A stretch of DNA of 37,203 nt from assembly GCA_913060655.1 (NCBI GenBank), contig CAJXTG010000015.1, positions 1 to 37,203 of the forward strand. The letters run 5' to 3'. Position numbers and translations under genes: made by a program. The notes beneath the pieces were generated by a model that was not told the DNA's origin, ran no database searches, and saw nothing but the letters and a program-made list of their open reading frames with translations. The DNA comes from an uncultured Nitriliruptoraceae bacterium (GTDB lineage Bacteria > Actinomycetota > Nitriliruptoria > Nitriliruptorales > Nitriliruptoraceae). Position 1 is the first letter of the stretch; every line of letters begins with the position of its first letter. This document shows, piece by piece, positions 1-37,203 of the stretch.

Positions 1-6
1 CGCCGC

Positions 7-975
7 TCAGACCTCGAGCAGCAGCTTCCCGGCGGTGGTGCCGGACTCCAGGTCGCGGTGCGCGCGCTCCGCGTCCGCGAGCGGGTAGGTCGCGTGGACG
101 GTCACGTCGAGGTTGCCGGACGCGGCGAGCCCGTGGAGCGCGCCCGCGCGCCAGGCGAGCTCCTCCCCGGTGAGCACGTAGTCACCGAGCCGCGGACGGG
201 TCGTGAACAGGGAGCCGCGGCGGGCGAGCTCCTGCGTGTCGAACGCGGGGACCGGGCCCGATGCGTTGCCGTAGAACACGGCGAGCCCGCGCGGCCGCAG
301 ACTGTCGAGCGACGCCTCCCACGTCGCCGCCCCGACCGAGTCGTAGACGACGTCGACGCCGACCCCGCCGGTGAGCTCGCGCACCGTCGCGGCGATGTCG
401 ACGTCGCGGTAGCGGACGACCTCGTCGGCACCCAGCGCCCGGACCGCCGCCTCCTTCGCGTCGGTCGACGTGCAGGCGATGACGCGCGCGCCCCGCTGGG
501 CGGCCAGCTGGACGAGGATGCGCCCCACCCCGCCGGCGGCCGCGTACACGAGCGCCGTGTGCTCCTTGCCGAGGGGGAAGGTGGAGAACGCGAGGTAGTG
601 GGCGGTCATGCCCTGCAGCGCCAGCGCGCACGCGGTCGGCCCGTCGATCGTGTCGGGGACCGGGTAGCAGCGGTCGGCGGCGACGGCGACCTGCTCGGCG
701 TACGAGCCGAGCGTGTCGGCCCAGGCGACCCGCTGGCCGACCTCACGACCGGTGACGCCCTCCCCCACGGCGACGATCGTGCCGACCCCCTCCAGGCCGA
801 CACCGCTGGGGAGGGGCACCGGATACAGGCCGCTGCGGTGGTAGGTGTCGATGAAGTTGACGCCGGCGTGCTCGACGTCGACGAGCACCGCACCGGGCCC
901 GGCGGTGGGCGCGTCGACGTCGACGACGTCGAGGACGTCGGGGCCACCGGACCTCGTGAACCGGATCGCGCGCAT
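7..975 (-). CDS. Zinc-free quinone oxidoreductase / NADPH:quinone reductase (MDR superfamily)
   Basis: A 322-residue medium-chain dehydrogenase/reductase of the quinone-reductase branch, expected to reduce quinones or enones with NADPH in the cytoplasm. The N-terminal GroES-like half opens MRAIRFTRSGGPDVL and carries GVGLEGVGTIVAVGEG. The Rossmann half has YAAAGGVGRILVQLAAQ, the AGGVG nucleotide-binding signature of this branch. The cysteine-rich structural zinc loop and the catalytic Cys/His-Glu set of zinc alcohol dehydrogenases are absent. The ATG at 975 is preferred because a GAGGAGGGGG ribosome-binding site lies about 5 bases upstream; the open frame continues upstream only as low-complexity Arg/Pro. 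It ends just inside the window and may be the first gene of a unit continuing to the left. The family call is secure; the substrate is unknown. Confidence 0.9.
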   Translation of the reverse strand: MRAIRFTRSGGPDVLDVVDVDAPTAGPGAVLVDVEHAGVNFIDTYHRSGLYPVPLPSGVGLEGVGTIVAVGEGVTGREVGQRVAWADTLGSYAEQVAVAADRCYPVPDTIDGPTACALALQGMTAHYLAFSTFPLGKEHTALVYAAAGGVGRILVQLAAQRGARVIACTSTDAKEAAVRALGADEVVRYRDVDIAATVRELTGGVGVDVVYDSVGAATWEASLDSLRPRGLAVFYGNASGPVPAFDTQELARRGSLFTTRPRLGDYVLTGEELAWRAGALHGLAASGNLDVTVHATYPLADAERAHRDLESGTTAGKLLLEV

Positions 976-1058
976 CGTCGCCCCCTCCTCACCGCCACAT
1001 GGGCATCCACGTGGGCCGCCACACGGACCGCCCGTCGGGACGGCCCTCGGGGTCGACG

Positions 1059-1610
1059 CTACCGGCCGCCGCCCGGCTCGAACCGGTCGGGCAGCAGCAC
1101 CTCGGCACCGAGGCTGCCGTCGGCGCCCTCGGCGATGCGGCCGAGCACCGCACACGGTCGCCCGTCCGCCTGCTGCGTCGTCCGCAGCATCGCCCCGACC
1201 GCCGCCACGGCGTCGTCGGGCAGATGGCCGAGGCGCCCACCCGTCGCGTACACGTCGACGGCGGTGACGCGCCGGCGACCACCGAGCGGCAGGAGCACGG
1301 TGGGGACGTCGACGGCGGTGCGGTGTCCGGGCGCGACCTCGGCCAGGGTCAGCTCGAGCGCGTCCTGGCCGGCGGCGGTGCCGAGGACGACGACGCGGCG
1401 CCACGTCCCGTCGGCCGCGTCCGCCGCGCCCTCGGGGGCGAACAGGCCGGCGGTCACCTGCAGCGCCTCGCGTCCGTCGGGCAGCACGACGGGACGTGTC
1501 GGGCCGGCGGCGGTGCCCCGTCGCGGACGGTCACGGCGACGGCGCCACGCGAGGAGCCCGACGGCACCGGCGATGAGCCAGCCGAGGCCGGACCCCTCGT
1601 CCTCCGCCAT
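1059..1610 (-). CDS. Hypothetical membrane-anchored protein
   Basis: A 183-residue protein I do not recognise. A short acidic N terminus (MAEDEGSG) is followed by one hydrophobic segment (about residues 8-22) and a stop-transfer cluster RRRRDRPRR, giving a single membrane anchor with the rest probably cytoplasmic. The remainder is mostly beta-like with no catalytic motif that I can name. A GTG at 1685 would add 25 Gly/Ala-rich residues, but the ATG at 1610 has a GGAGGGG site 6 bases upstream and puts the anchor at the extreme N terminus, so I chose it. It lies 83 bases upstream of the quinone reductase on the same strand, so co-transcription is possible. Coding status rests on frame, start signal and anchor architecture. 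Confidence 0.6.
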   Translation of the reverse strand: MAEDEGSGLGWLIAGAVGLLAWRRRRDRPRRGTAAGPTRPVVLPDGREALQVTAGLFAPEGAADAADGTWRRVVVLGTAAGQDALELTLAEVAPGHRTAVDVPTVLLPLGGRRRVTAVDVYATGGRLGHLPDDAVAAVGAMLRTTQQADGRPCAVLGRIAEGADGSLGAEVLLPDRFEPGGGR

Positions 1611-1775
1611 CGCCGTCCCCTCCGCGCCGTCCCCCGCCGTCCCCTGTCGTCCCCCGCCGTCACCTGCGGTGCTCGGCTCGGACACGCGTCGGGCCGTCTG
1701 TCAACCCGGTTCCGTCCGCCGCACGCCGTGCCCCGCGCGACGCGCGCCACGCTAATTGGCCGCTGCGACATGGTC

Positions 1776-1787
1776 TAGAGTCGCCGC
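1776..1787 (+). promoter_or_regulatory. Leaderless -10 element of the beta-propeller gene
   Basis: TAGAGT (1776-1781) is followed by exactly six bases and then the ATG at 1788, with no ribosome-binding site. In actinobacteria a TAnnnT hexamer 6-7 bases before a start codon is typical of leaderless mRNAs. The same arrangement precedes the genes starting at 12492, 25422 and 30290. A clear -35 is not visible. Confidence 0.55.
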
Positions 1788-2738
1788 ATGGACACCTCAT
1801 CACTCCTCGACACGCTCACCTTCGACCCGACGGAGGGGACGGTCATCCGCACCCCTCCCGGCACCGGCTACGGCTACTGGGTCGGCGGCCACAAGGTCAG
1901 CTTCGACCCGGCCTCCGGCCTGTTCGTGCTGTTCGCCCGCTCGCGCACGCCGCTCGAGCACGGGCGCGGCGGCAGCTGCGAGGTCGCCGTCAGCGAGGAC
2001 GGTCTGACCTTCGACACGGTGTGGACCGCGTCGAAGGACGACCTGGCCTCCTCGTCGATCGAGGTCGGCCATCCGGTCCCCGACGGGGAGGGCGGCTGGC
2101 GGCTGTACGTCTCCTACGAGCGTCCCGCGCAGCGCGACTGGCGCATCGACGTGCTCGAGGCGTCGCATCCGGAGCGGTTCGACGCGCAGCACCGGCGCAC
2201 GGTGCTGCAGCCGCAGCAGTTCGGCCTCTCGTTCATCAAGGACCCGTGGGTGATCGAGCGGGAGCCGGGCGTCGTCGACCTGTTCGCCGCCGTCCCGGCG
2301 CGGCGCGGTCCCGTCGTCGACGGGGACCGGGTCACCATCGCCGACGACGACGCGACGGTGGTGACGACGTCGCGCGACGGCCGCATCTTCCGCGAGCTCA
2401 CCTACGTGTTCGAGGGCACCGGCGAGGCGACGTGGGACGGCCACCGCGGCCGGCTCGACAGCCTGTTCCGCACGAAGGCGGAGGACGGCTGGGTCGGCTT
2501 CTACTCCGGCGGCCGCACCATGTACGACAACTACGAGGAGTGGGCCGGCGTCGTCACCTCCGGCGACGCCCGCACGTTCAGCCGGGTCACCACCGACGGC
2601 CCGTTCGTCACCAGCCCCTACGGGTGCGTGCGCTACCTGTGGGGCGTGCCCGTCGGCGACCAGCTCCACATCTACTACGAGTACACGCGGGAGGACCGCT
2701 CCCACGACCTGCGCGTCAGCGTCGTCCCCCGCCCCTGA
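1788..2738 (+). CDS. Five-bladed beta-propeller protein, glycoside hydrolase-like (GH43/GH130-type fold)
   Basis: A 316-residue protein made of repeating beta-strand blocks rich in Trp, Tyr and Asp, for example VSFDPASGLFVLFARSRTP, GGWRLYVSYERP, SFIKDPWVIE and DGWVGFYSGGRTMYDNYEEW. This pattern, the KDPWVI segment and the length fit the five-bladed propeller shared by GH32/43/68/130-like enzymes. There is no signal peptide, so it should act in the cytoplasm. I cannot assign the acidic catalytic residues or a substrate. It is monocistronic and convergent with the TetR gene 27 bases downstream, and no sugar transporter adjoins it. The ATG at 1788 is supported by the leaderless -10 in front of it. 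A non-enzymatic propeller is possible. Confidence 0.6.
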   Translation: MDTSSLLDTLTFDPTEGTVIRTPPGTGYGYWVGGHKVSFDPASGLFVLFARSRTPLEHGRGGSCEVAVSEDGLTFDTVWTASKDDLASSSIEVGHPVPDGEGGWRLYVSYERPAQRDWRIDVLEASHPERFDAQHRRTVLQPQQFGLSFIKDPWVIEREPGVVDLFAAVPARRGPVVDGDRVTIADDDATVVTTSRDGRIFRELTYVFEGTGEATWDGHRGRLDSLFRTKAEDGWVGFYSGGRTMYDNYEEWAGVVTSGDARTFSRVTTDGPFVTSPYGCVRYLWGVPVGDQLHIYYEYTREDRSHDLRVSVVPRP

Positions 2739-2765
2739 GCGACCCGTCGGTGCGCGGCGCCCCGC

Positions 2766-3434
2766 TCAGTCGGCGAGCAGGGCGTCGATGACCGTCGCGA
2801 CGACCCGCTCCCACGCGTCCTCGTCGACGGGGCGCTCGTCGACGTCGTTGAGGCACAGGCCGAGCGAGTAGGCCTCGACGAACAGCCCGACCGCCCGCGG
2901 GTCGAGGTCGCTGCGGAAGAACCCGCGGGCCTGCCCCTGGGCGACGTGGGCGTGCAGCTCGTCGGTGAGCCGCGTCTGGATCGCCCGCACCTCCGCGGCG
3001 AGCGGCTCCCGGCCGACCGTCGAGGCGAGCACGCCGACGCGCCCCCACCGGACCGCGGTCCGCAGCTCCGACGCGGTGTCGCGGGTGAGGCGCAGCACGG
3101 CGCTGCGGAACTCGTCGACGTCACGGGCCTCCTGCACCAGGTCCGCGAGCGCCGCGATCTCCGCCTCCGCGTAGCGGGCGAAGCGCCGCAGCTGGGCGGC
3201 GACGATCAGCCCGTCCCGGTCGCCGAAGTGGTGGTAGAGGGAGCCGATCGACACGTCGGCGCGGGCCCGGACCTCGTCGATGCGGACCGCCGCCTCCCCG
3301 CCGGCCGCCAGCTGCTCGATGGCGACCTCGAGGATCCGCTCGCGCGTCGACGGACGGGCGGCCAGCGGCCCGAGGGCGCCCTCGGGTCCGCCGGTGCCGG
3401 CGGACGGCCCGTGCTCGGCGGCCCTGCGCCCCAT
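2766..3434 (-). CDS. TetR-family transcriptional regulator
   Basis: A 222-residue TetR regulator. After a disordered Gly/Pro/Ala-rich stretch of about 28 residues comes the DNA-binding domain (about residues 29-75), containing RERILEVAIEQLAAGGEAAV and the recognition-helix region VSIGSLYHHFGDRDGL, which is diagnostic for the family. The remaining helices form the ligand-binding and dimer domain. The ATG at 3434 has a GGAGGG site six bases upstream; a longer frame to 3506 adds only Gly/Thr/Pro residues. It diverges from the hydroxyproline operon that starts at 3610, and the two mirrored -10 elements in the 175-base gap suggest it controls that operon, itself or both. That role is inferred from position; the ligand is unknown. 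Confidence 0.88.
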   Translation of the reverse strand: MGRRAAEHGPSAGTGGPEGALGPLAARPSTRERILEVAIEQLAAGGEAAVRIDEVRARADVSIGSLYHHFGDRDGLIVAAQLRRFARYAEAEIAALADLVQEARDVDEFRSAVLRLTRDTASELRTAVRWGRVGVLASTVGREPLAAEVRAIQTRLTDELHAHVAQGQARGFFRSDLDPRAVGLFVEAYSLGLCLNDVDERPVDEDAWERVVATVIDALLAD

Positions 3435-3494
3435 CGTCGTCCCTCCGGTGCCCGCCGTGCCCGCCGTGCCGGCCGGCGGTCCCCCCGCCGCGGG

Positions 3495-3550
3495 CACGCT
3501 AGCCACGTCCGGCCCGGGCCGCGCCCGCTGTCGGTCGCGCCGCTAGCGTG
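3495..3550. promoter_or_regulatory. Divergent promoter region of tetR and the hydroxyproline operon, mirrored -10 elements
   Basis: CACGCTAGC (3495-3503) and GCTAGCGTG (3542-3550) form a perfect 9-bp inverted repeat with a 38-base spacer. Each arm carries TAGCGT, outward facing: minus strand 3501-3496 for the TetR gene and plus strand 3544-3549 for the operon. They would give leaders of roughly 50-55 bases, each containing the ribosome-binding site. I see no convincing -35 for either. A tandem Cys/Gly-coding GCCCGCCGT repeat lies nearby at about 3450-3467. Confidence 0.45.
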
Positions 3551-3609
3551 GGGGTCCGCTCCCGAGCCGCCTCCCGAACCCGCCCAGGACCGTCCCGCAG
3601 GAGCAGCAG

Positions 3610-4512
3610 ATGAGTGAGTCCGACCTCTCCGGCGTCCACGTCGCCCTGACCACCCCCTTCGTCCCCGCCACCGGCGAGGTCGACCACGCGGCCCTCGAGA
3701 CGCACGCCCGCTGGCTGCTCGACCGGGGCATCACCGGCCTCGTGCCCAACGGCTCGCTCGGCGAGTACGAGTCGCTCGACGCCGACGAACGGCGTGCCGT
3801 CGTGGAGACGGTCGCGGGCGTCACCGCCTCCCGCGCGCACGCGAAGCTCATCGTCGGCGTGTCCGCCCCGAACTTCCGCATCGCCCTGCAGCACGCCCGG
3901 CACGCCGCGTCCGTCGGGGCCGACGCGCTGATGCTGCTCCCGCCGACGAACCACCTGCCGACGGCCGCCGAGCTGAGCGACCACTACCGGTCGGTCGCGC
4001 AGGAGGCCGTCCCGATCGTCGTCTACAACAACCCGCACTCGACCCGCATCGACCTCAAGCCCGACATGATCGCGCAGCTGGCCGAGCACGAGGGCATCGA
4101 GGCGGTCAAGGAGTTCTCCGGCGACGTGCGCCGCATCTCCGAGATCGCCGAGCGGGCCCCCCAGCTGCAGCTGCTCGCCGGCGCCGACGACCTCGCGCTC
4201 GAGTCGGTGCTGATGGGCGCGACCGGCTGGATCGGCGGGTTCACCGGCGTGCTGCCGGAGGAGACCGTCCGGCTGTTCGAGCTCGCGCGCCGCGGTGACC
4301 TCGACGCGGCCCTGCCGCTGTACCGGGGCATGCTGCCGCTGCTGCGCTGGGACTCCGACCCGCGGTTCGTCGAGGCGATCAAGGCGGCCGCCGACCGTCT
4401 CGAGCTGCCGGCCGGCGGGCCGCCGCGGCCGCCGCGCCGCGTCCTCGACGAGGTGGCACGGCTGACCGTCGACCAGCAGGTCGACCGCGCACGCGCCGCC
4501 GGCGCCGCATGA
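3610..4512 (+). CDS. 1-pyrroline-4-hydroxy-2-carboxylate deaminase (DHDPS/NAL superfamily)
   Basis: A 300-residue TIM-barrel class I aldolase-type protein. The family anchors are present: GSLGEYESL (about 48-56, the GxxGE phosphate/carboxylate loop), the catalytic tyrosine in VVYNNPHST (Tyr139) and the Schiff-base lysine in AVKEFSGD (Lys167). On sequence alone it could be a dihydrodipicolinate synthase or another lyase. Its neighbours decide the call: the next five genes are a hydroxyproline epimerase, the three subunits of a D-hydroxyproline dehydrogenase and a semialdehyde dehydrogenase, so it should deaminate 1-pyrroline-4-hydroxy-2-carboxylate to 2,5-dioxopentanoate. It has a GGAG site before the ATG and overlaps the next start by ATGA. 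The function is known for the pathway and inferred here from context. Confidence 0.85.
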   Translation: MSESDLSGVHVALTTPFVPATGEVDHAALETHARWLLDRGITGLVPNGSLGEYESLDADERRAVVETVAGVTASRAHAKLIVGVSAPNFRIALQHARHAASVGADALMLLPPTNHLPTAAELSDHYRSVAQEAVPIVVYNNPHSTRIDLKPDMIAQLAEHEGIEAVKEFSGDVRRISEIAERAPQLQLLAGADDLALESVLMGATGWIGGFTGVLPEETVRLFELARRGDLDAALPLYRGMLPLLRWDSDPRFVEAIKAAADRLELPAGGPPRPPRRVLDEVARLTVDQQVDRARAAGAA

Positions 4513-5561
4513 GCCGCGACGGCGCCATCCGCGTCGTCGACTCGCACACCGAGGGGATGCCCACCCGGGTGGTCACCGGTGGCGTCGACACGCTCCCCGG
4601 CGACGACATGCTCGCACGGCGGGCGGCGTTCGAGGCCGACCACGACCATCTGCGCACCTTCCTGATGTTCGAGCCGCGCGGCCACGCCGCCATGTCCGGG
4701 GCGATCCTGCAGCCACCGACGCGGCCCGACGCCGACGTCGCCGTGCTGTTCATCGAGGTGTCCGGCTGCCTCGCGATGTGCGGGCACGGCACGATCGGTG
4801 TCGCGACGGTGCTCGTCGAGGAGGGCATGGTCGCGGTCACCGAGCCCGTCACCCGCGTGCGCCTGGAGGTGCCCGCCGGGGTCGTCACCGCCGACGTGGA
4901 GGTCGTCGACGGGCACGCCCGCGCCGTCACCATCACCAACGTCCCCTCCTACGTGCACGCGACCGACGTCGAGCTCGACGTGCCCGGCCTCGGACCGCTC
5001 GTCGTCGACGTCGCCTTCGGCGGCAACTTCTACGCGCTGGTGCCCGCCGACCGTCTCGGCATCCCGCTCGAGCCGGCCCGCGAGCAGGACCTGATCCGCA
5101 CCGGGCTCGCCGTCATCGCCGCCGCCGACGCGCAGGTCGCGCCGGTGCACCCCGAGGACGACCGGGTCGGTGGCATCGAGCATCTCGTCGTCACCGCGCC
5201 CGGCGACGACGGGGCGGCGGGCGGCGGACCGGTCGACGGGCGCGCGGCGACCGTGATCCACCCCGGCTGGATCGACCGCTCCCCGTGCGGGACCGGCACG
5301 TCGGCGCGGATGGCGCTGCTCCACGCGCGTGGCGAGCTGGCGCTGGACACCCCCTACGTGCACGCCTCCTTCATCGACTCGCGCTTCGAGGGCCGGCTGG
5401 TCGGCACCACCGAGGTCGCCGGCCGCCCGGCGGTCGTGCCGACGATCCGGGGGCGCGCGTGGGTCAGCGGGCGCGCGGAGTTCGTCCTCGACCCGTCCGA
5501 CCCGTTCCCCGCCGGGTTCCTCCCGGCGCTGGGCCGTGCGCCCGCCCCGCAGCGGCGCTGA
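4509..5561 (+). CDS. 4-hydroxyproline epimerase (proline racemase family)
   Basis: A 350-residue member of the proline racemase superfamily, which interconverts trans-4-hydroxy-L-proline and cis-4-hydroxy-D-proline by a two-base mechanism. Both catalytic thiols are visible: Cys91 in CLAMCGHGTIG and Cys260 in RSPCGTGTSA. The opening IRVVDSHTEGMPTRVV is also characteristic. Having Cys at both positions separates it from trans-3-hydroxyproline dehydratases, where one is Ser or Thr. The start overlaps the deaminase stop by ATGA and the stop is one base before the next ATG, so the genes should be translationally coupled. Its neighbours favour hydroxyproline over free proline. Confidence 0.93.
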   Translation: MSRDGAIRVVDSHTEGMPTRVVTGGVDTLPGDDMLARRAAFEADHDHLRTFLMFEPRGHAAMSGAILQPPTRPDADVAVLFIEVSGCLAMCGHGTIGVATVLVEEGMVAVTEPVTRVRLEVPAGVVTADVEVVDGHARAVTITNVPSYVHATDVELDVPGLGPLVVDVAFGGNFYALVPADRLGIPLEPAREQDLIRTGLAVIAAADAQVAPVHPEDDRVGGIEHLVVTAPGDDGAAGGGPVDGRAATVIHPGWIDRSPCGTGTSARMALLHARGELALDTPYVHASFIDSRFEGRLVGTTEVAGRPAVVPTIRGRAWVSGRAEFVLDPSDPFPAGFLPALGRAPAPQRR

Positions 5562-5562
5562 C

Positions 5563-6753
5563 ATGGTGGCCGGCGGCGGGGACACGTTCGACGTCGTCGT
5601 CGTCGGCTCCGGCGTCGTCGGCGCGGCCTGCGCCTACGAGCTGGCGCTCGCCGGACGGCACGTCCTCGTCGTCGACCGGGGCGGGCTCGCCGCCGGCACG
5701 ACCGCGTCGGGCGAGGGCAACGTGCTCGTGTCCGACAAGCCGCCCGGCCCGGAGCTCGACCTCGCGCGGGCGAGCGTGGCCCGCTGGGCCGACTACGCGG
5801 CGCAGCTCAGCGAGCCGTTCGAGTACGACCCGAAGGGCGGGGTCGTCGTCGCCACCGACGACGCCGGCCGCGCGCCCCTGGCCGACCTCGTCGCCCGGCA
5901 GCGTGACGTCGGGCTCGCCGCCGAGCTCGTCGACGGGGCCGGCCTGCGCACCCTCGAGCCGCACCTCGCCGCCGACCTGGAGCTCGGGGCCCACTACCCC
6001 GACGACGCGCAGGTCCAGCCGGTGCTCGCCTCCTCCGCGCTCCTCGCCGACGCCCGGCGTCTCGGTGCGGAGGTGCGCGGCCACTGCGACGTGCTCGGCT
6101 TCGTGCACGACCGTGACGGGCGCGTCGCCGGGGTGCGCACCACGCAGGGCACGGTCGGCGCCGGTGCGGTCGTGAACGCGGCCGGCCCGTGGGCCACCGC
6201 CGTGGCCCGGCTCGCCGGCAGCGACCTGCCGGTGCGGCCGCGGCGCGGGCACCTGCTCGTGACCGTGCCGCTCGCCCCGACGGTGCACCACAAGGTGTAC
6301 GAGGCCGGCTACGTCGACACGCTGACGGCGGACACGACCGACGCGCAGGTGTCCGCCGTCGTCGAGTCGACCCCGTCCGGCACGATCCTGCTCGGCTCGA
6401 GCCGCGAGCTCGTCGGGTTCGACACGACCGTCGACCTCGCGGTGGTGCGCCGCATCGCCGCCCGCGCCCGCCGGCTGTTCCCCGTGCTCGCCGACGTCGA
6501 CCTGCTGCGCGTCTACACCGGCCTGCGCCCGTGGGTCCCCGACCACCTGCCGATCGTCGGCGAGGACCCGGCGGTGCGCGGCCTGTGGCACGCGACGGGG
6601 CACGAGGGGGCGGGCATCGGCCTCGCCCCGGCGACGGGCCAGCTGATCCGTGCGGGCATCACCGACACGCCGCCCCCCGTCGACCCGCTGCCGTTCCGGG
6701 TGGGCCGACCCGGGCTGCGTCCCGCACCCGTGGAGGCGGCCGCCCGTGGATGA
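5563..6753 (+). CDS. D-hydroxyproline dehydrogenase, DadA-like FAD subunit (beta)
   Basis: A 396-residue FAD-dependent oxidoreductase of the D-amino-acid oxidase/DadA fold. The N-terminal dinucleotide motif VVVVGSGVVGAACAYELA has glycines 15, 17 and 20; VVNAAGPWA is the second FAD segment; and the C-terminal block GLRPWVPDHLPIVG followed by HATGHEGAGIGLAPATG is the classic FAD-closing signature. It should oxidise cis-4-hydroxy-D-proline to 1-pyrroline-4-hydroxy-2-carboxylate. The two following genes encode a [2Fe-2S] protein and a second FAD protein, the alpha/beta/gamma make-up known for heteromeric D-hydroxyproline and related HcnABC-type dehydrogenases. The ATG at 5563 starts two bases after the epimerase stop. 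D-proline or another imino acid is an alternative substrate. Confidence 0.88.
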   Translation: MVAGGGDTFDVVVVGSGVVGAACAYELALAGRHVLVVDRGGLAAGTTASGEGNVLVSDKPPGPELDLARASVARWADYAAQLSEPFEYDPKGGVVVATDDAGRAPLADLVARQRDVGLAAELVDGAGLRTLEPHLAADLELGAHYPDDAQVQPVLASSALLADARRLGAEVRGHCDVLGFVHDRDGRVAGVRTTQGTVGAGAVVNAAGPWATAVARLAGSDLPVRPRRGHLLVTVPLAPTVHHKVYEAGYVDTLTADTTDAQVSAVVESTPSGTILLGSSRELVGFDTTVDLAVVRRIAARARRLFPVLADVDLLRVYTGLRPWVPDHLPIVGEDPAVRGLWHATGHEGAGIGLAPATGQLIRAGITDTPPPVDPLPFRVGRPGLRPAPVEAAARG

Positions 6754-7063
6754 CCTGCGCGTCGGCGACGAGGACCCGCGCGGGCTGACGCGCGGCGCAC
6801 CGGTGGACGTGACGTTCGACGGCGAGCCCGTCGTCGCCTTCGAAGGGGAGAGCGTCGCGGCGGCGCTGCTCGCCGCCGACGTCCGTGCGACCCGCACGAC
6901 CCGACGGGGCGGCCGCCCCCGCGGCCTGTTCTGCGGCATCGGCGCGTGCCACGACTGCCTCGTCCGCGTCGACGGGTCCGGGCCGGTGCGCGCCTGCCTC
7001 ACCCCGGTGCGGGACGGCATGGCGGTCACCTCGCACGTGCTCGGTGCGGGCGGGCCGGCGTGA
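6746..7063 (+). CDS. D-hydroxyproline dehydrogenase, small [2Fe-2S] subunit (gamma)
   Basis: A 105-residue ferredoxin-fold protein with the cluster-binding pattern FCGIGACHDC followed by a fourth cysteine (Cys63, Cys68, Cys71, Cys84). This Cx4Cx2Cx12C spacing is that of HcnA-like subunits of FAD/iron-sulfur amine dehydrogenases. It should pass electrons from the DadA-like subunit to the FAD/BFD subunit encoded next. Translation probably begins at GTG 6746, overlapping the preceding gene by 8 bases. Upstream in-frame codons are Arg/Pro-rich shadows of the FAD gene. It ends in a GTGA overlap with the next gene. Confidence 0.9.
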   Translation: MDDLRVGDEDPRGLTRGAPVDVTFDGEPVVAFEGESVAAALLAADVRATRTTRRGGRPRGLFCGIGACHDCLVRVDGSGPVRACLTPVRDGMAVTSHVLGAGGPA

Positions 7064-8448
7064 GCGGCGACCGCGTCCCGCTCGTCGTGCTCGGTGCCGG
7101 CCCCGCCGGGGTGGCCGCCGCCGTCGCCGCCGCCGACGCGGGCGTGCCCGTCACGCTCGTCGACCTCGGGGCCCGTGCGGGCGGGCAGTACCACCGGCGC
7201 GAGCCGGCACCGTTCACCACCGCGCGGGCCGGTGCGCTCCACCACGGGCTCGACCGGTTCAGCGACGACGTCGAGCGGCTCACGCGCGCACCCGGGTTCC
7301 GGCACGTCACCGGCGCGGGCGTGTGGGGGGTGCAGCGGCTGGCCGACGGGGCGGTGCGGCTCGCGACCGACCGGCCCGAGCTGCCGCTGCTCGAGGCCGA
7401 CGCGGTCGTCCTCGCGACGGGGGCGAACGAGCGGGTCGTGCCGTTCCCCGGCTGGGACCTGCCGGGGGTGCTCACCGTCGGCGGCGCGCAGGCGCTGCTG
7501 AAGGGGCAGGGCATGCGGCCCGGCCGCGCCGTCGTCGTCGCCGGGGCGGGCCCGCTGCTGCTGCCCGTCGCCGCCGCACTCGCCCGCGTCCGCACCCACC
7601 TCGTCGCCGTCACCGACGCGAACGACCCGCGTGCGTGGCTGACCGGGTCGCCGCGCGGCCTGCGGCCCGCGACGGTGAAGGAGGGGGCGGCCCACCTGGC
7701 GGCGCTCACCCGCCGCGGCGTGCGGGTCCGCCCCCGCACCGCCGCCATCGCCGCCCACGGCGACGGCCGCGTCGAGGAGGTCGTGCTCGCCCGGCTGGCC
7801 CGCGACTGGACGCCGGTGCCGGGCAGCGAGCGGACCGTCCCCGCGGACGCGCTCGCGACCTCCCACGGGTTCGTCCCCGACGTCGGGCTCGCCGTCGGCC
7901 TCGGCTGCACGCTCGACACCACCGAGGCGACCGCCCCGGCCGTCGCCGTCGACACGCTGCAGGCGACGAGCGTCGCCGGCGTGTGGGCGGCCGGGGAGCT
8001 GACCGGCGTCGGGGGCGCACGGGTCGCCGCCCACGAGGGGACCGTCGCCGGGCTCGCCGCGGCCCGCACGCTCGGCGGCACGGTCGACGACACGACCCTC
8101 GAGCGGGCCGTCGCACGCCGCCGGGCCGACGCGCCGTTCCTGCGCACCCTCGCCCGCGTGCTCACCGTCGGGGACGGGTGGACGACGTGGCTGACCCCTG
8201 ACACGCTGCTGTGCCGCTGCGAGGAGGTCACCGTCGGCACCGTCGACACGGCGATCGCCCGGCGTGACGCCGACGACCTGCGCAGCATCAAGCTGACGAC
8301 CCGCTGCGGCATGGGCCACTGCCAGGCCCGCATGTGCGCGGCGAACGTCGCCGGGCTGCTGACCGCCCGCACCGGCCGTCCGCCCGCCGACCCCGGCACC
8401 CTCGACCGCCGTCCGGTCGCACACCCCGTCCGCCTCGGCGACCTCTGA
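7060..8448 (+). CDS. D-hydroxyproline dehydrogenase, FAD/NAD(P)-type subunit with BFD-like [2Fe-2S] domain (alpha)
   Basis: A 462-residue oxidoreductase similar in layout to HcnB/OoxA-type alpha subunits. VVLGAGPAGVAAAVAAAD (Gly12, Gly14, Gly17) is the FAD dinucleotide motif; VVVAGAGPLLLPVAAAL is a second Rossmann glycine motif; and GVWAAGELTGVGGARVA is the FAD-closing region. The C-terminal part carries CRCEEVT (Cys385, Cys387) and TRCGMGHCQARMC (Cys416, Cys421, Cys426), a bacterioferritin-associated-ferredoxin-like [2Fe-2S] domain. It should form the dehydrogenase complex with the two preceding products and hand electrons to the respiratory chain or another acceptor. The GTG start at 7060 overlaps the previous stop (GTGA), implying coupled, stoichiometric synthesis. 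Confidence 0.88.
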   Translation: MSGDRVPLVVLGAGPAGVAAAVAAADAGVPVTLVDLGARAGGQYHRREPAPFTTARAGALHHGLDRFSDDVERLTRAPGFRHVTGAGVWGVQRLADGAVRLATDRPELPLLEADAVVLATGANERVVPFPGWDLPGVLTVGGAQALLKGQGMRPGRAVVVAGAGPLLLPVAAALARVRTHLVAVTDANDPRAWLTGSPRGLRPATVKEGAAHLAALTRRGVRVRPRTAAIAAHGDGRVEEVVLARLARDWTPVPGSERTVPADALATSHGFVPDVGLAVGLGCTLDTTEATAPAVAVDTLQATSVAGVWAAGELTGVGGARVAAHEGTVAGLAAARTLGGTVDDTTLERAVARRRADAPFLRTLARVLTVGDGWTTWLTPDTLLCRCEEVTVGTVDTAIARRDADDLRSIKLTTRCGMGHCQARMCAANVAGLLTARTGRPPADPGTLDRRPVAHPVRLGDL

Positions 8449-8512
8449 CCGCACCGTCCCCCGACCCGACCCGCGTCCCGTCCCCGACCGACCCGCCCGC
8501 ACGGAGCCACCG

Positions 8513-10042
8513 ATGCCCACGTTCACCAGCCACGACCCGCGCGACGGCGCGCCGCTCGAGACGTTCGTCGAGGACGACGAGCCGGCGGTCGACGCCGCCG
8601 TCGCCGCCGCGACGGCCGCGGCCGGGCCGCTCGCCGCGCTGACGCTGCCCGCACGGGCGGCGCTGCTCGACGCCATCGCCGACGCGCTCGACGCGGACGG
8701 TGCGGCGCTCGTCGCCCGGGCCGACGCGGAGACGGCCCTCGGGGAGGGGCGCCTCGTCGGGGAGCTCGCCCGCACGACCGGCCAGCTGCGCGCGTTCGCC
8801 GACGTCGTGCGGGAGGGTGCGCACCTCGGCGTCGTCATCGACCATGCGGACGCGTCGGCGACGCCGCCGCGGCCCGACCTGCGACGCACGCGCGTGCCGC
8901 TCGGACCGGTCGCCGTGTTCGGCGCGTCGAACTTCCCCCTCGCGTTCGGCGTCGCCGGCGGGGACACCGCCTCGGCGCTCGCCGCCGGCTGCCCCGTCGT
9001 CGCGAAGGCGCATCCGTCGAACGCCGGCACGTCCGCACGGGTCGCGGCCGCGGTCGCGACCGCCGTCGCCGCGGCGGGACTGCCCGAGGGGACCTTCCGG
9101 CTGCTGCAGGGGGCGGGACATGCGGTCGGCGCGGCGCTCGTCACCCACCCCGACGTCACGGCCGTCGCCTTCACCGGCTCGCTCGCCGGCGGCCGTGCCC
9201 TCGCCGACCTCGCGGCCGCCCGGCCCGAGCCGATCCCGGTGTTCGCCGAGATGGGCAGCCACAACCCCGTCTGGGTCACGCCGGCGGCGCTGGCGGCACG
9301 CGGCGCGGCGATCGCGGACGCGCTCGCCGGGTCGGCGACGCTGGGTGTCGGCCAGTTCTGCACGAAGCCGAGCGTCGTGTTCCTGCCCGACGACGACGCG
9401 GCGGCGGCCGACGCGTTCGTCACCCACCTGGCGGCCGCCGTCGCCGCCGCGCCCCTCGCACCGATGCTCGACCGGCGCATCCACGACGCGTTCGACGCCC
9501 GGCGCGGCGCGCTCGCGGCGATCGACGGCATCACCGACGTGACCCCGCCGTCCGACGCTGCGGTGCGCCCCGGCGTGCTCGTCACCGACGTGGCGACGTG
9601 GCGGCGCGAACCGCTCGTCCGCGAGGAGTGCTTCGGCCCGCTCGTCGTCGTGGTCCGCTGCCCCGCCGCCGCGCTCGTCGACACGGTCGCGACCGTCCCG
9701 GGCGGGCTGACCGCGAGCGTGTGGAGCGAGCCGGACGACGACGCCGACCGTGCGACCGCCGCGGCGCTCGTCGCCGGGGCGACACGCCGGGTCGGCCGGG
9801 TCCTGCACGACGGGGTCCCCACGGGCGTGACGGTCGGCTGGGCGCAGCAGCACGGTGGCCCCTACCCGGCGACGACCGCCCCGGCGACGACGTCGGTGGG
9901 CATGCACGCCGTGGACCGCTTCCTCCGGCCCGTCGCCTTCCAGGACCTGCCGGAGGTGCTCCTGCCCGTCTGGCTGCACGATGCGAACCCGTGGGGGCTG
10001 CCGCGGCGGGTCGACGGGCGGCTGGAGCCCGGCGGACGCTGA
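8513..10042 (+). CDS. 2-oxoglutarate semialdehyde dehydrogenase (2,5-dioxovalerate dehydrogenase)
   Basis: A 509-residue aldehyde dehydrogenase, the last step from hydroxyproline to 2-oxoglutarate. The general base lies in VFAEMGSHNP (Glu246) and the nucleophile in GQFCTKPS (Cys283); GASNFPLAFGVAGGDTASAL and VAKAHPSNAGTS are the cofactor-binding segments. The SNFPLAF and FAEMGSHNPV wording is typical of the 2-oxoglutarate semialdehyde dehydrogenase type found with hydroxyproline or sugar-acid pathways rather than of succinate-semialdehyde enzymes. It follows a 64-base pyrimidine-rich gap and a GGAG site, so it is probably the last gene of the operon. A hairpin follows the stop. No dedicated hydroxyproline transporter is present. 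Confidence 0.92.
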   Translation: MPTFTSHDPRDGAPLETFVEDDEPAVDAAVAAATAAAGPLAALTLPARAALLDAIADALDADGAALVARADAETALGEGRLVGELARTTGQLRAFADVVREGAHLGVVIDHADASATPPRPDLRRTRVPLGPVAVFGASNFPLAFGVAGGDTASALAAGCPVVAKAHPSNAGTSARVAAAVATAVAAAGLPEGTFRLLQGAGHAVGAALVTHPDVTAVAFTGSLAGGRALADLAAARPEPIPVFAEMGSHNPVWVTPAALAARGAAIADALAGSATLGVGQFCTKPSVVFLPDDDAAAADAFVTHLAAAVAAAPLAPMLDRRIHDAFDARRGALAAIDGITDVTPPSDAAVRPGVLVTDVATWRREPLVREECFGPLVVVVRCPAAALVDTVATVPGGLTASVWSEPDDDADRATAAALVAGATRRVGRVLHDGVPTGVTVGWAQQHGGPYPATTAPATTSVGMHAVDRFLRPVAFQDLPEVLLPVWLHDANPWGLPRRVDGRLEPGGR

Positions 10043-10049
10043 TCCGCGA

Positions 10050-10066
10050 CGGCGGTGCGACCGCCG
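10050..10066 (+). terminator. Hairpin after the hydroxyproline operon
   Basis: CGGCGGT-GCG-ACCGCCG is a perfect 7-bp stem with a 3-base loop, 8 bases after the stop of the semialdehyde dehydrogenase. There is no T tract, as is usual for hairpin terminators in high-G+C actinobacteria, so termination is plausible but unproven. Confidence 0.45.
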
Positions 10067-10182
10067 ACGGCGGGACGCGCCCGTCGGCCCCGTCTGGCAT
10101 GCTGCTGCGGGCTCGGCTGCGGCCACGGCTGCGGGCAGCGCGGTGACGGTGCGACGACGACGTGATGCGGCAGGGGGCGACG

Positions 10183-10695
10183 ATGATCGGGTTCGGCGAG
10201 GCGATCCGGAACGGCTTCCAGCAGGCCCTGAACGTGCGCGGACGGGCATCCCGCGCCGAGTACTGGTGGTGGGCGCTGCTGAGCGCGGGGGTGCTCCTCG
10301 TGCTCCCCACGGCCGGCGACTCGCTGCTCCTGCTCCCGGTGACGCTGTTCCTGCTCGTCTCGAACCTGACCGTCTCGGTGCGACGGCTCCACGACCGTGG
10401 CCTCTCCGGCCTGTGGCTGCTCGTGGGGCTGACGGCGATCGGCTCGCTGGGACTGCTGGTCGTGTTCCTGCTCCCCGGTGACGCCGCGTCGAACCGGTTC
10501 GGGCCGCCGCGCCTGCCCGACGGTGCGGCCACCGGGTGGGCGCCGCCCGGCGGCGGCACGTGGCGCGGACGCTGGGACGGCGGTGACCCGGGACCGCAGG
10601 GCGGCGCCGGACCCGGCGCGGACCCGGGAGGGATCGGCGAGCGCGGGTGGGACGACCTGCCGCCGCCACCCCCACCGGGCCCGGCCGGCCGCTGA
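10183..10695 (+). CDS. DUF805 family membrane protein
   Basis: A 170-residue DUF805 protein of unknown function. The N terminus MIGFGEAIRNGFQQALNVRG, then RASRAEYWWWALLS, is the family's hallmark, followed by three hydrophobic segments (about residues 33-46, 49-61 and 76-97) and the conserved VSVRRLHDRGLSGLWLL between the last two. The C-terminal 60 residues are a Gly/Pro-rich, probably disordered cytoplasmic tail ending in a polyproline run. I chose the ATG at 10183 because family members begin almost directly with this GFGEAI segment; GTG 10162 or ATG 10165 would add six or seven residues. A GGGGG site lies before it. It is monocistronic, flanked by hairpins. Confidence 0.88.
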   Translation: MIGFGEAIRNGFQQALNVRGRASRAEYWWWALLSAGVLLVLPTAGDSLLLLPVTLFLLVSNLTVSVRRLHDRGLSGLWLLVGLTAIGSLGLLVVFLLPGDAASNRFGPPRLPDGAATGWAPPGGGTWRGRWDGGDPGPQGGAGPGADPGGIGERGWDDLPPPPPPGPAGR

Positions 10696-10712
10696 CCGCT
10701 CAGCCGGTCAGC
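10691..10712. terminator. Bidirectional hairpin between converging genes
   Basis: GCTGACCG (10691-10698) and CGGTCAGC (10705-10712) form a perfect 8-bp stem around a 6-base loop. The hairpin contains the stop codons of both the DUF805 gene and the converging gene on the other strand, so it could end both transcripts. No T tract is present. Confidence 0.55.
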
Positions 10713-11227
10713 GTCGCGAGGAGTGCGGCGACGTCGGACGGGGCCGACGCGGACGGCGGGCCGGTGCGATGGGCGAGCACCGTCCCCGTCCGGGTGACGA
10801 CGAGCGCCTCGACCTCCGTGCCGTCCGCCCCCGGTGCGGACGGACCCGCGAGCCCGCAGGCCCGCCGGTGGCGGGCCGGCAGCCCGTAGGCCGTCAGCGT
10901 GCGGGCGAGCACGTCGGGGTCGGCGATGCCCCGGGCCATCCCGCCGTCGATGAGCCGGCGGGCCGGCCGCCAGCGGGCCGACAGGAACGGCACCTCCACG
11001 ACCGCGGCGGGCAGCGGCGCCGCGGCGCCCCGCGGCGTCGCCGGCACACCGGCGGCGACCGCACGGGCGATCCAGGCGTCGACGTCGCGCTGGTGGCGCT
11101 GCCGGTAGGCGAGCAGGACGAGGGTGCGCTGCGCCGGCAGGTCGGCGGGCAGCCGCCGCACGGTCCCGTCGAGGGCGCGGGTGCGCAGCGGCGCGAGGTG
11201 GAGCCCGTCGACGGCCGGGCCGGTCAC
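10700..11227 (-). CDS. Hypothetical protein, possibly ATP10-like thioredoxin fold
   Basis: A 175-residue protein without signal peptide or membrane segment. RTLVLLAYRQRHQRDVDAWI, VVEVPFLSARWRPARRLIDG and VEALVVTRTGTVLAHR resemble strand-helix-strand elements of a thioredoxin-like fold of the ATP10 or peroxiredoxin-like type, but there is no CxxC or peroxidatic cysteine (its single Cys lies in HRRACGLAG), so a redox role is doubtful. That fold assignment is tentative. The GTG start overlaps the rmuC stop by GTGA, so it is translated as a partner of RmuC. It ends in the hairpin shared with the DUF805 gene. Confidence 0.55.
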   Translation of the reverse strand: MTGPAVDGLHLAPLRTRALDGTVRRLPADLPAQRTLVLLAYRQRHQRDVDAWIARAVAAGVPATPRGAAAPLPAAVVEVPFLSARWRPARRLIDGGMARGIADPDVLARTLTAYGLPARHRRACGLAGPSAPGADGTEVEALVVTRTGTVLAHRTGPPSASAPSDVAALLATLTG

Positions 11228-12492
11228 GCGCCGCCGTCGGCGTCGTCGTCACCGAGCGGGAGCGACGCCGGTCCGTCCCCCGCGAGCCGCGGCGGCGTCG
11301 TCGGCGTCGTGTCGAGCTCGGCGAGGTCGCCCAGGCGTGCGTCGTCGGGGACGGCCGCGAGCTGCTCCACCTTCCGGGCCGACGGCAGCAGCCGCCGTTC
11401 GAAGGAGCCGACGGCGCTGTTGAAGGCGCCGACGCTGCTCGTGAGATGCTTGCCGAGCTTCGCGAGATGGTCGACGAACGTGCCGAGCCGCTTGTGCAGC
11501 TCGAGCACCTCACCGACGATGCGCTCCGCGTTCTCCGCGAGGTTCTGCTGCCGCCAGGACGCCGACACGTTGGTGAGCATCATCGCGAGCGACGTCGGCC
11601 CGGTGATGGCGACACGCAGGGCGAGCGCGCGGCTGAGCAGCTCCGGGTCGGCGTCGAGCGCGGCGGCGAGCGCCGCCTCGTTGGGGACGAACAGGACGAG
11701 CATCCCGATGGACGCGCCGTCGTCGAGGTAGCCGCGGTCGGCGATGGCGCGCACGTGCGCCATCAGGTCCTTCGCGTGCTGGGCGAGATGCTCCTGCTGC
11801 GCGGCGCGGTCGTGGTCGTGCTCGACGGCGCGGAGGAACGCGGCCATCGGCGCCTTCGCGTCGACGTACAGGACCTTGCCGTCGGTGAGGTGGACGGTGA
11901 GGTCCGGCCGGCCGCTGCCCTCCCCCACCTGCTGCACCTGCGTCTCGTACGACACGTGCTCCTTGAGGCCGACGAGCTCGACGATGCGCTGCAGCTGCAG
12001 CTCGCCCCACTGGCCGCGCACCTGGTTGGACCGCATCGCCCGGTCGAGCTGCCCGGTGGCCGCCTGCAGCGCCTCGAGCGTCGTCGCGGTGGCGGTGACC
12101 TGCTCGTGCAGGCGTCCGTAGGCGTCGGCGCGGGCCTGCTCCAGCGCCCGGACCTGGCCGTCGAGCTTCTCCACCCCCTTCGCGAGCGGCTCGACGAGCT
12201 GCCGCAGCGTGTCCTGCGCGGCGCGCGACTGCGCCTCGGTCGCCTCCTGCTGGGTCCGCAGCCGCTCCTCCGTCGCGGCCCGCAGCTGCTCGCTCAGCTG
12301 CATGCCCGACGTCCCCAGCGCCTCCGCGACGGCGCCGCGGGTGAGGTCCTCGAGGACGGGACGGAGCGTGTCGGCGTCGACGGCCGGGGCGTCCGCGCGC
12401 CCGCGGCGGGCGAGGGCGAGGCCGGCGGCGAGGCCGCCACCGCCGAGCACGAGCCCGACGGCGAGCACGAGGAGGAGCGTGGTGGTGTCCAT
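11224..12492 (-). CDS. rmuC: RmuC family DNA recombination protein
   Basis: A 422-residue RmuC homologue. A hydrophobic N terminus (about residues 5-28, TLLLVLAVGLVLGGGGLAAG) is a membrane anchor. A long Gln/Glu/Arg/Ala-rich coiled coil follows (about 60-150), then the RmuC domain with RGQWGELQLQRIVELVGL, GRPDLTVHL and VLYVDAKAPMAAFLRAVE. The Asp and Asp-x-Lys of the last two form the PD-(D/E)xK nuclease-like core. RmuC limits recombination at inverted repeats in Escherichia coli, but its mechanism is poorly known. The ATG at 12492 is preceded at six bases by TAGGCT, suggesting a leaderless mRNA. The C-terminal tail is Asp-rich. It is coupled to the unknown gene at 10700-11227. Confidence 0.92.
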   Translation of the reverse strand: MDTTTLLLVLAVGLVLGGGGLAAGLALARRGRADAPAVDADTLRPVLEDLTRGAVAEALGTSGMQLSEQLRAATEERLRTQQEATEAQSRAAQDTLRQLVEPLAKGVEKLDGQVRALEQARADAYGRLHEQVTATATTLEALQAATGQLDRAMRSNQVRGQWGELQLQRIVELVGLKEHVSYETQVQQVGEGSGRPDLTVHLTDGKVLYVDAKAPMAAFLRAVEHDHDRAAQQEHLAQHAKDLMAHVRAIADRGYLDDGASIGMLVLFVPNEAALAAALDADPELLSRALALRVAITGPTSLAMMLTNVSASWRQQNLAENAERIVGEVLELHKRLGTFVDHLAKLGKHLTSSVGAFNSAVGSFERRLLPSARKVEQLAAVPDDARLGDLAELDTTPTTPPRLAGDGPASLPLGDDDADGGA

Positions 12493-12498
12493 GGCGGC

Positions 12499-12504
12499 AG
12501 CCTA
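12499..12504 (-). promoter_or_regulatory. Leaderless -10 element of rmuC
   Basis: On the minus strand TAGGCT (12504 to 12499) is followed by six bases and the ATG at 12492. No ribosome-binding site is present, as for the other leaderless candidates in this window. Confidence 0.5.
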
Positions 12505-12555
12505 CGAGCCGCCCGCGACAGCGGCCCCGAGGCCGTGCGGCCGCCCCGTGGGCGG

Positions 12556-13578
12556 TCAGGCGAGCTCGGTGGCGAACGCGGCGAGCGCCCGCTCGATCCC
12601 GTCCGCGTCGACGTCGAGGTGGGTGAGCAGGCGCACCCGGCCGGTCGCGACGGACACGCGCACGCCCCGGGCGAGCAGCGCCTGCTGCAGCTCGTGCGGC
12701 TCGCGCCCGACGGGACGCGGGTCGACGAACAGGATGTTCGTGGCCGCCGGGGTCGGGTCCAGACCGAGGTCGACGAGGCCGGCACGCAGCCGCGCGAGGT
12801 TCGCGTGGTCGTCGGCGAGCCGGTCGACGTGATGGTCGAGCGCGTGGAGGCAGCCGGCGGCCATCATGCCGGCCTGCCGCATCGCCCCACCGAAGCGGTG
12901 CTTGAACCGCCACGCCTCCTCGATGAACGCGGCCGGGCCGGCGAGCACCGCCCCGAGCGGCGCGCCGAGCCCCTTGGTGAAGTCGATCCACACCGAGTCG
13001 ACGGCACCGCCCCACCGGTCGGCGGCGACGCCGGAGGCGACGACGGCGTTCATCAGCCGGGCACCGTCGACGTGCACGGGGACGTCGACCGCGTGGGCGG
13101 CGGCGACGACCCCCTCGAACGTGTCGAGCGGCCACACGCTGCCACCGCCGAAGTTGTGGGTCTGCTCGAGGGCGACCAGGCCGAGCTGCGGCCAGTAGTT
13201 GGAGGGCTCCGCGTGCGCGGCGCTCACCGCCTCCGGGCCGAACACGCCGCGGTCCCCGTCGACCGTCTCGAGCTGCACGCCGGACGCCAGGGCGGACCCG
13301 CCACCCTCCGCGCGGGCGATGTGGGCCCAGCGGTCGACGAGCACCAGCGCGCCCGGCGACGTGTGCGTCGCGATGGCGACGAGGTTGCACATCACGCCGG
13401 AGGGGAGGAACACCGCCGCCTCGTGGCCGAGCAGGTCGGCGACGCGCTCGCACAGGGCGGTGACCGTCGGATCCTTGCGCTGCTGCTCGTCACCGACGTC
13501 GGCCGCGGCGATCGCCGCCCGCATCGCCGTCGTCGGACGCGTCTGCGTGTCGCTGGACAGGTCGACGAGCTCGGCCAC
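12556..13578 (-). CDS. ltaE: Low-specificity L-threonine aldolase
   Basis: A 340-residue PLP enzyme of the beta-eliminating lyase/threonine aldolase family, cleaving threonine or allo-threonine to glycine and acetaldehyde. The start ELVDLSSDTQTRPTTAMRAA is typical of the family, as are FLPSGVMCNLVAI, VPVHVDGARLMNA (PLP-pairing Asp) and DFTKGLGAPLGAVLAG, with the PLP lysine at position 202. The GTG at 13578 has AGGAGGG a few bases upstream. Upstream codons in the same frame are shadows of the aldo/keto reductase. It diverges from that gene across a 118-base gap with a palindromic -10 region. Other beta-hydroxy amino acids are possible substrates. Confidence 0.92.
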   Translation of the reverse strand: MAELVDLSSDTQTRPTTAMRAAIAAADVGDEQQRKDPTVTALCERVADLLGHEAAVFLPSGVMCNLVAIATHTSPGALVLVDRWAHIARAEGGGSALASGVQLETVDGDRGVFGPEAVSAAHAEPSNYWPQLGLVALEQTHNFGGGSVWPLDTFEGVVAAAHAVDVPVHVDGARLMNAVVASGVAADRWGGAVDSVWIDFTKGLGAPLGAVLAGPAAFIEEAWRFKHRFGGAMRQAGMMAAGCLHALDHHVDRLADDHANLARLRAGLVDLGLDPTPAATNILFVDPRPVGREPHELQQALLARGVRVSVATGRVRLLTHLDVDADGIERALAAFATELA

Positions 13579-13600
13579 GGGTCCCTCCTGGGTCGGACGG

Positions 13601-13612
13601 GACGCTAGCGTC
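13601..13612. promoter_or_regulatory. Palindromic divergent -10 region
   Basis: GACGCTAGCGTC is a perfect 12-bp palindrome midway between ltaE and the aldo/keto reductase gene. It presents TAGCGT on both strands (13606-13611 plus, 13607-13602 minus). It could therefore serve as a shared -10 for divergent transcription, giving a leader of about 20 bases for ltaE and about 80 for the reductase. Confidence 0.4.
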
Positions 13613-13696
13613 GACGGTCCGGTGGCCGGCACCTCCGACCACCCGCACGGACGGGCTGAGACGGCCGTGACGGACACGACGGACGAGGAGGGCACG

Positions 13697-14767
13697 ATGC
13701 GCAGGCGCGTCCTGGGATCCAGTGGGATGCTCGTCACCGAGTTCACGCTCGGGGCGATGACGTTCGGGGCGGAGACGCCGGAGGACGACACGCACGCGAT
13801 CCTCGACGCGTTCGTCGCCGGCGGTGGGGACACCATCGACTGCGCCGACGTGTACGCCGAGGGTCGCAGCGAGGAGTACGTCGGCCGCTGGATGGCGTCC
13901 CGCGGCAACCGGGACGACGTCGTGCTGATGACCAAGGGCCGCTTCCCCGTCGGCGCCGACGCCGGCCCGAACGGCTTCGGGCTCTCGCGCCGCCACCTGA
14001 CCCGCGCGCTCGACGCGAGCCTCCGGCGGCTCGGCACCGACCACATCGACCTCTACCAGGTCCACGCGTGGGACCCGCTGACCCCACCGGAGCAGTGGCT
14101 GCAGACCCTCGACGCGTTCGTCCGGTCCGGGAAGGTGCGCGAGATCGGCGTGTCCAACCTCAACGGGTGGCAGCTGCAGCGCGCCATCATGCTGGCCCGG
14201 CAGGAGGGCCTCGCCCCGATCGTGTCGCTGCAGCCGCAGTACAACCTGCTGGCACGGGAGGTCGAATGGGAGCTCGTCGACCTGTGCGAGCTCGAGGGGC
14301 TCGGACTGCTGCCGTGGTCGCCGCTGGGCGGTGGCTGGCTGACGGGCAAGTACCGCCGCGAGGTCGTCGCCGCATCGGGGTCGGACGTCCCCACGGGTGC
14401 GACGCGCCTCGGTGAGGACCCGGGCCGCGGGGTCGAGTCCTGGTACAAGCGCAACGACGACCGGGTCCACGCCATCGTCGACGAGGTCGTCGCGATCGCC
14501 GACGCGCGGGGGAACACGCCGTCGCAGGTCGCCCTCGCCTGGGTCAACCACCGGCGCACCGTCGCCTCGACGATCCTCGGTGTGCGCACCGTCGCGCAGC
14601 TCGAGGACAACCTCGGAGCGGTCGGTCTCGAGCTGTCCGCCGAGGAGACGGCCCGGCTCGACGCGGTCAGCGCGCCGGAGCTGCCCGACTACCCCTACGG
14701 CTTCCTCTCCCGTGCGAGCGAGCGGCGGCGCGAGGCGCTCGGTGACCCGGCCGGGTCGGACGGCTGA
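13697..14767 (+). CDS. Aldo/keto reductase
   Basis: A 356-residue NADPH-dependent TIM-barrel reductase of the AKR superfamily, cytoplasmic. The catalytic tetrad is visible: Asp48 and Tyr53 in TIDCADVYAEG, Lys80 in VLMTKGRF and His123 in IDLYQVHAWD. Also typical are VREIGVSNLNGWQL and the cofactor-binding ASTILGVRTVAQLEDNL near the C terminus. The opening RVLGSSGMLVTEFTLGAMTFG places it among the YajO/Gcy-like proteins that reduce sugars and aldehydes; the true substrate is unknown. ATG 13697 follows GAGGAGGG at good spacing. The start of the next gene lies two bases after its stop. Confidence 0.93.
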   Translation: MRRRVLGSSGMLVTEFTLGAMTFGAETPEDDTHAILDAFVAGGGDTIDCADVYAEGRSEEYVGRWMASRGNRDDVVLMTKGRFPVGADAGPNGFGLSRRHLTRALDASLRRLGTDHIDLYQVHAWDPLTPPEQWLQTLDAFVRSGKVREIGVSNLNGWQLQRAIMLARQEGLAPIVSLQPQYNLLAREVEWELVDLCELEGLGLLPWSPLGGGWLTGKYRREVVAASGSDVPTGATRLGEDPGRGVESWYKRNDDRVHAIVDEVVAIADARGNTPSQVALAWVNHRRTVASTILGVRTVAQLEDNLGAVGLELSAEETARLDAVSAPELPDYPYGFLSRASERRREALGDPAGSDG

Positions 14768-14769
14768 GC

Positions 14770-15075
14770 ATGTCCGACCCGGTGCCGGCCCCGGCGCTGG
14801 CCGAGACCGCCCGCATCTGGTTCGACGTCGAGACGGAGCCGGCCGTCGCCGTCGAGGACGGTCGCAGGTTCGTGCTCGCCGAGGACGGCGGCCGCGGACC
14901 CGGCCGGCTGCACCTGTGGACCGCCCCCGCCCCGGTGCGCGACGCGGAGCGGGTCGCCCGGGTGCTCGCCGAAGGACTCGCCGCCTGCGACTTCCCGCCG
15001 GACGGGGACGGGGCGTCCCCGACGCACGTCAGCGCGGCGCTGCGGGCCCACGGCCTCGACCCCGACGACCTCTGA
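14770..15075 (+). CDS. Small hypothetical protein
   Basis: A 101-residue acidic protein I do not recognise. It has alternating strand- and helix-like stretches (ETARIWFDVETEPAVAVEDG, RRFVLAEDGG, AERVARVLAEGLAACDF) and no membrane segment, signal peptide or metal site. The spacing of two bases to the aldo/keto reductase stop argues that the two are co-transcribed and that this is real coding sequence. No strong ribosome-binding site is seen, consistent with re-initiation after the reductase. It converges on ptsI 15 bases away. Confidence 0.5.
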   Translation: MSDPVPAPALAETARIWFDVETEPAVAVEDGRRFVLAEDGGRGPGRLHLWTAPAPVRDAERVARVLAEGLAACDFPPDGDGASPTHVSAALRAHGLDPDDL

Positions 15076-15090
15076 GGACCGCCCGTCGCG

Positions 15091-16761
15091 TCAGGGCAGC
15101 AGCGGAGCGACGAGCTCGCGGACCGCGTCCGCATCGGGGAGCGAGAGCGCCTCGTGCGCGACCTCCCGGATCCGCTCGGCGTCGAGCTGGTCGACGAGCC
15201 AGCGGGTGCGGTCGATGCGCCCCGACGCGACCGACAGCTCGGTCACCCCGAGCCCGAGCAGCACGGCGGCGACGGCCGGGTCGCCCGCCGCCTCGCCGCA
15301 CACCCCGACGTGGATGCCGGCGGCGTCCGCCGCCCGGCACGTGCGCTCGATCAGCTGCAGCACCGCAGGGTTGGCCGCGTCCTGGTGGCTCCCGAGCGCG
15401 GCGTTGGTGCGGTCGGCGGCGGTGACGTACTGGGTGAGGTCGTTGGTGCCGATCGAGAAGAACGCGGCCCGGCGCGCCAGCGCCGGCGCGAGCAGCGCGG
15501 CCGCCGGCGTCTCGATCATCACGCCGAGCGGCGGTGGCGTCGTGCTGGCGAGCCGGGCGCGCTCCTCGAGCCGTGCCGAGCCGGCCTCGAGGTCGGCGAC
15601 GGCGCTCACCATCGGCAGCATCACGCGCAGCCGGTGCGGGTCGGCGACGCCGAGGAGCGCGTCGAGCTGCGTGTCGAACAGCGCCGGCTCGGCGAGCGAG
15701 AGGCGCAGACCGCGGACCCCGAGGAACGGGTTCTCCTCACGGGGCAGCCGGAGGTACGGAACCTCCTTGTCGCCGCCGATGTCGAGCGTGCGCACGATGG
15801 TCGGATCCTCGAACGCCTCGACGGCCGCCCGGTAGGCGTCGCGCTGCTCGTCGACGTCGGGGGCGTCGCCCCGCTCCAGGAACAGGAACTCGGAGCGCAG
15901 CAGGCCGATGCCGTCCGCCGCAGCCTCCACCGCGCCGTCCACGTCACCGCGACCGCCGACGTTCGCCGCGACGAGGATCCGCCGACCGGCGAACGTCACC
16001 CGCCGGCCGCGGTAGGTGCGCTGCTCGGCCGCGACCCGCGCGGCCGCCTCGATGCGCCGACTCGCGTCCTCCCGTGCGCTCGCGTCGGGTCCGACCACGA
16101 CCGCCCCGCCCTCGGCATCCACCAGCACCTCCGCAGCCGGGTCGGCCTCGAGGGCGGCGAGCAGCCCGGTCGCACCGACCACGGCGGGGATGCCCGCCGC
16201 CCGCGCGACGATCGCGGTGTGGGACGTCGGACCACCCTGCTCGGTGGCGATCGCGGCGACTCGGGCGAGGTCGAGGTGCACGGTGTCGGCGGGCGTGAGG
16301 TCGCGCGCGCACACGACGGCACCGTCGGGCAGCGTGGTGGGGGACGCGTCGATCCCGGCGACCGTGGCGACGAGCTCGCGGCCGACGGCGGCGACGTCGT
16401 CGGCGCGCTGGCGGAAGTACTCGTCCTCCATCGCGAGGAACATCGCGACGACCTCGGCGACGGCCGCTCGGATCGCTCCGACGAGCGGTGCACCCTCAGC
16501 GGTGCGCGTCGCGACGCCGCCGGCGAGGGCGGGGTCGGCCGCCATGAGCACGTAGGCCTCGAGGACCTCCGCCTCCTCCGCACGGCCCTCCGCTCGGACG
16601 GTCGCCGCAGCGTCGGTGAGGCGCGCCGCAGTCGCGGCGGCGACGTCGTCGAACGAGCGGTCGGTGGCCAGGTCGTCAGCGACGTCGGCCGCGGCGATGA
16701 CGGCCGCCGGGCCGATCGCGACCCCCTCGGACGCGACGCGCGCCGTCAGCGTGCGGCTCAC
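15091..16761 (-). CDS. ptsI: PTS Enzyme I (phosphoenolpyruvate-protein phosphotransferase)
   Basis: A 556-residue Enzyme I, close to the usual length, which moves phosphate from phosphoenolpyruvate to HPr. The N-terminal half has GVAIGPA, the helical HPr-binding insertion and the phospho-histidine in GGPTSHTAIVARAAGIPAVVG (His181). The C-terminal PEP-binding TIM barrel has GIGLLRSEFLF, DIGGDKEVPYLRLPREENPF, LGVMIETPAAALLAP, FSIGTNDLTQYV and VGVCGEAAGDP with the catalytic Cys. The GTG start overlaps the preceding dehydrogenase stop (GTGA), making it the last gene of the sugar operon rather than part of a separate ptsHI unit. HPr lies at the other end, at 21668. Confidence 0.96.
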   Translation of the reverse strand: MSRTLTARVASEGVAIGPAAVIAAADVADDLATDRSFDDVAAATAARLTDAAATVRAEGRAEEAEVLEAYVLMAADPALAGGVATRTAEGAPLVGAIRAAVAEVVAMFLAMEDEYFRQRADDVAAVGRELVATVAGIDASPTTLPDGAVVCARDLTPADTVHLDLARVAAIATEQGGPTSHTAIVARAAGIPAVVGATGLLAALEADPAAEVLVDAEGGAVVVGPDASAREDASRRIEAAARVAAEQRTYRGRRVTFAGRRILVAANVGGRGDVDGAVEAAADGIGLLRSEFLFLERGDAPDVDEQRDAYRAAVEAFEDPTIVRTLDIGGDKEVPYLRLPREENPFLGVRGLRLSLAEPALFDTQLDALLGVADPHRLRVMLPMVSAVADLEAGSARLEERARLASTTPPPLGVMIETPAAALLAPALARRAAFFSIGTNDLTQYVTAADRTNAALGSHQDAANPAVLQLIERTCRAADAAGIHVGVCGEAAGDPAVAAVLLGLGVTELSVASGRIDRTRWLVDQLDAERIREVAHEALSLPDADAVRELVAPLLP

Positions 16762-17822
16762 GGTTCGACGACGACCTTGATGGCGTCGCCCTCCCCGATC
16801 GCGGCGATCGCGTCGACGATGTCCTCCAGCCCGAAGCGATGCGTGATGAGGTCCGCGACGGGGACCGCATCGGAGGCGATGAGCCCCAGCGCGCGCCGGT
16901 TGTGCGCGGGGCTCGACCCGTTCGCGCCCATGAGCATCAGCTCGCGGTAGTGGACGATGTTCGAGTCGCAGCGGATGAACGGGTCGTCCTTCGGGAGCCC
17001 GCCGAAGAAGCTGATGCGCCCCTGAGGGGCGGCGAGGGCGATCGCCTGCTCCTGCGCGGCGGCGGCCGGCGCGGCGGTGATGATGACGCTCGGGCCGCGA
17101 CCGTCGCTGAGCCCACGGACGGTGTCGGCGAGCACCTCACCGTCGGGGTCGGCGGAGAGGTCGACGCTCGCGTCGGGGGCGACGAGCCCCGCGGAGCGCT
17201 CGAGCCGGCGTCCGTTGATGTCGGCGAGGACGACGGAGGCGGCGCCGGCGGCGCGTGCGAGCCGGACGTGCAGGCAGCCGATCGGCCCCGCACCCATCAC
17301 GAGCACGTCGTCACCCTCCGTGACGCCCACGAGCTCCTGGGCGTTGAGCGCGCAGGCGAGGGGCTCGGTCACGGCGGCCTCGGCGTGGGTGACGCCGGCC
17401 GGGATGATGTTGAGGCCGTCGACGCGGGTGACCGCGGCGGGGACCATCATGAACTCGGCGAACCCGCCCGGGTACTGGTAGCCCATCGACGTCTGGTTCG
17501 GACACACCGTCATGCGGTCGTGCCGGCAGTACCAGCACTCGCCGCAGGGCACGGCGGCGATGACCTGTGCGCCGTCGCCGACCGCGACGCCCTCGACGCC
17601 CGAGCCGACGGCGACGACCTCGCCGGCGAGCTCGTGCCCGATGACCATGGGCGGCTCGAGGCGCGGGTGTCCGTGCCGCATGATCTTCGCGTCGGTCCCG
17701 CAGGCCGCGGTCGCGCGCATGCGCAGCAGCACCTCGCCCGGCCCGGGGTCCCCCGGACGGGGGACGTCCTCGACGGCCAGGTCACCAGGACCTCGGAACA
17801 TCGCGCCGCGCATCGTGGTCAT
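16758..17822 (-). CDS. Zinc-dependent alcohol/polyol dehydrogenase (candidate hexitol-phosphate dehydrogenase)
   Basis: A 354-residue medium-chain zinc dehydrogenase. Catalytic zinc ligands are Cys41 (ACGTD) and His63-Glu64 (IGHELAGEV); the structural zinc loop is Cys93, Cys96, Cys99 and Cys107 (PCGECWYCRHDRMTVC). VLVMGAGPIGCLHVRLARA is the NAD-binding motif and VVLADIN ends in an acidic residue favouring NAD. The family includes sorbitol and galactitol-1-phosphate dehydrogenases. It lies between IIA and Enzyme I, and no MtlD-type mannitol-1-phosphate dehydrogenase is nearby, so it probably oxidises the phosphorylated polyol delivered by this PTS. I chose ATG 17822; the second ATG at 17813 is also possible. 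Substrate is inferred from context. Confidence 0.82.
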   Translation of the reverse strand: MTTMRGAMFRGPGDLAVEDVPRPGDPGPGEVLLRMRATAACGTDAKIMRHGHPRLEPPMVIGHELAGEVVAVGSGVEGVAVGDGAQVIAAVPCGECWYCRHDRMTVCPNQTSMGYQYPGGFAEFMMVPAAVTRVDGLNIIPAGVTHAEAAVTEPLACALNAQELVGVTEGDDVLVMGAGPIGCLHVRLARAAGAASVVLADINGRRLERSAGLVAPDASVDLSADPDGEVLADTVRGLSDGRGPSVIITAAPAAAAQEQAIALAAPQGRISFFGGLPKDDPFIRCDSNIVHYRELMLMGANGSSPAHNRRALGLIASDAVPVADLITHRFGLEDIVDAIAAIGEGDAIKVVVEP

Positions 17823-17824
17823 CC

Positions 17825-18271
17825 TCAGCCCTCGGTCCCGCTCGCGAGGATCGCGAGCACCTCGTCGGGGTCGGTCGCCGCGCGCAGCGCCGCAGCGCGC
17901 TCCGGGTCGCCGAGCACGCGGGCGAGCCCACCGAGCACCGCCATGTGCTCGTCGCCGCGCGCAGCGATGCCGATGCACACGGTCACGGTCTGTCCGTCCC
18001 AGTCGACCCCGTCCGGGAAGCGGAGATGGACGAGCGCCGTGCGCTCCACCAGCGCACGGGACTCGTCCGTCCCGTGGGGGATGGCGACGCCCTCCCCCAG
18101 GTAGGAGGAGAAGGTGAGCTCACGCTCGACCATCGCCTCCGCGTACCCCTCCCGGACCGCGCCGAGCCGCGCGAGGACCTCCCCCGCGCGGCTGACCGCC
18201 TCGATGCGGTCCGCTGCGGCGCAGTCCGTGAGGATGGCGTCGCGGTCCAGAAGCTCCGCGACGTCAGCCAC
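17825..18271 (-). CDS. PTS mannitol/fructose-type IIA protein
   Basis: A 148-residue PTS EIIA domain of the fructose-mannitol family (PTS_EIIA type 2). The phosphorylated histidine is His66 in LGEGVAIPHGTDESRALV, at the position expected for MtlF-like proteins. The helical N terminus (VAELLDRDAILTDC) and the C-terminal helix with AALRAATDPDEVLAILAS are also typical. It receives phosphate from HPr and passes it to Cys18 of the IIB protein. The GTG start at 18271 overlaps the IIB gene by 8 bases and has a GGAGGGGAG site about 10 bases upstream. It is a free-standing IIA rather than fused to IIBC. Confidence 0.9.
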   Translation of the reverse strand: MADVAELLDRDAILTDCAAADRIEAVSRAGEVLARLGAVREGYAEAMVERELTFSSYLGEGVAIPHGTDESRALVERTALVHLRFPDGVDWDGQTVTVCIGIAARGDEHMAVLGGLARVLGDPERAAALRAATDPDEVLAILASGTEG

Positions 18272-18581
18272 CGATGGTGCTCCCCTCCCTCAGCGCCGCC
18301 TCGAGCCCGTCGAAGGCGGGATCGCCCAGGAACAGGTCGAACGCGACGATCGGCGTGCCGGGAGCCGCCTGGGACGCGCGCTTGGCGAGTCCCCGGTGAC
18401 AGACGACGACGTCCGCGTCATCGTCGGTCAGGCGGTTCACCGGGAGGTGCGTGACGGTGACGTCCAGCGCGGCGAAGCGCTGGCTGAGCGAGCTCGTGAG
18501 CATCACACTCGAGCCCATCCCCGCCTCGCAGGCGACGACGATGCGTCGCACCTCGGAGCCATCGATGGTCGGCACGGTCAC
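18264..18581 (-). CDS. PTS mannitol-type IIB protein
   Basis: A 105-residue IIB of the mannitol/lactitol type. RRIVVACEAGMGSSVMLTS carries the phospho-cysteine (Cys18) in the CxAGMGSS loop that distinguishes mannitol IIB from fructose IIB. A Rossmann-like alternation follows, with DADVVVCHRGLAKRA and PIVAFDLFLGDP. It hands phosphate to the sugar at the IIC permease. It begins with a GTG overlapping the IIC stop (GTGA). In most bacteria IIC and IIB are one MtlA polypeptide; here they are split at that junction. Confidence 0.9.
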   Translation of the reverse strand: MTVPTIDGSEVRRIVVACEAGMGSSVMLTSSLSQRFAALDVTVTHLPVNRLTDDDADVVVCHRGLAKRASQAAPGTPIVAFDLFLGDPAFDGLEAALREGSTIGG

Positions 18582-19684
18582 CCTCCGTACTTGTTGGCCT
18601 GCGACTGCTCCTGCGCGCTGGCCAGGTCGGACTCACCGGCCTCGTCCTTCTCCATGCGGAGCAGGGCTGAGGCGATGAGGAAGGAGACCCCCGTCGCGAC
18701 CACGATCCCCGCGAGCGAGCCGAAGTATCCGCCGCGAGGAGTCACCGTGAGGTAGGCGAAGATCGAGCCGGGGGACGGCGTGGCCACGAGACCCGCGCCG
18801 GTCGCGAGGAACGTCGCGACACCGGCCGCGCCACCACCGATGACGGCGAGGACGAGGCGCGGCTTCATCAGCACGTACGGGAAATAGATCTCGTGGATCC
18901 CGCCGAAGAAGTGGATGATGATGGCTCCCGGAGCCGACGGACGCAGCGCCCGCGGACCGACGAACCAGTAGGCGAGCAGGACGCCCAGGCCCGGACCGGG
19001 GTTGGTCTCGAGCATGAACATGATCGACTTCCCGGTCTCGGCCGCCTCGGCGACGCCGATGGGTGCGAGGACCCCGAAGTTGATCGCGTTGTTGAGGAAC
19101 AGGATCTTCGCCGGCTCGATCAGGAGCGAGGCCAGCGGCAGGACGCCCGTGTCGACGAGCACCTGGACGCCGCTCCCGAGCGTGTCCGCGAGCGCGGACG
19201 CGATCGGACCGATCCCCAGGTAGCCGAGGATGGCGACGAGGACGCCGAGGATGCCCAGCGAGAAGTTGTTGACGAGCATCTCGAACCCGACCTTGGTGCG
19301 CGGGACGAGGACCTCGTCGAGCTTCTTCAGCAGCCATGCCGCGAGCGGACCCATGATCATGGCGCCGAGGAACTGCGGGATGTCGGAACCGACGACGATG
19401 CCCATCGTGGCCACGGCGCCGATGACGGCACCGCGCTGGTCGTGCACGAGTCGTCCGCCCGTGTAGCCGATCAGGACCGGCAGCAGGGTGACGATGATCG
19501 GGCCGACCATCTCGGCCAGCTGTTCGTTGGGCAGCCATCCCGTCGGGATGAACAGTGCGGTCAGCAGCCCCCAGGCGATGAACGCCCCGATGTTCGGGAT
19601 GACCATCGCTGCAAGGTTGCCGCCGAGCTGCTGCAGGCGGGCCCGAAGGTCCGCGCCGGAGGCAGCACCGGTGCTTGCGCTCAT
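18578..19684 (-). CDS. mtlA: PTS mannitol-type IIC permease
   Basis: A 368-residue integral membrane permease matching the IIC part of MtlA. Diagnostic stretches are MVIPNIGAFIAWGLLTALFI then PTGWLPNEQLAEMVGP, LLPVLIGYTGGRLV, VGSDIPQFLGAMIMGPLAAW, and the substrate-site signature FFGGIHEIYFPYVLMKP, which is nearly invariant in mannitol and related hexitol permeases. I see about eight hydrophobic segments. The C-terminal tail after about residue 345 is polar and ends KYGG, where a fused IIB would normally begin. ATG 19684 overlaps the kinase stop (ATGA) and has GGGAGAGAG upstream. Mannitol is the likeliest substrate; another hexitol is possible. Confidence 0.92.
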   Translation of the reverse strand: MSASTGAASGADLRARLQQLGGNLAAMVIPNIGAFIAWGLLTALFIPTGWLPNEQLAEMVGPIIVTLLPVLIGYTGGRLVHDQRGAVIGAVATMGIVVGSDIPQFLGAMIMGPLAAWLLKKLDEVLVPRTKVGFEMLVNNFSLGILGVLVAILGYLGIGPIASALADTLGSGVQVLVDTGVLPLASLLIEPAKILFLNNAINFGVLAPIGVAEAAETGKSIMFMLETNPGPGLGVLLAYWFVGPRALRPSAPGAIIIHFFGGIHEIYFPYVLMKPRLVLAVIGGGAAGVATFLATGAGLVATPSPGSIFAYLTVTPRGGYFGSLAGIVVATGVSFLIASALLRMEKDEAGESDLASAQEQSQANKYGG

Positions 19685-20736
19685 GCTCTCTCTCCCAATG
19701 AAGCGCGGTCTCCCTGTGACACCGCGGTTGTCGTCCCGTTCCCCGCCGTCCGAGCCTCACTGCGGCTCCGGCTGGGTCGGGGCGGTTCGAACCCCTCCGT
19801 GAGGTTCACGGAGGGGACGTCGAGCGATGCGGGACCGGCGATGGCCCCGATCGGACGCTGGACGGCGGCCGCACCGAAGGCGACCGCGTGCCGGAGGGCC
19901 TCGACGGGGCCCGATCCGACGTGGCTGAGGTAGCCGGCGAGCAGGGCGTCGCCCGCGCCGACCGTGGTGCGCACGCGCACCGGCGGCGCCTCCGCGGTGA
20001 GGACCGCGCCCTCACCGACGAGGACCGCGCCCTCGGGGCCGAGCGAGACCAGCACGGTCCCGACGCCCGCGGCGTGGAGCTGCTGCGCGCCCGCGACGAC
20101 GTCGGCGAACGTGGGGAGCGGCCGTGCGCACAGCTCCTCGAGCTCGGTCAGGTTCGGCTTGATGACGTCGGGGGCCACCGCGACCGCCCCACGCAGCGCC
20201 TCGCCCGATGAGTCGACGGCGACGTGGACGCGGGCGGCGACCCGGTCGCGCACGCGTCCGATGACGTCGGCGAGCAGGGTGTCGGGCGCACCCGGCGTGA
20301 GGCTCCCGCAGCAGACCAGCCAGACCGGCTCGTCGGGCGCGCTCACCGCTGCGTCCCCCACGACCTCGACGACCCGCTCGACGAGCGCACCGACCTCCGC
20401 AGGACTCATCGTCGGGCCCGAGGCGTTGACCTTGGTCACCCCGCCCTCGGGGTCGGTGAGCGTCACGTTGCAGCGCAGGTCACCGGCGACGGGGACCGCA
20501 TCGATGTCGATGCCGTCGGCTCGCAGCAGCTCGCGGACCGACTCGCCGGTGGGGCCACCGATCGGCAGGACCGCCCGGACCGCGACGCCGTGGGCACGGA
20601 GCACCCGGGCGACGTTCACACCCTTCCCGCCCGCCTCGACCCAGTCCCGGCCCGCGCGGTGCACGGTGCCCGGCATGAGGCGCTCGACCGCGTACGTGCG
20701 GTCGATCCCGGGGTTCGGCGTGAGCGTGACGATCAT
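19681..20736 (-). CDS. fruK: PfkB-family 1-phosphofructokinase
   Basis: A 351-residue PfkB/ribokinase-superfamily kinase. MIVTLTPNPGIDRTYAVERL is the 1-phosphofructokinase opening; WVEAGGKGVNVARVL is PfkB signature 1, and VRTTVGAGDALLAGYLSHVG is signature 2 with the catalytic base Asp263. It should phosphorylate a hexulose phosphate, most likely fructose-1-phosphate to the 1,6-bisphosphate; a tagatose-6-phosphate kinase cannot be excluded. The fold ends near SVNLTEGFE. The last 35 or so residues (PSRSRSEARTAGNGTTTAVS onward) are low-complexity and unlike the family, and begin directly after a perfect DNA hairpin. ATG 20736 overlaps the deoR stop and its own stop overlaps mtlA, so it sits in a tight operon. 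Confidence 0.88.
   Translation of the reverse strand: MIVTLTPNPGIDRTYAVERLMPGTVHRAGRDWVEAGGKGVNVARVLRAHGVAVRAVLPIGGPTGESVRELLRADGIDIDAVPVAGDLRCNVTLTDPEGGVTKVNASGPTMSPAEVGALVERVVEVVGDAAVSAPDEPVWLVCCGSLTPGAPDTLLADVIGRVRDRVAARVHVAVDSSGEALRGAVAVAPDVIKPNLTELEELCARPLPTFADVVAGAQQLHAAGVGTVLVSLGPEGAVLVGEGAVLTAEAPPVRVRTTVGAGDALLAGYLSHVGSGPVEALRHAVAFGAAAVQRPIGAIAGPASLDVPSVNLTEGFEPPRPSRSRSEARTAGNGTTTAVSQGDRASLGERA
19792..19816. repeat. Perfect 11-bp inverted repeat at the 3' end of the kinase domain
   Basis: CCCCTCCGTGA (19792-19802) and TCACGGAGGGG (19806-19816) pair perfectly across a 3-base loop. It encodes the last family-like residues of the kinase (SVNLTEG), about 110 bases before mtlA. No T run follows. 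It could be an intra-operon attenuator, an mRNA processing or stabilising hairpin between kinase and permease, or a protein-binding site. Confidence 0.7.
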
Positions 20737-21497
20737 GCGAGCAGGACCCGCACGCCCGCGTCCTCGATCTCACGCGCGAGGTCGGTGTCGAGGGCCGTGT
20801 CGGTGATGAACGTGTCGATGTCGGCCGGCTCACCGAAGCGCTGGAAGTGGTCGTTGCCGACCTTGGTGCGGTCGGCGAGCAGCACGGTGCGGCGGGCCGA
20901 GGCGATGACGGCGCGCTTCACCGCGGCCTCGTTCACGTCGGAGGTCGTGAGTCCCCGCTCCAGCGAGAAGCCGTTGGTCGCGAGGAACGCGACGTCGACG
21001 TACACCTCGCGGAGCGCCTCGAGCGCCCAGGCGTCGACCGTCGCGAGCGTGCGGGGCCGCAGCCGGCCTCCGAGGAACAGCACGGTCAGGTTGGGCCGCA
21101 GGCTGAGCGTGTCGAGCAGGTTCACCGCGTTGGTGACGACGGTGAGCGCGCGGTCGGTCGGGAGCAGCTCGGCGAGGCGCTTGGTCGTCGTGCCGGCGTC
21201 GAGGAAGATCGCGCCCTCGTCGTCGGGGAGCTCGGCGAGGGCCGCGCGAGCGATGCGGGCCTTCTCGTCGGTGAGGAGCCGGTCCCGGGTGGCGACCTCG
21301 GGCTCGAACCCGAGCCGCTCGATCGGGATCGCCCCGCCGTGGACCCTCCGGAGCACGCCGCGACGCTCGAGGACGGTCAGGTCGCGGCGGACGGTCTCCG
21401 GCGTGACGCCGAAGTCGGCCGCGAGGGTTCCGACCTCGACCCGACCCTGCTCGCGGGCGCGCGCGAGCGTCGCCAGCTGCCGCTCCTCCGCGTACAT
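20733..21497 (-). CDS. DeoR-family transcriptional regulator of the sugar operon
   Basis: A 254-residue DeoR/GlpR-type regulator. The N-terminal winged helix (about residues 3-56) includes VEVGTLAADFGVTPETVRRD and LERRGVLRRVHGGAIP, the family signature. The C-terminal sugar-phosphate-sensing domain has IFLDAGTTTKRLAELL (from Asp100) and later VAFLATNGFSLERGLTTSDV then NEAAVKRAVI. Such repressors release DNA on binding a phosphorylated sugar, here probably the kinase substrate or product. I prefer ATG 21497 with GGGGGAG upstream; a GTG at 21536 would add 13 residues but lacks a ribosome-binding site. It is the first gene of the operon, so the system is likely autoregulated through the operator at 21566-21610. 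Confidence 0.92.
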   Translation of the reverse strand: MYAEERQLATLARAREQGRVEVGTLAADFGVTPETVRRDLTVLERRGVLRRVHGGAIPIERLGFEPEVATRDRLLTDEKARIARAALAELPDDEGAIFLDAGTTTKRLAELLPTDRALTVVTNAVNLLDTLSLRPNLTVLFLGGRLRPRTLATVDAWALEALREVYVDVAFLATNGFSLERGLTTSDVNEAAVKRAVIASARRTVLLADRTKVGNDHFQRFGEPADIDTFITDTALDTDLAREIEDAGVRVLLA

Positions 21498-21565
21498 GCT
21501 CCCCCCGGCCGTCCGGGGCGCTCCCACGCCCCACACCTTCGGCTTCCTGCGACTGCCTGCGAAGG

Positions 21566-21617
21566 TGTCCGTTTCTCTTCGTTCTGGACGCTACCAAACA
21601 CAAACGGACATGGTCAA
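21566..21617 (-). promoter_or_regulatory. Promoter and operator of the deoR-fruK-PTS operon
   Basis: On the minus strand TTGACC (21617-21612) and TAGCGT (21593-21588) are separated by 18 bases, the best -35/-10 pair in the window. AAACGGACA (21602-21610) and TGTCCGTTT (21566-21574) form a perfect 9-bp inverted repeat, 36 bases centre to centre. One arm sits between -35 and -10 and the other just after the expected start of transcription. CGTTT/CGTTC half sites also recur between them. This is the layout expected for a DeoR-family repressor site. The stretch is visibly more A/T-rich than its surroundings. Confidence 0.75.
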
Positions 21618-21654
21618 GCAGCGGCGGTCGCCGGAGCACCGCAGTCTGATGACC

Positions 21655-21675
21655 GCCGGGACCGGCCTCAGCCGG
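21655..21675 (-). terminator. Possible hairpin after ptsH
   Basis: Two overlapping short stems are possible at the end of the HPr gene: GCCGG-GA-CCGGC (21655-21666) and CCGGC-CTCA-GCCGG (21662-21675), the second including the stop codon. With the deoR promoter just downstream, it may separate the HPr transcript from the sugar operon. The stems are only 5 bp, so support is weak. Confidence 0.3.
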
Positions 21676-21922
21676 CGGCGAGGACCGCCCGGAGCGCGTC
21701 GAGGGCCGCCTCGGCGTCCTCGCCGTCCGCCTCGACGACGATCGTCGCGCCGGTGCCGGCCTGGAGCTGCAGCACGGACAGGAGCGACTTGGCGTCCGCG
21801 CTGCGCTCCCCGCAGGTCACGCGCACGTCCGCAGCGAACCCGCTCGCGACGCGCACGAACTCCGCGGCGGGGCGCGCGTGCAGCCCGACCTCGTCGGTGA
21901 TGGTGTGCTCGAAGGCGGCCAT
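21668..21922 (-). CDS. ptsH: PTS phosphocarrier protein HPr
   Basis: An 84-residue HPr of normal size. The phosphorylated histidine is His15 in EVGLHARPAAEFV. Ser46 lies in ADAKSLLSVLQLQ, the regulatory serine of HPr-kinase organisms; whether such a kinase exists here is unknown. The C-terminal helix is EDAEAALDALRAVL. It carries phosphate from Enzyme I (15091-16761) to the IIA protein (17825-18271). The ATG at 21922 has a GGAGGGAG site. It precedes the deoR operon on the same strand but is separated from it by a 170-base gap with its own strong promoter, so HPr may be made independently of the sugar. Confidence 0.96.
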   Translation of the reverse strand: MAAFEHTITDEVGLHARPAAEFVRVASGFAADVRVTCGERSADAKSLLSVLQLQAGTGATIVVEADGEDAEAALDALRAVLAAG

Positions 21923-21953
21923 GTCCGCTCCCTCCCCCGTCGGACGGGCGCGG

Positions 21954-21959
21954 AGCCTA
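21954..21959 (-). promoter_or_regulatory. Candidate -10 element of ptsH
   Basis: TAGGCT on the minus strand (21959 to 21954), in the extended context GCTAGGCT, lies 31 bases before the ptsH ATG, leaving a short leader containing the ribosome-binding site. It lies in the 44-base gap after the sulfhydrylase stop. No -35 at normal spacing is evident. Confidence 0.35.
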
Positions 21960-21966
21960 GCGACGG

Positions 21967-23247
21967 CTACGCCTCAAGCGCCCGGTCGAGGTCGGCGAGG
22001 ATGTCGTCGAGGTGCTCGATGCCGACGCACAGGCGCAGCGTGCCGGGGGTGACGCCGGCGGCGGCCTGCTCCTCGGGGGTCAGCTGGCGGTGCGTCGTCG
22101 ACGCGGGGTGCGCGGCGAGCGACTTCGTGTCGCCGATGTTCACGAGCCGCGTGAACAGCTCGAGACGGTCGTAGCAGCGCACCGCGGCCGCGTGGCCCCC
22201 CTCGATCTCGAACGTGAGCAGCGCCGAGGGGCGGCCGCCCGTGTACTTCTGCGCGTTCGCGTAGTGCGGGGAGGAGGGCAGCCCGGCGTAGTCGACGCGG
22301 GTCACCCGCGGATGCGCCGCGAGATGCTCGGCGACGGCCTGCGCGTTGCTGACGTGCCGCTCCATGCGCAGGTGCAGCGTCTCGAGGCCCTGCAGCAGCT
22401 GCCAGGCGGACATCGGCGAGATCGCCGCACCGGTGTTGCGCAGCGGCACGGTGCGCGCCCGACCGATGAACGCCGCGGGTCCGAGCGCCTCGGTGTAGAC
22501 GACGCCGTGGTAGGACGGCTCCGGCTCGTTGAGCATCGGGAACCGGTCGGCGTGCTCGGCCCACGGGAACGTGCCGGCGTCGACGATGATGCCGCCGAGG
22601 GTCGTGCCGTGCCCGCCGATGTACTTCGTGAGCGAGTGGACGACGATGTCCGCGCCCCACGCGATCGGCTTCATCAGCGCGGGCGTGGGGACGGTCGAGT
22701 CGACGATGACGGGCACGCCGTGGCGGTGCGCCATCGTCGCGATCGCCTCGAGGTCGGGGATGTTGCCGGCGGGGTTGCCGATCGACTCGAGGTAGACGGC
22801 GGCGGTGCGGTCGTCGATGAGCGCCTCGAGCGAGCCGGGCGCGTCGTCGGCGGCGAAGCGCACGTCGATGCCGAGCGCCGGCAGCTGGTGGGCGAACAGC
22901 GTGTAGGTCCCGCCGTACAGCTGCGGGACGCTGACCACGTTGCTGCCGGCCCGGGCGATGGTGAGGATCGCGTAGGTGACGGCGGCGGAGCCGGCCGAGG
23001 TGGCGAGCGCGGCGATGCCGCCCTCGAGGGCGGCCAGCCGCTGCTCGAGCACGTCCTGCGTCGGGTTCATGATGCGCGTGTAGATGTTGCCGGGCACCTT
23101 CAGGTCGAACAGGTCCGCCCCGTGCTGCGCGTCGTCGAACGCGTAGGCGACGGTCTGGTGGATCGGCACGGCGACCGACCGGGTGGTCGGGTCGGGCGTG
23201 TAGCCGTGGTGCAGGGCGAGGGTCTCGTCGTGCAGCTGGTCGGACAT
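21967..23247 (-). CDS. metY: O-acetylhomoserine sulfhydrylase / aminocarboxypropyltransferase
   Basis: A 426-residue PLP enzyme of the Cys/Met metabolism family, making homocysteine from O-acetylhomoserine and sulfide. Its length and the opening ETLALHHGYTPDPTTRSVAV then PIHQTVAYAF with LKVPGNIYTRIMNPTQDVLE match the MetY/Met17 branch rather than the shorter cystathionine synthases and lyases. The PLP lysine is Lys208 in VHSLTKYIGGHGTTLGG. The C terminus LRLCVGIEHLDDILADLDRA is also typical. ATG 23247 has GAGGAG seven bases upstream. The usual partner metX is not in the window, and I found no recognisable S-adenosylmethionine riboswitch in the 134 bases upstream. Confidence 0.93.
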   Translation of the reverse strand: MSDQLHDETLALHHGYTPDPTTRSVAVPIHQTVAYAFDDAQHGADLFDLKVPGNIYTRIMNPTQDVLEQRLAALEGGIAALATSAGSAAVTYAILTIARAGSNVVSVPQLYGGTYTLFAHQLPALGIDVRFAADDAPGSLEALIDDRTAAVYLESIGNPAGNIPDLEAIATMAHRHGVPVIVDSTVPTPALMKPIAWGADIVVHSLTKYIGGHGTTLGGIIVDAGTFPWAEHADRFPMLNEPEPSYHGVVYTEALGPAAFIGRARTVPLRNTGAAISPMSAWQLLQGLETLHLRMERHVSNAQAVAEHLAAHPRVTRVDYAGLPSSPHYANAQKYTGGRPSALLTFEIEGGHAAAVRCYDRLELFTRLVNIGDTKSLAAHPASTTHRQLTPEEQAAAGVTPGTLRLCVGIEHLDDILADLDRALEA

Positions 23248-23309
23248 CGGGCGCTCCTCAGGGTTCACGCAGCCAGGATCACGCGGGCGGCAGCACGCAG
23301 GTGCGCCGG

Positions 23310-23315
23310 ACGATA
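23310..23315 (-). promoter_or_regulatory. Candidate -10 element of metY
   Basis: TATCGT on the minus strand (23315 to 23310) lies 62 bases before the metY ATG. The surrounding GCCGGACG motif is repeated at about 23305 and 23320, flanking the hexamer, and might bind a regulator. Support is only sequence similarity to TAnnnT. Confidence 0.3.
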
Positions 23316-23381
23316 GACGGCGGCCGGACGGCACGTCGGCGGGCCGGAGGGCGGACCGTGCGAACCCGCCGGGCGGCCCAC

Positions 23382-24002
23382 TCAGCGCTCGTCGGGGCCG
23401 ATCGTGCGCACCACCCGGGCCGGGCTGCCGACGGCGACGACGCCGGCGGGCAGGTCGCGCGTGACGACCGACCCGGCACCGACGACGGTGCCCTCGCCGA
23501 TGGTCACGCCCGGCAGCACGATGACGCCACCACCGAGCCACACGCCGTCCTCCAGCGTGATCGCCTCGCCCCACTCCTCCAGCGCCGCCCGCGCACGCCG
23601 GTCGATCGGATGGGTGGCGGTGAGCAGCTGCACCCGCGGGGCGATCTGGCAGTCGGCGCCGATCCGCACCGGGGCGACGTCGAGGATCACCGCGTCGAAG
23701 TTGATGAACGAGCGGTCGCCGAGGTGGACGTTGTAGCCGTAGTCGACGGCGAGCGGCGGGACGAGCGAGGCGTCGTCCCCGAGCGTGCCGAGGAGCCGTG
23801 CGAGCACGGCCCGGCGTGCCCCGTCCTCGCCGGTCGGGAGCGTGTTCAGCTCGCGGCTCAGCCGGTAGGCCCGCTCGCGGTCGGCGACGAGCGCCGGATG
23901 GTCGCCGCGGTAGCGCTCCCCCGCCGTCATCCGGCGACGCGCCTCGTCGGCGTCGAGCGCGAGGAAGGCGGCGGCGTCGAGCGGCCCGTCAGGCGTTGAC
24001 AC
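23382..24002 (-). CDS. Sugar O-acetyltransferase (maltose/galactoside acetyltransferase type)
   Basis: A 206-residue left-handed beta-helix acetyltransferase. The MAT/NodL N-terminal segment MTAGERYRGDHPALVADRER starts at residue 25, followed by the hexapeptide-repeat region VDYGYNVHLGDRSFINFDAV, IGADCQIAPRVQLLTATHPI (catalytic His), ITLEDGVWLGGGVIVLPGVT and IGEGTVVGAGSVVTRDLPAG. It transfers acetyl from acetyl-CoA to a sugar hydroxyl; the true acceptor is unknown. The GTG at 24002 overlaps the aldehyde dehydrogenase stop by 14 bases and adds 24 residues before the usual family start (ATG 23930), so the exact start is uncertain. Being embedded in the 3' end of the dehydrogenase gene implies co-translation. 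Confidence 0.88.
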   Translation of the reverse strand: MSTPDGPLDAAAFLALDADEARRRMTAGERYRGDHPALVADRERAYRLSRELNTLPTGEDGARRAVLARLLGTLGDDASLVPPLAVDYGYNVHLGDRSFINFDAVILDVAPVRIGADCQIAPRVQLLTATHPIDRRARAALEEWGEAITLEDGVWLGGGVIVLPGVTIGEGTVVGAGSVVTRDLPAGVVAVGSPARVVRTIGPDER

Positions 24003-25359
24003 GCACGCTCTTCGCGTTCATGAACTCCCGCATGCCCTCGACGGCCAGCTCGCGCCCGTAGCCCGACGCCTTCACCCCGCCGAAGGGCATGCGCACGTCG
24101 GAGACGTTCATCGCGTTGATGGTGACCATGCCGGCGTCGATGCGCTCCGCGATGCGCTCCGCCCGTTCCACGTCGGCGCTCCACACCGCGCTGCCGAGCC
24201 CGTACTCGGTGTCGTTCGCCGCAGCGACGGCCTCGTCATCACCGTCGACGACGATGATCGCGCCGGCGGGGCCGAACGTCTCCTCGTCACCGACCGCATG
24301 GTCGCGGGTCACGCCGCTCAGCAGCGTCGGCGCGTAGAAGAACCCGGGTCCGTCGACCCGGCCGCCGGGGACCACGACCTGCGCGCCGGCGTCGACGCTG
24401 CGCCGGACCTGGGCCTCCAGCTCGTCACGCAGGTCGGCGCGCGCCATCGGGCCGACCGTCGTCGCCTCGTCGCGCGGGTCGCCGACGACGCTCGCGGACA
24501 GGCGCGCGGCCATCGCCTCGGTGAACGCGTCGGCGACCCGCCGGTCGACGATGAAGCGCTTGCCGGAGATGCAGCTCTGCCCGCAGTTGACCAGCCGCGC
24601 GTCGGCCGCGGCCGCCCCGGCCCGCTCGACGTCCGCGTCGGCGAGCACGACGTACGGGTCGGACCCCCCGAGCTCGAGGACGGTGCGCTTGCCGTTCGCA
24701 CCGGCGGTCGCGGCGACCGCGCGGCCACCACGGGTCGAACCGGTGAACGACACGCCCTGGATGCGCACGTCCGCGATGACGTCGGCGATCGTGTCCGGCT
24801 CCGCCCGCAACGTCTGCACGACCCCGTCGGGCACGCCGGCCTCCCGTGCCGCGGCGGCGATCGCCTCACCCGTCCCCATCGTGTTGGGTGCGCTCTTCAG
24901 CAGCAGCGTGTTCCCGCCGGCGATGACGGGTGCGATCATGCGGATCGGCTGCCAGTAGGGGAAGTTCCACGGCATGATCGCGAGGACCGTGCCGACGGGG
25001 TCGTAGCGGACGTAGTCGCGCAGCCCGCCGAGCCCCTCCACGGGCCGCGGGGCGAGGAACCGGTCCGCGTTCGCGACGTAGTAGCGGATCCCGTCGACGC
25101 ACTTGGCGACCTCCGCACGGGCCTGCCCGAGCGGCTTGCCCATCTCGCTGGTCAGCAGCAGCGCGAGCCGTTCCGCGTCCCGCTCGAACACGTCGGCGAG
25201 GGCGGCGAGGGTCGCCGTGCGCTCGTCGAGCGGCCGGGCCCGCCACGCCGTGAAGGCCGCGTGCGCCTGCGCGAGCAGCCCCTCGACGTCGGCGGGGGTG
25301 TGGGCCGGATGCTCGGCGACGAGCTCCCCCGAGGACGGGTCGATCGACTGGTACGCCAT
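23989..25359 (-). CDS. NAD(P)-dependent aldehyde dehydrogenase, succinate-semialdehyde type
   Basis: A 456-residue aldehyde dehydrogenase of the compact GabD/Sad-like group. VLAIMPWNFPYWQPIRM and LLKSAPNTMGTGEAI bind the cofactor, GVSFTGSTRGGRAVA is the Rossmann turn, the base is Glu229 in VLELGGSDPYVVL and the nucleophile is Cys263 in NCGQSCISGKRFIV. The family ending MPFGGVKASGYGRELAVEGM is complete. Succinate semialdehyde is the usual substrate of the group, but sequence alone does not fix it. ATG 25359 has AGGAG at good spacing; a GTG six bases upstream overlaps that site and was rejected. It diverges from a TetR gene 62 bases away, likely its regulator, and overlaps the acetyltransferase gene. 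Confidence 0.9.
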   Translation of the reverse strand: MAYQSIDPSSGELVAEHPAHTPADVEGLLAQAHAAFTAWRARPLDERTATLAALADVFERDAERLALLLTSEMGKPLGQARAEVAKCVDGIRYYVANADRFLAPRPVEGLGGLRDYVRYDPVGTVLAIMPWNFPYWQPIRMIAPVIAGGNTLLLKSAPNTMGTGEAIAAAAREAGVPDGVVQTLRAEPDTIADVIADVRIQGVSFTGSTRGGRAVAATAGANGKRTVLELGGSDPYVVLADADVERAGAAAADARLVNCGQSCISGKRFIVDRRVADAFTEAMAARLSASVVGDPRDEATTVGPMARADLRDELEAQVRRSVDAGAQVVVPGGRVDGPGFFYAPTLLSGVTRDHAVGDEETFGPAGAIIVVDGDDEAVAAANDTEYGLGSAVWSADVERAERIAERIDAGMVTINAMNVSDVRMPFGGVKASGYGRELAVEGMREFMNAKSVRVNA

Positions 25360-25406
25360 GCTCACTCCTGCGGACGGGTGCGGGCCGCCGGCCGGCGGGT
25401 GCCCGA

Positions 25407-25421
25407 GGGTAGACTCCGCCC
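25407..25421. promoter_or_regulatory. Divergent promoter: leaderless -10 for tetR and -10 for the aldehyde dehydrogenase
   Basis: On the plus strand TAGACT (25410-25415) is followed by six bases and the ATG at 25422 without a ribosome-binding site, a leaderless arrangement. On the minus strand TACCCT (25412 to 25407) overlaps it and would serve the aldehyde dehydrogenase with a leader of about 40 bases. Overlapping -10 elements mean the two genes would compete for polymerase. Confidence 0.5.
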
Positions 25422-26204
25422 ATGGGAGAGGCCGTCGAACCCTCGCTGATGATGTTCCCGCCGGCCGACCGCGGGGACGCCGCGGACCTGTGGCTCGGCC
25501 TCGGCGACGGCGAGGAACCCAGCAACCGCGACCGGTTGATCGCCCTCACGATGCGTGAGGTGGCGCTCGTCGGCCCGGCCTCGTTCAACACCGCGACGGT
25601 GTGCGACACGCTCGGCATCTCCTACCCGATGGTGAACTACTACTTCGGCAACCGTGACGGGCTCATGGCCGAGGCGGCGCATGCGACCTACGTGCGCTAC
25701 ATCGACAAGCTGTGGCGGTCGGTCGGTGCGGCACCGCGCGACCCGGAGGAGCGGCTCCGCGCCTACCTGCGCGCGCACCGGCGGCTCAACGTCGAGATCC
25801 GCGGCTGGGGCGCCGTCCTGAACTACCCGATCTTCTCCGCCACCATCTCCTCGCTCCTCGAGGAACGGTTCGGCGTCGACCAGCGGCGGCACTTCGAGCT
25901 GAACGCCGCACGTCTGGCACGCCTCATCCTCGACCTGTGGGAGGGGCGGGTCAGCGACGTGCACTACACGGTCGACGACTACGAGCGGGCCGAGCTGCTC
26001 GGCCAGACCGACCTGCTCGAGGCGGTCGCCGCCGTGTCGTGGGCGACCCTCGGCGTGGCCGTGTGGAACGCCGGCCGGCACAGCCCCTCCCGCGGTGTGC
26101 CCGAGCTCGAGCAGCTCGGCGAGGACCTGGTCGAAGCGTTCGTCGAGGACATCATCCGCTCCCTGCGGATCATCCGCCCCACGGAGAAGCCCCCGGCGGC
26201 CTGA
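25422..26204 (+). CDS. TetR-family transcriptional regulator
   Basis: A 260-residue TetR regulator. The first 34 residues are an acidic, probably disordered extension. The DNA-binding domain follows (about 35-82) with NRDRLIALTMREVALVGPAS, FNTATVCDTLGISYPMVNYY and FGNRDGLMAEAA, the helix-turn-helix signature. The rest is the helical ligand/dimer domain with several Trp and Tyr (RGWGAVLNYPIFSATISSLL). It diverges from the aldehyde dehydrogenase and sugar acetyltransferase pair, which is its most likely target; that is inferred from position. A strong hairpin overlaps its stop codon. Confidence 0.88.
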   Translation: MGEAVEPSLMMFPPADRGDAADLWLGLGDGEEPSNRDRLIALTMREVALVGPASFNTATVCDTLGISYPMVNYYFGNRDGLMAEAAHATYVRYIDKLWRSVGAAPRDPEERLRAYLRAHRRLNVEIRGWGAVLNYPIFSATISSLLEERFGVDQRRHFELNAARLARLILDLWEGRVSDVHYTVDDYERAELLGQTDLLEAVAAVSWATLGVAVWNAGRHSPSRGVPELEQLGEDLVEAFVEDIIRSLRIIRPTEKPPAA

Positions 26205-26221
26205 GGCGCACCGGGGGCTTC
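26186..26221 (+). terminator. Terminator hairpin of the tetR gene
   Basis: GAAGCCCCCGG (26186-26196) and CCGGGGGCTTC (26211-26221) form a perfect 11-bp stem with a 14-base loop that contains the TGA stop. There is no T tract. It is the longest perfect stem next to a gene end in this window and may also block transcription coming from the tRNA side. Confidence 0.65.
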
Positions 26222-26230
26222 GTGGGCGGG

Positions 26231-26245
26231 GGCCCCGTCGGGGCC
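26231..26245 (-). terminator. Hairpin downstream of the initiator tRNA
   Basis: GGCCCC-GTC-GGGGCC is a 6-bp stem with a 3-base loop, 9 bases beyond the 3' CCA of the tRNA on the minus strand. It is a plausible terminator of the tRNA transcript. Confidence 0.45.
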
Positions 26246-26254
26246 GCACCGCGG

Positions 26255-26332
26255 TGGTAGCGGGGGCAGGATTTGAACCTGCGACCTCCGGGTTATGAGC
26301 CCGGCGAGCTGACCGAGCTGCTCCACCCCGCG
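26255..26332 (-). tRNA. Initiator tRNA-fMet (anticodon CAU)
   Basis: A tRNA on the minus strand with encoded CCA (26255-26257). The anticodon CAT is at 26297-26295, inside the stem-loop CGGGCTCATAACCCG. Its run of three G-C pairs next to the loop is the hallmark of initiator tRNA. The first base C1 faces U72, leaving the acceptor end unpaired as in initiators (C1-A72 in Escherichia coli). The T arm is GCAGGTTCAAATCCTGC. The total of 78 bases is one more than the usual 77, the extra base being a C in the D loop (CAGCTCGGTCAGCTCG). Confidence 0.95.
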
Positions 26333-26344
26333 TCAGTGCGAGCG

Positions 26345-26373
26345 AGGGTAACGCCGCGGCCGCGGGCCCGCAA
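26345..26373 (-). promoter_or_regulatory. Promoter of the initiator tRNA
   Basis: On the minus strand TTGCGG (26373-26368) and TACCCT (26350-26345) are 17 bases apart. The -10 ends 13 bases before the first tRNA base, so a very short 5' leader is predicted. It lies in the 82-base gap between the UPF0182 stop and the tRNA. Confidence 0.55.
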
Positions 26374-26414
26374 ACGGCGCCGGCACCAGGCCGTCGGTGG
26401 GCCGCCGGCGCGGG

Positions 26415-29321
26415 TCAGCGGCCGAGCGCCGTCTGCGCGACCTCGCCGTCGCCGTCCTCCGCGGGCGCATCGGGCGTCGCGGGTGGCTCGGGGACGAGCG
26501 AGCCGCCGGACGCCTCGAACGCCCGCTCGAGCAGCCGTCGCGCGGTGGTGAGCTCGCGCTGGTAGCCGGCGAGGTCACCGTCGCGCAGCAGCCGCTCCGC
26601 CCGGTCGAACGCGGCGAGGGCACGCTCCAGCAGCGTCAGCGCACCCGCGTCCGGGTCGACCTCCGCGTCGCCGTCGGGGTCGCCCCCGGGCGCGTCCGGG
26701 TCGACCTCGACACCCTCGTCGTCGGCGAGCGAGTCGGGCACGTCGATGTCGAGCAGCTGGCCGAGCGCGCCGGTGAGGGTGCGGTCGAACGCGGTCCGCT
26801 CCCCCATCACGACCGCGACACGGGCGAGCTCGGGGATGCGTGCCTGCGGGTTCTCGAGGAACAGCGGCTGCACGTACAGGATGGAGTCGGCGATCGGCAG
26901 GACCTGCATGTTGCCGCGGATGACGTTGGAGCCGTCACGTGAGCGCAGGGTGATGTAGGCGGAGATGTCGTCGTCCTGCTCGATACGGGCCTGCGCCTGC
27001 AGCGGACCGAGGACCAGCTGGTCGGAGGGGAACCGCACGGCGAACAGGTCGTTGAGGTTCTCCCCGTCGGAGCGGCCGGCGAGCCACGACACCATGTTCG
27101 GCCGGTTCGCCGCCAGGTACGGCTGGATGAGGACGAACTCCTCGGTGTCCTCACCGGGCAGGCGCATCACCAGGTAGTACGGCTCGAGGGGCCGCTGGCC
27201 GGCCGCCTGCTGCAGCGCCGTCGCTCCGCCCTGGTTCGCGGCGGCCGCCGGGTCGACGGGGATGTCCCACGCGTCGGCCCGGTTGTAGAAGCCGTCCGCG
27301 TCGGGGATGTGGTAGGTCTGGAACAGGTCCGCCTGCAGGCGGAACAGGTCCTGCGGGTAGCGGAAGTGGGCCACGACCTCCTCGGGCGCCTCCCCGTAGG
27401 GCTGCAGCAGCCCCGGGAACGCCCGGCCCCAGGCCTGGACGATCGGGTCCTCGTCGTCGACGACGTAGAGGGTCACGTCCCCGTCGAACGCGTCGACGAC
27501 GGCCTTGACCGAGTTGCGCACGTAGTTGACGGTGACGGCGCGGTCACCGAGCACGAGCGGGCGCCGCTCCGAGTACGGGTAGGCGGTCGACGTCGTGTAG
27601 CCGTCGACGATCCACTTGATGCGCCCGTCGATGACGACCGGGTACGGCGAGGAGTCGAGCTCGAGGAACGGGGCGACGAGCCGGACACGCTCGCTGACCT
27701 CACGGTTGAACAGGATGCGTGACTCGTCGTTGAGCAGGTTGGTCAGCACCAGGTTGTAGTCGGCGAAGCGCAGGGCGAACGCGACGCGGCGGGCGATCGA
27801 GTCGATGGCGACACCGCCGCGGCCCGCGTAGGTCGTGGTGATCTGCTGCTGCGTCTCGGGGTCCTCGAAGTCGAGCTCGTCGGCGTCGGTCCGCACGAGC
27901 GAGTAGATCGGGTCGGGCGTCGCACCGAAGTACACGCCCGGCTGCGTCTCGGGGACGACCTCCTCGTCGCCGACGGGCGGGATGTTCGAGCTGATGAACA
28001 CCGGCTGGCCCTCGGCGTTCGCCGTGTTGACCTGGCTGGCGACGATGCCGAAGCCGTGCGTGAACGTGATGTGCCGGTTCTGCCACGTGTCCGCGTCGGC
28101 CGGCAGCTGCGACAGCTCACGCGTCGCGAGCATCACCTGGCGCAGCTCGCCGTCGACGAAGTAGCGGTCGATCTCGACGTCACGGAACTCGTAGTAGGGG
28201 CGCAGCGACTGCAGCTCCGCGTAGGTCGTCTCGAGCACGGCCGGGTCCCACAGGCGCACGTTGCGCAGCGTCACGTCGTTCTCGCTCACGTCCTGCGCGT
28301 CGAGGTCGTTCGCGATGGAGAACGGCTGGCGCTCGACGTCGCCGAGCCCGAAGGCCGCACGGGTCGCCTCGAGGTTGCGGCCGATGAACTCGCGCTCGCG
28401 GGCGAGCTCCTGCGGGTCGACGCGGACCCGCTGCACGAACGCCGGGTAGGCGCCCTGCAGGATGATGCTGGCGACGACGAGCAGTCCGAGGGCCGCCCCC
28501 GGCAGGAGGAAGCCGGCACGGCGCAGCGACGCGAACAGGATGACGATCGCGATGACGGACACGCCGATGAGCAGCAGCAGGGCGGGCAGCTCGGCGTTGA
28601 CGTCGGTGAACGACGCGCCGGTGACGGTGCCGCGCGGCGAGTAGTTCAGCTCGTAGCGCTCGAGCCAGTAGCCCCACGCGCGCACGCCGACGGCGGCGGC
28701 GACCAGCACGGTCAGGTGCAGGCGGGCCTCCCGGCTGATCCGCTCCGGCGTCTCCGGACGGATCGCCCCGAGCACGTAGTGCGCCGCACCGGTCAGCATG
28801 ATGGTGAGGATGAGGGAGGTGAACACCCACGTCTGCAGCAGCGACCACAGCGGGAACTCGAACAGCCAGAAGCCGAGGTCCTGCGAGAACAGCGGGTCGG
28901 CCGTCCCGACCGCCTCGCCGTTGAGGAACAGCAGGAACGTCTCCCACTGGCCGCCGACGGCCGCGCCGGACGTCAGCGCGAACAGGATCGACACCGCGGC
29001 GATGACCCACGGCAGGTACGGGTCGACGGCGTCACGGACCCGCTGGATCTGCGCCTGCTGCGGGGTCGTGGGGATGATGAAGGGGCGGGTGCGCCGCGCG
29101 ATCGACAGGTTCAGCCCGATGAACAGCGCGAGGACGACGGTGAACGCCGCACCGATGCCGTAGCGGGTCATCAGCACCGTCAGGAACACGTCGCGGTACC
29201 CGCGCTCCTCGAACCACCACAGGTCGGTGATGAACACCGCGATGCGGTTCGCCCCGAACACGAGGAGGAGGGCGACGGGGACGAGCACCGTCCCCAGGCG
29301 ACGACGGACGAGCTCTCCCAC
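26415..29321 (-). CDS. UPF0182 family membrane protein
   Basis: A 968-residue UPF0182 protein, the usual length for this actinobacterial and cyanobacterial family of unknown function. Seven hydrophobic segments fall in the first 290 residues (for example TVLVPVALLLVFGANRIAVF, then around 60, 110, 165, 205, 240 and 270). A large domain of about 600 residues, probably outside the cytoplasm, follows, with family blocks such as FTHGFGIVASQVNTANAEGQ, YPYSERRPLVLGDRAVTVNY, VRNSVKAVVDAFDGDVTLY and EFVLIQPYLAANRPNMVSWL. A cytoplasm-like acidic repeat (DPDAPGGDPDGDAEVDPDAG) and a helical tail close it. The GTG at 29321 follows an AGAGG site. It is the homologue of the first member of the Rv3193c-Rv3195 type block. 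Confidence 0.95.
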   Translation of the reverse strand: MGELVRRRLGTVLVPVALLLVFGANRIAVFITDLWWFEERGYRDVFLTVLMTRYGIGAAFTVVLALFIGLNLSIARRTRPFIIPTTPQQAQIQRVRDAVDPYLPWVIAAVSILFALTSGAAVGGQWETFLLFLNGEAVGTADPLFSQDLGFWLFEFPLWSLLQTWVFTSLILTIMLTGAAHYVLGAIRPETPERISREARLHLTVLVAAAVGVRAWGYWLERYELNYSPRGTVTGASFTDVNAELPALLLLIGVSVIAIVILFASLRRAGFLLPGAALGLLVVASIILQGAYPAFVQRVRVDPQELAREREFIGRNLEATRAAFGLGDVERQPFSIANDLDAQDVSENDVTLRNVRLWDPAVLETTYAELQSLRPYYEFRDVEIDRYFVDGELRQVMLATRELSQLPADADTWQNRHITFTHGFGIVASQVNTANAEGQPVFISSNIPPVGDEEVVPETQPGVYFGATPDPIYSLVRTDADELDFEDPETQQQITTTYAGRGGVAIDSIARRVAFALRFADYNLVLTNLLNDESRILFNREVSERVRLVAPFLELDSSPYPVVIDGRIKWIVDGYTTSTAYPYSERRPLVLGDRAVTVNYVRNSVKAVVDAFDGDVTLYVVDDEDPIVQAWGRAFPGLLQPYGEAPEEVVAHFRYPQDLFRLQADLFQTYHIPDADGFYNRADAWDIPVDPAAAANQGGATALQQAAGQRPLEPYYLVMRLPGEDTEEFVLIQPYLAANRPNMVSWLAGRSDGENLNDLFAVRFPSDQLVLGPLQAQARIEQDDDISAYITLRSRDGSNVIRGNMQVLPIADSILYVQPLFLENPQARIPELARVAVVMGERTAFDRTLTGALGQLLDIDVPDSLADDEGVEVDPDAPGGDPDGDAEVDPDAGALTLLERALAAFDRAERLLRDGDLAGYQRELTTARRLLERAFEASGGSLVPEPPATPDAPAEDGDGEVAQTALGR

Positions 29322-29372
29322 GGTGACCTCTCGGACGGCGGAGCACGGGACGGGGGCGTTTCGCGTCCTCCG

Positions 29373-29378
29373 AGGCTA
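29373..29378 (-). promoter_or_regulatory. Candidate -10 element of the UPF0182 gene
   Basis: TAGCCT on the minus strand (29378 to 29373) begins with the TAG stop codon of the upstream protease gene. It would give a leader of about 45 bases containing the AGAGG ribosome-binding site. A promoter here would let UPF0182 be expressed separately from the protease gene. Confidence 0.35.
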
Positions 29379-30290
29379 CCGAGCGCCCCCGTCGTCGGCG
29401 GTCAACGGCTCGGCGTCCGACGGCACGCCGCCCGCCGCGAGCGTCGTGACCGCCGCGACCGCGTCGGCGACGTCGACGACGGGGACGAGCAGCACGTCAC
29501 GGGTCAGCGTCGTGCGGCGGGCGAGCGGCAGGTCGTCCACCGGCAGGAGGAACGCGTCGGGCCGCGCCCCCGCGCGCGCGTCGTCGACGGCGCTGCGCAG
29601 CTTGTGGTCGACGCCGCCCACCGCGGTGACCGTCCCGTCGGCGGCGAGCGCACCGGTGCCCGCGACGACGAGCGGCGGCAGCCCCGACGCCGCCCCCTCC
29701 GGGCGGGCCGTCGGATCGGACGGGGCGAGCCGGGCGTGGACGGCGAGGGCGAGCATCAGCCCCGCCGACGGGCCACCGACCTCCTCGGTCGCGAACGTGA
29801 CGGTCACCGGCCAACCGTCCGGGCCGACCGCGCCGTCCTCGACGAGCCCGAGCCCGGCGAGCGCGACCGCCGCCGCCCGCGTCCTGCTCTCCTCCATCCG
29901 CGTCCGACCGGCCCGGGCCACGTCGGTGAGGTCACCGCCCGGGGGGACCAGCCGTGCGCGGGCGACGAGGTCACGGTCGGCGTCGCGCACGGCGCCCCAC
30001 CATGCGGACACCCCGGCCGGTTCGGACACCTCGATGGTGGTGGCGAGCAGCCGGCCGGCCGGCTCCCGCACCGCGACCGTCCCGTCGCCGGCCCCGACCG
30101 CGACGAGCTCGGCGGTGTCGAGCACGGGCCCGCCGGTCACGACGAGCTGGCAGGCCGGCTGGGCGACGACGAGCGCGCAGGGCAGCGCGCCCGACCACCA
30201 GGCGCCCGCGGCCGCGAGGAGGACGGCGAGCGCGACGACGCCTGCGCGGAGCCGCCCCCGTGCGGACCGCCCGTTCGTCGACCCCACCAT
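29376..30290 (-). CDS. Secreted or membrane-anchored Lon-like serine protease (YlbL type, PDZ apparently missing)
   Basis: A 304-residue S16/Lon-type protease-like protein. An N-terminal hydrophobic segment (about residues 14-33) anchors it or serves as signal peptide. The Ser-Lys dyad is Ser175 in TEEVGGPSAGLMLALAVHAR and Lys230 in AVGGVDHKLRSAVDDARAG. Homologues (YlbL, Rv3194c type) have a PDZ domain between the N-terminal region and the protease domain. Here the helix RMEESRTRAAAVALAGLG, which normally precedes PDZ, runs within about 20 residues into the protease strands (PVTVTFATEEV). The protein is correspondingly shorter. The ATG at 30290 is preceded by a leaderless-type -10. It lies 54 bases upstream of the UPF0182 gene. 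Confidence 0.85.
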   Translation of the reverse strand: MVGSTNGRSARGRLRAGVVALAVLLAAAGAWWSGALPCALVVAQPACQLVVTGGPVLDTAELVAVGAGDGTVAVREPAGRLLATTIEVSEPAGVSAWWGAVRDADRDLVARARLVPPGGDLTDVARAGRTRMEESRTRAAAVALAGLGLVEDGAVGPDGWPVTVTFATEEVGGPSAGLMLALAVHARLAPSDPTARPEGAASGLPPLVVAGTGALAADGTVTAVGGVDHKLRSAVDDARAGARPDAFLLPVDDLPLARRTTLTRDVLLVPVVDVADAVAAVTTLAAGGVPSDAEPLTADDGGAR

Positions 30291-30296
30291 GCCGCG

Positions 30297-30303
30297 TACC
30301 GTA
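30297..30303. promoter_or_regulatory. Overlapping divergent -10 elements (protease / DUF2342)
   Basis: The heptamer TACCGTA holds TACCGT for the plus strand (30297-30302) and TACGGT for the minus strand (30303 to 30298), offset by one base. On the minus side seven bases separate it from the ATG at 30290 (leaderless). On the plus side it leaves a leader of about 35 bases with a GGAGGA site before the ATG at 30343. Confidence 0.45.
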
Positions 30304-30342
30304 GCGACGGCGCCACCGTGCCCCGGCGGCGAGGAGGACCGG

Positions 30343-31797
30343 ATGAGCGGCGCGATCGACTGGAGCCTCGCCGAGCGGGCGGCCCGCGAGGTCGCCCGCG
30401 ACGGCGACCGTGCGCCGACCGCCGAGGAGCGGGCCCGCGTCGAGGAGGCGTTCCGGCTCGCCGAGCACTGGCTCGACGCCGGCACGCTGCCCGCCCCGCC
30501 CGACGCGGGCCGCACGCGCGTGCTCGACCGGGACGGCTGGCTCGACGCGGCCATCCCGACGTTCATGCGCCTCATCGGCCCGCTGGCCGAGGCGACGACG
30601 GAGGCGCTCGTCGCGCTCGCCGGCCGCCAGCTCGGCGAGCTCGGACGGCTCCTCGAGGACTCCCCCGACGCGTTCGACGACGCGCTCGCGGGGCTCGAGG
30701 CGATGGGGTTCGACCCCGACCGGCTCGAGCCGCGCGACCTGACCGCGCTGGGCCTGTCCGAGGCGCAGGCGGCGCAGCTGCGCGACCAGCTGCAGGCGAT
30801 GCGCGCCTCCGGTCAGGACCTCGGCGACCTGCTGCGCGGGGCGCTCGGCGCGATGGGGCTCGGCGGTGCGGGGGGCCCGGCGGGCGCGGCCGACCCGTCG
30901 GCGGCGCTGCGACCGGCGGCGGCGACGCTCAACGCCCTGCAGGCCGGCCAGGTCATCGGGACGCTCGCCCGGCAGGTCCACGGCCATCGCGACCTGGGGC
31001 TCGCGACCGCGCCGCCGGCGACGGCCGGGCTCGTCGCCGTCAACGTGGCCGACACGTTCGCCGGCTACGACCTCGACGCGACGGAGGTCGCCGTCGTCCT
31101 CGCCGTGACCGAGGCGGCCCACCGGCGCCTCCACCACGCGATCGGCTGGCTCGACGCGCACGTCGTGACGCTCATCGGGCGCTTCGCCGCGGCGATGACC
31201 GTCGACGAGGAGCAGCTGCGGGGGCTCGCCGAGCAGATGGAGCAGCAGCTCGACCCCGACGACCCGGACGCGTTCCGACGTGCGCTCGAGCGGGCCGCAC
31301 GGCTGCGCCTCGAGCCGAACGCCGCACAGCGGCCGGTGCTCGCCCAGCTGCAGGTCGTCGTCGGGCTCGTCGGCGCGTGGGCCCGCCACGAGGCCCGCAC
31401 CACGCTGGCGGGTCGGCTGCCGGGGCTCGACCGCATCGAGGAGGTGCTGCGCCGGCGGCGGGCCGTGCAGGGTGACGGTGAGGAGCTGCTCGCGGGCCTG
31501 CTCGGGCTCGACCTCCGACCCGACGACGAGGAGGTGGCGGAGCGCTTCGTCGCCACCGTCCTCGACGTGCTCGGGACCCGCGGGCTGGAGCGGGCCCTCG
31601 CCCACCCCGAGAACCTGCCGGACGCGGACGAGCTGCACGACCCCGGCGCGTGGCTCGCCCGCAGCGTCGACGACGTGGAGGTGCCCGACGACGTCGCCGC
31701 GCTGCTCGACGACCTCGGGGAGGCACCGACCGAGGCGAGCGCGGACGAGCGGGACGCGGCCGCGACCGACGACGATCCGGACGCGGACGGGGCCTGA
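30343..31797 (+). CDS. DUF2342 zincin-like protein (putative hydrolase / F420-associated family)
   Basis: A 484-residue member of the actinobacterial DUF2342 family, sometimes annotated as zinc-dependent metalloprotease or coenzyme F420 biosynthesis-associated protein. Supporting features are the start AIDWSLAERAAREVA, the central helix TEVAVVLAVTEAAHRRLHHA followed by IGWL (the position of the degenerate zincin-type ExxxH element), and the C-terminal helical FVATVLDVLGTRGLERALAH. A full HExxH motif is absent, so catalysis is doubtful. A Gly/Ala-rich linker sits near residues 165-190 and an acidic tail ends the protein. ATG 30343 has GGAGGA seven bases upstream. Its divergence from the protease and UPF0182 genes repeats the mycobacterial arrangement. 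Confidence 0.85.
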   Translation: MSGAIDWSLAERAAREVARDGDRAPTAEERARVEEAFRLAEHWLDAGTLPAPPDAGRTRVLDRDGWLDAAIPTFMRLIGPLAEATTEALVALAGRQLGELGRLLEDSPDAFDDALAGLEAMGFDPDRLEPRDLTALGLSEAQAAQLRDQLQAMRASGQDLGDLLRGALGAMGLGGAGGPAGAADPSAALRPAAATLNALQAGQVIGTLARQVHGHRDLGLATAPPATAGLVAVNVADTFAGYDLDATEVAVVLAVTEAAHRRLHHAIGWLDAHVVTLIGRFAAAMTVDEEQLRGLAEQMEQQLDPDDPDAFRRALERAARLRLEPNAAQRPVLAQLQVVVGLVGAWARHEARTTLAGRLPGLDRIEEVLRRRRAVQGDGEELLAGLLGLDLRPDDEEVAERFVATVLDVLGTRGLERALAHPENLPDADELHDPGAWLARSVDDVEVPDDVAALLDDLGEAPTEASADERDAAATDDDPDADGA

Positions 31798-32126
31798 CAC
31801 GGGCCGGCCGGTCGGGCGGCGCACCGCGACCCCACGCCCGGCACGGTCAGTGCTGGACACGTGCGCGCACCGCGCGGCGTGCGGATCGCGGCCCCGATCC
31901 GACGCCTCCGGGGCCCTGTGGACGGGCTGTGGAACCGGTCGGCCCGACGTCCGGCCCGTGACCTGCGCTTCCGGTGCGTGGCCGCCCAGACCCGCCGGAC
32001 GGCCCCCACAGGCGATCTCCGACGGTCCACAGCACGTCCACATCGGGACCTCCGGTTGTCCACAGCCCGTGTGGAGAACTGGCGCCCGTCCGCCCCTGAA
32101 GCGACGTAGGTTCCGCGCGTCGAGGT

Positions 32127-32156
32127 CCCCAGGGGGGCCGGTCCGGACCCCAGGGG
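32127..32156. repeat. Two CCCCAGGGG dyads 21 bases apart
   Basis: CCCCAGGGG occurs at 32127-32135 and 32148-32156, two helical turns apart, with the 10-bp palindrome GGTCCGGACC (32140-32149) between them. A related dyad CCCACTGGGG lies at 32177-32186 and another palindrome, GGACCGGTCC, at 32243-32252. Equal helical phasing suggests a protein-binding array on one face of the DNA. Confidence 0.5.
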
Positions 32157-32188
32157 AAGGGGGTCCGCCGCCGGGTCCCACTGGGGAT

Positions 32189-32216
32189 CTTGCGTTCACG
32201 GGCTTGCGGTCACGGG
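32189..32216 (+). repeat. Tandem 14-bp direct repeat
   Basis: CTTGCGTTCACGGG (32189-32202) is followed immediately by CTTGCGGTCACGGG (32203-32216), identical at 13 of 14 positions. It lies between the DnaA-box cluster and the promoter of the HAD phosphatase gene and resembles a short iteron pair or an activator site. Confidence 0.6.
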
Positions 32217-32253
32217 GGTGTGCGCCGCACCTCGTCCGGGCCGGACCGGTCCG

Positions 32254-32259
32254 TACCCT
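32254..32259 (+). promoter_or_regulatory. Candidate -10 element of the HAD-Fic operon
   Basis: TACCCT (32254-32259) directly follows the palindrome GGACCGGTCC and lies 40 bases before the GTG at 32300. The predicted leader holds the AAGGAG ribosome-binding site. No clear -35 is visible. Confidence 0.35.
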
Positions 32260-32299
32260 GCGCCCCGTCGCCGACGGTGGCCGCGGGGAAGGAGCGTGC

Positions 32300-33127
32300 G
32301 TGGGCGGACGTTTCACCCCGCCTCCCGTGCGCCCGCATGCGGCGGCGTTCTTCGACCTGGACCGGACCCTCATCTCCGGCTCGTCGACGTTCACGTTCGG
32401 CGTGGCCGCCTGGCGGGCGTCGCTGCTCGACGGACGGCGGCTCAGCGGCGACGCGGTCCGCGCCCTGTCGTTCCGGCTGTTCGGTGCGAGCGACGAACGT
32501 TCGGCGAGCACCCGCGACCGGCTGCTCGACGCCATCCGCGACGTGCCGGAGGAGGACCTCGCGGCGCTCAACGGGGTGATCCTGCCGCGCCTCGTGGAGC
32601 AGGTGCGGCCCGAGTCGCGCGAGCTGATCGAGATGCACCGCGAGGAGGACCGCGAGCAGTGGATCGTGTCGGCGTCCGCGCAGGGCATCGTCGAACCGCT
32701 CGCGCACGCCATCGGCATGACCGGCGGGATCGGGACCCGCATCGCCGTCCGTGACGGGGTGTACACCGGTGAGCTCGACGGCCCGTTCGTGTACGGCGAG
32801 GGGAAGGTCGAGGCGATCCGGACGATCGCGGAGGAGCGCCACTACGACCTGGAGCGCTGCTACGCCTACTCCGACTCGATCTCGGACCGGCCGATGCTCG
32901 AGCTCGTCGGGCACCCCGTCGCCGTCAACCCCGACCGCGGGCTGGAGGCGCTCGCCCGGGCCCGCGGCTGGCCGATCGTCATCTTCGCCCGGCGCACGAA
33001 ACGCATCCTGACCGCGTCGACCCTCGCCGGGGGGATGCTCGGCCTCGCCGCGTCCGCGTACGGGCTGGGGGTGCAGCGCGGCCGGACGAGCGTGCCGCCG
33101 CGGCGCCGGCGGCTGCTGTCACCGTGA
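32300..33127 (+). CDS. HAD-superfamily (subfamily IB) phosphatase with C-terminal hydrophobic segment
   Basis: A 275-residue HAD-IB hydrolase, related to SerB/CicA-like phosphatases. The nucleophile motif is FFDLDRTLISGSSTF (Asp19, Asp21); motif II is WIVSASAQG; motifs III and IV are EGKVEAIR and YAYSDSISDRPMLELVGHPV then AVNPD. Phosphoserine or a lipid/sugar phosphate is a possible substrate; sequence does not decide. A hydrophobic stretch near residues 235-258 (ILTASTLAGGMLGLAASAYG) could anchor it to the membrane, followed by an Arg-rich tail. The GTG at 32300 follows AAGGAG at six bases. The frame is open far upstream, but that is coding shadow and gene-free DNA. Its stop overlaps the next GTG. 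Confidence 0.88.
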   Translation: MGGRFTPPPVRPHAAAFFDLDRTLISGSSTFTFGVAAWRASLLDGRRLSGDAVRALSFRLFGASDERSASTRDRLLDAIRDVPEEDLAALNGVILPRLVEQVRPESRELIEMHREEDREQWIVSASAQGIVEPLAHAIGMTGGIGTRIAVRDGVYTGELDGPFVYGEGKVEAIRTIAEERHYDLERCYAYSDSISDRPMLELVGHPVAVNPDRGLEALARARGWPIVIFARRTKRILTASTLAGGMLGLAASAYGLGVQRGRTSVPPRRRRLLSP

Positions 33128-34254
33128 GCGACGCCTCCGCGCCGCTGCCCTGCCGCGGCTCGGCGCACCTCACGACGCTCGTCGCCGAGGTCGACGCGCT
33201 CGTCGCACGGGTGCGGACCGCCGTGGAGGACGCCGCGCCGGCGGCGGTCACCGCCCGCCGTGCCGTCGAGGACGCCGCGACCGCCACCGCGTCGCTCGCC
33301 CTCGACGGCGGGTCGGGGACGCGGACGGACGGTGACGACGAGCGCGACGGCACCTGGCTCGACGCGTTGGGACGCACCGCCGGCGGCGACCTCGCGGACG
33401 CACCGGCACCTCCGGCCGGCGACGCCGGCGGGTCGCCCGCGGCCGTCGATGCGCAGCTGGTGGCGACGCTCTCGGTGGCGGAGCGCGACGGCGTCACCGC
33501 CGCGGTCGCCGCCGACGACCTCGCCGACGCGTTCGGACGGGCCAGCGCCGACGCGGGCGGGCTCGGGGCGGCCCTCGGCCTGCTCCACGGACGGCTGACC
33601 GCCGGGCTCGTCGCCCCCGAACGTGCGGGCCGGCTGCGCCGCGGGCCACGGGTCGTGCACGACGCGAGCGTCGGACGGGTGCTGTTCTTCCCCACCGATC
33701 CGGTGCACCTGGCCGACGCGTGGGACGCGCTGCTGCGCCACGTCACCGGCACCGGCGCGGCGGCGGGCGGGACACCGCCGGCGGTGCGGGCGGCGCTGCT
33801 GCACGTCGAGCTGCTGCGCCACCAGCCGTTCGACGCGGCGAACGGACGGCTCGCCCGCGCGGCGGCGCGCCTCGCACTGCTCGCCGACGGGCTGCTGCCC
33901 GCCGGGCTCGGCACGCCCGACGTCGTGCTGGCCGACGACCCGCTCGGCTACCACGCGGAGGTCGGCGCGAGCGTCCGACGTGGCGACGCGACCGTGTGGG
34001 TCGAACGCGCCCTGGAGGCGCAGACGGTCGCGCTCGCCCGCACCGTCGAGGCGCTCGCGGGGACACCGGAGACCGGGCCGGCCGACGCGGCCCTCGACGG
34101 GGTCGCCCCGGGGGCGGCGTTCACCCTCGCCGACGTGATGGCGCACACCGGCACGTCGAGCGACGACGCGCGGGCGCACTGCTCCCGCCTGGTGGTGGCG
34201 GGCCGGGCCGTGCGCACCGTCGGCAGCGGCGGCCTCCGGTTCACACGCCGGTGA
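33124..34254 (+). CDS. Divergent Fic-domain protein
   Basis: A 376-residue protein with a Fic-type core. The active-site stretch is LLRHQPFDAANGRLARAAAR (His233, Asn240-Gly241-Arg242), matching HPFx(D/E)GNGRxxR but with the histidine one residue farther from Phe and Ala-Ala in place of the acidic residue and Gly. An upstream SLALDG (57-62) resembles the (S/T)xxxE(G/N) inhibitory helix of class II Fic proteins. A C-terminal segment (FTLADVMAHTGTSSDDARAH) looks like a winged-helix DNA-binding domain. Active Fic proteins transfer AMP or another nucleotide to target proteins; the missing acidic residue suggests altered or lost activity. The GTG start overlaps the phosphatase stop. Its last 14 bases overlap the converging hydrolase gene. 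Confidence 0.72.
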   Translation: MSDASAPLPCRGSAHLTTLVAEVDALVARVRTAVEDAAPAAVTARRAVEDAATATASLALDGGSGTRTDGDDERDGTWLDALGRTAGGDLADAPAPPAGDAGGSPAAVDAQLVATLSVAERDGVTAAVAADDLADAFGRASADAGGLGAALGLLHGRLTAGLVAPERAGRLRRGPRVVHDASVGRVLFFPTDPVHLADAWDALLRHVTGTGAAAGGTPPAVRAALLHVELLRHQPFDAANGRLARAAARLALLADGLLPAGLGTPDVVLADDPLGYHAEVGASVRRGDATVWVERALEAQTVALARTVEALAGTPETGPADAALDGVAPGAAFTLADVMAHTGTSSDDARAHCSRLVVAGRAVRTVGSGGLRFTRR

Positions 34255-35287
34255 GCAGCCCCGCGGCGGCGTCGGTGTCCCCGTCGACGACGCCGTCGAC
34301 GTCGGTGACGGGCCGGCCGGCGAGCCAGGCGTCGACGACACCGACGTACCGGTCGGGCGCCTCCATCATCGGGACGTGCCCGACGTCGGGGAGCACCGCC
34401 GTCGGCCACCCGGGCCGCAGGCGCCGCACGTGGTCGATGACGGGCCGGCCGACGAGCCGGTCCTCCGCACCCCACACGAGCAGCGTGTCGTCGGGCAGGG
34501 CTCCGACCCCCTCGGTGAGCTCACGGCCGCCGAGCAGCGCGGCGACGAGCGACTCGACGGCGTAGGCGAGCGACTCGACGCGCCACGGGTTCCGCTTCCC
34601 GAGCTGCAGGTTCTCCCGCATCACGTCGAGCATCGCGGGGGTGAGGGTCGCACGGTCCGCGACGGTGATCGCGAGCGTGTCCTCCATCAGCGCGTCGAGG
34701 TCCGCGCGGGACCAGAACGCCCGCAGGGCCGTCGAGCCGACCCCGGGGACGACGAAGGGGGCGAAGCGCCGGAACACCGGGCCGGGCAGGTGGGTGAGGT
34801 CGGCGCGGGCGGTGGGGAGGGCCGGTGCGACGAGGACGGCGCGGGCGATGCGGTCGGGCTCGATGCCGGCGAGCAGCGCCGTGAGCATCCCGCCCATCGA
34901 GTTGCCATGGACGATCGCCCGCCCGATCCCAAGCGTGTCGAGGAACGCGGGCAGGAAGCGGGCGTTGGCCCGCACGCGGGCGGCGCTGAACCGGGGCGGT
35001 GCGGTCCGACCGAAGCCGGGCAGGTCCATCGCGATGACCTCGCGGTCCTCGCCCAGCGCCCCCATGACCTCCAGCCAGTTCGTCGCGCCGCCGCCGAGCC
35101 CGTGGACGAACACGTGCGGTTCGGGCGCGCCGCCGTCGTCGACGCGGCGACCGCCGCGCAGCACGTGGACGGTGGTGCCGCGGACCTCGACGAACCCGGA
35201 GCTGATCGGCGCCCAGGCGGCGCTGCGCGCCCCGAGGTCCCCCATCGTCTCCGGCGGGGCGGCAGCCCCACGCGTGTCCGTCGTCAT
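34241..35287 (-). CDS. Alpha/beta hydrolase
   Basis: A 348-residue alpha/beta-fold hydrolase. The oxyanion loop is HVFVHGLGGGATNW, the nucleophile elbow is VHGNSMGGMLTALLAG (Ser130), the acid is in LLVWGAEDRLVG and the base is in LPDVGHVPMMEAP. IAMDLPGFGRTAPP is the usual strand-turn before the cap. No signal peptide is present, so it is cytoplasmic; lipase, esterase and dienelactone-type functions are all possible. ATG 35287 overlaps the YyaL-like gene's stop (ATGA), so the two are coupled. The long in-frame extension upstream is shadow of that gene. Its 3' end overlaps the Fic gene tail to tail by 14 bases. Confidence 0.92.
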   Translation of the reverse strand: MTTDTRGAAAPPETMGDLGARSAAWAPISSGFVEVRGTTVHVLRGGRRVDDGGAPEPHVFVHGLGGGATNWLEVMGALGEDREVIAMDLPGFGRTAPPRFSAARVRANARFLPAFLDTLGIGRAIVHGNSMGGMLTALLAGIEPDRIARAVLVAPALPTARADLTHLPGPVFRRFAPFVVPGVGSTALRAFWSRADLDALMEDTLAITVADRATLTPAMLDVMRENLQLGKRNPWRVESLAYAVESLVAALLGGRELTEGVGALPDDTLLVWGAEDRLVGRPVIDHVRRLRPGWPTAVLPDVGHVPMMEAPDRYVGVVDAWLAGRPVTDVDGVVDGDTDAAAGLLTGV

Positions 35288-37203
35288 CGCTCCACCGTTC
35301 CTGCGTCGTCGGTCCGTGCGTCCTCGGGAGCAGTGTAGGTGGCGGCGTCGGCGCGCAGCCGGGCGACGTCGTCGTGCAGCAGCCGTGCGACGTCCGCCGG
35401 GTCGGTGAGCGGACGCTCGCAGACCATGCTGCGGCACACGTAGGCGGCGGGGCGCCCGTCGACCTCGGTGCGGTGCGCGAGCAGCGGCACGACGTCGCCG
35501 TGGTCGGGTGCCGCGACGACGACGACCGCGGACGGGTGGTGCGCGTCGAGCACCGCGCGTTCGAGACGGTCGCGGGCGGTGCCGGGCGCGCCGACGATGA
35601 CGACCTCGACCGGCCCTGCGGCCAGCTCCTCGAGCTGGCGCAGCACCGCACCGAAGCCGGTCGGCATGCGCCGGGCGGGGTCGGCGAGGAGCCGCAGCGC
35701 CCGCTCGGCCGGCTCCCACCAGCGCGCGTCGCCGGTGAGGGCGTGCAGGCGCCGGCACACCTCGATCATGACGCTGGTCCCGGCGGGCGTCGCGTTGTCC
35801 CACGTCTCCTTCGGGCGGGCGATGAGCCGCTCGCCGTCGGCGGACGTCTGGAACCAGCCGCCCTCGGGGTCGGCGAAACGTGCGTCGGCGGCCTCGGCGA
35901 GCGCGAGCGCACGGTCGAACCAGCGGACGTCGCCGGTCGCGCCGAACAGCTCGAGGTCGGCGAGCGCGAGGTTCGCGTGGTCCTCGAGGAACCCGTCGAC
36001 GCCGGCGGTGTGCTGCACCCGCACGTGCCCGGCGTCCGACGTGACGGCGGTCGTGTGCAGGTGCTCCGCGGCGCGGGCGGCGGCGTCGACCCATCCGGTG
36101 CGGGCGAGCGTCCGGCCGGCACGGACCAGCCCGACGATCGCGAGGCCGTTCCAGTCGGTGAGCACCTTGTCGTCGACACCGGGCTGCGGTCGCGTGTCGC
36201 GGCGCGCCCGCAGCGCGGCCCGGACCTCGCGCCAGTCGGCCGCGAACGCGTCCGGGTCGAGCCCCTCGGCCTGCGCGAACGTGTCGCGGGGGACGGGCTC
36301 GTGGAGGACGGTGATGCCGGCCCCGCCCTCGTGCCAGTTCCCGCCGGGGGTGACCCCGAGGAAGCGGGCGAACCGGTCCGCGTCGTGCCCGGTGGACGCG
36401 ACGACCTCGCGCAGCTCCGCGTCGGTCCAGACGTACGTGCTGCCCTCGACGCCGTCGGTGTCCGCGTCGAACGCGGCGACGAAGGGGCCGTCCGACGTCG
36501 CGAAGGCGGTCAGCAGCGCGTCGACGGTCTCCGCGGTGACGCGCACGAGGTCACGGTCGGCGGTGCGGGACGCCGCCGCGGCGTAGGCGGGGACGAGCAG
36601 GGCGTTGTCGTACAGCATCTTCTCGAAGTGCGGGACGAGCCAGCGCTCGTCGGTCGAGTAGCGGGCGAACCCGCCGGCGAGGAGGTCGTTGATGCCGCCG
36701 CGGGCCATGTGGTCGAGCGCCTGCACGGCAGCGCTGCGTGCGACATCGTCGCCGGTGCGGTCGAAACGGGTGAGCAGCCAGGCGATCGTCATCGCCTGGG
36801 GGAACTTCGGCGCCCGGCCGAACCCGCCGTGCGTGCGGTCCCAGGCCCGGTGGAGGACGAGCGCGGCCGCGTCGCGCGTCGTCCCCGCGAGGTCGAGCCG
36901 GTCGACCGCCTCGAGCGTGTCGGCCTGCGCGATCGAGGCGGTGATGTCCGCGGCGCTCGCGACGACCTCGTCGCGCCGCTCGGCCCAGGCGTCGGACACG
37001 CTGCGCACGACGGTGAGGAACGACGGCATGCCGTGCCGGCCGTCCTTGGGGAAGTAGGTGCCGGCGAAGAACGGCTGCGCGTCGGGGGTGAGGAACACGG
37101 TCATCGGCCAGCCGCCACGTCCCGACATGCCCTGCACGGCCTTCATGTAGATCGCGTCGACGTCGGGCCGCTCCTCCCGGTCGACCTTCACGTTGACGAA
37201 CCG
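35284..37203 (-). CDS. YyaL/DUF255 thioredoxin-domain protein (5' end outside window)
   Basis: Partial: 639 residues up to the right edge, where the frame is still open (RFVNVKVDREERPDVDAIYM). It belongs to the YyaL/spermatogenesis-associated-protein-20 family. The visible N terminus is the second half of the thioredoxin-like domain (GRGGWPMTVFLTPDAQPFFA, GTYFPKDG), so the CHWCH motif should lie just beyond the edge. The long (alpha/alpha) barrel region follows with GGFGRAPKFPQAM, HFEKMLYDNALLVPAYAAA, DDKVLTDWNGLAIVGLVRAG and DGFLEDHANLALADLELFG. The C terminus has a CRSMVCERPLTDPADVARLL motif typical of the family. The biochemical role is not established. Its stop overlaps the alpha/beta hydrolase start. 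Confidence 0.92.
   Translation of the reverse strand, partial: RFVNVKVDREERPDVDAIYMKAVQGMSGRGGWPMTVFLTPDAQPFFAGTYFPKDGRHGMPSFLTVVRSVSDAWAERRDEVVASAADITASIAQADTLEAVDRLDLAGTTRDAAALVLHRAWDRTHGGFGRAPKFPQAMTIAWLLTRFDRTGDDVARSAAVQALDHMARGGINDLLAGGFARYSTDERWLVPHFEKMLYDNALLVPAYAAAASRTADRDLVRVTAETVDALLTAFATSDGPFVAAFDADTDGVEGSTYVWTDAELREVVASTGHDADRFARFLGVTPGGNWHEGGAGITVLHEPVPRDTFAQAEGLDPDAFAADWREVRAALRARRDTRPQPGVDDKVLTDWNGLAIVGLVRAGRTLARTGWVDAAARAAEHLHTTAVTSDAGHVRVQHTAGVDGFLEDHANLALADLELFGATGDVRWFDRALALAEAADARFADPEGGWFQTSADGERLIARPKETWDNATPAGTSVMIEVCRRLHALTGDARWWEPAERALRLLADPARRMPTGFGAVLRQLEELAAGPVEVVIVGAPGTARDRLERAVLDAHHPSAVVVVAAPDHGDVVPLLAHRTEVDGRPAAYVCRSMVCERPLTDPADVARLLHDDVARLRADAATYTAPEDARTDDAGTVER

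What the first reader, a model, noticed from the sequence alone, without database searches (positions are those of the whole stretch)
31917..32078. Six DnaA-box-like sites in a gene-free region without dnaA
Six TCCACA cores lie in 162 bases on both strands, including one exact TTGTCCACA (the Streptomyces DnaA-box consensus) and a TTCTCCACA. By chance a given 6-mer on either strand is expected far less often. The region is non-coding and opens onto the HAD-Fic operon. It could be a chromosomal origin separated from dnaA, a DnaA-titration site like datA, or a DnaA-controlled promoter. Against a full origin: no A/T-rich unwinding element and no dnaA/dnaN within the window.
Basis: partly seen in the sequence, partly recalled or inferred. 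Interest (0 to 1): 0.68.

Follow-up and report, generated by a model that had tools for sequence, protein, structure and literature searches.

The report
DnaA-box RNA gene aimed at dnaA
The cluster of DnaA-binding sites is real but is not a replication origin: throughout this class of actinobacteria it sits just upstream of an undescribed gene for a small hairpin RNA whose invariant loop matches a conserved site in the leader of the dnaA message, so DnaA may control its own production through this RNA.

Summary
The six TCCACA cores are real and far beyond chance (357 in the whole 1.67-Mb genome). They are not an origin: GC skew in a complete relative puts the origin at dnaA, 650 kb away, with no signal at the cluster. 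Nor are they simply the HAD promoter. The cluster is one end of a compact locus conserved across class Nitriliruptoria and seen once in another class: 3-7 DnaA boxes; a sigma-A-type promoter whose nearest box lies 31-32 bp upstream of the -10 in 45 of 52 copies; and, from the predicted start site, a ~80-nt hairpin RNA (95.6% of pair cells kept, 13 of 16 pairs with compensatory changes, no Rfam match) with invariant loop GGGGAAGG. It occurs with or without HAD. An unbiased ranking of dnaA leaders puts CTTCCC, the complement of that loop, first (23/24 and 12/13 genomes); 17/18 held-out leaders have it. Best reading: a DnaA-controlled small RNA that pairs with dnaA mRNA, closing a feedback loop on initiation. 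Boxes, promoter layout, RNA fold and complementarity are shown by sequence; DnaA binding, transcription and regulation are inferred.

The parts
31917..31922 (-). DnaA box core 1 (TCCACA)
   Evidence: paired at 11 bp with core 2 in most relatives
31928..31933 (-). DnaA box core 2
32026..32031 (+). DnaA box core 3
32037..32042 (+). DnaA box core 4, 11 bp from core 3
32056..32064 (+). DnaA box 5, exact TTGTCCACA
32070..32078 (-). DnaA box 6, TTCTCCACA; promoter-proximal box (TGTGGA 31 bp upstream of the -10)
32084..32089 (+). position of the -35 (GCCCGT here, poor; TTGAC or TCGAC in relatives)
32107..32112 (+). -10 element TAGGTT (TACGGT or similar in relatives)
32120..32194 (+). conserved hairpin RNA, predicted to start here
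   Evidence: model matches; covariation; fold -60.4 kcal/mol, z -3.9 for 32118-32204
32153..32160 (+). invariant loop GGGGAAGG, complementary to CCTTCCCC in the dnaA leader (contig C25, 3117-3124)
32300..33127 (+). HAD hydrolase gene; neighbour in f1 and f2, not required for the element
30379..31797 (+). Zincin_2 metallopeptidase gene; upstream neighbour in most genomes

Best explanation
The finding is the control region of an undescribed small-RNA gene. A set of DnaA boxes, the nearest at a fixed 31-32 bp upstream of the -10, controls a sigma-A-type promoter that makes a ~80-nt hairpin RNA. The invariant apical loop (GGGGAAGG) pairs over 6-8 bases with a conserved CUUCCC(C/U) site in the 5' leader of dnaA mRNA, as a loop-loop contact where that site is itself in a loop. 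DnaA thereby adjusts its own synthesis: DnaA bound at the boxes sets the level of an RNA that most likely lowers translation or stability of dnaA mRNA. Shown by sequence: boxes, promoter layout, RNA fold with compensatory changes, loop invariance, leader motif, one copy per genome, independence from HAD. Inferred: that DnaA is the binding protein, that the RNA is made and ends after the hairpin, that the pairing happens, and the sign of each step.
For: (1) Boxes far above chance. The same four-box pattern searched across all bacteria falls beside dnaA, dnaN, recF or gyrB in 83 of 104 loci outside Nitriliruptorales (my count), so these look like real DnaA boxes. (2) Box to -10 spacing is 31-32 bp in 45 of 52 copies, and the -10 lies 2-11 nt before the hairpin. 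(3) Hairpin: 95.6% of pair cells kept, 13 of 16 pairs with changes on both sides, 0/500 shuffles as good. In the inner stem G-U is about three times as frequent as A-C, as expected for RNA read from this strand. No Rfam match. (4) The whole unit is found in families f1-f5 and in G091 of another class, with HAD (f1, f2) or without (f3-f5); in f2 it lies with HAD, 227 kb from zincin. (5) dnaA leaders: CTTCCCC in 25/25 f1+f2 genomes; with promoters chosen blind to the motif, CTTCCC is the top-ranked 6-mer, 23/24 in f1+f2 (1.5 expected) and 12/13 in f4+f5 (0.84 expected), ahead of DnaA boxes. CCTTCCCC is in 2 of 497 noncoding leaders of G025. (6) Held-out genomes: 17/18, including three of another class. 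(7) Sliding along the RNA, 6-mer matches to the own dnaA leader peak at the loop: 37/39, against at most 15/39 outside it. (8) The leader site is more open than with shuffled flanks (0.62 against 0.49; higher in 26 of 37). (9) G047, which has boxes and promoter but no hairpin, has GTTCCCC instead of CTTCCC.
Against: No transcript, DnaA binding or regulation has been measured. The loop core never varies, so the pairing cannot be tested by compensatory change. The match is 6-8 bases in GC-rich genomes, and the loop is nearly symmetrical, so a reversed-leader control scores as high. In most f1 genomes DnaA boxes and possible further dnaA promoters lie downstream of the leader site, so only transcripts from the upstream promoter P1 would carry it. 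The leader site is predicted paired in several genomes (G016, G045, G051). Two leaders (G040, G063) lack an exact CTTCCC. There is no clear U-tract, so the RNA could be the 5' end of a longer transcript in f1. The -35 is poor in the window's own genus.
Confidence: 0.57

Rival explanations
1. DnaA titration or datA/DARS-like locus: the boxes bind DnaA to limit or recharge it, and the promoter and RNA are there to modulate that binding by transcription, not to act on dnaA mRNA.
For: A multi-box array outside oriC, one per genome, conserved. datA is regulated by transcription from the neighbouring tRNA operon. Relative distance to dnaA is 16.3% and 16.6% in two complete f1 genomes.
Against: Does not explain the invariant loop, the compensatory changes, or the matching motif in dnaA leaders. 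Distance is 26-29% in G055 and G038. Box number varies from 3 to 7.
Confidence: 0.2
2. Conserved RNA under DnaA control, but with another main target, or a protein partner that recognises the G-rich loop; the dnaA leader motif serves something else.
For: Loop core is short and invariant; other targets were not searched genome-wide; reversed control is uninformative.
Against: Top-ranked conserved k-mer of dnaA leaders in two independent groups of families is the exact complement, and held-out genomes follow.
Confidence: 0.17
3. DnaA-controlled promoter and 5' leader of the HAD-Fic operon.
For: The unit points at HAD in f1 and f2, including f2 where zincin is elsewhere.
Against: The same unit lacks HAD downstream in f3-f5, and in L279 the next gene is convergent.
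Confidence: 0.05
4. A chromosomal origin separated from dnaA.
For: The box pattern is oriC-like in other bacteria.
Against: Skew origin at dnaA in G025 and G010; intergenic GC 76.5% and no A/T-rich element; boxes also in the dnaA-dnaN spacer.
Confidence: 0.01

Closest known systems
EcpR1, small RNA of Sinorhizobium meliloti (PMC4414408)
   Same: Trans-acting RNA with a conserved GC-rich loop that pairs with the long 5' leader of dnaA mRNA, Hfq-independent, promoting decay of dnaA mRNA.
   Different: Alphaproteobacterial, two stem-loop domains, encoded downstream of divK-pleD, part of the stringent-response regulon, also targets gcrA; the paper does not mention DnaA boxes. No sequence relation shown.
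datA, DARS1 and DARS2 of Escherichia coli (PMC4585315, PMC10950094)
   Same: Noncoding multi-DnaA-box loci away from oriC that feed back on DnaA; datA is coupled to transcription of a neighbouring RNA operon.
   Different: They act on the nucleotide state of DnaA, with IHF or Fis; they are not described as encoding an RNA that matches dnaA.
DnaA box clusters of Streptomyces coelicolor and Bacillus subtilis (Smulczyk-Krawczyszyn 2006 and Okumura 2012, as cited in PMC10950094)
   Same: DnaA box clusters outside oriC that repress untimely initiation.
   Different: From memory, no promoter plus conserved hairpin RNA was described there; not compared by sequence here.
oriC regions of other bacteria
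   Same: Same arrangement of four DnaA boxes in two 11-bp pairs of opposite orientation.
   Different: No skew switch, no A/T-rich element, not beside dnaA.

Membership tests
Chromosomal origin (oriC) | GC-skew switch at the site | tested here: not met
   in relatives G025 and G010; the window's own genome is in 82 contigs
Chromosomal origin (oriC) | cluster of DnaA boxes | tested here: met
Chromosomal origin (oriC) | A/T-rich unwinding element | tested here: not met
   intergenic GC 76.5%
datA or DARS type locus | DnaA box array outside oriC, conserved in the lineage | tested here: met
datA or DARS type locus | conserved relative distance from oriC | tested here: inconclusive
   16.3% and 16.6% in two f1 genomes, 26-29% in G055 and G038
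datA or DARS type locus | changes the ATP/ADP state of DnaA with IHF or Fis | not testable with these tools
   needs biochemistry
EcpR1-like small RNA acting on dnaA | conserved loop complementary to the dnaA 5' leader | tested here: met
EcpR1-like small RNA acting on dnaA | common descent with EcpR1 | not tested
   EcpR1 was not aligned; no Rfam family matched; different lineage and fold
EcpR1-like small RNA acting on dnaA | regulation of dnaA shown with compensatory changes | not testable with these tools
   needs experiment
Any Rfam 15 family | score above the family threshold | tested here: not met
DnaA-regulated promoter | DnaA box at a fixed place relative to -35 and -10 | tested here: met
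   31-32 bp from the -10 in 45 of 52
DnaA-regulated promoter | DnaA binding changes transcription | not testable with these tools
   needs experiment

The most novel reading that the evidence does not exclude
A regulatory circuit not described before, as far as I could find: the replication initiator DnaA, through a dedicated box array, controls a small hairpin RNA that pairs with the initiator's own mRNA, conserved as a unit across a whole bacterial class and present in at least one genome of a second class.
Probability: 0.5. Interest if true: 0.88.

Novelty: new variant of a known kind. Interest (0 to 1): 0.8.

Why it matters
How cells hold DnaA at the right level is a central question of the bacterial cell cycle, and outside a few model species little is known. 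A DnaA-controlled RNA aimed at dnaA mRNA would be a direct feedback circuit at the RNA level, separate from datA/DARS, Hda or SeqA. It is conserved across a class of actinobacteria with cultured members (Nitriliruptor, Egicoccus, Euzebya), so each step can be tested. It would also be a new structured RNA family and would explain a DnaA-box cluster that sequence reading alone takes for a stray origin.

Tried and rejected
Origin reading: rejected by skew. HAD promoter as sole role: rejected because the unit occurs without HAD. Apparent joint loss of HAD and cluster in G003: an assembly gap, the zincin contig ends there, so not used. Strictly conserved distance from dnaA: 16% in two genomes but 26-29% in two others, not used. 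Raw GC skew of 20 samples was too noisy, so I sampled G025 more densely and corrected for coding strand. The model-made alignment A2 mixed both strands and was not used; A3 was built from chosen strands. Rfam search of the RNA found nothing. Paper search for the Streptomyces D78 cluster found nothing in the held library. A reversed-leader control was uninformative because the loop is nearly symmetrical. I first took the dnaA motif to lie upstream of the dnaA promoter in most genomes; a promoter scan found a promoter upstream of it in all 25. Other targets of the RNA were not searched genome-wide.

Full report
Observation. Six TCCACA cores lie where stated. The genome has 357 in 1.67 Mb and only two exact TTGTCCACA. 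The cluster is far above chance.

Not an origin. dnaA lies on contig C25 beside rpmH, dnaN, recF, gyrB and gyrA, with boxes in the dnaA-dnaN spacer. In the complete relative G025, 60 samples of 20 kb fitted with a two-arm skew model and corrected for gene strand give a best origin of 340 kb; dnaA is at 343.7 kb. The lead coefficient has t=5.7 at dnaA and 0.38 at the cluster (993.6 kb). G010 agrees for raw skew (2.15 against -0.14); its fourfold-site fit is less clear.

Conserved box array. Around the orthologous HAD gene nearly all family f1 genomes have the cluster, with two 11-bp pairs in opposite orientation about 80-100 bp apart. That four-box pattern occurs exactly once in each of 23 f1 genomes and in none of the other families. 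Across all bacteria the same pattern falls mostly beside dnaA or dnaN, which supports reading the sites as DnaA boxes.

What the boxes control. Downstream of the last box come a -35 and -10 and then a strongly conserved hairpin. The box nearest the promoter is 31-32 bp from the -10 in 45 of 52 copies, and the hairpin begins 2-11 nt after the -10, so the RNA should start at the base of the hairpin. Covariation is strong: 95.6% of pair cells kept, 13 of 16 pairs with changes on both sides, and no shuffle out of 500 as good. The window copy folds at -60.4 kcal/mol, z -3.9. GGGGAAGG is present in all 52 copies. Rfam has no match.

Independence from HAD. A covariance model found three copies in a sister family, downstream of zincin but without HAD. 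Direct reading of zincin-downstream regions found the unit in all 14 f5 genomes read, all 4 f4 genomes and 3 of 5 f3 genomes. One f3 genome (G047) keeps boxes and promoter but lacks the hairpin; G036 has nothing there. In f2 the unit is beside HAD and not beside zincin. A phylum-wide search of 396 genomes found it only in this class and in G091 of another small class, where it is again downstream of zincin with boxes and promoter.

Target. The loop is complementary to CCTTCCCC found upstream of dnaA. A promoter of the form TTGC..-N17/18-TA...T lies upstream of that motif in all 25 f1 and f2 genomes, and a similar promoter is seen in f3-f5 leaders except G047. With promoters chosen blind to the motif, CTTCCC ranks first of all 6-mers in f1+f2 (23/24) and in f4+f5 (12/13), ahead of DnaA boxes. 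In f4 and f5 the site often sits in GCACC-GCUUCCC[U/C]-GGUGC, which can form a hairpin with the site in its loop. In genomes not used to form the idea, 17 of 18 with a readable leader have it, including three of another class; the exception is G063. Along the RNA the match to the own leader peaks at the loop, 37 of 39. Background is low: 2 of 497 noncoding leaders of G025 hold CCTTCCCC. Duplex energies for loop and target are about -10 to -12 kcal/mol for the core.

Mechanism. Most likely DnaA bound upstream of the -35 controls, probably activates, a promoter whose RNA pairs with the dnaA leader and lowers DnaA synthesis. The poor -35 in the window's own genus fits a need for an activator. The sign is not shown. 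EcpR1 of Sinorhizobium (PMC4414408) is a precedent for a conserved loop acting on a long dnaA leader. Titration (datA-like) and another main target remain open.

Limits. All is sequence inference. The loop is invariant, so no covariation with the target can be shown. The G-rich, nearly symmetrical loop makes some controls uninformative. Accessibility of the site is only moderately raised. Literature was searched only in the held open-access library.

Noticed in passing
L002 4876-5125 (contig C25), and spacers in L034-L045: The dnaA-dnaN spacer has boxes followed by a conserved CCCCTAC-ACGACGG-like stretch that resembles an unwinding region with DnaA-trios; likely the true oriC.
   Followed up: partly
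L007, L010, L012, L017, L020-L027, upstream of the first box: A palindrome CGTGCGAGCCTCGCACG is conserved between zincin and the boxes in many f1 genomes; it is degenerate in the window (about 31858-31890).
   Followed up: no
L297, L300, L302, downstream of the hairpin: A conserved CTACCG-CCGGTAACCT motif precedes the next gene in f3 and f5, possibly another promoter or operator.
   Followed up: no
L302 (G047): Boxes and promoter are kept but the hairpin is gone, and the dnaA leader reads GTTCCCC; a natural loss worth study.
   Followed up: partly
dnaA upstream regions of f1 genomes, e.g. L034, L035, L331: Conserved DnaA boxes (TCCACACCTGTGGA...TGTGGA) lie between the leader motif and dnaA, suggesting direct autoregulation as well.
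   Followed up: no
window 26258-26332 (-): tRNA gene found by Rfam.
   Followed up: no
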